Shown: positions 1-64,000 of the stretch, piece after piece
How positions within the stretch are numbered: position 1 is the stretch's first letter
How the letters are laid out: the number at the start of each line of letters is the position of its first letter
From: Cryptosporangium aurantiacum
GTDB lineage: Bacteria > Actinomycetota > Actinomycetes > Mycobacteriales > Cryptosporangiaceae
Reading direction: 5' to 3'
Length of the DNA: 64,000 nt
Assembly (NCBI RefSeq): GCF_900143005.1
Contig: NZ_FRCS01000001.1
Span: forward strand, 1,054,001-1,118,000
Made by a program: the position numbers and the translations under genes
The notes under the pieces: model-generated
What the model was told of the DNA's origin: nothing
Seen by the model: the letters and a program-made list of their open reading frames with translations, nothing else
Database searches by the model: none

Positions 1-498
1 GCGCAGGTGCAGGCCACCCGCCTGACCGGGCGCCTGGCCGAGCTGACCGGGGCCCGGCCGGTGTTCGTCCCGTCTCCGGGCCTGGTCGGGACGCCCGCGA
101 TCCGGCGCGCGCTCACCCAGGACGACGCGGTGGCCGCGGTGATGGCGCAGTGGAAGGAACTGACCGTCGCGCTGGTCGGCATCGGCAGCCTGGAGCCGTC
201 GCCGCTGCTGCTGCAGTCGGGGAACGCGGTCGCCGAGGCCGACCAGGACGAGCTCCGCGCGCTCGGCGCGGTCGGGGACGTCTGCCTGCGGTTCTTCGAC
301 GACCACGGCCGGCCGGTGAAGTCCCGGCTCGACCAGCGGGTCGTCGGGATCTCCAGCGCCGACCTGCGGACGATCGAGCGGCGGGTCGCGGTGGCCGGTG
401 GCGAGCGGAAGCTGTCGGCGGTCCGGGCCGCGCTGCTCAACGACTGGGTGAACGTGCTGATCACCGACGTCGACACCGCCGAACGCCTGGTCGCCTGA
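1..498 (+). CDS. SorC/DeoR-type sugar-responsive regulator, C-terminal part
   Basis: The reading frame is open from the first base, so the gene starts upstream and only its last 165 or so codons are present. What remains resembles the phosphosugar-binding domain of SorC/DeoR-type regulators: a GIGSLEPSPLL segment, a downstream DVCLRFFDDHGRPV stretch and a final LITDVDTAERLV strand-helix, as in the ribose-5-phosphate-isomerase-like fold. The N-terminal helix-turn-helix is outside the window, so the target operon cannot be named. The GTG at base 7 is internal, not a start. The family call is fairly safe; the ligand is unknown. Confidence 0.75.
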   Translation, partial: AQVQATRLTGRLAELTGARPVFVPSPGLVGTPAIRRALTQDDAVAAVMAQWKELTVALVGIGSLEPSPLLLQSGNAVAEADQDELRALGAVGDVCLRFFDDHGRPVKSRLDQRVVGISSADLRTIERRVAVAGGERKLSAVRAALLNDWVNVLITDVDTAERLVA

Positions 499-558
499 AC
501 AGAGTCGTTTCCGGTGCCAGTGGGGCGGCTATGACCAGTGTGGGAGGTGATCCGTCCG

Positions 559-951
559 ATGAGTACCGATTGTGAACCGACGGTCCAACTGGACGTAGAG
601 CACGAACCGATCCCCGCAGCGACCGCACAGGTGCGCGGCCGAGTCCGCGCGCTGCTGGCCCAGTGGCGCATCGGCGGCACGGCCGCCGAGGACATCCTGC
701 TCGTCGTGCACGAGATGGTCGCGAACGTGATCGACCACGCCCGGACGCCGTTCCGCCTCGCGGTGCAGCTCTGCGGCTCGTTCGTCCGGGTCTCGGTGCA
801 CGACGCCAGCCGGCGGCCGCTCGTCGTCCGGGCGTTCGATCCGGAAGCCACCCGGGGGCGCGGGCTGCCGCTGATCGCCGCGATCTCGGAGCGCTGGGGG
901 TGTTCTCAGCAGTCGGACGGCAAGACGGTCTGGGCTGCGATTCCGGTGTAG
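559..951 (+). CDS. Anti-sigma-factor-type ATP-binding protein (HATPase_c_2)
   Basis: A 130-residue GHKL ATPase domain of the RsbW/SpoIIAB kind. The N box reads HEMVANVIDHA, followed by a VSVHDAS strand (G1) and a GRGLPLIAAIS turn (G2). Such single-domain proteins bind a sigma factor or phosphorylate an anti-anti-sigma protein in the actinobacterial general-stress network. No sigma or STAS partner is adjacent, so the partner is unknown. The start is ATG 559: a strong Shine-Dalgarno, GGGAGGTGATCC at 542-553, lies just upstream and would be inside the coding sequence if GTG 538 were used. Confidence 0.8.
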   Translation: MSTDCEPTVQLDVEHEPIPAATAQVRGRVRALLAQWRIGGTAAEDILLVVHEMVANVIDHARTPFRLAVQLCGSFVRVSVHDASRRPLVVRAFDPEATRGRGLPLIAAISERWGCSQQSDGKTVWAAIPV

Positions 952-990
952 CGTCGCAAGCCCACACCGGGCGCTGGGATCGGAGCGGAC

Positions 991-1737
991 ATGGGCGCAC
1001 CGACGGTCACCGAGGTCGCGGCGGGCGTGCACTTCGTCGAGGGTGATGCGGTCAACTGGGTGGTGCTGACCGACGGCGACGCGCTCACGCTGATCGACGC
1101 CGGGTACCCCGCCGACGTCGACGCGGTGCGCCAGTCGCTCGACCTGATCGGCTGCCGGCCCGACCAGATCGCCGCCGTGCTGATCACCCACGGGCACGTC
1201 GACCACATCGGTTCGCTGCCCGCGCTGCTCAACGGATCAACGCCGGTCTACCTGTCGCAGCCCGAGGTCCGGCACGTGCACGGCGAGTACCGCGAACAGG
1301 CCACCCCGATCGACGTCGTCCGCAACCTGCACCGGCCCGGTTACCTCGGCTGGTCGCTGTACCTGGCGCGGTCCGGCGCCCTGAAGCACGTCACGCTGCC
1401 GGCCGCGGCCCCCTTCCCGTCGGACGGGCCGCTGAACGTGCCCGGCCGGCCGATTCCGGTGCCGACGCCGGGCCACACCTCCGGTCACACCTGCTACCTG
1501 CTGCCGGACGCGGGCGTGATCCTCACCGGCGACACGCTGGTCACCGGCCATCCGACGTCCCGGATCGAGGGCCCGCAACTGCTGGCGCCGATCTTCCACC
1601 ACGACCGGCAGCGCACGGTGGAGGCGCTGGACACGCTCGAAGCGCTGGACGCCGACATCGTCCTGCCCGGCCACGGCCCGGTGTACCGCGGCTCGATCCG
1701 CGAGGCCGCCGCACAGGCTCGCGAGCGCGCGGCCTAG
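991..1737 (+). CDS. MBL-fold metallo-hydrolase
   Basis: A 248-residue metallo-beta-lactamase-fold protein with the full metal-binding set: HGHVDH, the TPGHTSGHT histidine, the LTGDTL aspartate and the C-terminal PGHGPVY histidine. The fold covers glyoxalase II, lactonases and other hydrolases; the long middle segment, residues about 85-140, is typical of general MBL proteins with no assigned substrate. It has no signal peptide, so it is cytoplasmic. Its TAG stop shares the palindrome CTAG (1734-1737) with the stop of the convergent M16-like gene. Confidence 0.85.
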   Translation: MGAPTVTEVAAGVHFVEGDAVNWVVLTDGDALTLIDAGYPADVDAVRQSLDLIGCRPDQIAAVLITHGHVDHIGSLPALLNGSTPVYLSQPEVRHVHGEYREQATPIDVVRNLHRPGYLGWSLYLARSGALKHVTLPAAAPFPSDGPLNVPGRPIPVPTPGHTSGHTCYLLPDAGVILTGDTLVTGHPTSRIEGPQLLAPIFHHDRQRTVEALDTLEALDADIVLPGHGPVYRGSIREAAAQARERAA

Positions 1738-3245
1738 CTTTTCCGGCGGCGGAGCAGGCCGCCACGCTTCTCCGGCGGCGGGTCCGGCGTGGGCGGCGCC
1801 GGCCGGGGAATCGTCGACGGGTCGCGCGGGGGGAGCCGGACCACGAGGTGCGGCGGTAGGCCGGCGCCGATGTGGTGCAGCAAGCCGGGGTCGGCCGCGA
1901 TCATCGTCGGTTCGACCGCGACCCGCATGCCGTCGTGCCCGACCAGTTGCCGACCGCCGTCCGGCCAGACCAGCATCGCGGCGCACTCCGTGTACCGGAC
2001 GGTCGCCGCCTGGTCGCCGATGACGCGGCTGACGCCGGCCGGGCCGATGACGAACCGATCGTTCGGGTCGTCGATCACCGGGTAGGCGCCGCCCTCGACG
2101 ACGGTCTCGGAGGTGATCGGCGCGACCGCGTAGCCGGCCCAGTCCGCGGTGTGGTCCTCCGGCACCAGCAGCAGCCCGGTGCGCAGCGCCTGCGCCGCGA
2201 CCGCCCGCACCTCGTCCAGCGTCACGGCGCCGAGCTGAGCCGTGCGCTCCTCCGGTGAGTGGATCGGACGTCCGGTGAGCAGGTTCGTGACCAGCCCGGA
2301 GAGCGACGCGGCGGCGGCGTCCGGATGCTGCAGGTCGCCCTGCGCGGCGGCGATCACCGCGTCCACCTCGGTCTGCTCGATCCGGCCGACGGCGAGCGTG
2401 TGCAGCGCGTCGACCATTCCCCCGAGAACCGCACTCTGCTTCTCCGGCAGCGCGTCGGCGATCGCGGTCACGATCGCGGTGTCGTGCGGATGGGCGGTGT
2501 ACCCGGCGGCCGTGGTGTACGAGAGGCCGTCGGCCTGGCGTAACTCGCGGAACAGCTCGCGCTGCAGCACCTCGGCGTAGACCATCGCGGCCGGGCCGCG
2601 GGGGACGACCGCGTCGAACGCGGTGCCGTTCATCGGGGCCTGGAAGAACGCGGGCGTGACCGGCAGTGCGGACGTGACCGGCGGCGGCGCCCAGCGTCGT
2701 CCGCTCGGCAGGGGCAGGCGCAGACCGGCCGGGACGCCGTCACCGGCGATCCACAGCCCGGCGTTCTCCCGGGTGAACCAGGTTCCCACCCAGTGCCGGA
2801 TCTCGTCCGGGGTGAGGTTCGGGACGCCGTACTCCGGGTAGCCGGCCAGTCCGAAGCCACGCGCCCCGTACCGCCAGAGCGCGAGCACCTCCGACGGCGA
2901 GGGCGACTTGCCCGCCTGCTCGGTCCGCAGGACCTGCTTCTCCACCTCCAGCCGTTCGAACGGTAGCGCGGAGAGCGCCTCGCACACCCCGGTGAGGAAC
3001 GCGACCACGTCCTGCTCGCTGCCGCGCAGGTGGAACTCGGTGGTCGCGGCGCCGGTGCGTCCGTTGTAGTGGTAGTCGGCCTGCCCGGTCCGGAACAGCG
3101 CGAGGTGCTCGACCACGTGGGTGATCCCGGCGCGAGCGAGGACCTCGTCCGCGTAGCCGACGCGGAACACCAGCCCCGCGTGCATCTGCCCCGACACCGG
3201 CGCGATCAGCGTCGGAACGCCGTCGACCTCGGTTTCCTTGATCAC
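1734..3245 (-). CDS. M16-family (insulinase-like) metallopeptidase
   Basis: 503 residues. The inverted zinc motif HxxEH is present as HVVEH (His43, Glu46, His47), and a possible third ligand lies in the EVEKQVLRTE helix near residues 101-110. It is therefore a plausible active M16 peptidase N-domain, followed by an M16 C-domain-like region to about residue 350 and a further 150 residues ending in a proline- and arginine-rich tail. No signal peptide is seen, so an intracellular role is likely. The ATG overlaps the stop of the upstream gene by four bases (ATGA), so the two are co-translated. The substrate is unknown. Confidence 0.75.
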   Translation of the reverse strand: MIKETEVDGVPTLIAPVSGQMHAGLVFRVGYADEVLARAGITHVVEHLALFRTGQADYHYNGRTGAATTEFHLRGSEQDVVAFLTGVCEALSALPFERLEVEKQVLRTEQAGKSPSPSEVLALWRYGARGFGLAGYPEYGVPNLTPDEIRHWVGTWFTRENAGLWIAGDGVPAGLRLPLPSGRRWAPPPVTSALPVTPAFFQAPMNGTAFDAVVPRGPAAMVYAEVLQRELFRELRQADGLSYTTAAGYTAHPHDTAIVTAIADALPEKQSAVLGGMVDALHTLAVGRIEQTEVDAVIAAAQGDLQHPDAAAASLSGLVTNLLTGRPIHSPEERTAQLGAVTLDEVRAVAAQALRTGLLLVPEDHTADWAGYAVAPITSETVVEGGAYPVIDDPNDRFVIGPAGVSRVIGDQAATVRYTECAAMLVWPDGGRQLVGHDGMRVAVEPTMIAADPGLLHHIGAGLPPHLVVRLPPRDPSTIPRPAPPTPDPPPEKRGGLLRRRKS

Positions 3246-4192
3246 TGTCCCCCGCCCTCCGCCAGCGCCCAGGTCCGGAACTCGTAGAACTTCTCGGCCG
3301 GGTCACCGAGATGGTCCCAATAGACGTCGCAGGCGAAGTCGCCCATCAGCCGGAAGAACGGTGCCGTCGACCGCTGGTCGCCGAGCAGGCCGAAGAACAC
3401 AGCGAATGCGTTGACCGCGGTGACCCAGCGGGGCTCGAGGCGGAACTGCGGGTTCAGTACGGACCGCTGAGCGGCGGCCCACACCTCGGCCGCGGCGCTC
3501 TGCAGATACGCCCTGACTTCGTTGTCGTCCATCGTGGTCCACCGTTCCAGGTGAGCCTGCGGGACGAGGGCGCCGGACAGGGAGCCCGGCGGTGCGGCGG
3601 CAGCCTGCTCGCGGGCGAACTGATAGAGCGCCTCCCAGCTCCCGCCCCACTTCGGGCAGAGCTGCTGGATCATGCAGAGCTGGGAACCGTAGTGGTGGGG
3701 ATCGGTCCGCGAGAGTCGGGCGTACCGGCGGAGTGCCTCGGCCTGCCCCAGTTCGAGCCCGCGAGCGGTGAGCAGACGGTACTCCCAGGCCGACACCGCA
3801 CTCGGATCCCGAGCGGTGACGTCCATCAGCGTCTGCTCCGCCTCCCGCAGATGGTGGTGGAAGGCGGCGAACTGGTCTCGGCTCACCCGGGACGCCGCGT
3901 AGCTCGTCCGGGCGCGCCAGCCGACCTGGACCAGGCTGGCGCCGAGCAGCGTGCCGCCCAGCGCCGAGGGCTCCCGCGCGACCACCTGCCGGAGGAACTG
4001 GTCGGCACCCGGGATGTCGCTCGCGATGCGGACGGCGAGCGAAACCGCCCCCGGGTGGCGTAACTGAGCGAATGCGCCGGCGATCGCCGTCCAGTCGCCC
4101 GCGCGGGTCGCGGCCTCGAACACGTACAACTCGGGATGCCAGGTACTGCGGTGGAACTGCGGGGGTAAGGACTGCTCATCCTCGGTCGGCAC
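3242..4192 (-). CDS. Uncharacterised helical-repeat protein next to M16 peptidase
   Basis: A 316-residue soluble protein of amphipathic helices with regularly spaced W/Y/A positions (for example WTAIAGAFAQL, ALRRYARLSR, FYEFRTWAL), suggesting a TPR-like solenoid. I cannot assign a named family with confidence. The reading frame extends upstream to 4336 but would then overlap the divergent histidine kinase start. I chose GTG 4192, which places an acidic VPTEDEQ leader before the conserved-looking HPELYVFEAA. It is translationally coupled to the downstream M16-like gene (overlap 3242-3245), so it may be an adaptor or substrate-handling partner of that peptidase; this is inference. Confidence 0.6.
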   Translation of the reverse strand: MPTEDEQSLPPQFHRSTWHPELYVFEAATRAGDWTAIAGAFAQLRHPGAVSLAVRIASDIPGADQFLRQVVAREPSALGGTLLGASLVQVGWRARTSYAASRVSRDQFAAFHHHLREAEQTLMDVTARDPSAVSAWEYRLLTARGLELGQAEALRRYARLSRTDPHHYGSQLCMIQQLCPKWGGSWEALYQFAREQAAAAPPGSLSGALVPQAHLERWTTMDDNEVRAYLQSAAAEVWAAAQRSVLNPQFRLEPRWVTAVNAFAVFFGLLGDQRSTAPFFRLMGDFACDVYWDHLGDPAEKFYEFRTWALAEGGGQ

Positions 4193-4242
4193 GCGGGTGA
4201 TCGTAGCGATGCCGCAGCGTCCCTCCGGCGGGAGGACGCGCG

Positions 4243-7179
4243 TTGTCGACGGCGAGAAACACTTCAGGACGCACGCTCGAGGCCGATGGTCTGGTGCGGT
4301 GCGGGTGCTCTTCGGGAGCAGCCGCACGCCGACCACCAGGGGACGAGGGGGCTGCGCTGGCTGGCGGGGGGACGGCGCCGACCGCCGCAGGTCCGGACGG
4401 CTCGTCGTCCGGGCCCCGCTCCCGCGCCCGGCTGACCGTCGGACGGTTGCTGACGACCGGGTTCGTGCTCGCGATGGCCGCGCTCGCGGTCATCGGTCTG
4501 AGCGCGTACGTGCGCATCGGGACGCTGATCCGCGACCAGGAGCCGGTCGACCACAGCTACGACGTCCTGTACCGGATCGAGATCGTCCGGGAGCGGATGC
4601 TGGACGCCGAACGCGGCCAGCGCGGGTACGTCATCACCGGCCGGGACAGCTACCTCTATCCGTACCGCAGGGCGATCGCCGCGCTCCCGACCGACCTGGA
4701 GGAGCTGCGCGCGGCCGTGGCCGACAACCCGCGGCAGCTGCGGGTACTCGAGGCGCTCGAGGTTCCGGTGCGGGTCAAGCTCGCGGTGATGGCCCGGACC
4801 GTGGAGCTCCGCCGGGACAGCGGATTCCCGGCCGCCCAGGCGTTCACGGTGTCCGGCCAGGGGTCGGCGGCGATGATCCAGATCGCGTCCCGGCTGGAGT
4901 CGATGCGCACCGAGGAACTCCGGCTCCTGGCGGAGCGCCGCACGGCGAGCGCGGTCAGCGCGCGGCACACCCGGGCGCTGATCGTCTGGGGGTCGCTGGC
5001 GGCGCTCGTCCTGTTCGGCGTCGGGGCCTGGTGGGTGACCCGGCGCATCACCCGGCCGATCGGCGAGATCACCGCGGCGGCCAACCGCATCACGGCCGGC
5101 GACCTGAGCCGCCCCGCGCACGTGTCCGGCCCGGTGGAGCTGGAGCGGATGGGGGAGGCCGTCAACACGTCGATCGAGGCGATCTCGCAGGCCAGGGACG
5201 TGGCGATCGCCGCGGCCGCGGCCAAGTCCGCGTTCCTGGCGACGATGAGCCACGAGATCCGGACACCGATGAACGCGGTGATCGGCATGACCGGGCTGCT
5301 GATGGACACCGACCTCGACGGCGAGCAGCGCGAGTTCGTCAAGACGGTCCGGGACTCGGGCGAGGCGCTGCTCGGGATCATCAACGACATCCTGGACTTC
5401 TCGAAGATCGAGTCCGGCGAGCTCGAACTCGACGATGTGCCGTTCGACCTGCGCGAATGCATGGACAGCGCGCTGGCGCTGGTGGCGCTCGACGCCGAAC
5501 GCAAGGGCCTGGAGCTGGTCGGCGGCCTCGACCCGCAGACGCCGCCGATCCTGCACGGTGACGTGACCCGGCTGCGGCAGATCATGGTGAACCTGCTCAG
5601 CAACGCGGTGAAGTTCACCGCCGCGGGCGAGGTCGTGCTGTCGGTCAGCGGCCGGCGCCTGGACGAGAGCCCGGACGGGCCGGTCGCGCTGGTCGCGGAG
5701 GTGCGCGACACCGGGCCGGGCATTCCGGCCGACCGGATGGATCGGGTGTTCCGCTCGTTCGCGCAGGTCGACTCGTCCACGACCCGGGTCTACGGCGGGA
5801 CCGGGCTGGGGCTGGCGATCAGCCGCAGGCTGGCCCACGCGATGGACGGCGACCTCACCGTGGAGAGCGAGGTCGGCGTCGGCTCGACGTTCACGCTGAC
5901 CGCGCGGCTGCGCGCCAGCCCGGACGCCGATCTCCGGCCGCCCGACCACGCCGCGCTGGCCGACGCGCACGCCCTGGTCGTCGACGACAACGCGACGAAC
6001 CGGCGGGTGCTACGCGCGCAGCTGGCCGGCTGGGGGATGCGGTGCACCGACGTCGGTTCCGCGGCCGAGGCGCTGGAGCTGGTCCGGGACCCGGCGCAGT
6101 TCGACGTCGCCGTGCTGGACATGCACATGCCCGAGATGGACGGGGCGCAACTCGCCGCCGCACTCCGGAGCTCCGAGGCGACCGCGGACCTGCCGCTGAT
6201 CCTGCTGACCAGCGTCGTCTGGCGTCCGCGGCCGGACCAGCAGCGCCTGTTCGACGCGGTGCTGATCAAACCCGCCAGGGGCGGCGCGCTGCACGCCACG
6301 CTGGCCAGGGCGGTGGCGCGGACCGAGGATCTGGGCCCGGAGTCGCCGGGGGCACCGATCGGACCCTCGCCGACGCCGCTGCGCGTGCTGCTCGCCGAGG
6401 ACAACCCCGTGAACCAGAAGGTCGCCCAGCTGATGCTGGGGAAGCAGGGGCACCTGGTGGACACCGTCGCCGACGGACAGGAAGCGGTCGAGGCGGTGCT
6501 GCGCGCGCCGTACGACGTCGTGCTGATGGACGTGCAGATGCCGACGATGGACGGCTTGGAGGCGACCCGGCGGATCCGCAGCGAGATCCCCGCCGACCGG
6601 CAGCCGTACATCGTCGCGATGACCGCGAGCGTCCTGGTCGAGGACAAGGCGGCCTGTCGCTCCGCCGGGATGGACAGCTACCTCCCCAAGCCGGTGCGCG
6701 CCGACGACCTGCGCCGGACGCTCGACGAGTTCGCCCGCGGCCGTCCCGATCCCGGCCCCGACGTGGCTGCCGAAGGGGCGGGGCGACCCGAGGACCAGGA
6801 GACCAGCATCCGGCGTCGGTTCGCCGAGTTCGCCGGACCGGCCCCGGAGGAGCACGAGAAGGCGTTGCTGGCCGAGATGGTCGGGGCGTTCGTCCGGACC
6901 GCACCGGAGACGCTCGCCGCGCTCCGCGACGCCGTCCACGCCGGGGACGCCCGCGCGGTGGCCGCGCGGGCGCACAAGCTCAAGGGCTCGGCGTCGAACA
7001 TCGGGGCCGGCGCGCTGGCCGAGGTCTGCGCGAGCTTCGAGGAGATGGCCACGCTCGGGCAGCTGTCGGCGACGACCGACCACGACCCGGCGCTCGACCG
7101 TGCTGCCGAGGAGCTCGACCAGGCCCGACGCGTGCTGTCGGACCTGATCGCCGGGTTGTCACCGGGGCCGCGGGTCTAG
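4243..7179 (+). CDS. CHASE3 hybrid histidine kinase with two receivers and an HPt domain
   Basis: 978 residues. Order: basic leader, membrane helix about 66-88, periplasm-side CHASE3-like sensor helices about 95-245 ([11 protein letters not shown]), second membrane helix about 246-268, HAMP about 262-315, HisKA with phospho-acceptor His337 in [10 protein letters not shown], and HATPase_c with the usual DTGPGIP and GTGLGLAI boxes. Receiver 1 (Asp626 in [11 protein letters not shown]) and receiver 2 (Asp763 in [11 protein letters not shown]) follow, then HPt with His911 in [10 protein letters not shown]. All phospho-relay residues are present, so the whole relay could run in one chain. The start is TTG 4243, with GGAGGA at 4231-4236. 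No output regulator is adjacent, so the end target lies elsewhere. Confidence 0.9.
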
Positions 7180-7535
7180 AACGCGAACGGCCCCTCGGGG
7201 GTGTGCTGTCGGAACACCAGCGCCCAGTTCGAGCCTTCCCAGGTGTAGAGCGACGTGATCCAGGCGCGGTAGTCCGGCAGCCAGGCGCCGTCGGCGCGCG
7301 CGTGGTAGTGGATCAGGACGCTCCCGCCGTCGACGAGCAGCAGCCGCGGCTCGGACAGCTCGTACGTCAGCGCCTCGTGCTGCTCCCACCGCACGATCAG
7401 CTCGTCGCGGTTCACCACACCGGTCGGCAGCACGACGTAACCGTCGGACGTCATGTGCCGCGCGTAGAAGCCCGCAGCCCGGCCCTCGCTCAGCTCTTCC
7501 CAGAAGTGCTGTTCCAGCTTCCAGGCCTGATCCAT
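7176..7535 (-). CDS. NTF2-like (SnoaL/DUF4440-type) protein
   Basis: 119 residues with the small cone fold pattern of nuclear-transport-factor-2-like proteins: an N-terminal helix ([12 protein letters not shown]), a VVNRDEL helix, then alternating strands ending in [15 protein letters not shown]. Such proteins act as small-molecule isomerases or hydrolases, or as ligand sensors; nothing here decides which. The start is ATG 7535 because GAGGAG lies seven bases upstream; the earlier ATG 7550 would place that site in the coding region. The stop shares CTAG (7176-7179) with the convergent histidine kinase. Confidence 0.65.
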
Positions 7536-7602
7536 CGTCGCGCTCCTCATCCCGTCTCCGGCGAGTCTAAGCGGTGCTCCTATCGACCTGCGGGCCGATC
7601 GT

Positions 7603-8247
7603 TCACCAGCTGTCGACGTGAAGGACCTCGTCGAGAGGTTGACGGGCGGCCGGCTTGAACGTATCGCCGGTGTAGAACGCGGTCGGGATCAGCGCCGCCT
7701 GGGCGATGCCCTCCGGGATACCGAGCAGCGACGAGATCGCCTCCTCGTGCCGCAGGTGGAGCGTCGTCCAGGCGGTACCGAGGCCGCGGGCACGCGCGGC
7801 GAGCATGTAGCTCCAGGCCGCGGGCAGGATCGAACCCCACAGCCCGGCCTGGTTGCCCGCGCCGAGCGAACCGGCCTTGATGCAGGGGAGGACCAGGACC
7901 GGCACCTCCGCCATGTGGTCGGCGAGGTACTGCCCGGACGTCCCGATCCGCTGCTGCACCGCGGCCCGCTCCGGGTCGTCCGCGTACAGCACGCCCGCCG
8001 AGCGCCCGGACGCGATGTACCGCTCCCAGGAGTCCGCGTAGTAGTCGGCGATCGCCTTGCGCTTGTCGGCGTCGGTGACGACGACCCAGTGCCAGTCCTG
8101 GCGGTTCGAACCGCTCGGTGCCTGGAGGGCGATCTCCAGGCACTCGCGGATCAGCTCCAGCGGTACCGGGCGGGTGAGGTCGAGGCGCTTGCGAACGCTG
8201 CGGGTCGTGGTCAGCAGCTCATCCGGCGTCAACGGCAGAACGGTCAT
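7603..8247 (-). CDS. Nitroreductase-family FMN oxidoreductase
   Basis: 214 residues, the typical length of the family. Features: the N-terminal SVRKRLDLTRPV box (FMN phosphate contact), the APSGSNRQDWHWVVV segment, a central hydrophobic dimer region, and the C-terminal GIPEGIAQAALIPTAF stretch (nicotinamide/flavin side). It likely reduces nitro or quinone-like substrates with NAD(P)H as an FMN dimer. It starts nine bases after galT on the same strand, so it may be read from the galactose operon, although no functional link to galactose is evident. Confidence 0.85.
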   Translation of the reverse strand: MTVLPLTPDELLTTTRSVRKRLDLTRPVPLELIRECLEIALQAPSGSNRQDWHWVVVTDADKRKAIADYYADSWERYIASGRSAGVLYADDPERAAVQQRIGTSGQYLADHMAEVPVLVLPCIKAGSLGAGNQAGLWGSILPAAWSYMLAARARGLGTAWTTLHLRHEEAISSLLGIPEGIAQAALIPTAFYTGDTFKPAARQPLDEVLHVDSW

Positions 8248-8256
8248 ACCGGAAGG

Positions 8257-9354
8257 CTAAGCCGTCTCGCCGCGGAGCGAGGCGGCGGCCCGCTCCGGAG
8301 CGATGTCGTTGATCCAGACCGCGGCGCCGGACTCCGAACCGGCCAGATACTTGAGCTTGCCCGGCGCGCGCCGGATCGAGAACACCTGCAGGGCCAGGTG
8401 CCAGAGGTCGCGGTCCTGCCGCACCGGCGCCTGCTGCCAGCCCGCGATGTACGGCGCCGGGGTGTCGAACAGCCCGTCGAAGCGGCGCAGCACCGCCGGG
8501 TACAGCTCGGAGAGCTCGGCCAGCTCCGGCTCGTCCAGCGCGGGCAGGTCGGGGACGTGCCGGTGCGGAACGATCATCACCTCGTAGGGCCACCGCGCGG
8601 CGAACGGCACGTACGCGGTGAAGTGCGAGCCCTTCTCGACGATCCGGGCGCCGTCGGCCTGCTCGGCGGCGAGCAGCGCGCACTGCAGGCACTCGCCGGT
8701 CGCGTCGTGGTGGTCGCGCAGCGACTGTCGGATGCGATCCATCCGCGGCGGCACGAACGGGTACGCGTAGATCTGCCCGTGCGGGTGGGAGAGCGTCACG
8801 CCGATCTCCTCGCCCCGGTTCTCGAAGCTGAAGACGTACTCGACGCCGTCGATCCGGCCCAGGGCCTCGGTCCGCTGCGCCAGCGCGTCGAGCACCGTGC
8901 GGACCCTGGCGGCGGGCAGGCGGGAGAACGCTCCGTTGTGGTCGCTGGTGAAACAGACGACCTCGCACCGCCCGTTGCCCGGTTCGGTGTGGAACAGGCC
9001 GGTCAGCGACGACTCCACCGGGGTCGACGTCGAGAGCGAGGGGAACCGGTTCTCGAACACCACGACGTCGTAGTCGGACGCCGGGATCTCGGTCTGGTGC
9101 GTCGCGCCGTTCAGTTGCTCAGTACGGGTCGGGCAGAGCGGGCACTGGTCGGTCGGCGGCAGGAACGTGCGGGTCTGCCGGTGACCGGCGATCACCACCC
9201 ACTCCCCGGCCAGCGCGTCCCAGCGCCGCTCGGACGTGCTGACCACGTGCGGCAGGCCGCGCTCGTCGACCGCGGACCGGTCCTTGCCCGGCGCGTCGTC
9301 GAAGTAGAACAGCTCCCGTCCGTCGGAGAGGTGGGTCTCGGAGATGTTGCTCAT
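8257..9354 (-). CDS. galT: Galactose-1-phosphate uridylyltransferase
   Basis: 365 residues, Leloir pathway: exchanges UMP between UDP-glucose and galactose-1-phosphate. The active-site HPHGQIYAYPF motif carries the catalytic histidine, and the N-terminal CPLCP pair matches the zinc site of GalT. RPYEVMIVPHRHVPDL and HFTAYVPFAARWP are further family hallmarks. It lies 22 bases after the DeoR-type regulator and is the last sugar gene of the galactoside operon, whose product galactokinase supplies its substrate. galE is not seen in the window. Confidence 0.95.
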   Translation of the reverse strand: MSNISETHLSDGRELFYFDDAPGKDRSAVDERGLPHVVSTSERRWDALAGEWVVIAGHRQTRTFLPPTDQCPLCPTRTEQLNGATHQTEIPASDYDVVVFENRFPSLSTSTPVESSLTGLFHTEPGNGRCEVVCFTSDHNGAFSRLPAARVRTVLDALAQRTEALGRIDGVEYVFSFENRGEEIGVTLSHPHGQIYAYPFVPPRMDRIRQSLRDHHDATGECLQCALLAAEQADGARIVEKGSHFTAYVPFAARWPYEVMIVPHRHVPDLPALDEPELAELSELYPAVLRRFDGLFDTPAPYIAGWQQAPVRQDRDLWHLALQVFSIRRAPGKLKYLAGSESGAAVWINDIAPERAAASLRGETA

Positions 9355-9376
9355 GTGCGGTCCTCGACGGCGGGGG

Positions 9377-10174
9377 TCACTGGGCTGCGTGATCGGCTGC
9401 GACGTCGACGACGATGAGTTCGCCGACGGCTTCGGCCAGGATGTCGTTCGCGGCGGGGGGAAGGCCGCGGTCGGTGATCAGGACATCGGCGGTGGACAGC
9501 GGCCCGAAGTCCGCGAGCCCGACGATGCCCCACTTGGTGGAGTCGGCGAGCACCACGACCTCGCGTGCGCTGTTGATCAGCGCCCGGTTGGTCTGGGCCT
9601 CGGCCAGGTTCGGCGTGGTGAGCCCGGCCACCGCGTCCATGCCGTGCATACCGATGAACAGCTGGTCGACGTGGAGCGACGCGATCGACTGGTCGGCGAC
9701 CGGCCCCACCAGCGCCGCACTGGGCGTCCGTACTCCACCGGTGAGGATGACCGTGAACCCGGCCCTGGGCGCCTGGGCCTCCAGGATGTCGGCGACCGTC
9801 GTCGAGTTCGTCACCACGGTCAGTTCGGGGATCGCGGTGATGTGCCGGGCCAGCGTCCACGTGGTGGTACCGGCGGACAGCGCGATCGCGGTGCCCGGCG
9901 TGATCAGCTCGGCCGCGCGGGCGGCGATCGCTTCCTTCGCCGGCTGCTGCAGCGCGCTCTTCACCGCGAAGCCGGGCTCGTCGGTGCGGCGCGAGTTGGC
10001 CAGCACCGCGCCGCCGTGCACCTTGTGGAGCACGCCGGACTTGGCCAGCACCTCCAGGTCCCGGCGGATCGTCATGTCGGAGACGCCGAGCAGCTCGGTG
10101 AGGTCGCTGACCCGCACGCCGCCGCCGCGCCGGATCTCCTCGACGATGCGGGCCTGCCGCTGACTAGCCAGCAT
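9377..10174 (-). CDS. DeoR/GlpR-family transcriptional regulator of the galactose operon
   Basis: 265 residues. The N-terminal winged helix contains the DeoR signature (VSDLTELLGVSDMTIRRDLEVLAKSGVLHKVHGGA), followed by a phosphosugar-sensing domain (ALSAGTTTWTLARHI, TNSTTVADIL, FIGMHGMDAVAGLTTPN). Its ATG overlaps the 3' end of galK by 11 bases, so it is translationally coupled and made with the enzymes it probably controls. By family precedent it would repress, with relief by a phosphorylated sugar such as galactose-1-phosphate; this is inference from position. Confidence 0.9.
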   Translation of the reverse strand: MLASQRQARIVEEIRRGGGVRVSDLTELLGVSDMTIRRDLEVLAKSGVLHKVHGGAVLANSRRTDEPGFAVKSALQQPAKEAIAARAAELITPGTAIALSAGTTTWTLARHITAIPELTVVTNSTTVADILEAQAPRAGFTVILTGGVRTPSAALVGPVADQSIASLHVDQLFIGMHGMDAVAGLTTPNLAEAQTNRALINSAREVVVLADSTKWGIVGLADFGPLSTADVLITDRGLPPAANDILAEAVGELIVVDVAADHAAQ

Positions 10175-11279
10175 GGTGGGCCCCCACGGAATGGGCTCCG
10201 GCCGCCGGCGACGTGGTGAAGGTCCGCGGTGTCGCGAAGCCGTGTGCGGTCGCTGCGGCTACGGCGGCGCGCGCGGCGTCGTCCACCGCGTTCTGGTCGA
10301 GCAGTGCGATGACGCACCCACCGAAACCACCGCCGGTCATCCGGGCGCCGTAGGCGCCCGCGGCCAGCAGCGCCTCGACGAGGACGTCGACCTCCGGGAC
10401 CGTGATCTCGAAGTCGTCGCGCATCGACGCGTGCGACGCGGTCAGCGCGGGCCCGATCTCCCGGACCTTTCCGGCGTCGAGCAGCGCGACCACGTCGGTG
10501 ACCCGCGCGTTCTCGGTGACGATGTGCCGCGCCCGCTTGACCAGGACCTCGCCGTCGGGCTCGGCGGCCAGCTTGGCCAGGGCCTCGTCCAGATCGACGA
10601 CGTCCCGCAGCGCTCGCAACCCGAGCGTCGAGGCGGCTTGCTCGCAGGAACGGCGCCGGGCCGCGTACTCCCCGTCGGCGTGCCGGTGCGGCGCTCTCGA
10701 GTCGACGACCAGCAGCGCCAGGCCCTCGGCGTCCAGACCGAACGGAACCGGACGCACGTCGAGCGTGCGCATGTCGCAGAACAGCACCGATCCGGCCTCG
10801 CCGAGCATCGAGGCGAGCTGGTCCATCCCGCCGGTCGGTGCGCCGACGAAGTCGTTCTCGGCCTTCCTGGTGGCGGCCACCAGCTCCCGCGGGGAGAGCC
10901 CGAGTTCCAGCAGGTCGTTCGCGGCGCCACCGACCGAGCAGGTCAGCGCGGCCGAGGAGGACAGCCCAGCGCCCAGCGGGACGTCGGAGTCGACGGCCAC
11001 GGTCAGACCGGGCAGGTCGACGCCGAGCGCCCAGAGAACCCCGGCCGGGTAGGCAGCCCACCCGGGCACGGCGCCGGGGGCCAGGTCGGCCACCGGCACC
11101 TCGACCGGGTCGGGCTCCTGCGCCGAGGTGAACCGCAGCATGCCCTCCGGGCCGGGGGAGACCGTGGCTCTGCAGCCGAATTCGATGGCCAGCGGCAACA
11201 CGAAGCCGTCGTTGTAGTCGGTGTGCTCGCCGATCAGGTTCACCCGTCCCGGCGCCAGCCAGCTGGCCGATTCGCGCAT
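10164..11279 (-). CDS. galK: Galactokinase
   Basis: 371 residues, GHMP kinase: galactose + ATP to galactose-1-phosphate. The galactokinase signature GRVNLIGEHTDYNDGFVLP is near the N terminus, the phosphate loop is LGAGLSSSAALTCS, and the third motif is MTGGGFGGCVIAL. The start is ATG 11279, 24 bases after the beta-galactosidase stop and preceded by GGGAGAGG. The open frame runs further upstream into the beta-galactosidase gene, but that leader lacks family features. It overlaps the DeoR-type gene at its 3' end. Confidence 0.95.
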   Translation of the reverse strand: MRESASWLAPGRVNLIGEHTDYNDGFVLPLAIEFGCRATVSPGPEGMLRFTSAQEPDPVEVPVADLAPGAVPGWAAYPAGVLWALGVDLPGLTVAVDSDVPLGAGLSSSAALTCSVGGAANDLLELGLSPRELVAATRKAENDFVGAPTGGMDQLASMLGEAGSVLFCDMRTLDVRPVPFGLDAEGLALLVVDSRAPHRHADGEYAARRRSCEQAASTLGLRALRDVVDLDEALAKLAAEPDGEVLVKRARHIVTENARVTDVVALLDAGKVREIGPALTASHASMRDDFEITVPEVDVLVEALLAAGAYGARMTGGGFGGCVIALLDQNAVDDAARAAVAAATAHGFATPRTFTTSPAAGAHSVGAHHAG

Positions 11280-11302
11280 GCGCACAGTCCTCTCCCGACC
11301 CC

Positions 11303-13342
11303 TCAGCCGGCTAGCCGGATCACGACTACCGCACCGGCGCCGACCGTGTCGGTCTCGGCCCACTCACGGCCGGTGAGAAGGTCCTTACCCCGTACCGGCA
11401 CGGCAATCGCAGCGTCGGAATGGTTGATCGCGAACAGGTACCGCGCATCACCACCGACGCGCTCGACCACGTCCAGCCCGTCCGGCCACGGCGAGAGCGG
11501 CAGTACCGGCTTCACCCCGGCGGAGATCAGGACGCTGCCGACCAGCCACGCGTGGCTCGCCGCGTCCAGCCGGGTGCCGACGTACCAGGCCTCGCCGTTG
11601 CCGACCGAGTTGCTGGTGATCACCGGCCGCCCCGCGAGCGGGCCGTTCTTGTAGGTGACGAGCACCTCCGCGGTGGTGGCGGTCGCCGCTTCGGTCCACA
11701 GTGTGCCGGTCGCCTCGCTGCCGATGCCTTCGAGCTCGACGCTGTCCCCGGCCAGCAGCGGGTTGAACTCCTCGACGCGGACGCCGAGCAGGTCGCGGAA
11801 CGCCCCCGGGTAGCCGCCGAGCCGCACGTGGTCGTTGTGGTCGACGATGCCGGAGAAGTACGTGACCAGCGCGGTGCCACCGGCCTCGACGAACTCGGTG
11901 AGGTTCGGCCCGGCCTCGCCGCCGGTGAGGTACAGCGTCGGGACGATGACCAGCCGGTACCCGGACAGGTCGTGGTCGGGGTGGACGAAGTCGCAGGCGA
12001 CCCCGCGCTCCCACAGCGCCCGGTGGAACCGCCGCAGCTCACCCAGGCCGGTGACCTCGACGCTGGGGTGCGAGTCGAGCTCGATCGCCCACCAGCTCTC
12101 CCAGTCGACGGTGATCGCGACCTCGGCGCGGACGGTGCTCCCGGCCACCTCTTCGAGGTTGTGGAGGTCGTTGCCGAGGGCGACGACGTCCCGCCAGAGC
12201 TTCGAGTCGGTGCCGGCGTGCGGCACCAGCGCGGAGTGGAACTTCTCGGCTCCGGCCTTCGACTGCCGCCACTGGAAGAACAGCGCGCCGTCGGCACCGC
12301 GGGCGGTGTGGGTGAGGCTGTCCCGCCGCAGCTGGCCGGGCAGCTTCGCCGGGTTGCGCGGCTGCCAGTTGACGGCGCTCGTGGAGTGTTCCATCAGCAA
12401 CCAGGGCTGACCACCGGCGAGCGACCGGATCAGGTCACCGGACATCGCCAGGTCGTGGGTGGCGCCACCGGCTCCGAGACCTTCGACGATGCGGTAGTGG
12501 TCGTTGGAGATCAGGTCCTGCTCGGCGGCCCAGGCCCAGTAGTCCAGCGGCTTGAAGAACGTCATGAAGTTCGTCGTGACCGGTGCGCTGGACACCTCAC
12601 GGAGGATCTCGGCCTCGGCGCGGAAGCAGTCCAGCAGCTCGTCGGAGGAGAACCGCCAGAAATCCAGCTGCTGGGTGGGGTTCGCGAACGTGTGGTACGC
12701 CGGGGTCCGCGGCGGGATGATCTCGGCCCAGTCGTAGTAGCGCTGGCTCCAGAACGCGGTGCCCCAGGCCTCGTTCAGCGTGTCGAGGCTGGAGTACCGG
12801 TCCCGTAGCCAGGTGCGGAACGCCTCGGCGGACGTGTCGCAGTAGCAGTGCCAGTTGTGGCAGCCGTACTCGTTGTGGACGTGCCACATCGCGACCGCGG
12901 GATGCTCGGCGTAGCGTTCGCCGATCGCCCTGGTGAGCCGGGCGGAGGCGGTGCGGTAGTCCGGCGACGACGGGCAGAACGCCTGACGCGCCCCGTACCA
13001 GCGGCGCTGGCCGTTCGCGTCCACCGGGAGCGAGTCGGGGTAGCGGCGGGAGAACCAGGGCGGCGGCGTGGCCGACGCGTTGGCCAGGTCGACCGCGATG
13101 CCGTTGTCGTGCAGCAGGTCCAGGACGCGGTCGAGCCAGCCGAACTCGTACTCCTTCTCGGCGGGTTCCAGCTTCGCCCAGGAGAAGATGCCGACCGAGA
13201 CCAGGTTGACCTTGGCCTCTTTCATCAGCGCGACGTCCTCGAGCCAGACCGACTCCGGCCACTGCTCGGGGTTGTAGTCACCGCCGTAGGCCAGCTTGCC
13301 GCCGAGGCGGGCGGTGACCGCCCGCAGGCCAGCGTTACTCAT
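11303..13342 (-). CDS. GH42 beta-galactosidase
   Basis: 679 residues with no signal peptide, so it is cytoplasmic. It starts with the GH42 hallmark YGGDYNPEQWPESVW. The acid/base glutamate is in MWHVHNEYGCHN and the nucleophile glutamate in WLLMEHSTSAVNW. Cysteines in the NEYGCHNWHCYC region fit the GH42 zinc cluster. A trimerisation domain (about 390-600) and a C-terminal beta domain follow. It hydrolyses imported galactosides to galactose for GalK. ATG 13342 is preferred over TTG 13351; its ribosome site lies in the end of the upstream permease gene, eight bases away, giving tight coupling. Natural substrate (lactose, galacto-oligosaccharide or galactan fragment) is not decided. Confidence 0.93.
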   Translation of the reverse strand: MSNAGLRAVTARLGGKLAYGGDYNPEQWPESVWLEDVALMKEAKVNLVSVGIFSWAKLEPAEKEYEFGWLDRVLDLLHDNGIAVDLANASATPPPWFSRRYPDSLPVDANGQRRWYGARQAFCPSSPDYRTASARLTRAIGERYAEHPAVAMWHVHNEYGCHNWHCYCDTSAEAFRTWLRDRYSSLDTLNEAWGTAFWSQRYYDWAEIIPPRTPAYHTFANPTQQLDFWRFSSDELLDCFRAEAEILREVSSAPVTTNFMTFFKPLDYWAWAAEQDLISNDHYRIVEGLGAGGATHDLAMSGDLIRSLAGGQPWLLMEHSTSAVNWQPRNPAKLPGQLRRDSLTHTARGADGALFFQWRQSKAGAEKFHSALVPHAGTDSKLWRDVVALGNDLHNLEEVAGSTVRAEVAITVDWESWWAIELDSHPSVEVTGLGELRRFHRALWERGVACDFVHPDHDLSGYRLVIVPTLYLTGGEAGPNLTEFVEAGGTALVTYFSGIVDHNDHVRLGGYPGAFRDLLGVRVEEFNPLLAGDSVELEGIGSEATGTLWTEAATATTAEVLVTYKNGPLAGRPVITSNSVGNGEAWYVGTRLDAASHAWLVGSVLISAGVKPVLPLSPWPDGLDVVERVGGDARYLFAINHSDAAIAVPVRGKDLLTGREWAETDTVGAGAVVVIRLAG

Positions 13343-13347
13343 ATCTA

Positions 13348-14268
13348 TCAACCCTTGTTGGAGCCGAGAGTGAGACCGGCGACGAACTGGCGCTGGAGCG
13401 CGACGTAGACGGCCAGCACCGGGATCGCGGTCAGGAGTGCGCCGGCCGCGATCAGGTTGTCGTTCTGGGCGTACTGCCCGAACAGGTTGTTGATACCGGT
13501 GGTGACCGGTAGCCGGTCACCGGTCTGGATGAACAGCAGCGCCCAGAAGAAGTCGTTGTAGACCCAGATGACCTCGAGCGTGGCCAGCGCGGCCAGGGCC
13601 GGGCGGCAGAGCGGGAGGATGATCTTCCAGAACTGCTTCCAGACGCCCGCGCCGTCGACCAGCGCGGCCTCGGTCAGCTCGTGCGGCAGCGCCTTCATGT
13701 AGTTGCTCAGCACGAACGTGCAGAACCCGACCTGGAACGCGATGTTCGCCGCGATCACGCCGTAGTAGGTGTTGAGCAGCGACCCGGAGTCGCTCACCGA
13801 GTACGGCAGCGCGAAGTGCTTGTAGAGCTGGAACAGCGGCGCGGCGAGGATCTGCTGCGGCAGCAGGTTGCCCGCGGTGAACAGGATCAGCAGCGTGATG
13901 TTGAACCGCCACCGGAACCGCGACACCGCGAACGCGACCATCGCGGCCAGTGCCAGCGTGATGATCACCGCCGGGATCGTGATGATCGCCGAGTTGACGA
14001 AGTAGTTCGAGAACCCGCCCTGGTTCCACGCCTCGACATAGTTGTCGAAGTTGAACGCCCCGCCGGTGCTCAGGTAGCCGTACTTCTGGGTGTCCTTCTC
14101 CGGGCGGAGCGACGTGTAGATCGTCCACACCAGCGGGATCAGCCACAGCACCGCGGTGATCGTCAGGAACGAGTAGCTGAAGATCCGGCCGCCGCGGCTG
14201 ACCTTCGGCCCGCTCTTGGACGACTTCGCCAGGACCGCCGGCGCTTTCGTCTTGGTCAGCACGGTCAT
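13348..14268 (-). CDS. Sugar ABC transporter permease (MalG type)
   Basis: 306 residues, inner-membrane permease of the CUT1 family. About six membrane helices are visible, beginning with FLTITAVLWLIPLVWTIYTS. The cytoplasmic EAA loop is present as ELTEAALVDGAGVWKQFWKI. It overlaps the other permease gene by four bases (14265-14268, ATGA). No ATPase gene is in the operon, so a shared MsiK-type ATPase from elsewhere in the genome probably powers it, as is usual for CUT1 systems of Actinomycetota. Confidence 0.93.
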   Translation of the reverse strand: MTVLTKTKAPAVLAKSSKSGPKVSRGGRIFSYSFLTITAVLWLIPLVWTIYTSLRPEKDTQKYGYLSTGGAFNFDNYVEAWNQGGFSNYFVNSAIITIPAVIITLALAAMVAFAVSRFRWRFNITLLILFTAGNLLPQQILAAPLFQLYKHFALPYSVSDSGSLLNTYYGVIAANIAFQVGFCTFVLSNYMKALPHELTEAALVDGAGVWKQFWKIILPLCRPALAALATLEVIWVYNDFFWALLFIQTGDRLPVTTGINNLFGQYAQNDNLIAAGALLTAIPVLAVYVALQRQFVAGLTLGSNKG

Positions 14269-15236
14269 CGCTGCTCCTCCTTCCGGAAGGTCTGCCAGAG
14301 GTACGCGACGATCGGTACCAGGGAGATCACCAGCAGCACGGTCGCGATCGCCGCGCCGACGCCGATCTGGGTGCCCTCGCCGACCAGGTTCTGGACGACG
14401 AGCGCGGAGAGCAGCTCGAGGCCGTTCGTGCCGCGGTTGATCACGTAGACGATGTCGAACGCGCGGAGCGCCTCGATGACCGTGATGACGACGACCACGA
14501 TGTTGATCGGGCGCATCGCCGGGAACACGACCCGGAAGAACGTCTGCACCGCGTTGGCGCCGTCGATCTGAGCGGCCTCCCGCAGCGACGGGTCGACGCC
14601 CTTCAAGCCGGCCAGGTACAGGATCATGATGTAGCCGACGTGTTTCCAGGACGCCGCGACGAGCGCCGCCCAGAGGTTGATGCTCGAGTCGCCGAACCAG
14701 TCGATCTGGTCGTCGGTGCCCGCGGTGCCCAGCACGCTGTTCAGCAGACCGGCGTCCGGGCTGTAGATCAGGTGCCAGATGATGCCGACGAGCGCGAGCG
14801 AGAGCATCACGGGGACGAAGAAGATGCTCTGGTAGATCCGCGAGCCGCGCAGGTTCTGGTCGAGCAGTACCGCGATGAACAGGCCGAGCGGTGTTGCGAT
14901 CACGGCCAGGAACAGCAGCCAGATGATGTTGTGCTGCACCGCGGGCCAGAACGGCGGATATTCCTCGGTGATGAACTTGTAGTTGTCCAGCCCGGCGAAG
15001 TTGACTCCGCCGGGCTGGTCGATGTCGGTCCGCGCGTCGGTGAAGCCGAGGAGGACCGAGAACAGCGCCGGCCCCCAGACCAGCAGCAGCTCGATCAGCG
15101 TCGGGATCCCGACCATGAGCCCGAGTACGACGCGGTCTCTCCCGGTGAGGCGGCGCAATTTTTTGCGTTTGCCCACCGGGGCGGATCGTTCGGTCGGGGT
15201 GCTGGGCGTGGCCACTGTGGCCTGAGGGGTCGTCAT
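14265..15236 (-). CDS. Sugar ABC transporter permease (MalF type)
   Basis: 323 residues. An unstructured, Thr/Pro-rich and then Lys/Arg-rich N-terminal tail precedes about six membrane helices; the first is near residues 35-65 (LGLMVGIPTLIELLLVWG). The EAA loop reads SLREAAQIDGANAVQTFFRV. It pairs with the downstream MalG-type permease (ATGA overlap) and follows the binding-protein gene by seven bases. It imports a galactoside that the GH42 enzyme then cleaves. Confidence 0.93.
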   Translation of the reverse strand: MTTPQATVATPSTPTERSAPVGKRKKLRRLTGRDRVVLGLMVGIPTLIELLLVWGPALFSVLLGFTDARTDIDQPGGVNFAGLDNYKFITEEYPPFWPAVQHNIIWLLFLAVIATPLGLFIAVLLDQNLRGSRIYQSIFFVPVMLSLALVGIIWHLIYSPDAGLLNSVLGTAGTDDQIDWFGDSSINLWAALVAASWKHVGYIMILYLAGLKGVDPSLREAAQIDGANAVQTFFRVVFPAMRPINIVVVVITVIEALRAFDIVYVINRGTNGLELLSALVVQNLVGEGTQIGVGAAIATVLLVISLVPIVAYLWQTFRKEEQR

Positions 15237-15243
15237 GCTGGTC

Positions 15244-16554
15244 TCAGCTGCCGTAGATCTGCTTGGCCTGTGCCTCGAGGCCCTTGGTCACCGCGTTGAC
15301 GTCGCCGTCCTTGATGAACTGCTGGAACGCGGGGAGCGCGGCGTTGTTCGCGAACGCGGGCTCGGCGTCCCGGTCGAGGAACTGCGAGATGTTCTTCGCG
15401 GCGCCGATGACCTCGGCGGACTTCTTCTGCAGCGCGGAGTACTTGGCCGTGCTGGCCTTGTTCGACGCGGCGACGTTGTTGGGGTCCTCGGACTGGTAGA
15501 TGTCCTGGGCCTCACCGCTGGCGAGGTACTCCATGAGCTTGCGGGCGCTGTCGTTCTCGCCGCCCTTCTTGCTCAGGATGAACCCGTCGATCGGGGCCTC
15601 GACCGCGTCCGCACCGACGTTGGAGTCGAGCTCCGGGAACGGGAAGAAGTCGATGTCGGTGTCGCCCTGCGGCCACTGCTGGCCGACGAACGTGCCGAGC
15701 AGGTACATGCCCGCCTTCTTCTGGACGACGGTCTGCGCGGCCTCCTGCCAGGTGCGTCCGAGCGAGCCCGGGGCCTGGTACGGGAAGATCTCCTTCCAGG
15801 TCGTGAAGACCTGCTTGACCTTCGCGTCCTCCCAGCTCTCCTTGTGCGCCATCAGGTCGACGTGGAACTGGTAGCCGTTGATGCGCATGTTCAGGTAGTC
15901 GAACGTGCCGAACGCGGGCCAGCCGTCCTTGTCGCCGAACGCGATCGGGGTGAGCCCGTCCGCCTTCATCTTCTTGGTCAGCGCGATGAGCTCGTCCCAG
16001 GTCTTGGGCTCGGTGTAGCCCTTCTCCTTCCAGACGCTCGGACGGTAGAACCAGCCCCACGGGTAGTTGTAGTTCGGGATGAAGTACTTCTTGCCGTCGT
16101 CGGCCGTGGACGCGGTCTTGAACGCCTCGGAGAAGTTGCCTCCGACCTTCTCCCAGACGTCGTCGATCGGGGCGAGCAGGCCCTGCTTCGCGTACGACTT
16201 CATGCGGTAGCCGGCGAACCACGTGAAGACGTCGTCCGGGCTGCCCTTGAGGTAGTTGTTGATGTTGTTCTGGAAGTCGTTGTGCGGAACCGTGTTGATC
16301 TTGACCGTCAGGTCGACGGCGTCCTTGGCCGAGCCCAGCATGGCCGCGAAGGCCCGCTTCGGCACCTCGTCCGAACCGTTCGAGCCGAACGTGACGGTGC
16401 CGGTGCCGCTGCCCGAGCCGCTGTCGGCGCCGGTGCACGCCGCGAGCAGCGGAGATGCCGCGATCCCGACGGCGCCGAGCCCGAAAGCCCGGAGGACGGA
16501 GCGACGGCTCATGCCGGTCTGGCTCATCAATGAGTCAAGCGAAGGGGTGGGCAT
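15244..16554 (-). CDS. Extracellular sugar-binding lipoprotein (Tat type)
   Basis: 436 residues, solute-binding protein family 1 of CUT1 transporters. The N terminus carries a twin-arginine signal (SRRSVLRAFGLG, Arg17-Arg18) followed by a hydrophobic stretch and a lipobox ending LLAAC with Cys40 as the lipidated residue. It is thus folded in the cytosol, exported by Tat and anchored outside. A Gly/Ser-rich linker, then a two-lobe binding domain (YNYPWGWFYRPSVW, WDELIALTKKMKADG, LMEYLASGEAQ). First gene of the galactoside operon; its upstream region carries the likely promoter. Confidence 0.93.
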   Translation of the reverse strand: MPTPSLDSLMSQTGMSRRSVLRAFGLGAVGIAASPLLAACTGADSGSGSGTGTVTFGSNGSDEVPKRAFAAMLGSAKDAVDLTVKINTVPHNDFQNNINNYLKGSPDDVFTWFAGYRMKSYAKQGLLAPIDDVWEKVGGNFSEAFKTASTADDGKKYFIPNYNYPWGWFYRPSVWKEKGYTEPKTWDELIALTKKMKADGLTPIAFGDKDGWPAFGTFDYLNMRINGYQFHVDLMAHKESWEDAKVKQVFTTWKEIFPYQAPGSLGRTWQEAAQTVVQKKAGMYLLGTFVGQQWPQGDTDIDFFPFPELDSNVGADAVEAPIDGFILSKKGGENDSARKLMEYLASGEAQDIYQSEDPNNVAASNKASTAKYSALQKKSAEVIGAAKNISQFLDRDAEPAFANNAALPAFQQFIKDGDVNAVTKGLEAQAKQIYGS

Positions 16555-16898
16555 CAGTGCGCCTCCTTGCCGTGTGGATCACGACGGGATCCAACATTAG
16601 TGCGCACACTTCACCAGAACCGATCGGGCCCGTCAACGGTCCTCGGTAACGTTTGCGCAACACGCGATTGCGCTGGGTAAACGCGTGGTGACCGGGTGAT
16701 TGCAAGCGGGGTGAACTGCCTCACTGGAACGCGCAACGTCGGAATTGTCCGTTGTCGATTTTTGGGTGGATGTTGTGGCAGTCACAGTGACGCTCGGTGG
16801 CAGGACCGCGCGCGAATCGCGGGTTCTGCTTGCGCTCGCTATCGGCGGAGACGAGCCTTGCGGTGGACGACGAGGTCGAGAAGTCGCGGAGGTGGTCG
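16555..16898. promoter_or_regulatory. Divergent promoter region between the galactoside operon and the acyl-CoA ligase gene
   Basis: 344 bases without a convincing gene. It must hold the operon promoter reading left and the ligase promoter reading right. A perfect 8-base dyad TTGCGCAA at 16653-16660, inside AACGTTTGCGCAAC, looks like a regulator half-site pair and lies about 100 bases before the binding-protein start. Whether the operon's own DeoR-type protein or an unlinked LacI-type regulator would bind it cannot be told. Short open frames here show no codon bias or homology. Confidence 0.35.
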
Positions 16899-18449
16899 GT
16901 GTTCTACCCGCTCAACGTGAAGGACTTCCTCGATCGGGCCGAGACGGTCTATCCGGACCGGATCGGCGTCATCGACGAGCCGAACCAGCCGGCGACGCCG
17001 CTCGGCGACGTGAGCTACGGGCGGCTCGCCGCGATGGCCCGCCACCAAGCGGCCTGGCTGGACGGGCTCGGCGTGCCGGTCGGCGGGCGGGTGGCGATCG
17101 TCTCCCACAACGCCGGGCGCATGCTCGCGTCGTTCTTCGGCGTCTCCGGCTGGGGGCGCATCCTGGTGCCGATCAACTTCCGGCTCGGCGCCGAGGAGAT
17201 CTCGTACATCGTCGGGCACTGCGCCGCGGACGTGCTGCTGGTCGACCCGGAGCTCCGCGGCCTGCTCGACACGGTCACCGCCAAGCACACGTTCGTGCTC
17301 GGCGAGAACGACGCGGAGATCTTGGGCGTCGGTGCGGTCACCGGCGCGGTGGTGGACGCCGACCCGCGTCCGTGGGCGGCCGACGAGAACGCCACCTGCA
17401 CGCTGAACTACACGTCGGGCACCACCGCCCGGCCCAAGGGCGTCCAGCTCACCCACCGGGCCAACTGGTTGAACGCGACCGTGTTCGCGCTGCACACCGG
17501 CGTCAGCGACCGGGACGTCTACCTGCACACGCTGCCGATGTTCCACGCCAACGGCTGGGGCATGCCGTACGCGATGACCGCGCTCGGCGTCCCGCAGGTG
17601 GTGCTGCGGAAGGTCGACGGCGCGGAGATCCTGCGCCGGGTGCGCGACCACGGCGTGACGCTGGCCTGCGCGGCGCCCGCGGTGCTCAACGCGGTGCTGG
17701 AGGCGGCGGAGTCCTGGGACGGCGAGATTCCGGGCCGGGACCGGATGCGGGTCGTGCTCGCGGGCGCGCCGCCGCCGACCCGGACGATCGAGCGGATCCG
17801 GGCCGACCTGGGCTGGGAGTTCATCCAGATCTACGGCCTGACCGAGACCGCGCCGCTGCTCACGATCAACCGGATGCGTTCGGAATGGGATGATTTGGAC
17901 CCCTCCGAGCAGGCCCGGTTGCTCGGTCGGGCGGGTGCGCCCGCGATCGGCGTCCGCATGGCCGTGGACGCCGAGGGAGAGGTCCTCGCCCAGACCAACC
18001 ACAACCTCGACGCGTACTGGGAGAACCCGTCGGCGACCGCGGAGGCGCAAGCCGACAACTGGTTCCACACCGGGGACGGTGGAGAGTTCTCGGACGGCTA
18101 CCTCACGATCACCGACCGGAAGAAGGACGTGATCATCTCGGGCGGCGAGAACGTGTCGTCGATCGAGGTCGAGGACGTGCTGAACTCGTTCCCCGCGGTT
18201 CGTGAGGTCGCGGTGATCGGCATCCCGGACGAGAAGTGGGGCGAGCTGGTGACCGCGCTGGTGGTCACCGACGGGACGGCGGTCACCGCCGAGGACGTGA
18301 TCGCGCACTGCCGGGCGCGGCTGGCGGGGTACAAGTGCCCGAAGCGGGTCGAGTTCGTCGACGCGCTACCGCGGACGGCGACCGGGAAGCTCCAGAAGTT
18401 CAAACTCCGCGAGCCGTACTGGAAAGGCCACACCCGCCAGGTGCACTAG
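16899..18449 (+). CDS. Fatty-acyl-CoA ligase (AMP-binding superfamily)
   Basis: 516 residues, adenylate-forming enzyme: fatty acid + ATP + CoA to acyl-CoA. The P-loop-like motif YTSGTTARPKG is at about residue 171, IYGLTETAP lies in the middle, the TGDGGE aspartate and DRKKDVIISGGENVSS hinge follow, and the catalytic lysine is in RTATGKLQK near the end. The start is GTG 16899 with GGAGG at 16888-16892; an earlier frame extension lacks family features. Length and motifs match medium/long-chain ligases; the exact acid is unknown. The stop shares CTAG (18446-18449) with the convergent AlkB-like gene. Confidence 0.9.
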   Translation: MFYPLNVKDFLDRAETVYPDRIGVIDEPNQPATPLGDVSYGRLAAMARHQAAWLDGLGVPVGGRVAIVSHNAGRMLASFFGVSGWGRILVPINFRLGAEEISYIVGHCAADVLLVDPELRGLLDTVTAKHTFVLGENDAEILGVGAVTGAVVDADPRPWAADENATCTLNYTSGTTARPKGVQLTHRANWLNATVFALHTGVSDRDVYLHTLPMFHANGWGMPYAMTALGVPQVVLRKVDGAEILRRVRDHGVTLACAAPAVLNAVLEAAESWDGEIPGRDRMRVVLAGAPPPTRTIERIRADLGWEFIQIYGLTETAPLLTINRMRSEWDDLDPSEQARLLGRAGAPAIGVRMAVDAEGEVLAQTNHNLDAYWENPSATAEAQADNWFHTGDGGEFSDGYLTITDRKKDVIISGGENVSSIEVEDVLNSFPAVREVAVIGIPDEKWGELVTALVVTDGTAVTAEDVIAHCRARLAGYKCPKRVEFVDALPRTATGKLQKFKLREPYWKGHTRQVH

Positions 18450-19081
18450 GCCACATCAATAGGGCGGAACTGGACGCTGACTCGGGGGCCGACCGCGCGG
18501 GTGGTCTTCGGGACCGCGTGCTCCCAGGTCCGCTGGCAGGAGCCGCCCATGACGATCAGGTCGCCGTGGCCGACCGGGAACCGCAGGCTGGCGCCGCCCC
18601 CGCGCGGACGCAGCAGCAGCGGCCGCGGCGACCCGAACGAGACGATCGCGACCATCGTGTCGTGCTGCGCGGCGCGCCCGAGCGTGTCGCCGTGCCAGGC
18701 GACGCTGTCGCGCCCGTCCCGGTACAGGCACATCCCGGCCGTGACGAACGGCTCGCCCAGCTCGTCGGCGTAGTACGCGGACAGCTCCTCGCGTGCCTCG
18801 GTGAGCAGCGGGTGCGGCAGCGCTTCGTGCCCGGCGTACCAGCGGAGCAGTCGCGGAACGTCGACCTCGCGGTCGTACATCTCGCGGCGCTCGGCCCGCC
18901 AGTCGACGTCGGACAGCAGGGTCTGGAAGACCGCGTCGGAGCCGCGGACCCAACCCGGCAGGTGATCGACCCACGCGCCGGAGGAGAGGGGATGACGGCG
19001 GATCCGGCCGGCCAGGGGGCCGAGCCGGGCGTCGGTGTCAGCGAGCTCCAGGATCGACGGCTGGTACGCAATCGCAGTCAT
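18446..19081 (-). CDS. AlkB-like 2-oxoglutarate/Fe(II) dioxygenase
   Basis: 211 residues. The iron ligands are visible as HGD (WHGDTLGR) and a distal histidine (RTWEHAVPK), and the 2-oxoglutarate arginines follow in GPRVSVQFR. The nucleotide-lid region MCLYRDGRDSVAWH is typical of bacterial AlkB homologues that oxidatively demethylate 1-methyladenine and 3-methylcytosine in DNA or RNA. It lies 43 bases downstream of the NACHT gene on the same strand, so it could be read through, but an AT-rich stretch with the dyad GAACGTTC (19105-19112) just upstream suggests its own promoter. Confidence 0.88.
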   Translation of the reverse strand: MTAIAYQPSILELADTDARLGPLAGRIRRHPLSSGAWVDHLPGWVRGSDAVFQTLLSDVDWRAERREMYDREVDVPRLLRWYAGHEALPHPLLTEAREELSAYYADELGEPFVTAGMCLYRDGRDSVAWHGDTLGRAAQHDTMVAIVSFGSPRPLLLRPRGGGASLRFPVGHGDLIVMGGSCQRTWEHAVPKTTRAVGPRVSVQFRPIDVA

Positions 19082-19124
19082 GGGATCACCCTACTGTATT
19101 TTTCGAACGTTCGTGCGAACACGC

Positions 19125-22100
19125 TCAGTCGATCGAGAGGTCACCGAGCCAGTCGGGCAAGGGCAGGCCTTCGCCGCCGAACGCCCGCCGAAAGGTCTCC
19201 TCGGCGCCCGGTGGCCAGGACACATCGCGGACGCGGAGCACGTCGTGCCACAGCTCCATCAGCTCGGCCGCGTGGGCCGGGGAGTGGTGCGCCGCGGTCG
19301 CGGCGATGAAGCGCGCGAGAAGCGGCAGGTCTTCGTCGAGCGTGTCGGTGACGAGGAGGCGGGGCAGGTCGTCCAGCTTCGCTACTCCGTCCACGACCGC
19401 GGGCTCCTCGGCGAGTTGGCGCAGCACCGCGTGCCGATAGCGTCCCCGTCCGCCGGCGAGCCCTAGTTGGAAGAGAAGAAGGCGGACCTTCGGATCATGG
19501 CGCTCCGGTGGCACCAGCAGAAGTTGCTGCAGGCCGACGGCCAGGTCCACCACGGGCGGCATGCCACCGAAGTCGATCAGCGGGGTAGGACCGTCCGACC
19601 AGGCCGCCATCGTGCCGTAAACGGTCTCGCGGAGGTCGATGGAGGTCTGGGCGAACGCGGCGCGCCGTAGCGCTTCGCCGAAGTAGCTCTGCGAACGGAG
19701 CGTGACATCCGGGATGAGCCAGTCGGTGCCGAACGCGGGAGGGTCGTCCGTGGGCCACGGGAGCGACGCGTACACGCTCACGTCGCTCCCGTCCTCCAGG
19801 CGCACTTCGAGCCACGTCGGATCGTCGTCGAAGCGCCACGCCACCCGGAACGCCTGCCACATGCGCTGCCGGTCCTCGTGGTCGAGCTGGCTGCGCCAGA
19901 GCAGCGAGAGTTGCCGCCACGCGATCGGCGACGGCCCGCCTGCCAGCTCGTCCGCCCGCACCGGGCCGTCCGCGAGCAGCACCGCGAAGCAGACCAGGTT
20001 CGCCGAGAACGCGGCGTGCCGCGCCGCGAACGGCTTCCGGCGGGGCTCGTAATCCGCCACCGACCAGCTCCGCGGCGGGAACCCGGCCTCCGGAAGGAGC
20101 TCCAGCACCAGCTCGCGGCAGGACCGGCGCTGCTCGGGTGTGAGCGCGGCGAGCAGACCGCGGCAGAAGTCCCAGAGCGGCGCCCGCCGGGTCATCGTCA
20201 CGAACGAGGTGGCCGCGAACAGGAACCCGGCGTCGAGCACCGCCTGGAACCGGCGTCGCTGGTAGGCCCGCGCGTCGGCGAGGTCGACCAGTGCGTCCAC
20301 GACGAGCCGCGCGGCGAGGAAGTCGCCGAACGTCGCGTGCAGGAACTCGAAGCTGCGCTCCGGTCCGCCGGTGTCCCGGGTCGCCCGTGCCTCGTGGACG
20401 AAGAAGAACCGCCCGATCAGCAGTTGGCTGGCGGTGAGGACGCTGCGGCCGGTATCGGTTCGACCGGCCGCGAGATCGTCGCCGTCGAGCAGTTGAGGGA
20501 GGTCCCGGTCGAGTTCCGCCTCGAGGATGACGTCGCCGCCGCGGTTGAGGATGGCCAGCGCTACCGCGCCCAGGCGTCGCCACTCCCGGGCGATCTCCCG
20601 GTCCCGTTCCTCGTGCGGCTCCCCGTTCCGGCGCTTGTCGACCTCCCGCTCGACGAAGTCCGCGAACAGCCGCTGGTACAGCTCGACCTGGCCGAGGTCC
20701 GCGCTGGCGCCCTGCAACGCATTCGCGCCGGCGTCGTAGAGAGCCAGGAGCAGCAGGAGTAACGGCTGGCCGGCCAGCTCGCCCTGGGCGAGCGCCACGT
20801 CCACCGGCAGCGGCAGGAGCCCGCGCTCGGCCAGGCTCGCGCGGTTCGTCGCGTTCCAGGTCGCGAGCCACCGCCGGACCTGCGGCTCGTCGAACGGAGC
20901 CAGCCGGACCACGATCGAGCCGAGCGGGAAGCGCGCTCGGTCGGCGACCACCGTGCGGCTGGTGACCAGCACCGCGACCGGGCGTCCCAGGTCGGCCTCA
21001 CGCTGCTGGAAGTTTTGGACCTGCTCCAGGTAGTCGGCTCGGTTCAGGCCGGTGGCCTGCAGCAACTCGTCGAAACCGTCGAGGATGACGACCGGCAGCG
21101 CGGGGTGGACCCGGCGCGCGACGTCCGGCCAGGAGACCTGCTCGCCGAGCGTCTGCAGGAGCGCCTGCTCGATCTGGGCCTGGATCGACGCGTCGCTGGG
21201 GACCGAGCGGAGCTCCACCCGGATCGCGAGGAAGCCCATCCCGGTGAGGCGCGCGGCCAGGACCCGGGTCAGCGCCGACTTGCCCGATCCCGGGTGTCCG
21301 AGGACGACCGTCGGCGCGGACACCGCGCCGAGCGTCGTGAGGTGGCCGACGAGGAAGTCCGGAGCGTCGTCGACCGGCTGAGCGTGCTCCCACCAGGCCT
21401 CGGTCGCCGGGCGGGCGTCCCTCTCGGCCTCGGCGACCTGGGCGCTCGGGTTGACGTAGCTGTCCCGCAGCCAGGGCAGCGTGATGTGCGGGGGCACGCG
21501 GTCGGAGGCCAGGATCGGCCGGTCCAGTTCGGTCTGGTGGAGGATCGCGAGTCCGGTGGCGACCGCGTCGACGGCGGGGGTTGCCACCAGCGCGCGGAGG
21601 TCGGCGAGGTCGGCCTTGAGCTGGTCGGCGGAGACGCGGACGGTTTCGCGGGTCGCCTGTGCGTCCACGCCGGCAGCCCACACCCGGAACTCCGGTACCT
21701 CGGCGGCGAGCGATCGGAAGGCCTCGGTGTACCGCGCGACCGCGCGGGTGGGCAGTCCGTAAACTTCGCTGACGCGTCCTTCGAAGGCGACGAGACCGGC
21801 GAGGAAGTTCCAGGTCAGTGAGCCGAGGACGTCGTAGTAGCCCCTGAGATCCGCCTCGAGGTACTCGGCCGGCCGGGTCGGCGTCGGGATCGGTAAGGGG
21901 ACGTCGACCAGTTCGGCGATCAGCCCGCGATAGCTGGCCGCCGGGGCGGACCCGGTGGCCAGCGCGACCTGCTCGGCGGCGGTCAGTTCGGCGTCGTCGA
22001 GGTTCAGGCCCAGCCCGGCGAGTTCCTCGTCCACCGCCTCGAAAAACGCCGTGATGACGAGGACGCCGTGCGCGGCGACCAGGCGTTCGGTCCGGTCGAA

Positions 22101-22385
22101 GCGGGACAAGCCGCTGAGCTTCGCGCGCAACCCGCCGACCGCGGAGTGCCCCCAGCGAACCAGTTGGTCGCGGAGCGCGAAGAAGTCGACGGTACCGCCG
22201 CTGCCGATGGTCACCGCCCCGGCCCCGGCGCCGGCGAGGTGACCGATCGTGGTGACCACCGGGCTGTCCGGTTCGCCGATCAAGCGGACGGCGTCGGCGT
22301 ACGTCAGCGAGCGTCGGCGCATGTGGCGGACGGTAGCGGAGCGCCTACGCCCGAACAATTCGGTGTTCATTCCGGTCGTCGTCAT
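19125..22385 (-). CDS. NACHT-domain NTPase, candidate STAND immune sensor
   Basis: 1086 residues. An N-terminal helical domain (about 25-310, beginning LTYADAVRLIGE) precedes a NACHT module with Walker A GHPGSGKSALTR (Lys369) and Walker B VVILDGFDELL (Asp436 to Glu440). A long helical C-terminal half (about 640-1086) could serve as a sensor. This layout matches prokaryotic NACHT proteins of the NNH7-like type, some relatives of which defend against phage; the enzymatic effector, if any, is not recognised here. The start is uncertain (22385, 22370 or 22322), since none has a clear ribosome site. Divergent from a methyltransferase gene and followed by an AlkB-like gene. Confidence 0.85.
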   Translation of the reverse strand: MTTTGMNTELFGRRRSATVRHMRRRSLTYADAVRLIGEPDSPVVTTIGHLAGAGAGAVTIGSGGTVDFFALRDQLVRWGHSAVGGLRAKLSGLSRFDRTERLVAAHGVLVITAFFEAVDEELAGLGLNLDDAELTAAEQVALATGSAPAASYRGLIAELVDVPLPIPTPTRPAEYLEADLRGYYDVLGSLTWNFLAGLVAFEGRVSEVYGLPTRAVARYTEAFRSLAAEVPEFRVWAAGVDAQATRETVRVSADQLKADLADLRALVATPAVDAVATGLAILHQTELDRPILASDRVPPHITLPWLRDSYVNPSAQVAEAERDARPATEAWWEHAQPVDDAPDFLVGHLTTLGAVSAPTVVLGHPGSGKSALTRVLAARLTGMGFLAIRVELRSVPSDASIQAQIEQALLQTLGEQVSWPDVARRVHPALPVVILDGFDELLQATGLNRADYLEQVQNFQQREADLGRPVAVLVTSRTVVADRARFPLGSIVVRLAPFDEPQVRRWLATWNATNRASLAERGLLPLPVDVALAQGELAGQPLLLLLLALYDAGANALQGASADLGQVELYQRLFADFVEREVDKRRNGEPHEERDREIAREWRRLGAVALAILNRGGDVILEAELDRDLPQLLDGDDLAAGRTDTGRSVLTASQLLIGRFFFVHEARATRDTGGPERSFEFLHATFGDFLAARLVVDALVDLADARAYQRRRFQAVLDAGFLFAATSFVTMTRRAPLWDFCRGLLAALTPEQRRSCRELVLELLPEAGFPPRSWSVADYEPRRKPFAARHAAFSANLVCFAVLLADGPVRADELAGGPSPIAWRQLSLLWRSQLDHEDRQRMWQAFRVAWRFDDDPTWLEVRLEDGSDVSVYASLPWPTDDPPAFGTDWLIPDVTLRSQSYFGEALRRAAFAQTSIDLRETVYGTMAAWSDGPTPLIDFGGMPPVVDLAVGLQQLLLVPPERHDPKVRLLLFQLGLAGGRGRYRHAVLRQLAEEPAVVDGVAKLDDLPRLLVTDTLDEDLPLLARFIAATAAHHSPAHAAELMELWHDVLRVRDVSWPPGAEETFRRAFGGEGLPLPDWLGDLSID

Positions 22386-22393
22386 GTGGCACG

Positions 22394-23236
22394 GTGCTTC
22401 CTGTGACGGACATCGACGACTATCGCGAACTCAACAGGGCCAGTTGGGACGATCGGGCCGCGGCGCACGCGGCCTCGCAGGACTACGCGGTCGACCGCTT
22501 CCGGGTCGACCCCACGTTCCTCAGCAGCGTCGTCCAATTCGACGTACCGCGGCTGGGTGACATCGCCGGGCTCGACGGCCTGCACCTGCAGTGCCACATC
22601 GGCACCGACACGCTCTCGCTGGCCCGGCTCGGCGCCCGGATGACCGGCCTGGACTTCTCCGGTGAGTCGCTGGCGCAGGCGCGCGAGCTGGCCGCCGAGA
22701 CCGGAGCGCGGATCGAGTACGTGCAGTCCGACGTGTACGAGGCGGCCGAGACGCTCGGCGCCGAGCGGTTCGACCTGGTCTACACCGGGGTCGGCGCGCT
22801 CTGCTGGCTGCCGGACGTGCGGCGCTGGGCCGGGGTCGTCGCGCGGTTGCTGCGGCCGGGCGGTCGGCTGTTCATGCGCGAGGGCCACCCGGTCCTCTGG
22901 GCACTCGACGACGCCCGCACCGACGAAAAGCTGGTGCTCGAGTACCCGTACTTCGAGCGGGACGAGCCGCTGGTCTGGCACGACGAGGGCTCCTACGTCC
23001 AGACCGACACCCAGTTCACGAACAACAAGGTGCACAACTGGAACCACGGCCTCGGCGAGGTGGTCACCGCGCTGCTCGACCAGGGCTTGACGCTGACCCA
23101 GCTGGTGGAGCACGACTCGGTGCCGTGGGAGCCGTTCCCGGGCCGGATGGAGCCGGTCGACGGCGGGTTCCGGCTCGCCGAGCGTCCGTGGCGGGCTCCG
23201 CTGACCTACACCGTGCAGGCCACGAAGCCTCGGTGA
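22394..23236 (+). CDS. Class I SAM-dependent methyltransferase
   Basis: 280 residues. Motif I is LHLQCHIGTDTLSLARLG, motif II the acidic TGLDFS strand, and a VYTGVGALCWLPDVRRW segment follows post-II. The N-terminal YRELNRASWDDRAAAHA helix is typical of small-molecule methyltransferases. Start GTG 22394 or GTG 22403. The stop TGA overlaps the GTG start of the MATE exporter (GTGA at 23233-23236), so the two are co-translated; one reading is modification plus export of the same compound, which is inference only. Confidence 0.85.
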   Translation: MLPVTDIDDYRELNRASWDDRAAAHAASQDYAVDRFRVDPTFLSSVVQFDVPRLGDIAGLDGLHLQCHIGTDTLSLARLGARMTGLDFSGESLAQARELAAETGARIEYVQSDVYEAAETLGAERFDLVYTGVGALCWLPDVRRWAGVVARLLRPGGRLFMREGHPVLWALDDARTDEKLVLEYPYFERDEPLVWHDEGSYVQTDTQFTNNKVHNWNHGLGEVVTALLDQGLTLTQLVEHDSVPWEPFPGRMEPVDGGFRLAERPWRAPLTYTVQATKPR

Positions 23237-24546
23237 CGACGGCATCGTCCGGGGACGCATCCGCCACGCGGGTCGTCCGGCTGGCGGCGTCGGCGTTCGT
23301 CGTGCTGGCCGCGGAGCCGCTCTTCCTGCTGGTCGACACCGCCGTCGTCGGGCACCTCGGCCAGGTGGCGCTGGCGGCCCTCGGTGCCGGTGGCACGCTG
23401 ATGGGCCTGCTGGCGATCGTCGGCACGTCGCTGGCGTACGGCACCACCGGGCGCGCGGCCCGCTGGTACGGCGCGGGGCAGCGGGACGCCGCGGTCGGCG
23501 AGGGGGTGCAGGCCTCGTGGCTCGCGCTGCTCGTCGGCGGACTCGGCATCCTGGCCGGTCAGCTGCTGGCGGGCTGGGCGACCCGGCTGATCGCGGGGGA
23601 GGGGGAGGTTGCCGAGGCCGCCGAGTCGTGGCTGCGGATCGCGATCCTCGGGCTGCCCGGGATCCTGTTGGTGTTCGCCGGGAACGGCTGGCTGCGCGGC
23701 GTCCAGGACACCCGGACGCCGGTCGTCGTCGTGGTCGTCGCGAACGTCGTCTCAGCGGTGATCTCGCCGGTGCTGGTGTACCCGGTGGGGCTCGGGTTGG
23801 TCGGGTCGGCGTGGGCGAACGTGGCGGCGCAGTGGCTCGGTGGTGGGCTCTGCCTGTGGGCGCTGGCCCGCGAGCGGGTGCCGGTGCGTCCACGCTGGTC
23901 GGTGATGCAGCGGCAGCTCATGGTCAGCCGGGACCTGGTCGTGCGATCGGCGGCGTTCCAGATCGCGTTCCTCACCGCGGCGGCGGTCGCCGGGCGCGCC
24001 GGCGCCGCACAACTCGCTGCGCACCAGGTCGGCCTCCAGCTCTGGAACCTCGCCGCGCTGCTGCTCGACTCGTTCGCGATCGCCGCTCAGTCGCTGGTCG
24101 GGGCCGCGCTCGGCGGCGGGGACGTGTCGACCGCGAAGAGCACCGCCTGGCGGGTGAGCCGATTCGGGCTGGTCGCCGGGGTGGTCCTCGCGGGAGTCTT
24201 CGGGCTGCTGTGGTTCGTGGTGCCCTACGTCTTCACCGATGACGACGCTGTGCGCGAGCAGCTCGGCGTGCTGTGGCCGTTCCTGGTCGCGATGGTGCCG
24301 GTCGGGGGAATCGTGTTCGCGCTGGACGGCGTCCTGCTCGGGGCGGGGGACAACGCGTACATCCGCAACGTCACGGTGGGGTCGGCGCTACTCGGGTTCG
24401 TGCCGGTGACGCTGGCGACGGCGCTCCTGGGGTGGGGGCTGGCGGGGGTGTGGACCGGTTTGGCGGTGTTCATCGCGGTGCGGTTCGTCGGAATGGTGTG
24501 GCGCACCCGCTCGGGTGCGTGGGCGCGGGTGGGCGCGTCGCTCTAA
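23233..24546 (+). CDS. MATE-family multidrug efflux transporter
   Basis: 437 residues, about twelve membrane helices in two related bundles, with the MATE features FLLVDTAVVGHLGQVALAALGAG in the first helices and AGAAQLAAHQVGLQLWNLAALLLDSFAIAAQS in the second bundle (DinF-like subgroup). It exports cationic or other small molecules using a proton or sodium gradient. The start is GTG 23233, inside the methyltransferase stop; the longer upstream frame is out of character. The next 280 bases downstream are non-coding repeats. Confidence 0.92.
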   Translation: MTTASSGDASATRVVRLAASAFVVLAAEPLFLLVDTAVVGHLGQVALAALGAGGTLMGLLAIVGTSLAYGTTGRAARWYGAGQRDAAVGEGVQASWLALLVGGLGILAGQLLAGWATRLIAGEGEVAEAAESWLRIAILGLPGILLVFAGNGWLRGVQDTRTPVVVVVVANVVSAVISPVLVYPVGLGLVGSAWANVAAQWLGGGLCLWALARERVPVRPRWSVMQRQLMVSRDLVVRSAAFQIAFLTAAAVAGRAGAAQLAAHQVGLQLWNLAALLLDSFAIAAQSLVGAALGGGDVSTAKSTAWRVSRFGLVAGVVLAGVFGLLWFVVPYVFTDDDAVREQLGVLWPFLVAMVPVGGIVFALDGVLLGAGDNAYIRNVTVGSALLGFVPVTLATALLGWGLAGVWTGLAVFIAVRFVGMVWRTRSGAWARVGASL

Positions 24547-24587
24547 GCCGCTCGGCGCGGCGCCTGAGGCGCTCAGCGCGCCGCTCT

Positions 24588-24762
24588 CGCGGGCCGGTCC
24601 TGCGTTTCGCGGGCCGGTCGTGCGTTTCGCGGGCCGGTCGTGCGTTTCGCGGGCCGGTCGTGCGTTTCGCGGGCCGGTCGTGCGTTTCGCGCGCCGGTCC
24701 TGCGCTTCGCGCCGGTCCTGCGCTTCGCGCCGGTCCTGCGCTTCGCGCGGCGCTTCGCGTCG
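24588..24762. repeat. GC-rich 20-bp then 18-bp tandem repeat
   Basis: Units of 20 bases beginning at 24601, 24621, 24641, 24661 and 24681 share TGCGTTTCGCGGGCCGGTCG; the fifth varies at its end. They are preceded by a partial unit (24588-24600) and followed by 18-base units TGCGCTTCGCGCCGGTCC at 24701 and 24719 and a degenerate tail. A 20-base period breaks the reading frame, so this is unlikely to be coding. It sits between the MATE stop and a long inverted repeat. Confidence 0.85.
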
Positions 24763-24830
24763 CTAGAAAGTTGGCCACTTCTCGACGTGTCCGGGCGGGC
24801 GGACACGTCGGAGAGTGGCCAACTTTCTAG
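24763..24830. terminator. Very long inverted repeat between convergent genes, probable bidirectional terminator
   Basis: Two 30-base arms, 24763-24792 and 24801-24830, pair almost perfectly around the 8-base loop GGGCGGGC. The outer 17 bases (CTAGAAAGTTGGCCACT) and the inner 9-10 bases (GACGTGTCC) match fully; only a few bases between them differ. The right arm contains the stop codon of the Hsp70-WD40 gene. It is far longer than a normal terminator stem, so it may instead be a dispersed palindromic element that acts as one. Confidence 0.7.
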
Positions 24831-27800
24831 AGGGGCCAGACACGGGCTGTGGTGTCGTGGCTCGCGGTGACCAGGTGGCGGTTGTCGGGGGTGAACGCGA
24901 CCGCGGTCAGCGCGGACGTGTGCCCGCTGATCGGCGGGGCGAGGGCGCGGCCGGTGCTCGGGTTCCACAGCCGGGCGGTGCCGTCGACGCCCGCGGTGGC
25001 CAGCGCCCGTCCGTCCGGGCTGAACGCGACCGCGGTGACCGCGCCGGTGTGCCCGGCCAGCCGCTCGGAGACCTGACGGCCGGTGTCGGCGTTCCAGAGC
25101 CGGGCGGTGCCGTCGACGCCCGCGGTGGCCAGCAGCCGTCCGTCCCTGCTGAACGTGACCGCGTGCACCAGGCCGTGCCCGGTGAGGCTCGTCAGCTGGC
25201 GCCCAGTGGTCACGTCCCAGATGCGGATCGTCTCGTCGAAGCTGCCGGTCGCGATCCGCTGGCCGTCCGGGTGGAACGCGACCGCGCGGACGACGTCACT
25301 GTGCCCGGTGAGCGTGCCGACGGTCTCGCCGGAGCGGACGTTCCAGATCCGGACCGTGTGATCGAAGCTGCCGGTGGCGACCCGGCGGCCGTCGGGGTGG
25401 AACGCGACCGCCCGCACCATGTCGGTGTGGCCGGTGAGCGACGAGAGCTCGGTGCCTGCGGCCGGGTCCCAGATCCGAACGGTCCGGTCGTCGGCGACGC
25501 TGGCGAGGCGGGTGCCGTCCGGGCTGGACGCGAGGCCGTTGATCCGTCCGGTGTGGCCGGACATGCGCGTGATCCGGCGTCCGCCGGGCAGCTCCCAGAT
25601 CCGGAGCGTGCTGTCCGCGCCCGCGGTGGCGAGGCGGGTGCCGTCCGGGCTGATCGCGAGCGAGGTGACGGCCTCGTCGTGGCCGCGGATCTCGACCGGT
25701 TCGCCGGGTTCGAAGGTGGCCCGGATCTGCGGCGGCGCGTACGCCCGCCCGCTGACGGGCGCCGTGCCGCTGACGGGCGCCGTGCCGCTGACCGGCGCGG
25801 CGCTGACCGGCGCGGCGCTGATCGGGGTTGCGCTGATCGGGGTTGCGCTGACGGGCGCCGCGCTCACGGGGGCGGCGCTGATCGGCGCGGCGCTCACCGG
25901 GGCCGACGGCGGCGGTGCCGGCGGTCCGCTCCGTGGCGCGGGCGGCCCGGCAGGGCTCGGCGGGGCCGGCGGTCCGCTCTGCGGCGCGGGCGGCACGGCC
26001 GAAGGTGCTGATGGGGCGGCCGAAGGTGCGGATGGGGCGCTCGGCGGGGCCGGCGGTCCGCTCTGCGGCGCGGGCGGTGCGGAGGGCCCGGTCGGCGGTG
26101 CGGGTGGCGCGCTCTGGGGCGAGGGACGCGTGCTCGGTGGGGTCGCGAACGGGGCCGGGGCGGCTTCGGCGGCGCGGAAGTCCCGCTCGCCGCGCGCGAT
26201 GCCCGGCGCCGCCTGTGGCTCCGGCGCGGGAGGGAACGGCTGCCGGTGCGGCTGGTTCCAGCCGCCGTGCTGCGCCGGGCCGCCGTGCTGCGCCGGGCCG
26301 CCGTGCTGCGCCGGGCCGCCGTGCTGCGCCGGGCCGCCGTGCTGGGGCGCCCCGGACTGCGGGGCGCCGGGGTGCTGCTGCGGGCCCTGGTGCTGGGGAG
26401 CACCGGGGTGGGACTGCCCGGGGTGCTGGGGCGGGCGGTGGTGCTGTGGCGGGCCGTATCCCGGGGCTCCGTGCGGTGGTGCGGGATGCGCTGGCGCTGC
26501 GTGCGGAGGCCCGGAGTGCGGCGGCCGGGCGTGGCCAGCCTGAGGCGGGAAGGGCGGCCCGGACTGGGGCGGGAACGGCGGACCCGACTGCGGGGCCGGC
26601 GCGGGGTAACCCCCCGGACCCGGCTGCGGCCCCCGGAACGGCGGGGCCGAATGCGGCGCGGAGTGCGGTGGCGCGGAGTGCGACGCCGGAAACGGCGGCG
26701 CGGAGTGCGGTGGCGCGGAGTGCGACGCCGGAAACGGCGGCGCGGAGTGCGGTGGCGCGGAATGCGACGCCGGAAACGGCGGGGCCGAGTGCGGTGGCGC
26801 GGAGTGCGGTGGCGCGGAGTGCGACGCCTGGAACGGCGCCCCGCCGTGTGGTGCCCCGCCGTGCGGCGCCCCGGCGTGCGGCGCCCCGGCGTGTGGCGCC
26901 GCGGACGGCGGCGGCGCGTCGAAGGCCCGCACCCGCAGCGCCCCCTCGGCCACGATCAGCTCGGGCTGCTCCAGCACCGTCGCCGGCACGCCCAGCGTCC
27001 GGTGCAGCAGCGTCGCCACCATCGGGATCCGGGTCGATCCCCCGACCAGGAAGACCGCCGATAGGTCGCCGGGCGTGATCCCGGCCTCCCGCAGCACGCC
27101 CTGCACCGAAACGATCGTCCGCTCCAGCAGCGGCCGGATCAGCTGGTCGAGCTCGGCACGCGTCAGCGGCACCTCGTCGTCGATCAGCGGCACCGGGATC
27201 AGCGTCGACGCCGACGACGACAGCAGCTCCTTGGCGGCCCGCACGTCGTCCTGCAGCAGCCAGCGCGCCCGGCGTTCCGCCGCGGTCTCCGGCGCGGTCA
27301 GCGCGCGCCACGCGTCCGGGTCGCGCTTCTCGACCACCGCGCCGACGTGCTCCAGGATCGCGTGGTCGATGTCCAGCCCGCCCGCGTCCACCAGGCCGTC
27401 GGTCGCCCGAACGTCGTAGCCGGTCGAGGTCCGCCGCAGCACGGTCGCGTCGAACGTGCCACCGCCCAGGTCGTAGACCAGCGCGTTCCCGCCGACCGGT
27501 AACCGCGCGCCGTGGACCTCGGCGAACGCGGCCGCCGCCGCGACCGGCTCGGGAACCAGCCCGACCGAGTGCACCGGCCACCCGGCCGCGGCCGCGGACC
27601 GACGGAGCAGGTCGCGCCGCGCGCTGCCCCAGACCGCCGGGTGGGTGATCCGGATCTCGCCGGGAGCCGACTCGCCGGTGACCCGCCGGGTCTCGTCGGC
27701 GACCCGGCGCAGCACGGCCGAGAACAGGTCGGTGACGCCGAACTCGTTCGCGCCGAGCAGCACGATTCCGTCGTCGATGCGGCGCTTCGGGTTGGGCTCG

Positions 27801-28003
27801 AACCCCTCGGGGTGCAGCCGGGCGGTGTGCAGCGCGGCGCGTCCGACCAGCAGATCCTGGGCGGGCGTCGCGCAGACCGCGGACGGCAACTGCGGCTGAC
27901 CGTCCACGAGCAGCGGGTTGACACGGCCATCGGGCCTGGCGAGGACCGCCACCGTGTTCGATGTCCCGAAGTCGATCCCTAGTCGTGTCCCTACAGCCGC
28001 CAC
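24827..28003 (-). CDS. Hsp70-family ATPase fused to a proline-rich linker and seven WD40 repeats
   Basis: 1058 residues. Residues 1 to about 365 are an Hsp70/actin-fold ATPase: phosphate 1 motif GIDFGTSNTVAVL, phosphate 2 ALVYDLGGGTFDATVL, adenosine motif VFLVGGSTRIPMVATLL. The normal Hsp70 substrate-binding beta domain is absent. A Pro/Ala/His/Ser-rich linker of about 400 residues follows, with internal repeats of GPAQHG and of APPFPASHSAPPHS. Residues about 770-1058 form seven WD40 repeats (GH...IW), enough for one closed propeller. Such fusions suggest ATP-controlled scaffolding rather than chaperone work; partners are unknown. Start GTG 28003. The stop lies in the long hairpin. Confidence 0.88.
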   Translation of the reverse strand: MAAVGTRLGIDFGTSNTVAVLARPDGRVNPLLVDGQPQLPSAVCATPAQDLLVGRAALHTARLHPEGFEPNPKRRIDDGIVLLGANEFGVTDLFSAVLRRVADETRRVTGESAPGEIRITHPAVWGSARRDLLRRSAAAAGWPVHSVGLVPEPVAAAAAFAEVHGARLPVGGNALVYDLGGGTFDATVLRRTSTGYDVRATDGLVDAGGLDIDHAILEHVGAVVEKRDPDAWRALTAPETAAERRARWLLQDDVRAAKELLSSSASTLIPVPLIDDEVPLTRAELDQLIRPLLERTIVSVQGVLREAGITPGDLSAVFLVGGSTRIPMVATLLHRTLGVPATVLEQPELIVAEGALRVRAFDAPPPSAAPHAGAPHAGAPHGGAPHGGAPFQASHSAPPHSAPPHSAPPFPASHSAPPHSAPPFPASHSAPPHSAPPFPASHSAPPHSAPHSAPPFRGPQPGPGGYPAPAPQSGPPFPPQSGPPFPPQAGHARPPHSGPPHAAPAHPAPPHGAPGYGPPQHHRPPQHPGQSHPGAPQHQGPQQHPGAPQSGAPQHGGPAQHGGPAQHGGPAQHGGPAQHGGWNQPHRQPFPPAPEPQAAPGIARGERDFRAAEAAPAPFATPPSTRPSPQSAPPAPPTGPSAPPAPQSGPPAPPSAPSAPSAAPSAPSAVPPAPQSGPPAPPSPAGPPAPRSGPPAPPPSAPVSAAPISAAPVSAAPVSATPISATPISAAPVSAAPVSGTAPVSGTAPVSGRAYAPPQIRATFEPGEPVEIRGHDEAVTSLAISPDGTRLATAGADSTLRIWELPGGRRITRMSGHTGRINGLASSPDGTRLASVADDRTVRIWDPAAGTELSSLTGHTDMVRAVAFHPDGRRVATGSFDHTVRIWNVRSGETVGTLTGHSDVVRAVAFHPDGQRIATGSFDETIRIWDVTTGRQLTSLTGHGLVHAVTFSRDGRLLATAGVDGTARLWNADTGRQVSERLAGHTGAVTAVAFSPDGRALATAGVDGTARLWNPSTGRALAPPISGHTSALTAVAFTPDNRHLVTASHDTTARVWPL

Positions 28004-28131
28004 GCCGTCACCATAGGCCGCTCGCTGCGCGCCCGGTGCCGTACCCGGTGTCCGGTAGTCGACTGCCCGCGCCGGGCGGAACTAGCTTGCGCGGTGCCAC
28101 CTACCGTGTTGTCGTTCCCCGGGAGGTCGGT

Positions 28132-29037
28132 GTGTCTCGGCGAGGCTGGCTGCTGTTCGTTGTCATGAGCGTCCTGTGGGGCGTGCCGTACCTGATGATC
28201 AAGGTGGCGGTCGACGGCGTTTCGGTGCCGATGGTCGTGTTCACGCGGACGGCGATCGGCGGGTTGCTGTTACTTCCGTTTGCACTCCGCGGTGGCGGCC
28301 TGCGCCAGGTGCGAAAGCACTGGCGTCCGGTTCTGGCCTTCACGGCGCTCGAGATGATCGGCCCCTGGTACTTCCTGACCGACGCCGAGCGGACGTTACC
28401 CAGTTCGCTGTGCGGGCTGATCATCGCGACGGTCCCGGTCATCGGCGCGATCGCGGTGCGGGCGACCGGCGGCACCGACCGGCTCGGCCGCAAGCAGTGG
28501 GCCGGCCTCGCGGTGGGCCTGATCGGCGTCGGGATCCTGGTCGGACCGAACCTCGGCGGCGGCGACGCCTGGCCGACGGTCGAAGTGCTGTTCACCGCCC
28601 TCGGCTACGCGATCGCGCCGCTCATCGTCGCCCGGTATCTCGACGACGTCCCCGGCCTGCCGCTCACCGCGGTGTCGCTCAGCCTGGCCGCGGTCGTCTA
28701 TACCCCGGCGGCGATCGTCACCTGGCCGGAGCAGTGGCCGGAACCGGAGGTGCTGTGGGCGCTCGCCGGGCTGGCTCTGCTCTGCACGACGATCGCGTTC
28801 CTGGTGTTCTTCGCGCTGATCCGGGAGGTCGGCCCGGCGCGCGCGACCGTGTTCACGTACGTGAACCCGGCGGTGGCGGTGCTGGCGGGCGTGCTGGTGC
28901 TCGGGGAGCCGCTCACCGTGCTGATCGTGGTGGCGTTCACGCTGATCCTGGCCGGTTCGGTGCTGGCCACGTCCCGCGACACACCGGCGCCGGGGCCCGC
29001 CCGGGCCGAGAACACGGCGGAAACCGGCGTGAGGTAG
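28132..29037 (+). CDS. EamA/DMT-family transporter
   Basis: 301 residues with ten predicted membrane helices in two EamA repeats; the first begins WLLFVVMSVLWGVPYLMIKVA, and the second half has ARATVFTYVNPAVAVLAGVLVLGEPL, a hallmark of the family. Probable metabolite or amino-acid exporter in the cytoplasmic membrane. Start GTG 28132 with GGAGG at 28122-28126; the frame runs further upstream, overlapping the divergent Hsp70-WD40 gene, but without membrane character. Confidence 0.9.
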   Translation: MSRRGWLLFVVMSVLWGVPYLMIKVAVDGVSVPMVVFTRTAIGGLLLLPFALRGGGLRQVRKHWRPVLAFTALEMIGPWYFLTDAERTLPSSLCGLIIATVPVIGAIAVRATGGTDRLGRKQWAGLAVGLIGVGILVGPNLGGGDAWPTVEVLFTALGYAIAPLIVARYLDDVPGLPLTAVSLSLAAVVYTPAAIVTWPEQWPEPEVLWALAGLALLCTTIAFLVFFALIREVGPARATVFTYVNPAVAVLAGVLVLGEPLTVLIVVAFTLILAGSVLATSRDTPAPGPARAENTAETGVR

Positions 29038-29231
29038 CGTCGTTATTTGGGTGATGCAAGGAACTTGGGTCGGCAGGGAATAGCTGCTCAGCGCACCCGG
29101 TTGGTTCATCCCGGCATCGCTTGACGTATGGCTTACGCCGATAATTCTGTTTCTGTCGAGTGCATCGATGCAGTAAAGAGTCAACCAGCTGTCCGGCCCA
29201 TCACCTGCGGATCGGCGCAAAGGAAGAGTTC
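29038..29231 (+). promoter_or_regulatory. Promoter-containing leader of the MFS exporter gene
   Basis: 194 bases of noticeably lower GC than the neighbours. TTGACG at 29121-29126 and GATAAT at 29140-29145 resemble -35 and -10 boxes, but their spacing of 13 bases is too short for a standard sigma-70-type promoter, so the exact promoter is unsure. The leader ends with GGAAGAG before ATG 29232. Confidence 0.3.
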
Positions 29232-30779
29232 ATGGCAGAAGTGACCACGGCCAACGACGACAAGATCACTCCCGACATACTCAAGGTCGCCGGGGTAGTC
29301 GTCCTCGGCGCCATCATGTCGATCCTCGACATCACGGTCGTGAACGTCGCTCTGCCGACGTTCCAGACCGAATTCGGCTCGCCGGACGCCCCGCTGGACT
29401 ACGCGCAGGTCGCGTGGACAGTGACCGCCTACACGTTGGCGCTCGCCACTGTGATTCCGCTCACCGGGTGGGCGGCCGACCGGTTCGGCACCAAGCGGCT
29501 CTACATGACCGCGGTCGCGCTGTTCACGCTCGGCTCCGCGCTCTGTGCCGCCGCGTGGAGCATCGAGGCGCTGATCGGTTTCCGAGTGCTGCAGGGCCTC
29601 GGTGGCGGCATGCTGATGCCGCTCGGCATGACGATCATGACGAAGGCCGCCGGCCCGAAGCGGATGGGCCGCCTGATGGCGATCCTCGGTGTGCCGATGC
29701 TGCTCGGCCCGATCGGTGGTCCGATCCTCGGTGGCTGGCTGATCGACGCCGCGAGCTGGCACTGGATCTTCCTGATCAACCTGCCGATCGGTCTCGGTGC
29801 GCTGGTCTACGCCTGGGTCGTGCTGCCAGCCGACACCGCCCAGCCGTCCGAGTCGCTCGACTTCGTCGGTGTGCTGCTGATGTCGCCGGGTCTCGCGCTG
29901 TTCCTCTACGGCGTCTCCTCGATTCCGGAGGCGGGCACGGTCACGGCGAACAAGGTCTGGATCCCGGCGCTGGTCGGCGCCGCCCTGGTCATCGCGTTCG
30001 TCCTGTACTCGTTCAAGCCGAAGCACCCGTTGCTCGACCTGCGGCTGTTCCGCAACCGGAACCTCACGGTCAGCGTCATCACGATGTTCTTGTTCGCGGT
30101 GGCGTTCTTCGGCGGCCTGCTGCTCGTGCCGACCTACTTCCAGCAGATCCGCGGTGAGTCGGTGCTGATGGCCGGCTTGCTGGTCGCTCCGCAGGGGCTC
30201 GGCGCGATGGTGACGATGCCGATCGCCGGAACGCTGTCGGACAAGATCCCGGTCGGTCGCATCGTGCCGTTCGGTCTGATCGCGATCATCATCGGCATGT
30301 TCGGCCTGACGCAGATCGCCGCCGACACCCCCTACTGGCAGCTGATCATCTGGCTGTTCGTGCTGGGTCTCGGCATGGGCCTGACGATGATGCCGATCAT
30401 GACGACCGCGCTGCGGACGCTCACCAACCACGAGGTCGCGCGGGGCTCGACGCTGCTGAACATCACCCAGCAGATCGCCAGCTCGGTCGGCGTCGCGCTG
30501 ATGTCGGTGCTGCTCACCAACGGCCTGAAGGACGCGGAGCTGGCGCTGCCGGCGATCGCGGCGCAGCAGGACCCGCGGATCGAGCAGCAGCTCGGCGGCC
30601 CCGAGGTCGTCGCGCAGGGTCTGTCGCAGGCCGCGGAGGCGTTCGCGAGCACGTACTGGGTGGCGGCGGCGCTCTGCGTGCTGACGCTGGTCTCGGCGCT
30701 CTTCCTGCCGCGGAAGAAGGAGGAGTCCCACCTCCTCGACGACCAGGACGAGTCCGCCCCGCCTGTGATGATGCACTAG
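29232..30779 (+). CDS. MFS drug exporter, DHA2 (EmrB/QacA-like) family
   Basis: 515 residues, about 14 membrane helices. Motif D1-like SILDITVVNVALPTFQ opens helix 1, motif A is GWAADRFGTKRLYM, motif C GVPMLLGPIGGPILGGWLID. These define the DHA2 family, which pumps lipophilic drugs out with protons. Start ATG 29232 after GGAAGAG. A perfect hairpin terminator follows 13 bases after the stop. No regulator is adjacent, so the inducer is unknown. Confidence 0.93.
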   Translation: MAEVTTANDDKITPDILKVAGVVVLGAIMSILDITVVNVALPTFQTEFGSPDAPLDYAQVAWTVTAYTLALATVIPLTGWAADRFGTKRLYMTAVALFTLGSALCAAAWSIEALIGFRVLQGLGGGMLMPLGMTIMTKAAGPKRMGRLMAILGVPMLLGPIGGPILGGWLIDAASWHWIFLINLPIGLGALVYAWVVLPADTAQPSESLDFVGVLLMSPGLALFLYGVSSIPEAGTVTANKVWIPALVGAALVIAFVLYSFKPKHPLLDLRLFRNRNLTVSVITMFLFAVAFFGGLLLVPTYFQQIRGESVLMAGLLVAPQGLGAMVTMPIAGTLSDKIPVGRIVPFGLIAIIIGMFGLTQIAADTPYWQLIIWLFVLGLGMGLTMMPIMTTALRTLTNHEVARGSTLLNITQQIASSVGVALMSVLLTNGLKDAELALPAIAAQQDPRIEQQLGGPEVVAQGLSQAAEAFASTYWVAAALCVLTLVSALFLPRKKEESHLLDDQDESAPPVMMH

Positions 30780-30792
30780 CCGATACCACCCC

Positions 30793-30824
30793 GAAGGCCC
30801 CGCGGCGCCCGCCGCGGGGCCTTC
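30793..30824 (+). terminator. Intrinsic terminator after the MFS exporter
   Basis: A perfect 14-bp stem GAAGGCCCCGCGGC (30793-30806) with loop GCCC and arm 30811-30824, 13 bases after the MFS stop. No strong U-tract follows, which is usual for actinobacterial hairpin terminators. Confidence 0.8.
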
Positions 30825-30911
30825 GTCGTGAAGCGGGTAGCTGGACGGGGAACGTCTGTTAATTTCGGCGAACGGGTAGTGATCGACCCGGCACCGGAAG
30901 AGGAGACGCCG

Positions 30912-32096
30912 ATGTCCCCCGAGGAGCTCACCGCGGCGATCGACACGCTGCTGCGTGACCATCCCCCCGCGACCACCGATCCGCACGACTTCTTCGGCGC
31001 CCGGTTCGACGCCGGTCTGGCGTGGGTCTGGGTCGACCCGGCCGACGGCGGTAGCAACGCCGCTCCCGCGTTACAGGCCCTGGTCGAGCAGCGGCTGAGC
31101 GACGCCAGGGCTCCGCACCCGGGCGCTTACAACCCGATCGGCCTCGGTATGTGCGGCCCGACCCTGCTCGCCCACGGCACGCCCGAGCAGCGCGCCAAGT
31201 ACCTCCGCCCGCTGTTCACCGGCCACGAGGTGTGGAGCCAGCTGTTCAGCGAACCCTCCGCCGGCTCGGACGTCGCGGGCCTCGCCACCCGCGCCCGCCG
31301 CGACGGCGACGAGTGGATCCTCGACGGTCAGAAGGTCTGGACGTCGTTCGCGCACCTGGCCAGCCGCGGCCTCATCCTCGCGCGCACCGACCCCGACGTC
31401 CCGAAACACCAGGGAATCACCGCGTTCATCGTCGATATGCACGCGCCGGGCGTCGACGTCCGGCCGCTCCGCCAGATGACCGGCGAGGCCGAGTTCAACG
31501 AGGTGTTCTTCGACGGCGTCCGGATCCCGGACAGCGACCGGCTCGGCGACGTCGGCGCGGGCTGGCGGGTCGGCACGACGACGCTGATGAACGAGCGGGT
31601 GTCGCTCGGCGGCGCGCTGGCCACCCGGGCCGAGCCGGGCAGCGAGATCCTGGACGGGTACCGCGTCGCCGCGTCCCGGGGCGAGGGCAACCCGGTCCGC
31701 CGTGACCAGGCCGTCCGGCTCTGGATCGAGGCGAACGTCAACCACCTCACCGCGCTGCGGGCCGCCGCGGGCGGTAACCGCGGCAAACCCGGGCCGGAAG
31801 GATCCGTCCTGAAGCTCACCACCGCTGAGTACAACCGAAGGGCCGCCGAGTTCCAGGTCGACCTGCTCGGTATCGGGGGTGCGCTGGTGCCCGGTTACGA
31901 GCTGCGCCGGCCGACGCTGCCCTACGGCAGCAGCGGCACCCCGGCCACCACGACCACGTTCCTCCGCACTCGGGCGAACACGATCGAGGGCGGGACGTCC
32001 GAGATCCTCCGCAACATTCTCGGTGAACGAGTGCTCGGCCTGCCCGGCGACGTCCGGGTCGACAAGGGTGTCGCCTGGAAGGACGTGCCGCGATGA
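30912..32096 (+). CDS. Acyl-CoA dehydrogenase, FadE-type subunit 1
   Basis: 394 residues. FAD/acyl-CoA features: QLFSEPSAGSDVAGLATRA, WILDGQKVWTS, and near the C terminus ANTIEGGTSEILRNILGERVLGLP, the FAD-contacting stretch. It forms a pair with the next gene (ATGA overlap 32093-32096). In Actinomycetota, such adjacent pairs commonly form alpha2-beta2 dehydrogenases acting on bulky, often steroid-side-chain-like CoA esters; the substrate here is not known. Start ATG 30912 with AGGAGA at 30901-30906; the open frame begins earlier without homologous sequence. Confidence 0.92.
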   Translation: MSPEELTAAIDTLLRDHPPATTDPHDFFGARFDAGLAWVWVDPADGGSNAAPALQALVEQRLSDARAPHPGAYNPIGLGMCGPTLLAHGTPEQRAKYLRPLFTGHEVWSQLFSEPSAGSDVAGLATRARRDGDEWILDGQKVWTSFAHLASRGLILARTDPDVPKHQGITAFIVDMHAPGVDVRPLRQMTGEAEFNEVFFDGVRIPDSDRLGDVGAGWRVGTTTLMNERVSLGGALATRAEPGSEILDGYRVAASRGEGNPVRRDQAVRLWIEANVNHLTALRAAAGGNRGKPGPEGSVLKLTTAEYNRRAAEFQVDLLGIGGALVPGYELRRPTLPYGSSGTPATTTTFLRTRANTIEGGTSEILRNILGERVLGLPGDVRVDKGVAWKDVPR

Positions 32097-33193
32097 TCTT
32101 TTCCGAGGAACAAGAAGAACTGCGTCGCACGGTCCGAACGTTCCTGGAGCGGACCTCGCCGGAGTCGGCGGTTCGCCGGCTGATGGAGACCGACGAGGGG
32201 TACGACGCGGCCGTCTGGAAACAGATGGGCGAGCAGCTCGGTCTCCAGGGCATCCACATTCCCGAGGAGTACGGCGGCGCCGGGTTCGGGTTCGTCGAAC
32301 TCTGCCTGGTGCTCGAGGAGATGGGGGCCGCGCTGCTCCCGGCGCCGTTCTTCGCGTCCGCGGTGCTCGCGGCCGAGGCGCTGCTGGAATCCGACGACGA
32401 GGACGCGAAGAAGGAGCTGCTGCCCGGCATCGCGAGCGGCGAGACGATCGCGACGCTGGCGTACGCGAACGACGCCGGGCACCCGGACGGCGCGGTGGAG
32501 GCGAACAGCACTCCGGCCGGGTACACGCTGACCGGTACCCGGCACTTCGTGCTGGACGGCGCGCTCGCCGACCTGATCCTGGTCGTGGCCTGCGCGGACG
32601 CCGGGCCGTCGCTGTTCGCGGTGCAGAAGGGCGCGGAGGGGCTGTCCACGGTTCCGCTCTCCACGATGGACCTGACCCGTAAGCAGGCCGACCTCACGTT
32701 CGACGCGACTCCGGCACGGCTGATCGGTGCCGAGGGCGCGGCGGACGGCGTCCTCGACCGGGTGCTGTGGCTGGCGTGCGTCGCGCTGGTGAACGAGAGC
32801 GTCGGCGGGGCGCGCGCGGTGCTGGCGCAGGCGACCCGGTACGCGACCGAGCGTCTGCAGTTCGGACGTCCGATCGGGTCGTTCCAGGCGATCAAGCACA
32901 AGTGCGCGGACATGCTCGTCGCGGTCGAGGGCTCCCGCTCGGCGGCGTACCACGCGGCGGCGATCGCGCAGGCGAACGACCCGTCGCTGCCTGCTGTCGC
33001 GTCGCTGGCGAAGTCGTACGTCGGGGAGGCGTACTTCTCGGTCGCGGCCGAGAACATCCAGGTGCACGGTGGGATCGGGTTCACCTGGGAGCACCCCGCG
33101 CACCTCTACTTCAAGCGCGCGAAGTCCTCCCAACTCCTCTTCGGCGACCCCCTCCACCACCGCGAACTCCTCGCTCAGCGATTTGGTCTGTGA
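32093..33193 (+). CDS. Acyl-CoA dehydrogenase, FadE-type subunit 2
   Basis: 366 residues: N-terminal helical domain (EEQEELRRTVRTFLERT, LGLQGIHIPEEYGGAGFGFVE), middle beta domain, and C-terminal helices with RLQFGRPIGSFQAIKHKCADM and VHGGIGFTWEHPAHLYFKRA. Co-translated with the preceding subunit and most likely its heteromeric partner. The last 83 bases overlap the convergent primase-core/Toprim gene, an unusually long tail overlap. Confidence 0.92.
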   Translation: MIFSEEQEELRRTVRTFLERTSPESAVRRLMETDEGYDAAVWKQMGEQLGLQGIHIPEEYGGAGFGFVELCLVLEEMGAALLPAPFFASAVLAAEALLESDDEDAKKELLPGIASGETIATLAYANDAGHPDGAVEANSTPAGYTLTGTRHFVLDGALADLILVVACADAGPSLFAVQKGAEGLSTVPLSTMDLTRKQADLTFDATPARLIGAEGAADGVLDRVLWLACVALVNESVGGARAVLAQATRYATERLQFGRPIGSFQAIKHKCADMLVAVEGSRSAAYHAAAIAQANDPSLPAVASLAKSYVGEAYFSVAAENIQVHGGIGFTWEHPAHLYFKRAKSSQLLFGDPLHHRELLAQRFGL

Positions 33194-34190
33194 GGTAGAC
33201 CGCCTCCAAGACGGTGGTGCCGTCGAAACCCAGTCGGACGCTCAGCGAGTGGGCGATCCCGGGAAGGAGCGGCGTGTCACGGGCGACCGCGCGGCGTAAC
33301 AGCGCCCCCGCGGCGCGCAGCGCGGTGACCCGGCCCTCCACCTCGTCCAGACGTCGTCCGGCGAGCCGCGCGTCCACCAGCGCGGCGAGCAGCGACGTGC
33401 GGGACTCGCGGAGCATCCGGTCGGCGCCCCGCGGCCCGCTCCGGGCGACCAGTGCGGCCGGGTCGGTCCCCGGCGGCAGCACGACCGCGTCCACCGGCCC
33501 CGTCCAGTCCCGCAGTAGCTGGTACGCGCGGTCGGCGGCGCGCCGCCCGGCGTCGTCCGGATCGAAGCAGACCACCACCGGCGTGCCGGGCACCACCGTC
33601 GCGGTCAGCAGCGCCACCTGGCCGGTGGCGAGCGCGGTGCCGCACGTGGAGACCGCGGCCAAGCGCCCGTCGGGGCCCGGCGGTAGCCGGGCCAGCGCGA
33701 CCGCGTCGGCAGGGCCCTCGACGATGACGACCGCGCCGGGCGGCCGGCGTGCCTCGAACGCCTCGGCGAGGGCGTAGAGGTGGTTGCTCTTGGTGTAGAT
33801 CGGCGTCGTGGCGCTGTTGCGGTAGCGCGGGACGCGAGGGTTGCCGGAGAGGTCGCGGCCGACGAACGCGCGGACGCGGCCGGCGCGGTCGCGGACCGGG
33901 AACATCACGCGGTCGCGGAACGCGTCGAGCGTACGGCCCTGGGACGCGATCGCCAGCCCGGCGGTGAGCAACTCGTCGGCGGTGAAGCCGAGCCGGCGCA
34001 GGTGGTCGCTCAGCCCGGTGCGGGCCGGGGGCGCGTAGCCCAGCCGCCACGGCCGTGCGCGGGCGAGCGCGCGGGGGATGCCGCGGCTGCGCAGGTAGTC
34101 CACGGCGGGACCGCCGGGCAGCCGAGCGAGCTGCCCTGCGTAGTAGGCGGCCGCGCGCTGGTGCGCCTCCAGGAGGCGGTCCATCAGCAC
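33111..34190 (-). CDS. Orphan DnaG-like primase core with Toprim domain, lacking the zinc finger
   Basis: 359 residues. The segment LGYAPPARTGLSDHLRRLGF through RDRVMFPVRDRAGRVRAFVGR matches the DnaG catalytic-core N-terminal region. The Toprim domain follows with VVIVEGPADAVAL (catalytic Glu) and CFDPDDAGRRAA (metal aspartates). The CHC2 zinc finger that normally precedes it and the DnaB-interacting C-terminal domain are missing; the last 20 residues are Gly/Arg-rich. This is not the housekeeping dnaG; it may be a plasmid- or phage-derived primase-like protein. No mobile-element genes adjoin it. Start TTG/ATG near 34190 or ATG 34184. Confidence 0.75.
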   Translation of the reverse strand: MLMDRLLEAHQRAAAYYAGQLARLPGGPAVDYLRSRGIPRALARARPWRLGYAPPARTGLSDHLRRLGFTADELLTAGLAIASQGRTLDAFRDRVMFPVRDRAGRVRAFVGRDLSGNPRVPRYRNSATTPIYTKSNHLYALAEAFEARRPPGAVVIVEGPADAVALARLPPGPDGRLAAVSTCGTALATGQVALLTATVVPGTPVVVCFDPDDAGRRAADRAYQLLRDWTGPVDAVVLPPGTDPAALVARSGPRGADRMLRESRTSLLAALVDARLAGRRLDEVEGRVTALRAAGALLRRAVARDTPLLPGIAHSLSVRLGFDGTTVLEAVYLTDQIAERGVRGGGGGRRRGVGRTSRA

Positions 34191-34272
34191 ATTGTGTCCC
34201 AGGCACGCCTACCCGCTGGTAAGGATCCGGACTGCAATGCTTAGGGTGGAAGAGGGCGGAACGAGGAGATCA

Positions 34273-35127
34273 GTGGCCACCATCCATGAGGTCCTGGAGA
34301 TCGAACGGATCGAGGACGACATTTTCCGGGGCAGCACTCCGGACACGTTCCTCCAGCGGACGTTCGGTGGGCAGGTCGCCGCTCAGGCGCTGGTGGCCGC
34401 TACTCGGACGGTTGCCGAGGGGTACACCGTGCATTCGCTGCACGGGTATTTCATCCGTCCCGGTAAGCCCGACATTCCGACCGTCTACCTGGTCGACCGG
34501 ATCCGTGACGGACGGTCGTTCGCCACCCGCCGCGTGACCGGGGTCCAGGGCGGCAAGGCGATCTTCTTCATGTCGGCGTCGTTCCACGTGCAGGACGAGG
34601 GCCCGGAGCACCAGGACACGATGCCGGGCGTCCCGTTCCCGGAGGACCTGCCGGACCCGATCGGCCTGCAGGGCCAGATCGCGGCGTGGCACGCCCGGGA
34701 GTGGCCGGACTGGGACCTCCGGCAGGTGCCCGCCGACTCCGTGGGACGCGTGCCCGGCGTGGCCGCGCAGCAGCAGGTCTGGATCCGGTACCGGCACAAG
34801 CTGCCGGCCGACCCGGTGTTCCACGTCTGCGTGCTCACGTACTTGAGCGACATGACGCTGCTCGGGTCGGCCCGGGTGCCGCACCCGGACACGAACACCC
34901 AGGGGGCGTCGCTCGATCACGCGCTGTGGTTCCTGCAGCCGTTCCGCGCCGACGACTGGTTGCTCTACGACCAGACCTCGCCGGCCGCCGGCTTCGGCCG
35001 GGCCTTCACCCAGGGCCGGATCTTCGACCGGCAGGGACGCCTGGTAGCTGCGGTGACGCAGGAGGGCCTGATGCGGTACGAGCGTGAGCCGGACGCCAGG
35101 CCGGTGGTCGACGTCGGTAAGGCCTGA
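34273..35127 (+). CDS. tesB: Acyl-CoA thioesterase II
   Basis: 284 residues, close to the E. coli TesB length. Double hot-dog layout: N-terminal half with RTFGGQVAAQALVAATRTV and HSLHGYFIRPGKPDIPTVYLVD, C-terminal half with SLDHALWFLQPFRADDWLLYDQTSPAAGFGRAFTQGRIF; the catalytic Asp (LLYDQTSP region) and Ser/Thr positions fit the family. Releases free fatty acid from acyl-CoA, which fits its closeness to the dehydrogenase pair. Start GTG 34273 after AGGAG at 34264-34268; an ATG at 34237 is an alternative. Confidence 0.9.
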   Translation: MATIHEVLEIERIEDDIFRGSTPDTFLQRTFGGQVAAQALVAATRTVAEGYTVHSLHGYFIRPGKPDIPTVYLVDRIRDGRSFATRRVTGVQGGKAIFFMSASFHVQDEGPEHQDTMPGVPFPEDLPDPIGLQGQIAAWHAREWPDWDLRQVPADSVGRVPGVAAQQQVWIRYRHKLPADPVFHVCVLTYLSDMTLLGSARVPHPDTNTQGASLDHALWFLQPFRADDWLLYDQTSPAAGFGRAFTQGRIFDRQGRLVAAVTQEGLMRYEREPDARPVVDVGKA

Positions 35128-35217
35128 CACGGTCTACATCGGCCCGAGCTTTACGTTTTGCATTGACGGGTACTCCGTATCTCGACCGAGCAGAATCGAG
35201 ACACACGGAGGCCGACA

Positions 35218-35841
35218 ATGTCGACCGGGCTGATCATCACGCTCGTCGTGATAGTGCTCCTCGCGCTCGTCGTGGCCGCGGTCGTCGTGCCGCGCCAGCG
35301 CCATGCGAAGGCAAGGAAGGCGGAAGAGCGCCGCCTGAAGGCGCAGGAGCACCTCGAGGAATCCAAGGCACGGGCCGCGCGCGCCGAGGCCGAGCGGGCC
35401 GCCGCTTCGCAGCAGGCCGCGCAGGCGCAGGCCCGTCGCGCCGAAGTGGAGCAGGAGCTGGCTCGCGAGGAGCGAGAGGCCGCCGAGCGGCGTCGCCGTG
35501 CGGACGAGGAGCACGCCGAGGCCGAGCGCCTCGCCCAGGAAGCGCGGAAGCTCTCGCCGGACATCGACCCCGCCGGTGCCCCCGGTGACGCGCGGATCCA
35601 CGATCAGGACGCCGCCTACGACGAGGCCCTCCGCGAGGACCGCGTCCACACTGACCGGACCAGCCGCCGCGACGACCGGGTCGTGACCAACGACACCGAG
35701 ACGGTCGAGCGGGACGCCACCGTGCGTACCGACGCTCGTCAGGACCCGGACCGCGAGGTCATCGTCGAGGACGCCGAGACCCGCAAGCCGGTGGGTCGCG
35801 GCCGGCTCGGCCGGTTCCGTCGCGAGCACGTGGAGCACTGA
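35218..35841 (+). CDS. Single-pass membrane protein with long coiled coil
   Basis: 207 residues. One N-terminal membrane helix (about 4-26, LIITLVVIVLLALVVAAVVV), then a charged Arg/Glu/Ala-rich coiled coil (about 30-118) and a disordered acidic-basic tail rich in Asp/Arg/Thr. Domain order resembles small actinobacterial envelope or stress proteins. No enzymatic motif is visible and I do not recognise a named family. It is monocistronic, ending just before a bidirectional hairpin. Confidence 0.7.
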   Translation: MSTGLIITLVVIVLLALVVAAVVVPRQRHAKARKAEERRLKAQEHLEESKARAARAEAERAAASQQAAQAQARRAEVEQELAREEREAAERRRRADEEHAEAERLAQEARKLSPDIDPAGAPGDARIHDQDAAYDEALREDRVHTDRTSRRDDRVVTNDTETVERDATVRTDARQDPDREVIVEDAETRKPVGRGRLGRFRREHVEH

Positions 35842-35850
35842 CGCTCGTTC

Positions 35851-36321
35851 TCATCCGGCCCGGGAGCCCTCGTGGCTCCCGGGCCGCTCTACGTCTACCT
35901 CGAACACCGCGACCTGGTCGGCGGCGGCTTCGAACTCGTCCGGGTCGGCGCGGCGCACGAGGCCGAGTTGGACGAAGAACGCGACGCCGTGCGGCACCTC
36001 GGTCGGGAACGCGCGCATCACCGCCCGGCGGACGCCTGGATCGGTGACCTCGGCGAGCCGCACCCGCTCGGTGCGGCGTCCGTACGCCAGCGTTCCGGAG
36101 CCGGCCGCGCGGACGTTGCGCGCCCACTGCGCCTCGGCGAGACCGGCGATGACGTAGCGCTTGCCATCGACGCGGAGCGGGGAGACCGGCGTCGTCCGGG
36201 GCTTGCCGGAGACCCGGCCGGGGACGGTCAGCACGTGGATCGTGCCGAGCCGGAGGTTCGCCCGGTTCAGTACGCGGACCACTCGGTTAGCGGCGGGGAG
36301 CCAGCGAGGGAGCTCAGCCAT
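35851..36321 (-). CDS. Deazaflavin (F420)-dependent nitroreductase-family protein
   Basis: 156 residues of the DUF385/Ddn split-barrel family: the pattern LGTIHVLTVPGRVSGKPRTTPVSPL followed by YVIAGLAEAQWARNVRAAGSG is diagnostic. Family members bind F420 (or FMN) and reduce diverse substrates; the partner substrate is unknown. Its 3' coding end holds the stem of a terminator hairpin. Divergent from the MarR-type gene with a short shared upstream region, so it is the likely target of that regulator. Confidence 0.85.
   Translation of the reverse strand: MAELPRWLPAANRVVRVLNRANLRLGTIHVLTVPGRVSGKPRTTPVSPLRVDGKRYVIAGLAEAQWARNVRAAGSGTLAYGRRTERVRLAEVTDPGVRRAVMRAFPTEVPHGVAFFVQLGLVRRADPDEFEAAADQVAVFEVDVERPGSHEGSRAG
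35857..35885. terminator. Bidirectional hairpin terminator
   Basis: Perfect 12-bp stem GGCCCGGGAGCC (35857-35868) and its complement (35874-35885) around loop CTCGT. It serves the rightward coiled-coil gene 16 bases after its stop, and at the same time lies inside the last codons of the leftward oxidoreductase gene. Confidence 0.75.
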
Positions 36322-36370
36322 CGGGATTCCTTCGACGATCGAAATGATTGCCTACCGTAAGCTCTTTCGA

Positions 36371-36844
36371 GTGTCGAAGCAATCACCAGAGCGGGAACTG
36401 CTCGTCGAGCGCGCAGCGCGGGCCGCGGCAGATTTCGGTGCCGCTGCCGGTGCGGTCGACGAGCAGGCCAGAGCGGTGCTCGGCATCAACCCGACCGACG
36501 CGTCGATCCTCGCGGTGCTCTACGAGCGGGAGCAGTTGACCGCGGGCGAGGCCGCCGCGGCGATCCGGCTGAGCCCGGCGGCGACGAGCACTGCGATCCA
36601 GCGGCTGGTCGCGGCCGGGCACCTCACCCGGACGCCGGACCCGGCCGACCGGCGCCGGGCGGTGCTCGTGCTCACCGAGGCCACCCGGACGTTGCTCGCG
36701 GCGATCTACGAGCCGATCGGCGACGAGGGGACGGCACTGCTCGCCGACTACACCGACGACGAGTTGCGGGTCGTCACGCGGTTCCTGGAGCGGGGCCGCG
36801 CGCTCCAACTCGCCCACGCCGACCGGGTCCGCGCGCTCCGGTAG
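36371..36844 (+). CDS. MarR-family transcriptional regulator
   Basis: 157 residues, winged helix: ASILAVLYEREQLTAGEAAAAIRLSPAATSTAIQRLVAAGHLTRTPDPADRRRAVLVLT, with the recognition helix at SPAATSTAIQRL and the DRR wing. Start GTG 36371, with ATG 36344 as an alternative; neither has a strong ribosome site. It reads away from the F420-type oxidoreductase gene and probably controls it and itself from the 36322-36370 gap. The stop lies directly against the stop of the convergent Lrp-type gene. Confidence 0.87.
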   Translation: MSKQSPERELLVERAARAAADFGAAAGAVDEQARAVLGINPTDASILAVLYEREQLTAGEAAAAIRLSPAATSTAIQRLVAAGHLTRTPDPADRRRAVLVLTEATRTLLAAIYEPIGDEGTALLADYTDDELRVVTRFLERGRALQLAHADRVRALR

Positions 36845-37354
36845 CTACGAGAGCGTGCGTTCCAGCAGCGGGCGCATGCGGCGGGGGATCAGCTCGCGAG
36901 CGGCCAGGCTCGTGCTCGTCCGCATCACGCCGTAGGCGCCGACGATCAGCCGCGTCACCCGGTGCAAGTCTTCCGGGTCGGTGGCCACGACCTGCGCGAT
37001 CAGGTCGGCGTCGCCGGTGACCGCGTGCAGTTCCAACACCTCGGGGATCGCCGACAGCGCCTCCACGGTCGGGTCGAGATCACCCTGGCTGATCTCGATC
37101 GAGACGAATGCGAGCAGCGAATACCCCATCGCGCCCCGGTGCAGCCGGCTGGACGGCGGCGCCAGCGAACCGTCGGCCTCCAGCCGCCGCTGCCTGCTCT
37201 GCACGGTGTTCCGGGCGAACCGCAGTTCCTCGGAGAGCGCGGTGGTGGTGGCGAGCGGGTCGGCGTCCAGCGCCAGCAGGATGGCGGCGTCGGTGCGGTC
37301 GATGATGCGCGTTTCGCTCAACCGTGGCCTGCTCTCGACGTCCAAATAAAGCAT
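36845..37354 (-). CDS. Lrp/AsnC-family transcriptional regulator
   Basis: 169 residues. N-terminal HTH (DRTDAAILLALDADPLATTTALSEELRFARNTVQSRQRRLEADG), then an AsnC effector domain (AFVSIEISQGDLDPTVEALSAIPEVLELHAVTGDADLIAQVVATD). It senses an amino or 2-oxo acid by family precedent. It is divergent, 60 bases away, from the 2-oxoacid decarboxylase gene, which makes that gene its likely target. Confidence 0.9.
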   Translation of the reverse strand: MLYLDVESRPRLSETRIIDRTDAAILLALDADPLATTTALSEELRFARNTVQSRQRRLEADGSLAPPSSRLHRGAMGYSLLAFVSIEISQGDLDPTVEALSAIPEVLELHAVTGDADLIAQVVATDPEDLHRVTRLIVGAYGVMRTSTSLAARELIPRRMRPLLERTLS

Positions 37355-37414
37355 TTTGCTCAGTGAACAGCGTACATCTTGTCGTTCTGCATCCTTGACG
37401 GAAGCTTGACAATC

Positions 37415-39082
37415 GTGGGTGTTACTCGTGAGGTCACGGTCGCGGCGTATCTCGCCGAGCGCTTACGCCAGCACGGCGTCGCGCATCTGTTCGGCGTCCC
37501 CGGTGATTTCAACCTCGGGCTGATCGACGGTCTGCTCGCCGGTGGCCAGCAGCGCTGGATCGGGTCGCCGAACGAGCTCAACGCCGGGTACGCGGCCGAC
37601 GCCTACGCGCGCCGCCGGGGGCTCGCGGCGGTCGTCACGACCTACGGTGTCGGCGAGCTGAGCTGCCTCAACGCGATCGCCGGTAGCTACGCCGAGCAGG
37701 TGCCGGTCGTCCAGATCACCGGAGCACCCGCGACCGACGCGGGCGGGCAACTCCTGCACCACACGCTCGCCGATGGCGACCTCGGGCATTTCGCCCGCGC
37801 CTATCGCGAGGTCACCGCCGCGACCGAGGTCCTGGCGCACGGCAGTGCCGCGTCCCAGATCGACCACGCGCTGGCCACCGCGCTGGCGACGTCCCGGCCG
37901 GTCTACCTGAGCATTCCCGTCGACGTGGCGGACTCGCTCGTCGACGGGCACCGGCTCGCCACCACCGTCTGGTCGGAGCCGATCGACGCGGCCTCGATGG
38001 CGGCGTTCGCGAACGCGGCGCGTGAGCTGCTGCGGGCCAAGGACGGGCAGGTCACGGTCGTCGCCGGGCACGAGGTCGAGCGGCGCAAGGCGGCCCGGGA
38101 ACTGCGCGCGCTGGTCGAGGCCGGTCCGCTGCCGTTCGTCACGCTGGTGTCGAGCAAGGGCTGCCTCGACGAGGACCACCCGTGTTTCGCCGGCGTCTAC
38201 TGCGGCGACCTGGGCGTCAAGTCGGCCCGGCAGGCCGTCGACCAGGCCGCGGTCCTGATCACGGTCGGCACGCTGATGACCGACGTCGTCGCCGGCATGT
38301 TCACCGCGCGCGAGGACCGCACCCACACGATCGACGTCCGCGGGACCACCGCGTACGTGGCGGGAGAGCGCTTCGAGGGTGTACCGATGCGCGCCGCGCT
38401 GGCCGCGCTCACCGGTCTGGCGGGCGACTACGCGACGCTGCCCGCGGCCGGGCTGCCGGCGTCGGCGATCCTCGGACGCCGCGCCGAGGACGAGCACGGG
38501 CCGGTGACCGACGCGCTGACCCAGATCTCGCTCTGGGAGAGCCTGGAGGAGTGGCTGCCGCCGTCCTCGACGGTGCTGGCCGAGATCGGGACGTCGTTCT
38601 GGGGCGCGGTGAGCGTGACGTTCCCGGCCGACACCGCGCTCGTCGCCCAGCCGGTCTGGAGTTCGATCGGTTACACGTTGCCCGCGACGCTCGGCGCCGG
38701 GCTCGCCGAGCCGCAGCGGCGCCCGGTGCTGGTCATCGGTGACGGCGCGGCGCAGATGACCGTCCAGGAGCTGGGGACGATGGCCGCGAACGGCCTCGCG
38801 CCGGTCGTTCTTGTCGTGAACAACGCCGGGTACACGATCGAGCGGGTCCTGCGGAGCCCCGAGGCGTCGTATCACGACGTCACGGCCTGGAACTGGAGCG
38901 GCCTGGTGCGGTCGCTCGCGCCGCAGGCCCACACGTTCCGGGTGACCAGCAGGCGCGAGCTGCGGGCGGCGCTGACGGCGGCGTCCGCCGCGCCGGACCG
39001 GATGGTGTTCATCGAGGCGGTCCTGCCGGCGAACGACACCCCTCCGATGCTGCAGCGCCTCGCGGCGGCCACCCAGGCCTGA
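37415..39082 (+). CDS. Thiamine-diphosphate 2-oxoacid decarboxylase (indolepyruvate/branched-chain type)
   Basis: 555 residues. Catalytic Glu54 in SPNELNAGYAADAYAR, the His115-His116 pair in LLHHTLADGD that marks PDC/IPDC/KDC decarboxylases rather than acetolactate synthases, and the ThDP/Mg motif from GDGAAQ (about 442) to Asn469-Asn470. It converts a 2-oxoacid, such as indolepyruvate, phenylpyruvate or branched-chain oxoacid, to an aldehyde (Ehrlich pathway or auxin route); the exact substrate is not decided. Start GTG 37415. Divergent from the Lrp-type regulator. Confidence 0.9.
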   Translation: MGVTREVTVAAYLAERLRQHGVAHLFGVPGDFNLGLIDGLLAGGQQRWIGSPNELNAGYAADAYARRRGLAAVVTTYGVGELSCLNAIAGSYAEQVPVVQITGAPATDAGGQLLHHTLADGDLGHFARAYREVTAATEVLAHGSAASQIDHALATALATSRPVYLSIPVDVADSLVDGHRLATTVWSEPIDAASMAAFANAARELLRAKDGQVTVVAGHEVERRKAARELRALVEAGPLPFVTLVSSKGCLDEDHPCFAGVYCGDLGVKSARQAVDQAAVLITVGTLMTDVVAGMFTAREDRTHTIDVRGTTAYVAGERFEGVPMRAALAALTGLAGDYATLPAAGLPASAILGRRAEDEHGPVTDALTQISLWESLEEWLPPSSTVLAEIGTSFWGAVSVTFPADTALVAQPVWSSIGYTLPATLGAGLAEPQRRPVLVIGDGAAQMTVQELGTMAANGLAPVVLVVNNAGYTIERVLRSPEASYHDVTAWNWSGLVRSLAPQAHTFRVTSRRELRAALTAASAAPDRMVFIEAVLPANDTPPMLQRLAAATQA

Positions 39083-39092
39083 CCCCGAGCCT

Positions 39093-39112
39093 GCCGCGGT
39101 TCGGCCCGCGGC
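39093..39112. terminator. GC-rich hairpin between convergent genes
   Basis: Stem GCCGCGG (39093-39099) and CCGCGGC (39106-39112) around loop TTCGGC, in the 75-base gap between the decarboxylase stop and the convergent hydrolase stop. It is a plausible terminator, but the region is so GC-rich that chance stems are common. Confidence 0.4.
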
Positions 39113-39157
39113 CCGCGGCGGCCCGCGCCCCGCGCGGGCGCGCCGCAGGCCGCCGGG

Positions 39158-39949
39158 TCAGGCGGCCGATACCCGGGCCGTGGCCCGCATGACGAGGGCG
39201 ACGACGCCCTCCGGATCGTCGGGCATCGGGACGTGGCCACAGCCCGGCAACGACGCGACCCGAGTCCCCGGCGGCAGCTGCCCCAGGTTCTGCGCCTGGC
39301 TCGGCAGCAGGATGCGGTCCCGCGAGCCGAACGCCACGGTCACCGGCGCGTCCATCGGGGCCGCGGCCCGGTAGTGGCGGGTCCGCGTCGCCGCGAGCGT
39401 GGCCTCGTACCCGGGGGCGTCGGCGAACGCGCGGATGCCCGCCCTGGCGTACGCCGGATCGACCCGCGCCGGCCGGCCGTGGACCTGGCGGAGGACCAGC
39501 ACCCGCCCCACCCGGTACGTCACGAGCCGGCACAGCAGGCCGGTGGCGTGCCCGATCAGCCACCGCATCATTCGCAGGCTGACCACCGTGTAGAGCGGCG
39601 TCCGGTCCCGCCACAGCCCGGCCGGTGACAGCAGCGCCAGCGACGCGACCGGACGTAACCGGGCGAGCTCGAGCGCGACCCATCCGCCGAGCGAGTTGCC
39701 GGCCACGTGCGGTGTGTCGATCCGCAACGCGTCGAGGAGGTGCGCCACCGCCGCCGCGAGCGCCGCCGGCGTCGGCTCGGCCCGCAGCGGCGCGGACTCC
39801 CCGAAGCCGGGCAGGTCCACCGCGATGACGTCGAACCGCTCCGCGAGGTCGGGGACGACGGGATCCCAGGCCCCGCGGGACGATCCGAGGCCGTGGAGCA
39901 GCACCAGCGGAGTCCCGCTGCCGCAGCGGGTGTAGGCGAGTTCGGTCAT
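39158..39949 (-). CDS. Alpha/beta hydrolase
   Basis: 263 residues. Oxyanion segment LVLLHGLGSSRGAWDP, nucleophile elbow VAGNSLGGWVAL (GxSxG), acid region VTVAFGSRDRILLP and catalytic histidine in PGCGHVPMPDDP. All catalytic elements of a serine hydrolase are present. The start ATG 39949 overlaps the sigma-factor stop (ATGA) and is preceded by GGAGAAAC. Co-translation with the sigma factor suggests that it is part of the same response; the substrate is unknown. Confidence 0.9.
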   Translation of the reverse strand: MTELAYTRCGSGTPLVLLHGLGSSRGAWDPVVPDLAERFDVIAVDLPGFGESAPLRAEPTPAALAAAVAHLLDALRIDTPHVAGNSLGGWVALELARLRPVASLALLSPAGLWRDRTPLYTVVSLRMMRWLIGHATGLLCRLVTYRVGRVLVLRQVHGRPARVDPAYARAGIRAFADAPGYEATLAATRTRHYRAAAPMDAPVTVAFGSRDRILLPSQAQNLGQLPPGTRVASLPGCGHVPMPDDPEGVVALVMRATARVSAA

Positions 39950-40827
39950 TGAGTTTCTCCTGTGGGTCCGACCCGGCCGAGCTTCTCCGGGTTGAGTACA
40001 AAATCGATCTCGGTGATCACGTGGCCGGCGACCGTGAACCCCATGACGCCCACGACCTCGCCGTCGGCACCGAACACCACGCCCGCCGCGCCGTTCACCG
40101 GCCGGACGGCTGGTTCGACCCGGCCACGCCCGGCGACCGCGAGCAGCAGCCGCGCGACACGGTCCGCGCCGACGACCGGGCGGCGTGCGACACCGGACAC
40201 CAGACCGCCGCCGTCCGAGCGCAGGACGACGTCCGGGTCGAGCACCCGCACCAGCTCCTCGACCTGCCCGTGGACGCACGCGGCGAGGAACGCCTTGACC
40301 GCCCCGGTGTGCTGGTCGTGGTCGGGCGTGAAGCGCGGAGCGTGCCGGCGCACGTGGGCGCGCGCCCTGGCGACGAGCTGGCGGCAGGCGGCCTCCGAGC
40401 GGCCGACCGTGCGCGCCACCTCCCCGTACGGCAGACCCAGCACGTCACGCAGGACGAACGAGGTCCGCTCGGCCGGGCTGAGCGATTCGAGCAGCACGAG
40501 CATCGCCATGCTCACCGACTCGTCCAGCGTGACCCGCTCCTCCGGGCCGAGCGCCGGGTGCGGAGAGCCGACGACCGGCTCGGGCAACCACGGGCCGACG
40601 TAACTCTCCCGCCGCGCTCTGGCCGAGCCCAACTCGTCGAGGCAGATCCGGGCGACCGCGGTGGTCAGCCACCCCCGGACGTCCCGCAGCGCCGCGGTGT
40701 CGCTCCGGGCGAAACGCAGGTACGCCTCCTGGACGGCGTCCTCGGCGTCGGCCAGCGTGCCCAGCATCCGGTAGGCGACACCGGTGAGGTGTGCGCGGTG
40801 CCGTTCGAACTCCGTCGCGTCGTCCAT
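39946..40827 (-). CDS. ECF sigma factor with C-terminal SnoaL-like domain (SigJ type)
   Basis: 293 residues. Region 2 is FERHRAHLTGVAYRMLGTLADAEDAVQEAYLRF, region 4 is RTSFVLRDVLGLPYGEVARTVGRSEAACRQLVARARAHVR, and residues about 180-293 are an NTF2/SnoaL-like domain (FLAACVHGQVEELVRVLDPDVVLRSDGG). This fusion defines the SigJ/ECF41-type group, in which the C-terminal domain senses or autoregulates instead of a separate anti-sigma factor. Start ATG 40827; the long upstream frame lacks homology. Coupled to the alpha/beta hydrolase. Confidence 0.92.
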   Translation of the reverse strand: MDDATEFERHRAHLTGVAYRMLGTLADAEDAVQEAYLRFARSDTAALRDVRGWLTTAVARICLDELGSARARRESYVGPWLPEPVVGSPHPALGPEERVTLDESVSMAMLVLLESLSPAERTSFVLRDVLGLPYGEVARTVGRSEAACRQLVARARAHVRRHAPRFTPDHDQHTGAVKAFLAACVHGQVEELVRVLDPDVVLRSDGGGLVSGVARRPVVGADRVARLLLAVAGRGRVEPAVRPVNGAAGVVFGADGEVVGVMGFTVAGHVITEIDFVLNPEKLGRVGPTGETQ

Positions 40828-40995
40828 AGTGTGAGGACGACGGAGCCGGGCGCGCTGTGACAAGACGCGGAATTCAGTGGCGCGGCATGGGACGATCACT
40901 CCATGCGACATTGATCCTGCAGTAGTACCCCCGACCGGCTCGCCCGTCGCGTCCAGATTCTGGCGTTCGTCGACGAGCTGATCCCGCTCTACCCG

Positions 40996-42084
40996 GTGTA
41001 TCCGCTGCTGTTCGTGGACGCCGGGATGTCCGGCGGGCAGATCAGCGTGCTGTTCGGCCTGTGGTCGCTCGTTGGCTTCGTGCTCGAGGTGCCGTCCGGC
41101 GCGCTCGCCGACCGGATTCCCCGTCGGCACCTGCTGATCGCTGCCCAGGTGGTCCGGGCCGCGGGGTTCGCCTCCTGGCTGGTGTGGCCGACGTTCGCCG
41201 GTTTTGCGCTCGGGTTCGCGCTGTGGGGCGCGAGCGGCGCGGCGTCGTCCGGTACCTGGCAGGCGATGCTCTACGAGGAACTGGACGCCCGCGGCGCCGC
41301 CGACCGGTACGCGCGAATCGTCGGCCGAGCCGAGGCGCTCGCCGCGGTCGGGGCCCTCGCGGGGACCGCGCTCGCCACACCGCTGATCGCGCTCGGCGGT
41401 GGCTACGCGGCGGCGGGCTGGACCTCCGTTGCCGTCTGCCTGGTCGCGGCCGTGGTCGCGTCTCGCCTGCCACGGTCGGTTCCGACCGACGCCGAGACCG
41501 AGCCGAACTACTTCTCGACGCTACGGGCCGGCGTCACCGAAGCGGTCCGGAACCGGGCCGTCGGGCGGATCGTGCTGGTGGTCGTCGTCCTGTCCGGCGT
41601 CACCGCGATCGAGGAGTACTTCCCGCTGCTCGCCGGCGACCACCACCTCTCGCCGGCCGTGCTGCCGCTGCTCCTGCTGGCACCGGCGGCCGGTTATGCG
41701 ATCGGTGCCGAGGTCGGTGGCCGGTTCGGTGCGCTGTCGCCACGGTGGCTCGCCGTGGTGGCCACCGTCGGTGCGGTGGCGTTCGCGGCCGGCGCGCTGC
41801 TCCGCCACCCGGTCGGGTTCCTCGGGATCGCGGTCGGCTTCGGGCTGCTGGCCTGCGCGATCGTCGTCGCCGGAGCCCGGCTGCAGGAGACGCTCACCGG
41901 GCCGCGCGCAACTGTGACGTCGGTGTCCGCGGTCGGGGAGGAGGCCGTCGCGATCGGAGTGTTCGCGGTGTTCGGGGTGGCGTCCGGGCTCGTGCCGCTC
42001 TTCGTCCTCACCGCCGTAGCGGTGCTGCCCGTCCTCGCGCTCCCGATCGCCCGCTGGCTACCGCCGGCTGCCCGGGAAAAATGA
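40996..42084 (+). pseudogene. MFS transporter with disrupted start
   Basis: 362 residues from the first usable GTG, a twelve-helix MFS protein (SVLFGLWSLVGFVLEVPSGALADR, then ...FGLLACAIVVAGARLQETLTG). But the first helix clearly begins upstream: the same frame is open back to 40915 and encodes LARRVQILAFVDELIPLYPVYPLLF, half of which GTG 40996 would cut off. The only ATG for that longer form (40903) is followed by CGA CAT TGA, a stop at codon 4 (40912-40914). Either a nonsense mutation, a sequencing error, or use of a non-standard start. Substrate unknown. Confidence 0.65.
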
Positions 42085-42111
42085 TCTGCAGCAAAGGGTG
42101 AGCATCGGCGC

Positions 42112-42849
42112 TCATGGGCTGACCCGCGCGCGGGCGTGCTGCTCGACGAACGCGCGCAGCACGGCAGGCGGGTGCCGGACGTCGCTGCGGTAGGCGAGCG
42201 CTTTGATCTCGTCGGCCTCCTCGGGCTTGAAGTAGCCCGCGTACTTGTAGACGTCGACGCGGGTGCACAGGCCGTCGGCGTCCAGCTCGGGGTGGAACTG
42301 GGTGGCGTAGACGTGCCGCCCGATCCGGAACGCCTGCACCGGGCAGCCCGGCGAACTCGCCAGCAGGACCGCGTGCGGCGGCAGCACGCTGATCGCCTCC
42401 TTGTGGCCGACGAACGCCTCGAACGTCGTCGGCACGTCCCGGAACAGCGGGTCCGGTTCGACGATCGTGATCTCGACGGCGCCCACCGGCTCGCTGTACG
42501 TGCGGTCCACCACCGCGCCCTGGTGGCCGCCGAGCGTCCCGATGCCGTAACAGGCGCCCAGGAACGGGAAGTCCGCATCGACGATGCGCGCGATCAGCGC
42601 GCTGAGCTCGGCTTCGACCCGCTTCTGCACCGGGGTCTTCGTCTCGTCCGGATCGGAGACGTTGAACGGGCCCCCGCCGAGCAGGATGCCCGACCAGTCG
42701 TCGAGGTCGACCCGGCCGAGGGGGGTGCGTTCGAGGCGGTGGCGAACCAGAGATCGCTCGTCGAGGCCGGAGAAACGCAAGAACGCCGCGTACTCCTCGT
42801 CGGCAGCGGCGTCCTCGGCGCGGGTGGCCAGCAGCAGGAACGGCTTCAC
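42112..42849 (-). CDS. GMP-synthase-like class I glutamine amidotransferase
   Basis: 245 residues. Nucleophile elbow FLGACYGIGTLGG (Cys), then the His-Glu pair in TQFHPELD, completing the catalytic triad; ILLGGGPFNVSD matches the oxyanion region. Such stand-alone domains act on free small molecules (gamma-glutamyl hydrolase or deglutamylase type) or supply ammonia to a partner; no synthetase is adjacent. Divergent from the VOC operon with a large inverted repeat in between. Confidence 0.85.
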   Translation of the reverse strand: MKPFLLLATRAEDAAADEEYAAFLRFSGLDERSLVRHRLERTPLGRVDLDDWSGILLGGGPFNVSDPDETKTPVQKRVEAELSALIARIVDADFPFLGACYGIGTLGGHQGAVVDRTYSEPVGAVEITIVEPDPLFRDVPTTFEAFVGHKEAISVLPPHAVLLASSPGCPVQAFRIGRHVYATQFHPELDADGLCTRVDVYKYAGYFKPEEADEIKALAYRSDVRHPPAVLRAFVEQHARARVSP

Positions 42850-42907
42850 CGGGCCACCCTACGGGTCCCGCGCCGTTTCGACGGGGCCCTTGACGTGCGC
42901 GCGCCGC

Positions 42908-42947
42908 GCTTTCTAACCTGTTAGAGTCATTCAACAGGTTAGAAAGC
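42908..42947. promoter_or_regulatory. Perfect 15-bp inverted repeat, probable operator of the VOC-PNPOx-CGNR operon
   Basis: Arms GCTTTCTAACCTGTT (42908-42922) and AACAGGTTAGAAAGC (42933-42947) match without a mismatch around a 10-base AT-richer spacer. Each arm itself holds a near-dyad (CTAACCTGTTAG). It ends nine bases before the VOC start codon and lies 58 bases from the divergent amidotransferase start, so bound protein would block both or the hairpin would sit in the VOC leader. The regulator is unknown; the CGNR protein of the operon is one candidate. Confidence 0.75.
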
Positions 42948-42956
42948 GAGCGCCCC

Positions 42957-43418
42957 ATGACGACGGCACCGTTGGCCGGCCTCACCACCGGCCACGTCGG
43001 ACTCAACGTCACCGACCTCGCCCGGTCCCGCGACTTCTACGTCGAGGTGCTGGGGCTGGACGTGGTCGGCACGTCGGTCAGCCCCGGCCGCGAGTACGCG
43101 TTCCTCGGCGTGGACGGCACGCTCGTGCTCACGCTCTGGCAGCAGAGCGACGGCCGGTTCGACCCGGGTCTGCCGGGCCTGCACCACCTGTCGTTCCAGG
43201 TCACGGACGCGGAGGCGGTCGCGGCGGCGGAGGCTCGCGTCCGAGCACGCGGCGCCGAGTTCGTCCACGACGGCGTCGTCGCACACGGCGAGGGTGCCCG
43301 CAGCGGCGGGATCTTCTTCCTCGACCCGGACGGCACCCGGCTGGAGATCTTCGCGCCCACCGGTGCCGAGAACGCCCCGGCGCCCACCGCGGCCGCGCCG
43401 ACCTGCGGCTTCTTCTGA
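42957..43418 (+). CDS. VOC-family (glyoxalase/dioxygenase-like) protein
   Basis: 153 residues, two beta-alpha-beta-beta-beta units: GHVGLNVTDLARSRDFYVEVLGLDVVG and LHHLSFQVTDAEAVAAAEARVRARGAEF, ending in FFLDPDGTRLEIFAP with the metal-ligand Glu and the first ligand His near the N terminus (GHVGL). Probably a metal-dependent lyase, dioxygenase or resistance-type binding protein. First gene of a three-gene operon; its TGA overlaps the next ATG by one base (TGATG). Confidence 0.88.
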   Translation: MTTAPLAGLTTGHVGLNVTDLARSRDFYVEVLGLDVVGTSVSPGREYAFLGVDGTLVLTLWQQSDGRFDPGLPGLHHLSFQVTDAEAVAAAEARVRARGAEFVHDGVVAHGEGARSGGIFFLDPDGTRLEIFAPTGAENAPAPTAAAPTCGFF

Positions 43419-44290
43419 TGTCGGCGTGGCACGAGGGTGAGCTGGCCGCCCAGCGGCTGGCCGGAGAGCCCGAGCGCACCGCCCGGGCCCTGCGGGCGGA
43501 GCTGCCGCCGGTCGCTGCGGCGTTCCTCGCCGACCAGCCGTTCCTCGTCCTCGGCGGCACGGACGACGCCGGAGCGGTGTGGGCGACGATGCTCACCGGC
43601 GGCCCGGGGTTCCTCCGCGCCGTCGACGAGCGGACGGTCGACGTCCTCGCCACGCCCGCGCCGGACGACCCGCTCGCCGCCGTGCTGCACCGCCCGACCA
43701 CCGTCGGCGGCATCGCGATCGAGCCCTCCTCGCGCCGTCGCGTCCGGCTCAACGGCACCACCGCACCACTCGGCAACGGGCTGCGGCTCTCGCTGGACCA
43801 GGTCGTCTCGAACTGTCCGAAGTACATCCAAGCTCGCGACTACCAGCGCGCGGATGACCAGCCGCCCGGCGCGGCCCGCCGTGGGCGGTCGCTGGACGAC
43901 GCCCAGATCGCGGCGATCCGCCGGGCGGACACGTTCTTTCTCGCGACCCGCCACCCCGACGGTGACACTGACGCCAGCCACCGGGGCGGCGCTCCGGGCT
44001 TCGTCGAGGTGCTCGACGAGAACCACCTGCGGTGGCCGGACTACCTCGGCAACGGCATGTACCTCACGTTCGGCAACCTGCAGCTCGACCGGCGCGCCGG
44101 ACTGCTGGTTCCGGACTGGTCGACCGGCACGCTGCTGCACCTGTCCGGCACCGCGGACGTCGACTGGGACGCGGGCGCCACCCGTTCGGTGGACTTCAGG
44201 GTCGAAGCGGTCGTCGAGCGGCCGGCCGCGAGCCCGCTGCGCTGGGGCGCGCCGGAGTACAGCCGGTTCAATCCGGCGGTGCGAAACTGA
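43418..44290 (+). CDS. Pyridoxamine-5'-phosphate-oxidase-family flavoprotein
   Basis: 290 residues. Split-barrel FMN-binding pattern: N-terminal AAFLADQPFLVLGGTDDAG, middle VSNCPKYIQARDYQ, then RADTFFLATRHPDGDTDASHRGGAPGFVEVLD and NGMYLTFGNLQLDRRAGLLVPDW. The length and YIQ motif fit the larger PNPOx-like proteins that reduce or bind small molecules, not canonical PdxH. Middle gene of the VOC-PNPOx-CGNR operon, overlapping VOC by one base. Confidence 0.87.
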   Translation: MSAWHEGELAAQRLAGEPERTARALRAELPPVAAAFLADQPFLVLGGTDDAGAVWATMLTGGPGFLRAVDERTVDVLATPAPDDPLAAVLHRPTTVGGIAIEPSSRRRVRLNGTTAPLGNGLRLSLDQVVSNCPKYIQARDYQRADDQPPGAARRGRSLDDAQIAAIRRADTFFLATRHPDGDTDASHRGGAPGFVEVLDENHLRWPDYLGNGMYLTFGNLQLDRRAGLLVPDWSTGTLLHLSGTADVDWDAGATRSVDFRVEAVVERPAASPLRWGAPEYSRFNPAVRN

Positions 44291-44294
44291 GCCC

Positions 44295-44819
44295 GTGCAA
44301 CGTCCGCTGCTCGGTGAACCCCTGCCGATAGACCTGCTCAACACCCGCTGGATCGCCGGCGGTGAGCGGTACGACCTGCTCGACGACCGGGTCGAGGTAG
44401 CGGCGTGGCTGGCGGCATGGGGGCTGCCGAGCGATCCCGGCCCGGCGGTGATCGACGGCCTGAAGCGAGCCCGCGACGCGATCGCCGCGCACGTCGCCGC
44501 ACCCGGCGACGAGGCCGCGTCGCGGGCGGTCTCCGAGCTGCTGGCGGCCGGGCACCTCCGGCTGCGGCTCGGCGCCGAGGGACCGATCCGGGAGGCGGTC
44601 GTGCCGGATCCGGCGTGGTTGCCGGCGTGGACGGCCCTGCGCGTCTACCTCGATCTGCTCGACCAGCGGGGCGGGCGGATCCGCAAGTGCGCGAACTCGG
44701 AGTGCGTGCTGCACTTCGTCGACGCGACCGCCCGCAACGCGCGCCGCTGGTGCTCGATGGACGCCTGCGGCAACCGCGCGAAGGCCCGCCGCCACTACAC
44801 CCGGAAGACCGCGGGCTAG
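44295..44819 (+). CDS. CGNR zinc-finger protein with ABATE domain
   Basis: 174 residues. N-terminal ABATE-type domain (DLLNTRWIAGGERYDLL) and a C-terminal zinc ribbon with Cys132/Cys137 (CANSECVLHFVD) and Cys153/Cys158 (RRWCSMDACGNRAKARRHY), the CGNR motif itself. Family members are thought to be stress-linked DNA-binding regulators. It starts five bases after the PNPOx stop at GTG 44295, so it is cotranscribed and may autoregulate through the upstream inverted repeat. The stop shares CTAG (44816-44819) with the convergent TetR gene. Confidence 0.9.
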   Translation: MQRPLLGEPLPIDLLNTRWIAGGERYDLLDDRVEVAAWLAAWGLPSDPGPAVIDGLKRARDAIAAHVAAPGDEAASRAVSELLAAGHLRLRLGAEGPIREAVVPDPAWLPAWTALRVYLDLLDQRGGRIRKCANSECVLHFVDATARNARRWCSMDACGNRAKARRHYTRKTAG

Positions 44820-45451
44820 CGGGTGCGCAGGATCGCCGAGCGGAGAGTCTCGGTGGCCCACTCCTCCCATTCGTCCGGCGTCCAGCCGCGTTCGACCGTC
44901 AGCAGCGCGTACAGCTCCGGGCTGAGCAGCGAATAGACGAGGTCGGTGGCTCGCTCGACGGTGAGCCCCGGCCGTAGCGCGTCTTGTGCGGCCAGCGCGT
45001 CGGTCAGCATCCGGTGGGCGATCACGCGCTGCTCCGCGTTGGTCCGCCACTGCGCTGCGAGGTCCGGATCGGTCCCCATCGCCTCCCGGACGATCGTCAT
45101 GACCGGCGTGATCCGGCCGAGGATCTCCCGGCCGGAGCGCACCCAGAGCGCCAGCATGGTCGGGCCGTCCGGCGCGTCGAGGGCATTGCGGGACGGCTCG
45201 CGGTCGAGCAGCGCGACCGGCGCGTCGTCACCGACGGCCAGCACGTCGAGGATCTCCTTGAGGACCGTCGCCTTGTTCCCGAAGTGGAAGTACAGGGTCT
45301 GAACCGCGACCCCGGCTGCTGCCGCGATCTCGGTGAGCGTCGTCGCCGCATATCCCTGCCGGACGAAGAGCTCCCTGGCCTCGGTCAAGATGCGCCGCCG
45401 CGTGGCCCGGGCTTGCTCCGTCCGCCGATTGGTCTTGACAACCTCGCTCAT
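44816..45451 (-). CDS. TetR/AcrR-family transcriptional regulator
   Basis: 211 residues. N-terminal TetR HTH: RRILTEARELFVRQGYAATTLTEIAAAAGVAVQTLYFHFGNKATVLKEILD, followed by a helical ligand domain. Divergent from the cupin gene; two inverted repeats in the 60-base gap are the obvious binding sites, so it most likely represses itself and the cupin gene. Confidence 0.92.
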   Translation of the reverse strand: MSEVVKTNRRTEQARATRRRILTEARELFVRQGYAATTLTEIAAAAGVAVQTLYFHFGNKATVLKEILDVLAVGDDAPVALLDREPSRNALDAPDGPTMLALWVRSGREILGRITPVMTIVREAMGTDPDLAAQWRTNAEQRVIAHRMLTDALAAQDALRPGLTVERATDLVYSLLSPELYALLTVERGWTPDEWEEWATETLRSAILRTR

Positions 45452-45454
45452 TCG

Positions 45455-45495
45455 CTAGAGCCTACTCTAGCCAGTTTCACTAGAGTTGACTCTAA
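45455..45495. promoter_or_regulatory. Tandem TetR-type operators
   Basis: Site 1 is CTAGAG-CCTA-CTCTAG (45455-45470, perfect dyad). Site 2 is CTAGAG-TTGA-CTCTAA (45480-45495, one mismatch). Their centres are 25 bases apart, and the inner halves also pair with each other. They sit between the TetR start (45451) and the cupin ribosome site GGAG at 45500-45503. Confidence 0.75.
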
Positions 45496-45511
45496 CGAAG
45501 GAGACCCGACG

Positions 45512-46006
45512 ATGAGCTTCGGCTACGTCAAAACACCGGCCGACGGTCCGCAGTGGTGGTTCCTCGACACCCGGATGGTCGTGAAGGCCGCCGCCGAGCA
45601 GACCGGCGGCGCGTTCGCGTTGATCGAGTGGTCGGCGCCCGCGGGATTCGGTCCGCCGCTGCACCAGCACAACACCGAGGACGAGGCGTTCTACCTGTTC
45701 GAAGGCGCGATCGACGTGCAGTGCGGGGACGACCGCTGGACGGTGGGCCCCGGCGACTTCGTGTTCCTGCCGCGGGGGGTGCCGCACGGGTTCGTGGTGG
45801 CCGACGGGCCGGTGCGCGGTCTGCAGATCACCAGCCCGGCGGGGTTCGAGCGGTTCGTGGCCGAACTCGGCCGTGAGCCCGAGGGCCCCGGTCTGCCCGA
45901 GCCCTCGGCGCCCGACGTGCCGCGGCTGGCCGAGGCGAGCGGCCGGTACGGGCACGAGATCCTCGGCCCGCCGCTGACCGCCTGGAGTACGACGCTGACC
46001 GCTTAG
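45512..46006 (+). CDS. Cupin-domain protein
   Basis: 164 residues. Cupin motif 1 is PPLHQHNTEDEAFYLFEG (His-His-Glu ligands) and motif 2 PGDFVFLPRGVPHGFVV (His ligand), so a metal site is complete. Typical of small quercetinase-like or binding cupins. Start ATG 45512 with GAAGGAGA upstream. Regulated by the divergent TetR protein. The TAG stop overlaps the stop of the convergent threonine deaminase gene through TTAG (46003-46006). Confidence 0.88.
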   Translation: MSFGYVKTPADGPQWWFLDTRMVVKAAAEQTGGAFALIEWSAPAGFGPPLHQHNTEDEAFYLFEGAIDVQCGDDRWTVGPGDFVFLPRGVPHGFVVADGPVRGLQITSPAGFERFVAELGREPEGPGLPEPSAPDVPRLAEASGRYGHEILGPPLTAWSTTLTA

Positions 46007-47250
46007 AGCAAGAAGCGGAACAGCGGGCTGTCGGTCTCGACGCGCTCGATCCGCGGCGGGGCCTCGTCCATCCGCTTGAGCAGCGGCTCCAGGTCCTCCG
46101 GCCGCCCCAGCTCGATGCCGACCAGTGCCGGCCCGGTCTCCCGGTTGTTGCGCTTGACGTATTCGAACAGCGTGATGTCGTCGTCCGGGCCGAGCACCTC
46201 GTCGAGGAACCGCCGCAGCGCACCGGGCTCCTGCGGGAACTCGACCAGGAAGTAGTGCTTGCGTCCCTCGTGCACCAGCGCCCGCTCGACGACCTCCGCG
46301 TACCGGCTGACGTCGTTGTTGCCACCGGAGAGCACGCAGAGCACCGACGACTCGGGTTCGATGTCGACCACGGTGCCGAGCACGCTGGGCGCGAGCGCAC
46401 CCGCGGGCTCGGCGATGATCCCGTCGGACTGGTACAACTCCAGCATCTCGACGCACACCTGGCCCTCGGCCACCCGCACCAGCTCCGCGCCGAGTTCCGC
46501 GACCAGCGGATACGTGACGTCGCCGACCCGCCGCACGGCGGCGCCGTCGACGAAACCGTCCAGGTCGTGCAGCGGCACCGGCCCACCGGCCGCCAGCGCC
46601 GCCGCCATTCCGGCAGCGCCCGCCGGCTCGACCCCGATCACCCGCACCGACGGGTAGCGCTCCCGCAGCCAGGCCAGCGACCCGGCGAGCAGCCCGCCAC
46701 CGCCCACCGGGATCACGACGGTGTCCGGTGCCTCGTCGAGCTGCTCGAACGCTTCCTTGAGCACGGTGCCCTGCCCGGCGATCGTCCGCGGATCGTCGAA
46801 CGCGGGCGCCAGCGTCGCGCCGGTGCGGGCGGCGTCCTCGGCGGCGGCCGCGGCCGCCTCGTCGTAACTGTCGCCGGCGACGATCAGCTCGACGGCTTCG
46901 CCGCCGAGCGCGGCGATCCGGTCCCGCTTCTGCCGCGGGGTCGGCCGAGGTACAAAAACTTTTCCGCGGACGCCGAGCGCGGCGCACGCGTACGCCAGGC
47001 CCTGTCCGTGGTTACCGGCGCTGGCGCAGACCACACCGCGCGCCCGGCTCGCCCGGTCGAGCTGCGCGATCAGGTTGTACGCGCCGCGCACCTTGTACGA
47101 GCGCACGACCTGGAGGTCCTCGCGCTTCAGCCAGACCGAGGCGCCGACCCGCGCCGACAATCGGGCGTTGCGCTCCAACGGCGTCCGGGAAACGACGGAA
47201 CCCAACCGGACGGCGGCCGCCTCGACGGCCTCCGCGTCAACTCTCGTCAC
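46003..47250 (-). CDS. ilvA: Threonine ammonia-lyase, biosynthetic
   Basis: 415 residues: threonine to 2-oxobutyrate and ammonia, first step of isoleucine synthesis. PLP lysine in VRSYKVRGAYN (Lys53), phosphate-binding loop GGGGLLAG, and a C-terminal regulatory segment HYFLVEFPQEPGALRRFLDEVLG of ACT-like type, as in the short Corynebacterium enzyme rather than the two-ACT E. coli form. The presence of the regulatory part suggests isoleucine feedback. Start GTG 47250; the frame continues upstream into the FAD gene region without homology. Single gene. Confidence 0.92.
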   Translation of the reverse strand: MTRVDAEAVEAAAVRLGSVVSRTPLERNARLSARVGASVWLKREDLQVVRSYKVRGAYNLIAQLDRASRARGVVCASAGNHGQGLAYACAALGVRGKVFVPRPTPRQKRDRIAALGGEAVELIVAGDSYDEAAAAAAEDAARTGATLAPAFDDPRTIAGQGTVLKEAFEQLDEAPDTVVIPVGGGGLLAGSLAWLRERYPSVRVIGVEPAGAAGMAAALAAGGPVPLHDLDGFVDGAAVRRVGDVTYPLVAELGAELVRVAEGQVCVEMLELYQSDGIIAEPAGALAPSVLGTVVDIEPESSVLCVLSGGNNDVSRYAEVVERALVHEGRKHYFLVEFPQEPGALRRFLDEVLGPDDDITLFEYVKRNNRETGPALVGIELGRPEDLEPLLKRMDEAPPRIERVETDSPLFRFLL

Positions 47251-47329
47251 GGGATCGATTCTTCCTCGTCGACGCGGCGGCCGCCGACCCGCCCCACGGT
47301 GGTCCCAGCCCGTGGCGCTCGGGGTGGTC

Positions 47330-48976
47330 TCAGCCCGTGGCCTCGGCGGCGGCGCGGCCGGCGACGCGGCCGGAGAACAGGCAGCCGCCGAGGAACGTGC
47401 CCTCCAGCGCCCGGTACCCGTGCATACCGCCGCCGCCGAAGCCCGCGATCTCGCCCGCGGCATACAGGCCGGGCACCGGTGTGCCGTCGGTACCGAGCAC
47501 CCGCGACGACAGGTCGGTCTGCAGCCCGCCGAGCGTCTTGCGGGTGAGGATGTGCAGCTTGACCGCGATCAGCGGACCGGCGCTCGGGTCGAGCAGACGG
47601 TGCGGCGACGCCACCCGGATCAGCCGGTCGCCGCGGTATGCACGGGCCCCGCGCAGCGCGGTGATCTGCAGGTCCTTGGTGAACGGGTTGGCCATCTCGC
47701 GGTCGCGCGCCAGCACCTGACGCTCGATGTCGGCGGCGTCCAGCAGTGGGGTGTCGGTGAGCTTGTTCATGCCGGCCACCAGCTCCGGGAGCCGGTCGGC
47801 GACGACGAAGTCGACGCCGTGCCGCTTGAACGCCTCCACCGGCGCCGGCGCGCCCGGCCGGACCCGCTGCAGCAGGAGCCGGACGTCCTTGCCGGTCAGG
47901 TCCGGGTTCTGCTCGGAGCCCGACAGCGCGAACTCCTTCTCGATGATCTTCTGTGTGAGCAGGAACCAGCTGTGGTCGTGTCCGCTCCGCGCGAGGTGGG
48001 TGAGCGTGCCGAGCGTGTCGAAGCCGGGGAACAGCGGGACCGGCAGGCGCTTGCCGGTGGCGTCGAGCCAGAGCGACGACGGGCCGGGCAGGATCCGGAT
48101 GCCGTGGCCGGGCCAGATCGGGTCCCAGTTCGTGATGCCCTCGGTGTAGTGCCACATCCGGTCCCGGTTGACGACCCGGCCGCCCGCCGACTCGGTGATG
48201 CCGACCATCCGACCGTCCACGTGCGCCGGGACCCCGGTCAGCATGCTCTTCGGCGGTTCTCCGAGCCGGGCGGGCCAGTTCTGCCGCACCAGGTCGTGGT
48301 TGCCGCCGATGCCGCCCGCGGTGACGATCACGGTCTGCGCGCGCAGCGCGAAGTCGCCGACCACCTCGCGGCTGCTCGGCTCGCCGCGGCGGACGTCGCT
48401 GGGGGCGAGGATGCTGCCGGCCACGCCGGTGACCGACCCGTCGTCGGTGAGCAGCAGGTCGACCCGGTGGCGGAACCGCAGCGTGACCCGGCTCGAGGCC
48501 CGCACCCGCCGGACGAACGGCGCGATGACGCCCGGCCCGGTGCCCCAGGTGAGGTGGAAGCGCGGCACCGAGTTGCCGTGGCCGGTCGCGTCGTAGCCTC
48601 CGCGCTCGGCCCAGTTCACCAGCGGGAAAAGGCCGATGCCCTGCTCACGCAGCCAGGCCCGCTTCTCGCCGGACGCGAAGTCGACGTACGCCTCGGCCCA
48701 GCGGCGGGCCCACAGATCCTCGTCCTCGTGCCGGTCGAAGCCCGCGGTGCCGAGCCAGTCCTGCCACGCCAGCTCGTGGGAGTCGCGGATGCCCATCCGC
48801 CGCTGCTCCGGCGAGTCGACGAGGAACAGTCCGCCGAACGACCAGAACGCCTGGCCACCGAGTGACGCCTCCGGCTCCTGGTCCAGCAGGATCACCGACC
48901 GGCCGGCGTCGGCCACCTCCGCGGCGGCGACCAGCCCGGCCAGCCCTCCGCCGACGACGATGACATCTGCGTCCAT
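47330..48976 (-). CDS. FAD-binding dehydrogenase (KstD/fumarate-reductase fold)
   Basis: 548 residues. N-terminal FAD-binding Rossmann motif DVIVVGGGLAGLVAAAEVADAG, then LLDQEPEASLGGQAFWSFGG; C-terminal GLYAAGEIAGFGGGGMHGYRALEGTFLGGCLFSGRVAG closes the FAD domain. The sequence matches the uncharacterised FAD-binding dehydrogenase subgroup related to ketosteroid dehydrogenases, not true succinate dehydrogenase. Probably oxidises a cyclic or long-chain ketone; the substrate is unknown. Stands alone, 80 bases upstream of ilvA. Confidence 0.88.
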   Translation of the reverse strand: MDADVIVVGGGLAGLVAAAEVADAGRSVILLDQEPEASLGGQAFWSFGGLFLVDSPEQRRMGIRDSHELAWQDWLGTAGFDRHEDEDLWARRWAEAYVDFASGEKRAWLREQGIGLFPLVNWAERGGYDATGHGNSVPRFHLTWGTGPGVIAPFVRRVRASSRVTLRFRHRVDLLLTDDGSVTGVAGSILAPSDVRRGEPSSREVVGDFALRAQTVIVTAGGIGGNHDLVRQNWPARLGEPPKSMLTGVPAHVDGRMVGITESAGGRVVNRDRMWHYTEGITNWDPIWPGHGIRILPGPSSLWLDATGKRLPVPLFPGFDTLGTLTHLARSGHDHSWFLLTQKIIEKEFALSGSEQNPDLTGKDVRLLLQRVRPGAPAPVEAFKRHGVDFVVADRLPELVAGMNKLTDTPLLDAADIERQVLARDREMANPFTKDLQITALRGARAYRGDRLIRVASPHRLLDPSAGPLIAVKLHILTRKTLGGLQTDLSSRVLGTDGTPVPGLYAAGEIAGFGGGGMHGYRALEGTFLGGCLFSGRVAGRAAAEATG

Positions 48977-49221
48977 CTCACGCTCCCTCGCGCCACAGTT
49001 TGGCTCACCCTGCGCGCGCGGAGGGCGCAGGTCAACGATCTTGTGCGGAGTCAGCGCAGGGCAGTTGTCACCCTGTTATGAACCGGCACTGCTCACAGCG
49101 GGTACGTGTTGTCATCAGGTGCCAAGGGGGCGTCCAGCATGCGGGATATTTGCCGTTTCGGCACCCGGTGCGGTCCACACTTCGCACAATCGGGCGCGAG
49201 CAGCGCGGAAGGAGGGTCGGC

Positions 49222-50235
49222 GTGCCGGAGCGGATCGCGGTGCTGGGCGCGGGCCTGATCGGCCTCTACATCGGCGGTGCACTGCACGCCGCCGGGGCCG
49301 ACGTGAGCCTCGTCGGTCGCGCGCGGATGCGCCCGTACACCGAGTCGACGCTGGTGCTCACCGACCTCGACGGCGGCCGGACGGAGGTCCCGGCGGGCAC
49401 GCTGGAGTACTCCCTCGACCCGACCGCGCTGTCCGACGCCGGGCTGGTGCTGGTGACCGTGAAGAGCGCGGACACCGCCGCCGCGGCGGAGATCGTCGCG
49501 GCGAACGCACCGCAGCGGCCGGTCGTGCTGAGCCTGCAGAACGGCGTCGGCAACCTCGACGTGCTCCAGACGCTCCTGCCGGGCTACGACGTGGTGGCCG
49601 GCATGGTGCCGTTCAACGTCGCCAACCCGGAACCGGGCCGGCTCCATCGCGCCAGCGAGGGTGGGCTGATGGCGGCCCGGACCTCGGTGCTCGACCCCTG
49701 GCTGCCGGTGTTCGCGGCCGCCGGGTTGCCGGTGACGTTGCGGGCCGACTTCGTGCCGGTGCAGTGGGGCAAACTCCTGCTCAACCTCAACAACGCGGTG
49801 AACGCGCTGTCCGGTGTGCCGCTACGGGCGGAACTGTCCCGCCGCGCCTACCGGCAGTCGCTCGCGCTGCTCGTCGCCGAGGCGCTGCGGGTGCTGCGCG
49901 CCGCGGGCATCCAGCCCGCGCGGGTCACGAAGGTGCCGCCGCACGTCCTGCCGACGCTGTTGCGCGTGCCGGACGCGGTGTTCACCCGGTTGGCGGGCGC
50001 GATGCTGCGGATCGATCCGGAGGCGCGGTCCTCGATGCGGGAGGACCTCGCGGCCGGTCGCCGTACCGAGGTGGATCACCTCAACGGTGCGGTGGTGCGA
50101 CTGGCGCAGCGTGCCGGCGTGCGGGCACCGGTCAACCAGGCCGTCGTCGACCTCATCCATGCCGCCGAGCACGGCCCACCCCCGTCATTCACCGGCGACG
50201 AGCTCTACGCGCGACTCTCGGCCGCGGCCCGCTGA
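49222..50235 (+). CDS. Ketopantoate reductase (2-dehydropantoate 2-reductase) family protein
   Basis: 337 residues. NADP-binding start AVLGAGLIGLYIGGALHAAG, then VKSADTAAAAEIV, LSLQNGVGNLDVL and the catalytic-lysine region FVPVQWGKLLLNLNNAVNAL; the C-terminal helical domain ends SSMREDLAAGRRTEVDHLNGAVV. These are family hallmarks. Several paralogues in actinobacteria act on other 2-oxo acids, so panE is not asserted. Start GTG 49222 with GGAGGG at 49211-49216. The 245 bases upstream (48977-49221) hold no gene; they should contain its promoter. Confidence 0.87.
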   Translation: MPERIAVLGAGLIGLYIGGALHAAGADVSLVGRARMRPYTESTLVLTDLDGGRTEVPAGTLEYSLDPTALSDAGLVLVTVKSADTAAAAEIVAANAPQRPVVLSLQNGVGNLDVLQTLLPGYDVVAGMVPFNVANPEPGRLHRASEGGLMAARTSVLDPWLPVFAAAGLPVTLRADFVPVQWGKLLLNLNNAVNALSGVPLRAELSRRAYRQSLALLVAEALRVLRAAGIQPARVTKVPPHVLPTLLRVPDAVFTRLAGAMLRIDPEARSSMREDLAAGRRTEVDHLNGAVVRLAQRAGVRAPVNQAVVDLIHAAEHGPPPSFTGDELYARLSAAAR

Positions 50236-50246
50236 CGGCGTCAGCG
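50230..50246. terminator. Small hairpin covering both convergent stop codons
   Basis: CGCTGAC-GGC-GTCAGCG, a perfect 7-bp stem with 3-base loop, spans the stop of the ketopantoate-reductase-like gene and the stop of the convergent MBL gene. Possible bidirectional terminator. Confidence 0.4.
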
Positions 50247-51353
50247 GTAGACCGCGAGCTCCGATGCCGGCGGGACATGGGTTACCGACCAGGCGTTGTC
50301 GCTGATGGGCGTTCTAGCACGCACCTGCCCGCTTCTACCCCACGGGTCTTGGACGTTCTTCCCCAGTTGGTTGATCAGAGCCGCGGTGGATCGCACGCCA
50401 CGTGGCCTGGGAACTTTTCGCGGCGATGCGGTGATATACGAGCGCGGAGCGAGATCCAGCAGCCTGACGATGTCGGACGGTGCCGGGCGTTTGGTGGCGC
50501 CACCTCGATACGGAGTCATCAGCGCGAGAGGACCGGGCACGACCAAGTCCGTCCACACTTGCCGCCAGTGAGCGTTCGGCGCTCCGTGATGGGGAACCTT
50601 GATCACCTCGGCCTTGGTCGGCGGCCGGTGCCAGTCGAGCACCGCTTGCCACCCGCAGGCCGCTGGGCCGTTGAGTAAGTCGGCGCCGAGAAGAACGCAG
50701 CGGTCACCGACCTCGATCCAGAGGGCTACTGCCAACTCGTTAGGATCAGCGGCCGGCGGCCGGGGAGTTTGTCCGATGACTAGTGCCCCGTTCGCCAACT
50801 TTTGCAGCGATCGTGTTATCGCTTCTTGGGAGGGAGAAAGCGCGAGGACACTGGCACGGTCGTTCCCCACCGGTATCGAGAGCAACGGCAACTGCTCGGT
50901 AGCCCTGACCAGTGGCCGTCGTTGCCCTTTCGTCCGTCCACGCGCCCGCACGATATCGAATATCCGCCGGTATTCCTTGTAAACCCCCACGCGAACGATC
51001 TCTTCAACGCGTTTGTCTGTCGCGGCGAGAGCATAAAACTCTTCGCTGCTGACAGCGGCCGAACACACGAGCGATGCGGATGGGCAGGCCTCGACGACGG
51101 CAGCCATTCCTGCGATATGGTCGTCGTGCGCATGGGTGCCAACGATCAGCTGTACAGAGTTCCCGGGGTCCACCCCGATGTTTCGCAGATAGTCCAAAGG
51201 CGGAATTCGGCCGTCGAACTGATCTCTGCACGAATCGACGATCATCCACTGGCCATCGCCCAGATGAACCAGGATCGACTCTCCCTTGCCCGGCCCGAAG
51301 ATGGAAACTTCGAGCTCGTCGGGGGCCGGCGCTTTACTCCCAGAGGTCGGCAA
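50241..51353 (-). CDS. ComEC/Rec2-like MBL-fold hydrolase, cassette gene 3
   Basis: About 370 residues. MBL pattern of the ComEC C-terminal type: GKGESILVHLGDGQWMIVDSC, metal site GTHAHDDHIAG (HxHxDH), CVLLGADLLNG aspartate, and KVPHHGAPNAHW. No signal peptide or membrane helix, so it is a soluble hydrolase, possibly of phosphodiester or nucleotide substrates. TTG 51353 is the only start downstream of the previous gene's body; it overlaps that gene's end by 20 bases. GC content and codon use are clearly lower than in neighbouring genes. Last of three overlapping genes. Confidence 0.75.
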   Translation of the reverse strand: MPTSGSKAPAPDELEVSIFGPGKGESILVHLGDGQWMIVDSCRDQFDGRIPPLDYLRNIGVDPGNSVQLIVGTHAHDDHIAGMAAVVEACPSASLVCSAAVSSEEFYALAATDKRVEEIVRVGVYKEYRRIFDIVRARGRTKGQRRPLVRATEQLPLLSIPVGNDRASVLALSPSQEAITRSLQKLANGALVIGQTPRPPAADPNELAVALWIEVGDRCVLLGADLLNGPAACGWQAVLDWHRPPTKAEVIKVPHHGAPNAHWRQVWTDLVVPGPLALMTPYRGGATKRPAPSDIVRLLDLAPRSYITASPRKVPRPRGVRSTAALINQLGKNVQDPWGRSGQVRARTPISDNAWSVTHVPPASELAVYR

Positions 51354-51903
51354 GATCGTCGCGTAGCCTCTCGGCGTCGTTCTTGACTGCACTGGCTTCC
51401 GCTTCGGTCCAACGCCCGAAACGTCGGACGCGTATGCTCGACGTCCGCTCGCGTCGTCCACGGTCGCTGACCGTTCGAACCGTGAGGTAGAACAGCGTGC
51501 CAGGCGACAGGGCATCGGAGTCGGCAGCGTCGAGCAGGTCGAGGTCGAACTCCGCGGTGACCGTCGGCTCTTCGTCGTCGATAGGCGTCAGCTCTGCGAT
51601 GAAGAATTGGTCACCGACCTCGAGCACCCTGCCGTTCCATTTCGCGAGCCCGACGACGCGTGAGGTGCCGACGTGGGCGTGGGATTCGCCGTCGATCGTG
51701 CTCGTGGGATCACCGAGCGGGTGCTCGGCGCCGGACACGAGCCGCGCTGGAGTGTTGCGTGCCGTCGGAGACAGCGCTCGTGGCAGCGTCGGTCGGCGGC
51801 GAAGCCCGAGGGAGTACGGCCTCGGCCTGTCGCGTTGGGTCGTCTCTCCGGGATGGAGGTTGTCGTTGAGGCCTCCGGTGGAGGTCGTATCGATGTTGTT
51901 CAT
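51334..51903 (-). CDS. Unknown cassette protein 2
   Basis: 189 residues, not recognised. The first 75 residues are polar and proline-rich, probably disordered; residues about 80-150 alternate strands (RVVGLAKWNGRVLEVGDQFFIAELTPIDDE, LFYLTVRTVSD), suggesting a small beta fold; the end is a charged helix (AVKNDAERLRDDLADLW). The start overlaps the stop of the upstream cassette gene by four bases (ATGA), and its end overlaps the MBL gene, so the three products are made together in near-equal amounts. Confidence 0.65.
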   Translation of the reverse strand: MNNIDTTSTGGLNDNLHPGETTQRDRPRPYSLGLRRRPTLPRALSPTARNTPARLVSGAEHPLGDPTSTIDGESHAHVGTSRVVGLAKWNGRVLEVGDQFFIAELTPIDDEEPTVTAEFDLDLLDAADSDALSPGTLFYLTVRTVSDRGRRERTSSIRVRRFGRWTEAEASAVKNDAERLRDDLADLWE

Positions 51904-52607
51904 CCGGATTCTCCGACCAACTGGATGATCCGGTCGGACTCTGCGCGGCTCGGCGACCAGCGGTCGTTCAGAATCTCGATGGCGATCGAAGCCATACCGG
52001 TACGAGGTTCCACATTCTGCGGTAGGGTAACGTCGGCGCGGGACATCGGAGGGTCGTCGACCCGGGTGAAGTCGTAATGGTCATTGATGGCGACAAACAC
52101 TCCGTAGGGTATCACCGTAGATGGCTCAACTGTGACCGTGACGGATCCGCCGTAATTGCCGGCGCGGCCTCCGATGATGGAGACCGACCGTGTTGCGGGA
52201 AATTTCAATGCGGAGGACCAGACCTTTTTGGGGGCGAGCCGATCGCCGATGGCATGCCACCGCTCTTCGTTCTCGGCGTCGAAGTGAGCGATGCGGTTGA
52301 TTCCCAGTGCGGACAGCGGAGTGTGGGGGAGTGCGCGAAGAATTCCGATAGCGACGTCTCTCATTCGCTCGGTCTCTTCGGCGACCTCAGTGCGCAGTTG
52401 GATGCTGTCGGGAAGCACTTGGAGGTTCAACCAGTCGACCGAGAAGATGGCAAAGTCGCGGCTGATTCCGTCCAGGACGGCCGCTTCGAACTCGGTCTCG
52501 CCGATGAGCCCCACGTTTTGCAGCCAGAGCGGCGAGAAAATAGCCGGGTTGAAGGCGCCTTTGACCACTATTGCCGCGTTGTCGACGGCGATCCGTGGGA
52601 GCGGCAT
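51900..52607 (-). CDS. Unknown cassette protein 1
   Basis: 235 residues, not assigned. Two stretches look like conserved-family motifs: GAFNPAIFSPLWLQ near the N terminus and LPHTPLSALGINRIAHF in the middle, followed by WHAIGDRLAPKKVW. The C-terminal part is beta-rich (VSIIGGRAGNYGGSVTVTVEPS). I believe relatives with such motifs are scattered in distant bacteria, but cannot confirm. Start ATG 52607 is chosen because AGGAGG lies just upstream; GTG 52640 is possible. First gene of the lower-GC cassette. Confidence 0.65.
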   Translation of the reverse strand: MPLPRIAVDNAAIVVKGAFNPAIFSPLWLQNVGLIGETEFEAAVLDGISRDFAIFSVDWLNLQVLPDSIQLRTEVAEETERMRDVAIGILRALPHTPLSALGINRIAHFDAENEERWHAIGDRLAPKKVWSSALKFPATRSVSIIGGRAGNYGGSVTVTVEPSTVIPYGVFVAINDHYDFTRVDDPPMSRADVTLPQNVEPRTGMASIAIEILNDRWSPSRAESDRIIQLVGESG

Positions 52608-52689
52608 CGGCCTCCTCATCTCGATCTCGTGCCCACACACATGATCTGGCCGGCCAGCCTACCGAGCGAGCCATTCCGGAGACCAGGAG

Positions 52690-53241
52690 TTACTCCGCGT
52701 TGTGGAAAGCATTGGGCCAGGTGCGGGCGGCGTCTTCGGCGGGGAAGTCGCCGGCGTGGAGGCGGACGTCGCGGAGCAGGTCGTAGAGCGACTTCATCTG
52801 CTCCGGGTCCAGCGCCTCGAGCGCGAACCGCACGCCGACCAGCGCCTCGGTCGCCCGTTCGGTGACCTCGCGGCCGGCGTCGGTGATCGCCACCAGCGTC
52901 GTGCGGCGGTCGGTGGGGTGCGGCTCTCGCCGGATGAACTGCTGCGCCTGCAACCGGTCGACGATGTTCGTGATGCTCGTCGGGTGGACCATCAGCCGCT
53001 GGCCCATCTTGCTCATCGGGAGGCTGCCGTTCCGGCTGAAGCACAGCAGCACCAGGGCCTCGTACCGCGCGAACGTCAACTGCAGCGGACGCAACGCGGC
53101 CTCGATCCGCCCGAGCAGCAGCTGTTGAACTCGCATGATCGAGGTCGCGACCGCCATCGCGTCCGCGTCGTCCCAGCGGGCGCTCCACTTACGGGCGGCC
53201 TCCTCGACCGGGTCGAACGGCAAGGAGCTCGGAGCGGCCAT
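52690..53241 (-). CDS. MarR-family transcriptional regulator
   Basis: 183 residues. Long N-terminal helix, then the winged helix: LTFARYEALVLLCFSRNGSLPMSKMGQRLMVHPTSITNIVDRLQAQQFIRREPHPTDRRTTLVAIT. The DRR wing and recognition helix are intact. It is separated from the cassette by 82 bases and has normal high GC. The short upstream gap (53242-53300) faces the metal-receptor-like gene, which could be its target. Confidence 0.88.
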   Translation of the reverse strand: MAAPSSLPFDPVEEAARKWSARWDDADAMAVATSIMRVQQLLLGRIEAALRPLQLTFARYEALVLLCFSRNGSLPMSKMGQRLMVHPTSITNIVDRLQAQQFIRREPHPTDRRTTLVAITDAGREVTERATEALVGVRFALEALDPEQMKSLYDLLRDVRLHAGDFPAEDAARTWPNAFHNAE

Positions 53242-53300
53242 GGCTTGCAGGGTAACGGGGTCGCCGCGGGCCGGGCGCGACCGTGCCTATCGTCGTGACC

Positions 53301-54077
53301 ATGGCGACATCGGTGGACGACCTCGGACTGACCGTGACGGTGCCGGACGAGGTGCGCCGGGTGGTCAGCCTGGTGCCGTCGCTCACCGAGACCGTCGCGG
53401 CGAGCCGCCGGGACCTGCTGGCCGGTGTCACCGACTGGTGTTCGCACCCCGCGGACCTGGACGTGCCCCGCATCGGCGGTACCAAGAACCCGAACGTCGA
53501 CGCCGTGATCGCGCTCCGGCCCGACGTCGTGCTGGCGAACCAGGAGGAGAACCGCGCACCGGACCTGGATGCGCTGCGCGCGGCCGGCGTCCCGGTGTAC
53601 GTGACCGACATCCGGACGGTCCCGGCCGCGATCGAATCGCTGGAGCGGGTGCTGGCGCTCCTCGGAGTATCCCGTCCGGCGTGGCTGGACCGGGCCGCGG
53701 ACGAGTGGCGCGGGGCCGCCCCGCCGCGGGAACGGGTGATCGTGCCGATCTGGCGGCGGCCGTGGATGGCGCTGGGCTCCGACACGTTCGCGGGTGACCT
53801 GGTCGAGCGGCTGGGGTTCCGGAACGTGCTCGGTGACAGCCCGGAGCGCTATCCGCGGTTCGACCCGGACGCGCTGGCGCCGGTCGACCTGGTTCTGCTG
53901 CCCGACGAGCCGTACGCGTTCACTCCGGACGACGGCCCGGAGGCGTTCGGCGGGATGCCGTTCGCCTGCGTCGACGGCCGCTCGCTGACCTGGTACGGCC
54001 CGAGCCTCGACGGCGCACGCACCCGCCTGCGCGCCACGATCGACGCTCAGCGCACCCGGACGAACTCGTCGGAGTAG
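53301..54077 (+). CDS. Helical-backbone metal receptor-like protein (BtuF/FhuD fold) without signal peptide
   Basis: 258 residues. Class III binding-protein pattern: RVVSLVPSLTETV, GGTKNPNVDAVIALRPDVVLANQEENRAPDLDAL, then a C-terminal domain with ALGSDTFAGDLVERLGFRNVLGD. Such proteins usually bind corrinoids or siderophores outside the membrane, but this one has neither a signal peptide nor a lipobox, so it would act in the cytoplasm. Closeness to the B12-dependent IcmF gene hints at cobalamin handling; that is inference. Start ATG 53301. Overlaps the convergent Hsp70-like gene by 31 bases. Confidence 0.8.
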   Translation: MATSVDDLGLTVTVPDEVRRVVSLVPSLTETVAASRRDLLAGVTDWCSHPADLDVPRIGGTKNPNVDAVIALRPDVVLANQEENRAPDLDALRAAGVPVYVTDIRTVPAAIESLERVLALLGVSRPAWLDRAADEWRGAAPPRERVIVPIWRRPWMALGSDTFAGDLVERLGFRNVLGDSPERYPRFDPDALAPVDLVLLPDEPYAFTPDDGPEAFGGMPFACVDGRSLTWYGPSLDGARTRLRATIDAQRTRTNSSE

Positions 54078-55753
54078 AAGTCGCCGCCGCTGGTGAGCGT
54101 GTCGCCGATGCAGGCGTACCGGTCCGGCTCCGGGTTCAGTTGGAGCGCACCGCCGTTGTTGTAGACGCCGTCGCGGTACAGCGACCACCGCCCGTTGACG
54201 CTCTGCGTGGTTCCGAACAGCGTGCCGTTCGCCGTCCGATACCGCAGCGTCGAGCGGCCGCTCAGCCGGTACACCCACTCGTTGCCGCGGTAGGTACCAC
54301 GCAGCGGCGGATCGTCGTACGTCACGGTGAGGACGCCGTCCGGACCGTATTTCAGCGTGCGGCCTGCGGTGCCGCGGAGGACGACGTCTACGCCGTCGAT
54401 CTTCACGGTCACGGTGGCCTGCACCCGCCGCCAGGAGCCGACCAGGCACGGATCGACGCCGGGGGCGTAGCTCGGCGTCGGGCTGTTCGCCGTCACCGGG
54501 CGGATGGACGTGCTCGCGGACGGCGTCGGGGCGGCCTTCGCGTCGCGGTCGTCGTCGCCGATCCGGGCCAGGCCGGCCACGGCCAGTACGGAGAGCACCA
54601 CGGCGGCCGCACCGAATACGGCCAGGCGGCGACGTGCCGGGCGGCCGGAACGATCGGCGGGCGGCGTCGGCGGAGCGGGAGACGCCACCGGCCCGGCGCT
54701 CTCGTCGGCGGTCACCGCGCCTTCGGCGACCGCGATCTCCGGCTGGTCGACGAGCGTCGGGACGACGTCGAACCGCTGGTGGAGTGCGGTGGCCACGGCC
54801 GGGATGCGGCTCGAGCCGCCAGTCAGGTAGATCGCGGTGGGCGACACGTCGGCGGTGCGCAGTGCGGCCCGGCAGGCGGTCAGCGTCCGTTCGACGATCG
54901 GTGCCACCAGCGCCTCGAACTGCTCCCGCCCGAGGACCTCGTCCCGGTCGAACAGCGGCAGGTGGACGTACGTCGAGGTGGCCCGGGACAGCACTTCCTT
55001 GGCGGTCCGGACGTTGTCCCAGAGCTGGCGGCGGTACCGCTGGTCGGACGTCGTCTCGGGGGACGTGAGCCGCGCCCAGAGCGTCGCGTCCTGCCCGATT
55101 GCGACCGTTCCCAGGTTCGCGATGATCGCGGCGTCCACGTCGAGCCCACCGCAGTCGGGTAAGCCCTCACTGGCCAGCACCTCGTAGCCGGTCGGGGTGC
55201 GCCGCACGACCGACGCGTCGAACGTTCCCGCGCCGAAGTCGTAGACCAGCGCGGACTCGCCGGGCGCGAGCGTGGCCGTCGCCTCCGCGAAATGGTGCGC
55301 GGCGGCGACCGGCTCGGGCAGCAGGCGGACGTTCGGCAGGACCTCGGACGCGGCGGTCAGCAGCGTCCCGCGGCGAGTGTTCGCCCACGCCGCGGGGTAT
55401 GTCAGCACGGCCTCGTCCGGAGGCTCGCCGAGCGCTTGCGCGGCCTCGTCGGCGACGCGGCGCAGCACCGCGGCGATCAGGTCGGACACCGCGATCTCGT
55501 GGTCGCCGAGCAGCACGGTCCGGTCGTCGACGCAGCGTTTCGGGTGCGGCTCGAACGCTCCGGGAGCGGTCAGACCGGCGTGCTGCGCGTCGCGTCCGGT
55601 CAATAGCCGGCCGTCCGGGCCGGCGTGCACGGCCGAGGGGAGCAGCGGTGAGCCGTCGAACAGCAGGAGGCGTGGTTCACGTCCGGAGCGCCGCAGCACC
55701 GCGACGGTGTGGGCGGTGCCGAAGTCGATCCCGAGGCGGGCCCGGCGCGTCAT
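54047..55753 (-). CDS. Membrane-anchored Hsp70-family ATPase with extracytoplasmic C-terminal domain
   Basis: 568 residues. Hsp70 ATPase domain 1 to about 350: GIDFGTAHTVAVLRR, ALVYDFGAGTFDASVV, IYLTGGSSRIPAVATAL. The peptide-binding beta domain is replaced by a short Pro-rich linker, one membrane helix (about 375-397, LAVFGAAAVVLSVLAVAGLA), a Thr/Pro/Ser-rich stalk and a beta-rich domain of about 130 residues (LVGSWRRVQATVTVKIDGVDV) with two cysteines that could pair outside the cell. The ATPase domain resembles that of the Hsp70-WD40 protein at 24.8-28 kb. Start ATG 55753. Confidence 0.87.
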   Translation of the reverse strand: MTRRARLGIDFGTAHTVAVLRRSGREPRLLLFDGSPLLPSAVHAGPDGRLLTGRDAQHAGLTAPGAFEPHPKRCVDDRTVLLGDHEIAVSDLIAAVLRRVADEAAQALGEPPDEAVLTYPAAWANTRRGTLLTAASEVLPNVRLLPEPVAAAHHFAEATATLAPGESALVYDFGAGTFDASVVRRTPTGYEVLASEGLPDCGGLDVDAAIIANLGTVAIGQDATLWARLTSPETTSDQRYRRQLWDNVRTAKEVLSRATSTYVHLPLFDRDEVLGREQFEALVAPIVERTLTACRAALRTADVSPTAIYLTGGSSRIPAVATALHQRFDVVPTLVDQPEIAVAEGAVTADESAGPVASPAPPTPPADRSGRPARRRLAVFGAAAVVLSVLAVAGLARIGDDDRDAKAAPTPSASTSIRPVTANSPTPSYAPGVDPCLVGSWRRVQATVTVKIDGVDVVLRGTAGRTLKYGPDGVLTVTYDDPPLRGTYRGNEWVYRLSGRSTLRYRTANGTLFGTTQSVNGRWSLYRDGVYNNGGALQLNPEPDRYACIGDTLTSGGDFYSDEFVRVR

Positions 55754-55850
55754 GGCGCACAGGATAGGGGGCCGCTCTGACTGGACAAGAACCCTCGGGA
55801 GTCAGATAGTAGGAAGTCAAAGTATCTCCGCCTCGGGACGGGGTCAGCTC

Positions 55851-58800
55851 ATGGCACTGCACGCACCGGCACACCCGGTCCGCTTCGTCACCGCGTCCAG
55901 CCTGTTCGACGGCCACGACGCGGCGATCAACATCATGCGGCGGATCCTGCAGTCCCAGGGCGCGGAGGTGATCCACCTCGGGCACAACCGGTCGGTGCGG
56001 GAGGTCGTGACCGCCGCGATCGAGGAGGACGTCCAGGGTGTGGCGATCAGCGCCTACCAGGGCGGGCACGTCGAGTACTTCAGCTACCTGGTCGAGCTGC
56101 TGAACGAGCGGGGCGCCGGGCACATCAAGGTGTTCGGCGGCGGTGGGGGCGTGATCGTCCCGGAGGAGATCGAGCTCCTGCACGGACGCGGGGTGGCGCG
56201 GATCTTCTCGCCCGCCGACGGGCAGCGCATGGGGCTCGCCGCGATGATCAACTCGATGATCGCGGCCTGCGACTACGACCTCGCCACCGCGACCGTGGCC
56301 TCGCCCGCCGCGGACAGCGCGGCCCCCGCGATCGACCAGGCCGCCGCGCTGGACGGGCTGTTCACCGGCCACACGCACGCGGTGGCGCGGGCGATCACGA
56401 TGGCCGAGGCCGGCGCGCTGCCGGACGACCTGCGCGCGGAGGTCGAAACCCGAGCGAAGGCCCGTGCCGTGCCGGTGCTCGGCATCACCGGCACCGGTGG
56501 GTCCGGGAAGTCCTCGCTCACCGACGAACTGGTCCGCCGGTTCCGGCTCGACCAGCAGGACAAGCTCCGGATCGCGGTGCTCGCCGTCGACCCGACCCGC
56601 CGCCGGGGCGGCGGTGCGCTGCTCGGCGACCGCATCCGGATGAGCGGCCTCGACGGTGACGCGGTGTTCTTCCGTTCGCTCGCCACCCGTCGCGCCGGAG
56701 GGGAACTCCCGGACGGCCTGGCGAGCGCGATCGACATCTGCCGGGCGTCCGGATTCGACCTGGTGATCGTCGAGACGCCCGGCATCGGCCAGGGCGACGC
56801 GGCGATCGTCCCGTTCGTCGACTTCTCGCTCTACGTGATGACGCCGGAGTTCGGCGCCGCGTCCCAGCTCGAGAAGATCGACATGCTCGACTACGCCGAC
56901 GCGGTCGCGATCAACAAGTTCGAACGACGCGGAGCCGACGACGCCCGCCGCGACGTCGCCCGCCAGCTGGTGCGCAACCGCGAGGCGTTCGGCGCGCAGT
57001 GGAGTGACATGCCGGTATACGGCACCAGCGCCGCGACGTTCAACGACGACGGCGTCACCGCGCTCTACCAGCTCCTCCGTGACGAACTCGCCGGCCACGG
57101 CCTCCCGGTCACCGAGGGCGTCCTCCCCGCCGTCGACGGCAAGACCTCGACGTCCGCGTCGACGGTCGTCCCGCCGACCCGGGTGCGCTACCTCGCGGAG
57201 ATCGCCGAAGGCATCCGGGCCTACCACCGCACCACCGCCGACCAGGTCGCCGCCGTCCGGCAGCGGGCGCACCTCACCGCGGCGCGGGCCGCGCTCGAAT
57301 CGGCCGGAGCGCCGACCGACGCCCTGCAGAAACTGATCGACGACGCCACCGTCGACCACGGCGCCGAGGTGCTGCTGCGCGAGTGGCCGCAGGTCGTCGA
57401 GCAGTACTCCGGCGACGAGCTCGTGGTGCACGTCCGTAACCGCGAACTGCACACCGCACTCCGCAAAGAGACGCTGTCCGGCACCAAGGTCCCCCGCGTC
57501 GCGCTGCCGCGCTACGTCGACGACGGCGAGCTGCTCCGCTTCCTCCGCGAGGAGAACCTCCCCGGCCGTTACCCGTTCACCGCGGGCGTGTTCCCGTTCA
57601 AGCGCGAGGGCGAGGACCCGGCCCGCATGTTCGCCGGCGAGGGCGACGCGTTCCGCACCAACCGTCGCTTCAAGTACCTGAGCGCCGGCGAGAGCGCCAC
57701 CCGCCTGTCCACCGCGTTCGACTCGGTGACGCTCTACGGCCGCGACCCGGACACCCCGCCGGACGTCTACGGCAAGATCGGCACGTCCGGCGTCTCGATC
57801 GCCACGCTGGACGACATGAAGGCGCTGTACGCGGGCTTCGACCTCACGGCTCCCACGACGTCGGTGAGCATGACGATCAACGGCCCGGCGCCCACGATCC
57901 TCGCGTTCTTCCTCAACACGGTGATCGACCAGGAGCTGGCGAAGGGTGGGGATCCCGCCGAAGCTCTCCGTGCGGTTCGGGGAACGGTCCAGGCCGACAT
58001 CCTCAAGGAGGACCAGGGGCAGAACACCTGTCTGTTCTCCACCGAGTTCAGCCTGAAGATGATGGCCGACATCCAGGAATGGTTCATCCAGAACCAGGTT
58101 CGCAACTTCTACTCGGTGAGCATCTCCGGCTACCACATCGCGGAGGCCGGGGCCAATCCGATCAGCCAGCTCGCGTTCACGCTGGCCAACGGGTTCACCT
58201 ATGTGGAGTCGTACCTGGCGCGCGGGATGGACATCGACGACTTCGCGCCGAACCTCTCGTTCTTCTTCTCCAACGGCATGGACGCCGAGTACACGGTGCT
58301 CGGACGGGTCGCCCGGCGGATCTGGGCGATCGCGATGAAGGAGCGCTACGGCGCCAATGACCGCAGCCAGAAGCTCAAGTACCACGTGCAGACGTCCGGC
58401 CGGTCGCTGCACGCCCAAGAAATGCAGTTCAACGACATCCGGACGACGCTGCAGGCGCTCACCGCGATCTACGACAACTGCAACAGCCTGCACACCAACG
58501 CCTACGACGAGGCGGTGACCACGCCGACCGAGGCGTCGGTGCGCCGGGCGCTGGCGATTCAGCTGATCATCAACCGCGAGTGGGGCCTCGCGCTCAACGA
58601 GAACCCGCTGCAGGGCTCGTACGTCGTCGACGAGCTGACCGACCTGGTCGAGGAGGCCGTGCTCGCCGAGTTCGACCGGATCTCCGAGCGCGGCGGCGTG
58701 CTCGGCGCGATGGAGACCGGTTACCAGCGCGGCCGGATCCAGGACGAGTCGATGCTCTACGAGCAGCGCAAGCACGACGGGTCGCTGCCGCTGATCGGCG

Positions 58801-59078
58801 TCAACACGTTCCTGCCCCCGGACGGCGCGGACGAGACCGGGCCGATCGAGCTGGCCCGCGCCACCGAGGACGAGAAGCGCTCCCAGGTCGAGCGCGTGCG
58901 GGCGTTCCAGTCCGCGCATCAGGCCGAGGCCCGGGAGGCGCTGGCGCGCCTGAAGGACGCGGCGATCGCGGGCGAGAACGTGTTCGCGGTGCTGATGGAC
59001 GCCGCCCGGGTGTGCAGCCTGGGCCAGATCACCGAGGCGTTCTTCGAAGTCGGGGGCGAGTACCGCCGCAACGTCTGA
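55851..59078 (+). CDS. icmF: Fused isobutyryl-CoA mutase
   Basis: 1075 residues, the usual IcmF length. Order: N-terminal B12-binding domain (SSLFDGHDAAINIMRRIL, His22 as the cobalt ligand candidate), MeaI-like GTPase chaperone domain with P-loop GITGTGGSGKSSL (Lys220) and base-specificity motif AINKFERR, then a methylmalonyl-CoA-mutase-type barrel (YGKIGTSGVSIATLDDMKALYAGFDL, SISGYHIAEAGANPISQLAFTLANGFTYVE, RSLHAQEMQFNDIRTTLQALTAIYDN). It interconverts isobutyryl-CoA and butyryl-CoA and loads or repairs its own cofactor. Start ATG 55851; the frame is open far upstream, antisense to the Hsp70-like gene. Confidence 0.95.
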   Translation: MALHAPAHPVRFVTASSLFDGHDAAINIMRRILQSQGAEVIHLGHNRSVREVVTAAIEEDVQGVAISAYQGGHVEYFSYLVELLNERGAGHIKVFGGGGGVIVPEEIELLHGRGVARIFSPADGQRMGLAAMINSMIAACDYDLATATVASPAADSAAPAIDQAAALDGLFTGHTHAVARAITMAEAGALPDDLRAEVETRAKARAVPVLGITGTGGSGKSSLTDELVRRFRLDQQDKLRIAVLAVDPTRRRGGGALLGDRIRMSGLDGDAVFFRSLATRRAGGELPDGLASAIDICRASGFDLVIVETPGIGQGDAAIVPFVDFSLYVMTPEFGAASQLEKIDMLDYADAVAINKFERRGADDARRDVARQLVRNREAFGAQWSDMPVYGTSAATFNDDGVTALYQLLRDELAGHGLPVTEGVLPAVDGKTSTSASTVVPPTRVRYLAEIAEGIRAYHRTTADQVAAVRQRAHLTAARAALESAGAPTDALQKLIDDATVDHGAEVLLREWPQVVEQYSGDELVVHVRNRELHTALRKETLSGTKVPRVALPRYVDDGELLRFLREENLPGRYPFTAGVFPFKREGEDPARMFAGEGDAFRTNRRFKYLSAGESATRLSTAFDSVTLYGRDPDTPPDVYGKIGTSGVSIATLDDMKALYAGFDLTAPTTSVSMTINGPAPTILAFFLNTVIDQELAKGGDPAEALRAVRGTVQADILKEDQGQNTCLFSTEFSLKMMADIQEWFIQNQVRNFYSVSISGYHIAEAGANPISQLAFTLANGFTYVESYLARGMDIDDFAPNLSFFFSNGMDAEYTVLGRVARRIWAIAMKERYGANDRSQKLKYHVQTSGRSLHAQEMQFNDIRTTLQALTAIYDNCNSLHTNAYDEAVTTPTEASVRRALAIQLIINREWGLALNENPLQGSYVVDELTDLVEEAVLAEFDRISERGGVLGAMETGYQRGRIQDESMLYEQRKHDGSLPLIGVNTFLPPDGADETGPIELARATEDEKRSQVERVRAFQSAHQAEAREALARLKDAAIAGENVFAVLMDAARVCSLGQITEAFFEVGGEYRRNV

Positions 59079-59222
59079 CGCGACAATAGTCACCTCCGTC
59101 ACTCGCGCCCCATCATCCTTTATGGATGGCCGCCGTTCGGAGGCAGCGGGAATACGCCATTGCCGACTAGCGTGTTTCCCACGCCTCGCGAGAATTGACC
59201 CCCGACAACTCGGTGGTGACGA

Positions 59223-60512
59223 ATGGTGGATGAGTCGGCGGAACTGTTAGCGTTCGGTGCTGAACTGCGGCGCCGGCGCACGGCAGTCGGCTGGTCCCTG
59301 GAGCAACTGAGTCGGATCGCGTGTTACAGCAAAGGACATTTGAGCAAGGTCGAAAGAGGATCCAAGGCGCCCAGTATCGCCTTGGCCAGACGTTGCGACC
59401 ACGTTCTCGACGCCGGGGGAGAGCTCGCTCGGTTGGTTTCTCGCCCAGGTAGAACCGCCGCCGCGCCGCACGATGATCAACCAGGCGAGGTGTGGCTCAT
59501 GGAGCTGGGCGACGATGGTCGCGGAACATTTCAATCCCTCAATCGACGGTCGCTCTTGGCGGGCGGAGCGGCGAGCCTTCTCACGTGGCGAATCGCGCCC
59601 CCGGTCGATCCCGGTGCCGCACGACTCGCCGCACTTCCGGCGTTTCAGCAGATACTCGATAACCTTCGAATGTTGGGGCACGGCGCCCATCCGTCGGCGC
59701 TGATCCCACTCCTGGTATCCGGGCTCTACGTACTGCGCGAGGTCGCGGGCGGCTCCCCCTCCACGCACCGCGTCGACGTCGTGCGGCTGGCCGCGCGCTA
59801 CGCCGAGTACACCGGCTGGATGGCGCAGGAGAACGGCGACGAGGGCGCCGCGCTCTGGTGGACCCGGTACGCGGTGAGCCTGTCCCGCTCCGGCGAGGAC
59901 CACGAGTTGGAGGCGTACGCGCTGGTGCGGCAGGCCGAGCTCGCGCTGTACCGCCGGGATTCGATCTCGACGATCGACCTCGCGGAGAAGGCCCAACGCG
60001 AGACGTCCGACCCCTACGTGGCCTGCCTCGCCGCGCAGCGGGAGGCCCAGGGCAGGGCGCTGGACGGCGACGAGTTGGGGTGCCGGCGCGCGCTGGACCG
60101 CGCCGCGTCGTTCGCCGCGAAGGCGCAGAGCAACGGCGATCGGCTGTTCGGGAGCGGATCCCTGGCCGATCCGATCGCGTTCGCCACCGGGTGGAGCCTG
60201 CACGACCTCGGCCAGGACGAGGCGAGCATCGAGTTGCTGACCAGGGAACTCGAGAACATGCCCGACCACGCGCAGCGAATGCGCGCCCGGTGCGCCGCGC
60301 GGCTCGCCCTCGCGCTGGCGAGTCGGCAGCGATTGGACGAAGCGTGCGCGGTGATCGGGCCGATGCTCGGTGTGGTCCGAGTCGTCGACTCCGCGACGGT
60401 CAGGGCGGATTTGCGAGAATTGGCTTCGACGCTTCGCCGCTGGCGTAGTCATCGGGATGTCCGGCCGCTCATTCCGCACCTCGCCGCCGCACTCGAGAGC
60501 CGAATTGTCTGA
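59223..60512 (+). CDS. XRE-family regulator with TPR-like C-terminal region
   Basis: 429 residues. HTH at about 10-65: LRRRRTAVGWSLEQLSRIACYSKGHLSKVERGSKAPSIALARRCDHVL. Residues about 95-110 are hydrophobic, and residues 120-429 are repeated helical pairs (ALVRQAELALYRRDSISTIDLAEKAQRE, AARLALALASRQRLDEACAVIGPM) like TPR units. Such Streptomyces-type regulators often sit with conflict or signalling operons and read the state of downstream partners. It lies 167 bases before the TIR gene on the same strand. Start ATG 59223 or GTG 59226. The 144 bases upstream carry its presumed promoter. Confidence 0.87.
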   Translation: MVDESAELLAFGAELRRRRTAVGWSLEQLSRIACYSKGHLSKVERGSKAPSIALARRCDHVLDAGGELARLVSRPGRTAAAPHDDQPGEVWLMELGDDGRGTFQSLNRRSLLAGGAASLLTWRIAPPVDPGAARLAALPAFQQILDNLRMLGHGAHPSALIPLLVSGLYVLREVAGGSPSTHRVDVVRLAARYAEYTGWMAQENGDEGAALWWTRYAVSLSRSGEDHELEAYALVRQAELALYRRDSISTIDLAEKAQRETSDPYVACLAAQREAQGRALDGDELGCRRALDRAASFAAKAQSNGDRLFGSGSLADPIAFATGWSLHDLGQDEASIELLTRELENMPDHAQRMRARCAARLALALASRQRLDEACAVIGPMLGVVRVVDSATVRADLRELASTLRRWRSHRDVRPLIPHLAAALESRIV

Positions 60513-60679
60513 ATCGCGACTCAGCTTTCCTGAGTAGGTGGCTGGTAGGCCTTTCGGTGGAGGCCGCTGAATATCCGGCTGTTTCCCGAAACGGACCCGG
60601 GAAACGACTTTTCAGCCGCCCTCGCGCGCCGCAGTGTGGGGTTCGCCCATCGCCGCGTTGTTCGCAGGAGGTAGTCCGG

Positions 60680-61291
60680 GTGTCCGGAATTTTCGTCAAC
60701 TACCGCACCGAAGACGCCTCCTACGCGTCCTGTCTTCTGGATTGCGTATTCACTCGGGAGTTCGGGGTCTCGGAGGTGTTCTGGGACAGCCGGGCCCTGG
60801 AAATAGGGAAGGATTTCCGTCCGGAACTCAACCTCCGGCTCCATACGTGCGACGTCTTTCTGGTGCTGATCGGGCCGCGCTGGCTCGACCGGGACGACGA
60901 GCGTGGAATCCGGCTGATCGACCGGCCCGAGGACTTCGTCCGGATGGAGATCCAGCAGTCGCTCCTCCGCGGCGTCCCGGTGATCCCGGTGCTGCTCGAC
61001 GGCGGGTCACTTCCGCATCCGGACGCGCTACCCGCAGACATCGCGGCCCTCACCGATCGCCAGTACACCCATCTGCGGGTGCGCTCGTACCGGCAGGACC
61101 TGGACGAGCTGGTGGCCAAGATCCGGCAGATCCTGCGCGGCGGGCCGTACGACACGGCGCCGGGTCCGCGGCAGGCACGCCGGGACGAGTCGCACGCCAC
61201 CACCCGATATCACCGGACAGCGGTCGCCAACGGTGACCGCGCCTCGGCCGCGTACTACGAGAACGCACCGGATCGGGCCGATCGGGAGTGA
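60680..61291 (+). CDS. TIR-domain protein
   Basis: 203 residues. TIR box 1 is SGIFVNYRTEDASYASCLLD, box 2 region VFLVLIGPRWLDRDDERGIR, and a candidate catalytic Glu90 lies in DFVRMEIQQSLLRGVPVIPVLLD, the position used by NAD-cleaving TIR enzymes. The remainder (about 145-203) is helical and then disordered. Bacterial TIR proteins either cleave NAD or make cyclic ADP-ribose signals; here it is a single-domain protein between a regulator and a STAND-like protein. Start GTG 60680 with AGGAGG at 60667-60672. GTGA overlap (61288-61291) with the next gene. Confidence 0.85.
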   Translation: MSGIFVNYRTEDASYASCLLDCVFTREFGVSEVFWDSRALEIGKDFRPELNLRLHTCDVFLVLIGPRWLDRDDERGIRLIDRPEDFVRMEIQQSLLRGVPVIPVLLDGGSLPHPDALPADIAALTDRQYTHLRVRSYRQDLDELVAKIRQILRGGPYDTAPGPRQARRDESHATTRYHRTAVANGDRASAAYYENAPDRADRE

Positions 61292-63765
61292 GCGTCCAGA
61301 ACGAGCACACCGACCAGAACGACCGGTCGGCCGACGACCCGGCGTCCCCGCAGGCCCCGGAGCCCCGGGCTGAGCCGGAGGCACCGGAAGCGCCGGGGGC
61401 CGGCCACGCGAAAATCGCCCCGGCGCCGGCGGGGCAGACGGGTCAGGCACCGCTGCACGAGGGGGGCAGCGGTGCCGATCCGGCGGGCCCGGCCACGGCT
61501 CGGCCGAACGGTCGGCGAGCGCCCGAGGAGAAGGGAGATCGTCGCCCGTCCGTCGCCCGGGGTGGGCGCCCGCTCGAGCTGGAGGCGCCCAAACCCGCAG
61601 ATCCGCCGGCGGGAGACGGCACCGGCCGTCCGCGGCCGCCGTCCGAGGACGCGCAGAACAACACCCAGTTCGACGAGTACTCCGCCGAGGAGAAGGCCCG
61701 CAAGTTCGGCCGCGAGCAGGTGTTCGACCGCTCCGCGTCCGCATCCGGCCCGGACGGCAAGGCGTTCTACTTCGAGCACTTCACCCAGCACGTGACGGTC
61801 GGGGACCGGCGGATCCGGGTCAGCCGGGCGCGGATCCGCGACGCCGCGCGGGACGCCTGCCGGGAGACGTACGTCGCGGTCGACGGGATCGACCAGATGG
61901 CCGACACGCTCGTCCGGCGGCGTCTGGTGATCCTCTCCGGACCATCGGGAACCGGTCGCCACGCGACCGCGGTCTACCTGCTCAGCCGGGCTCCGCAGAG
62001 CGGATGGCTCGGGCGCCTGGAGACCGAGCCGGACGAACTCGGTGACGTGATCGGCCGGAACGGCGGGCCCGAGTCGGGGGCGACGCCGATCGAGAAGGAC
62101 GACCGGCTCGTCGTCGACTTGCTGGGGCGCTCGCCGACCGACGGCCAGTGGGCGGCGCTCGCCGAGGAGGCCTACCAGAAGAGCGCGTTCGTGGTGGTCG
62201 TCGCGCCGCCGACGCCGACGTCCGGGGATGCCTATCCGCGTGAGTTCTGCCGTCCGCACGGGCGGCCGGACCCGGCCGCGGTCCTCCGGCGCAACCTGGC
62301 GTACCAGCTGACGAAGCACCGCAGCGCGTGCGACCGCGAGGACTGCACCGACGAGCGGCTCGGCGCGATCGTTGACGCCCGGTGCGCGGTTCCGGAGGTC
62401 GATCGTTACCTCCGGATCGCCCGCTCGCTGGACGAGGTGGCCGGGCTGGCCGCGGTGCTGGCCGATCACGTGCACACCGCGGACGCCGAGGTACCGGGGC
62501 TGCTCGGCAGCTGGAAGGACCGCCTGCGCACCCGCGCCGAGGAACTCCTCGCGGCCTCCAGCGGCCCCTCCGAGAAGGAGGAGCGGCTGCTGCTGCGCAG
62601 GCAGGTGTTCCGCATCGCGTACGCGGTGTTCCACGGTCACCCATTCAGCGACGTGTTCTCGGCGGGGGACTGGCTGATGGCGGCCGTCACCCAGCAGGCA
62701 CCCAACCGGGTGCGGCTGGCCGAAGTGCCCAGGCTCATCGTCGACGGCAAGGTCCGCGAGCTGCTCGGCACCGGCATGTCCGCGGTCGACGAGGCCGCAG
62801 TGAACGGCACCGACGGGCCTCGGCGCGCGCAGCTCGTCGACGGCGACCTCGTCGTCTCCATTCTGGACGTCGCGTGGCACGACTACCACACGCTGCGCGG
62901 CCCGCTGCTGGACTGGCTCCAGATCCTCGCGCTCCACCCCCAGGTGCGGGTGCGGGTGCGTGCGGCGCAGACCGCCGGCCTGCTCGCGCGGTTCGACTTC
63001 GACGAGGTGTACGGCCAGCTCCTCAGGGGTTGGGCCGAGGGGCCGGCATTCACCCGGGCCGCCGCCGCGGACGCGCTGGACATCGCCCACCGCAGCGGGT
63101 TCCTGGCTGCGCGCGTCCGTCGGCAGGTCAGAGACTGGGCGCTGAGCCCGAAGGCTCAGCTGCAGGACAGCGCGGCCCGCGCGTACGGCAGCGTCACCGG
63201 CGTCGCCGACCCGGCCGAGGCCATCCGCGCGCTGGCGGACCTCGGGACCCGTCGGGCGCTGGCGGACTGGAGCTCGATCGCGCTGGCGATGGTGCAGCTG
63301 TCGGACGCGGGCGCGCCGACGCAGGTGCTGGACGCGCTGACCGAGTGGATCCGGTCGGGCGAACCGACGCTCCGCGACCACGCGGTCCGGGCGATGCTCC
63401 AGCTCACCCGGTTGGCGGCGGGGGAGAACAGCCGATCGCCGCTGGTGCGCGGGCTCTCGGACCGCCGCGACACGGTGATCCGGCTCTGGCGTCGGGCGCT
63501 GGCCGACGAACGGACGTCGCGGCGCGCGTGGGACCAGTTCCGGCAGTGGCTCCGGTCGGCCGAACGGCGGCCGGAGGACGCCGCCGGGATCGAAGCGCTG
63601 GCCGTCGACATCCTCGACCACCCGTTGGACGCGCGGGCGCGCTTCTGGCTGACGCTGTGGGCCGAGCGGCACCCGGAAGCGTCGATCTACGACCGCATCA
63701 GATCAGCGCTCCGGCGGCCAGGAGCCGGCGGCGCCTCGTTCGGAGAGGACCTGCTCGATGGCTAG
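61288..63765 (+). CDS. STAND-like protein with degenerate P-loop and helical repeats
   Basis: 825 residues. About 140 disordered Pro/Ala/Glu-rich residues, then a P-loop-like site at LVILSGPSGTGRHATAVY in which the usual Lys-Ser/Thr is Arg224-His225, followed by FVVVVAPPTPTSGDAYP as a possible Walker B strand. The C-terminal 400 residues are helical repeats of HEAT/armadillo-like look (VRVRAAQTAGLLARFDFDEVYGQLL, LRDHAVRAMLQLTRLA). Without the lysine, ATP hydrolysis is doubtful, though nucleotide binding may remain. GTGA coupling to the TIR gene upstream and an 8-base overlap with the next gene show one operon. Confidence 0.7.
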   Translation: MSVQNEHTDQNDRSADDPASPQAPEPRAEPEAPEAPGAGHAKIAPAPAGQTGQAPLHEGGSGADPAGPATARPNGRRAPEEKGDRRPSVARGGRPLELEAPKPADPPAGDGTGRPRPPSEDAQNNTQFDEYSAEEKARKFGREQVFDRSASASGPDGKAFYFEHFTQHVTVGDRRIRVSRARIRDAARDACRETYVAVDGIDQMADTLVRRRLVILSGPSGTGRHATAVYLLSRAPQSGWLGRLETEPDELGDVIGRNGGPESGATPIEKDDRLVVDLLGRSPTDGQWAALAEEAYQKSAFVVVVAPPTPTSGDAYPREFCRPHGRPDPAAVLRRNLAYQLTKHRSACDREDCTDERLGAIVDARCAVPEVDRYLRIARSLDEVAGLAAVLADHVHTADAEVPGLLGSWKDRLRTRAEELLAASSGPSEKEERLLLRRQVFRIAYAVFHGHPFSDVFSAGDWLMAAVTQQAPNRVRLAEVPRLIVDGKVRELLGTGMSAVDEAAVNGTDGPRRAQLVDGDLVVSILDVAWHDYHTLRGPLLDWLQILALHPQVRVRVRAAQTAGLLARFDFDEVYGQLLRGWAEGPAFTRAAAADALDIAHRSGFLAARVRRQVRDWALSPKAQLQDSAARAYGSVTGVADPAEAIRALADLGTRRALADWSSIALAMVQLSDAGAPTQVLDALTEWIRSGEPTLRDHAVRAMLQLTRLAAGENSRSPLVRGLSDRRDTVIRLWRRALADERTSRRAWDQFRQWLRSAERRPEDAAGIEALAVDILDHPLDARARFWLTLWAERHPEASIYDRIRSALRRPGAGGASFGEDLLDG

Positions 63766-64000
63766 TCGGAGCGGATTTCTGCAGTGGTGGCGCCAGTGGT
63801 TCCCGAAGCGGGAGGCGGCGCAGACCACGCCGGATACGGTCTGCGATTCGCCGATGACGACGTTGCCGATGCTGGTCCCGGCGCGCGGCGAGGTGTTCGA
63901 CTTCCACCTCTACGTCCGTCTGCACTGGTCGAGCCCGACGCACTCGCTCCACCAGCTGGAGAACCTGAGCCACGCGCGCAGCCACACGGCCCTGGCCACG
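63758..64000 (+). CDS. Unknown protein of the TIR operon, 5' part
   Basis: About 81 residues before the window ends. ATG 63758 lies within the end of the previous gene. The visible part opens with a Trp/Phe-rich basic segment (SGFLQWWRQWFPKREA) and continues with LPMLVPARGEVFDFHLYVRLHW, a strand-rich stretch. I do not recognise the family. By position it is the fourth component of the XRE-TIR-STAND-like operon. Confidence 0.6.
   Translation, partial: MASRSGFLQWWRQWFPKREAAQTTPDTVCDSPMTTLPMLVPARGEVFDFHLYVRLHWSSPTHSLHQLENLSHARSHTALAT

What the first reader, a model, noticed from the sequence alone, without database searches (positions are those of the whole stretch)
59223..64000. XRE/TPR regulator - TIR - degenerate-P-loop repeat protein operon
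A TIR protein with a candidate NADase glutamate is translationally fused by GTGA overlap to an 825-residue protein with an altered P-loop and helical repeats, preceded by an XRE/TPR regulator and followed by at least one more overlapping gene. The arrangement (regulator, signalling enzyme, STAND-like receptor, further component) resembles NTP-dependent conflict systems of multicellular bacteria but matches no named system I know.
Basis: partly seen in the sequence, partly recalled or inferred. Interest (0 to 1): 0.7.

Follow-up and report, generated by a model that had tools for sequence, protein, structure and literature searches.

The report
Swappable TIR/cyclase alarm cassette
The window ends inside a six-gene cassette, found in many actinobacteria, in which a sensor-like protein is paired through a shared short motif with an interchangeable signal-making enzyme (here a TIR domain, elsewhere a cyclase) beside membrane and cell-wall proteins; it looks like an unnamed immune or stress-alarm system that can be tested directly.

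Summary
The operon does not stop at 64000: it runs REG-TIR-AAA/HEAT-SPFH-vWA/OmpA-MEM, ending near 67223. The fourth gene, unmatched in Pfam, PADLOC and NCBIfam, is SPFH/Band-7-like by fold. The altered P-loop is a family trait: the Walker-A lysine is arginine in nearly all relatives. The TIR glutamate (16/16 TIRs) aligns with SARM1's catalytic-site glutamate. In 55 dereplicated actinobacterial loci the AAA/HEAT+SPFH pair is constant, while the gene before it is either TIR (15) or a class III cyclase-like protein (38). Partners follow the enzyme: Crp/Fnr regulators in 36/38 cyclase loci and 0/15 TIR loci; the NsdA-type regulator in 12/15 TIR loci and 0/38 cyclase loci. The enzyme's C-terminal tail and the AAA protein's N-terminus share a locus-matched ~20-residue motif, the layout described for bacterial amyloid-signalling (BASS) effector/NLR pairs. 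Two congeners have an empty site, the cassette is diverged well beyond most flanking genes, and a copy sits on a Streptomyces plasmid. I found no named system that fits: no MoxR, no ThsA, no canonical NLR NTPase. Most likely a modular receptor-enzyme signalling system, probably defensive; function is untested.

The parts
59223..60512 (+). REG: XRE helix-turn-helix + TPR-like regulator of the NsdA family (429 aa)
   Evidence: PF13560 3e-12; NF053720 9e-43, above cut-off; found in 12/15 TIR loci and 0/38 cyclase loci
60581..60605 (.). Palindrome GTTTCCCG-N9-CGGGAAAC, candidate operator 99 bp upstream of the TIR start
   Evidence: only copy in the 9.58 Mb genome, 0 expected in window shuffles, exact copy at the same place in congener G002 whose cassette proteins are only 46-61% identical. 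Function inferred
60680..61291 (+). TIR protein (203 aa); catalytic-type glutamate in DFVRMEI; C-terminal tail motif at residues 177-195
   Evidence: PF13676 3e-9; profile of 9 relatives hits SARM1 at 3e-10 with Glu aligned to DWVHKEI; Glu in 16/16; tail motif
61288..63765 (+). Receptor-like protein (825 aa): low-complexity N-terminus with shared motif (residues 146-164), AAA+/STAND-like module with Walker A Lys to Arg, C-terminal HEAT repeats
   Evidence: profile hits RFC AAA+ 4.5e-5 and alphaRep HEAT 0.004; AF2 model pLDDT 77.5; fold matches to Clp AAA+ modules and HEAT proteins
63758..64000 (+). SPFH/Band-7-like protein (296 aa in full; ends at 64648 in extrapolated window coordinates = L008:9758-10648), N-terminal Trp-rich basic helix. 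Beyond the window the operon continues with a vWA/OmpA lipoprotein (64645-65877 = L008:10645-11877, 410 aa) and a multi-TM protein MEM (65889-67223 = L008:11889-13223, 444 aa)
   Evidence: SPFH: no Pfam/PADLOC family; homologue model (L109) matches HflK/C, prohibitin, erlin, vault, stomatin; present in 55/55 loci. vWA/OmpA: PF00691 4.7e-8, lipobox VAGC and DVSNS. MEM: three TM segments over the hydropathy cut-off; co-occurs with the vWA/OmpA gene

Best explanation
This is the TIR version of a modular receptor-enzyme signalling cassette of filamentous/soil actinobacteria, most probably an immune (anti-invader) or severe-stress alarm. Proposed working: (1) the HEAT repeats of the 825-aa protein sense an invader or damage cue, directly or as relayed from the envelope by the wall-anchored vWA/OmpA lipoprotein and MEM; (2) its AAA/STAND-like module, degenerate in Walker A, works as a binding/oligomerising switch rather than an ordinary ATPase; (3) clustering exposes its N-terminal motif, which recruits the matching motif in the TIR tail and drives TIR assembly (homotypic, possibly amyloid-type); (4) assembled TIR cleaves NAD+, giving NAD loss and/or an ADP-ribose-type signal; (5) the SPFH-like protein scaffolds this at the membrane; (6) REG controls the operon, possibly through the palindrome before TIR. 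In sister loci the TIR is replaced by a cyclase-like enzyme with Crp/Fnr regulators and often PycTM, as expected if the slot supplies a nucleotide signal. Shown computationally: gene content, conserved residues, exchange, matched motifs, SPFH and AAA+HEAT folds, patchy presence. Inferred: steps 1-6 as biochemistry.
For: Constant AAA/HEAT+SPFH pair in 55/55 dereplicated loci. TIR vs cyclase exchange at the same position, at least 2 changes on the receptor tree, one-clade TIR rejected (p-AU 1.5e-5). Enzyme and partners co-vary, with cNMP_binding/Crp (1e-19) and PycTM (1e-16) in cyclase loci and PADLOC candidate PDC-M50A (1e-24 to 1e-34) in 5 TIR loci. Shared enzyme-tail/receptor-N motif: mean own-pair score 51.4 vs 32.1 +/- 1.5 for pairings permuted within type, p=2e-4, and no such signal in the regulator, SPFH, vWA or MEM proteins. 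In the window, motif scores from relatives put receptor 146-164 and TIR 177-195 first and second of 21,239 19-mers. TIR Glu 16/16, SARM1 match. Walker A Arg near-invariant. Empty site in two congeners and 46-61% identity of cassette vs 85-90% for most flanking genes. Plasmid copy.
Against: No experiment links the locus to phage defence or NAD cleavage. The window's own motif pair is weak in a plain shuffle test (z 0.3, p 0.37) and stands out only with relatives' motifs. Co-variation of partners rests on just two independent switches, so it cannot reach significance. An NsdA-type regulator and an extracytoplasmic vWA/OmpA lipoprotein would equally fit developmental or envelope-stress signalling. 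The cyclase-like proteins all lack the transition-state Asn, so 'signal-making' is unsure there. Clp-type AAA+ fold scores (Z about 8) are middling. No phage record carries it.
Confidence: 0.5

Rival explanations
1. Envelope-stress or developmental signalling system: the wall-anchored vWA/OmpA lipoprotein and MEM sense the cell wall, the SPFH protein organises membrane domains, and the enzyme output acts through the NsdA or Crp regulator on transcription; no role in immunity.
For: Extracytoplasmic vWA/OmpA and TM genes co-directional in the operon; transcription regulators are the most constant partners; the regulator family is named after NsdA of Streptomyces (developmental role is from general knowledge).
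Against: Patchy presence with empty sites, strong divergence relative to most flanks, plasmid carriage, and exchange of enzymes and of downstream modules are unusual for a housekeeping developmental pathway; vWA/OmpA+MEM is missing from 35 of 55 loci.
Confidence: 0.25
2. TIR acts as a non-enzymatic scaffold or adaptor (protein-protein TIR), with the motif pairing only holding a constitutive complex together.
For: Some bacterial TIRs are thought to act by interaction (general knowledge); tail motif and receptor motif pair.
Against: Glu at the SARM1 catalytic position in 16/16 TIRs across very diverged proteins; the slot is otherwise filled by another nucleotide-enzyme fold that keeps both metal Asp residues.
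Confidence: 0.1
3. A MoxR-vWA / iSTAND-type ternary conflict system of the published kind, with its MoxR and vWA-effector genes encoded elsewhere.
For: Inactive STAND-like component plus TIR or cyclase signalling domains is the published theme (PMC7159879).
Against: No MoxR recognised in the operons listed; the vWA here is a lipoprotein; published iSTAND systems are almost entirely absent from actinobacteria; signalling domains there are fused, here they are separate genes joined by a motif.
Confidence: 0.07
4. Toxin-antitoxin-like or abortive module in which the 825-aa protein simply inhibits the TIR until lost.
For: Overlapping genes and tight coupling.
Against: The partner is large, multi-domain and always accompanied by the SPFH gene; it serves cyclases equally.
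Confidence: 0.08

Closest known systems
Bacterial amyloid-signalling NLR/effector pairs (BASS; reviewed in PMC7889193, detection in PMC8086366 and PMC12261475)
   Same: Adjacent or overlapping genes, matching short motif at the C-terminus of the effector and the N-terminus of the receptor; TIR is a reported minor effector; filamentous actinobacteria
   Different: Receptor is a degenerate AAA/STAND-like + HEAT protein with no NB-ARC/NACHT match; effector slot also holds cyclase-like proteins (not mentioned in the passages read); SPFH and envelope genes belong to the cassette; amyloid nature untested
VMAP / iSTAND MoxR-vWA ternary conflict systems (PMC7159879)
   Same: Inactive STAND-type component coupled to TIR or cNMP cyclase; Band-7 and OmpA/vWA modules also occur there
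   Different: No MoxR, vWA is a lipoprotein, no N-terminal fusion of the signalling domain, different third component
GAP1-N2 GTPase-centric systems (PMC7159879)
   Same: Some relatives of this cassette carry PP2C-kinase-vWA or tubulin+vWA modules like those systems
   Different: No GAP1 family matched the receptor or SPFH protein; those modules are absent from the window's cassette
Pycsar
   Same: Cyclase-type sister loci carry a PycTM effector (PF18967) next to a class III cyclase-like gene
   Different: The cyclase-like proteins scanned match no PADLOC Pycsar cyclase; separate Crp/Fnr regulators, AAA/HEAT receptor and SPFH partner; the window's own version has TIR instead
Thoeris
   Same: TIR enzyme as signal generator
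   Different: No ThsA; best Thoeris model hits far below cut-off
SPFH/Band-7 superfamily (HflK/C, prohibitin, stomatin, erlin)
   Same: Fold of the fourth gene
   Different: No sequence-family match; N-terminal amphipathic helix instead of a clear TM segment

Membership tests
BASS-type amyloid-signalling effector/NLR pair | Adjacent genes with matching motif at effector C-terminus and receptor N-terminus | tested here: met
   for the window itself with relatives' motifs
BASS-type amyloid-signalling effector/NLR pair | Receptor has a recognised NLR NTPase (NB-ARC/NACHT) domain | tested here: not met
   Pfam gives only nSTAND3 E=0.004 below cut-off and HEAT_2; Walker A Lys replaced by Arg
BASS-type amyloid-signalling effector/NLR pair | Motif forms templating amyloid | not testable with these tools
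   needs fibril and seeding assays
BASS-type amyloid-signalling effector/NLR pair | Motif belongs to one of the published families BASS1-10 | not tested
   published profiles not available here
MoxR-vWA ternary conflict systems | MoxR AAA+ gene in the operon | tested here: not met
   operon fully listed to 67223 and in L109, L110, L115, L138: none recognised
MoxR-vWA ternary conflict systems | Cytoplasmic vWA with C-terminal effector | tested here: not met
   the vWA gene carries a lipobox and a C-terminal OmpA domain
Thoeris | TIR protein with catalytic Glu | tested here: met
Thoeris | ThsA effector adjacent | tested here: not met
   no such gene in the operon or neighbours
Pycsar | Pyrimidine cyclase gene | tested here: not met
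   window has TIR instead; the two sister cyclase-like proteins scanned hit no PADLOC model
Pycsar | PycTM or PycTIR effector | tested here: inconclusive
   PycTM present in many cyclase-type sister loci, not found in the window's TIR version
GAP1-N2 systems | GAP1-N2 protein and GTPase | tested here: not met
   no Pfam match in the operon proteins scanned
SPFH/Band-7 superfamily (4th gene) | SPFH fold | tested here: met
   Foldseek best hits all SPFH (7vhq 1.7e-4, HflK/C, prohibitin, erlin, vault, stomatin) on homologue L109; Z about 8, so moderate
SPFH/Band-7 superfamily (4th gene) | Sequence match to Band_7 family | tested here: not met
   none for the window gene or the long versions
NAD-cleaving TIR enzymes | Catalytic glutamate in helix C | tested here: met
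   Glu aligned to SARM1 DWVHKEI, 16/16
NAD-cleaving TIR enzymes | NAD+ cleavage | not testable with these tools
   needs enzyme assay

The most novel reading that the evidence does not exclude
A new class of actinobacterial innate-immune machine: a catalytically degenerate AAA/HEAT receptor uses a locus-specific (possibly amyloid) motif to switch on whichever second-messenger enzyme is plugged in, TIR or cyclase, on an SPFH membrane platform linked to a wall-anchored vWA/OmpA lipoprotein, so that enzyme, messenger receptor and motif are exchanged as a set.
Probability: 0.3. Interest if true: 0.87.

Novelty: new variant of a known kind. Interest (0 to 1): 0.72.

Why it matters
It joins three themes usually met apart: NLR-like receptors, motif-templated enzyme recruitment and nucleotide second messengers. 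It does so in one cassette whose enzyme slot has swapped at least twice on the receptor tree. That makes a simple test possible: whether one receptor core can drive two chemically different alarms, and whether the short tail motif alone sets the pairing. It also gives a function-rich context to PADLOC's candidate PDC-M50A and to PycTM, and adds an SPFH-like scaffold that sequence libraries miss. In my literature searches (open-access full text only) I found no description of this cassette.

Tried and rejected
Thoeris, Pycsar, MoxR-vWA ternary and GAP1-N2 membership: defining parts missing (see table). Conserved-stretch search with the full 30-row receptor alignment failed; a six-row alignment worked. 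Sequence search of the SPFH protein against PDB gave nothing; only the fold search did. PDC-M50A partner in the window's own genome: no hit, but the control rang nowhere either, so inconclusive. A test of partner co-variation by independent pairs is underpowered, with two pairs. Sigma-70 promoter scan empty, uninformative in a high-GC actinobacterium. The palindrome before TIR is conserved in one congener only and absent from other TIR loci, so a shared operator across the family is not supported. Presence in phages: none. In one search a profile from receptor motifs alone ranked the TIR tail first but did not list the window receptor among the top five, for reasons not resolved; the ungapped scan does put the receptor first.

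Full report
WHAT IS THERE. The window (G000:C1:1054001-1118000 of a 9.58 Mb, 44-contig actinobacterial genome) ends inside an operon. Reading on (L008 = window position minus 54000) shows the fourth gene finishing at 64648, then a 410-aa lipoprotein with an OmpA domain (PF00691 4.7e-8) and a DVSNS MIDAS-like vWA motif, then a 444-aa multi-TM protein ending at 67223. The next gene is on the other strand.

THE PROTEINS. REG is an NsdA-family XRE/TPR-like regulator (NF053720 9e-43). The TIR family profile finds SARM1 at 3e-10, aligning the Glu of DFVRMEI with DWVHKEI, the catalytic-site Glu of SARM1 (E642; numbering from general knowledge); that Glu is present in 16 of 16 TIRs from these loci. 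The 825-aa protein has a long low-complexity N-terminus, then a module that hits RFC AAA+ subunits (4.5e-5) and alphaRep HEAT proteins (0.004) by profile. AF2 models it as AAA+-like followed by HEAT repeats (pLDDT 77.5; matches to Clp AAA+ modules, rmsd about 5 over about 210 residues, and to many HEAT proteins). Its Walker A is GxxGxGR: the Arg is invariant or nearly so across relatives, so the altered P-loop is a conserved family property, not decay. The fourth protein has no sequence family, but a homologue (L109, Micromonospora orduensis; about 43% identical to the window protein) models with pLDDT 78 and its best Foldseek hits are HflK/C, prohibitin, erlin, vault shoulder and stomatin, all SPFH-type. 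Its N-terminus is a short Trp/basic amphipathic-looking helix repeated across relatives.

DISTRIBUTION AND MODULARITY. Relatives of the 825-aa protein occur in 52 of 397 genomes of the order and 35 of 395 of the class sampled, and in named Micromonospora, Streptomyces, Actinoplanes, Paractinoplanes, Symbioplanes and Gandjariella. I fetched 15 kb around 40 of them plus 17 named loci, called genes with my own script, and labelled them by HMMs built from the window proteins. In 55 dereplicated loci the receptor and the SPFH-like gene always occur together. The gene before the receptor is TIR in 15 and, in 38, a protein whose profile hits class III cyclases (3mr7 2.7e-6; mycobacterial cyclase 3.9e-6). 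The latter keep both metal Asp (35/38 and 38/38) and the transition-state Arg (38/38) but none has the transition-state Asn. Cyclase loci carry Crp/Fnr regulators (36/38; cNMP_binding 1e-19) and often PycTM (PF18967 1e-16); TIR loci carry the NsdA-type regulator (12/15) and, in five, PADLOC candidate PDC-M50A. No locus mixes the two sets. vWA/OmpA plus MEM follow in 20 loci of both kinds; one TIR clade instead has PP2C, kinase and vWA genes. On the receptor tree the enzyme switches at least twice and a single TIR clade is rejected (p-AU 1.5e-5). With only two switches, partner co-variation cannot be tested statistically.

THE SHARED MOTIF. The last ~45 residues of the enzyme and the region N-terminal to the receptor's P-loop share a ~20-residue Gly/Asn/Ala-rich motif, for example L087 NFIGGNAVVGTQVGRDNI / NFIGGDATIGTQVGRDNI, L078 GPTSFGGPAAGRDVNYH / GPTSLGGPSAGRDVNIY, L070 GAAASGSNASAVYNN / GAAASGPNARAYYHD. 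Mean own-pair score is 51.4 against 32.1 +/- 1.5 for pairings permuted within type (5000 permutations, none as high); 28 of 38 cyclases and 4 of 15 TIRs reach z>3, while regulator, SPFH, vWA/OmpA and MEM proteins give none. Permutation does not remove shared ancestry of enzyme and receptor, so it shows matching within loci, not independent events. The window's own pair is weak in isolation (p 0.37). When motifs come only from L069-L071, the best two of 21,239 19-mers in 59 nearby proteins are receptor 146-164 (FDRSASASGPDGKAFYFEH) and TIR 177-195 (YHRTAVANGDRASAAYYEN), scores 57 and 36 against 20 for the next, and the reverse scan picks the same two places (HMM version). This is the layout described for BASS amyloid-signalling pairs, where TIR is a reported minor effector (PMC7889193). 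Whether these motifs are amyloid is unknown.

EVOLUTION. In congeners G001 and G003 the upstream flank (IcmF, 88% and 82% identical) is followed directly by the gene that lies beyond the cassette here: the site is empty of the six genes and the adjacent MCP gene. Congener G002 has the cassette at the same place, but its cassette proteins are 46-61% identical while IcmF, MCP and two further flanking genes are 85-90% (one flank, the 316-aa TM gene, is 66%). A further version sits on a 616 kb Streptomyces angustmyceticus plasmid, annotated only as helix-turn-helix regulator, TIR, OmpA and hypothetical proteins; no phage record has it. A palindrome GTTTCCCG-N9-CGGGAAAC between REG and TIR occurs once in the genome and is kept exactly in G002 within otherwise diverged intergenic DNA; it is a candidate operator.

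INTERPRETATION. The parts fit a receptor that recruits an interchangeable nucleotide enzyme by a matched motif, at a membrane platform with an envelope arm, under a regulator suited to the enzyme. Patchiness, empty sites, fast divergence, plasmid carriage and the company of Pycsar and PDC parts favour defence; the envelope and regulator parts leave envelope-stress or developmental signalling open. All biochemical steps are inferred.

KNOWN OR NEW. MoxR-vWA ternary systems, Thoeris, Pycsar and GAP1-N2 systems were considered and each lacks a defining part in this operon. BASS pairs are the closest in logic, but the receptor has no canonical NLR domain. Literature searches (open-access full text only) found no description of this cassette. 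I file it as a new variant of a known kind: an NLR-like receptor/effector pair with an exchangeable enzyme and an SPFH-envelope extension.

Noticed in passing
L107:1-9224 (receptor-SPFH locus of an unnamed class member): The same receptor-SPFH core is followed by PycTM, a membrane vWA protein and a tubulin-like gene, resembling modules reported for GAP1-N2 systems; suggests the core is plugged into several downstream machines.
   Followed up: partly
L089:2111-6091, L098, L101: A TIR clade of the core carries PP2C, protein kinase and vWA genes instead of vWA/OmpA and MEM.
   Followed up: partly
A4 / L072-L125 cyclase-like slot proteins: All 38 cyclase-like proteins lack the transition-state Asn (mostly Ala) yet keep metal Asp and Arg: an unusual or inactive class III cyclase group.
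   Followed up: partly
L070:3675-4067, L110:14171-14590 and other TIR loci: PADLOC candidate PDC-M50A is linked to this TIR cassette in five dereplicated loci; the candidate may be a membrane effector or accessory of it.
   Followed up: partly
window:24587-24747: 20-bp tandem repeat, about 8 copies, 95% identical, in the gap before a 1041-aa gene that starts like an Hsp70 and holds repeats.
   Followed up: no
window:24827-27952 and window:54047-55753: Two genes whose N-termini look like Hsp70/DnaK-type ATPases (GIDFGTAHTVAVL... and a diverged relative), the longer with low-complexity and repeat regions.
   Followed up: no
window:50300-52600: A roughly 2.4 kb stretch without a called gene and with lower GC (0.65 at 50001-52000) than its surroundings.
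   Followed up: no
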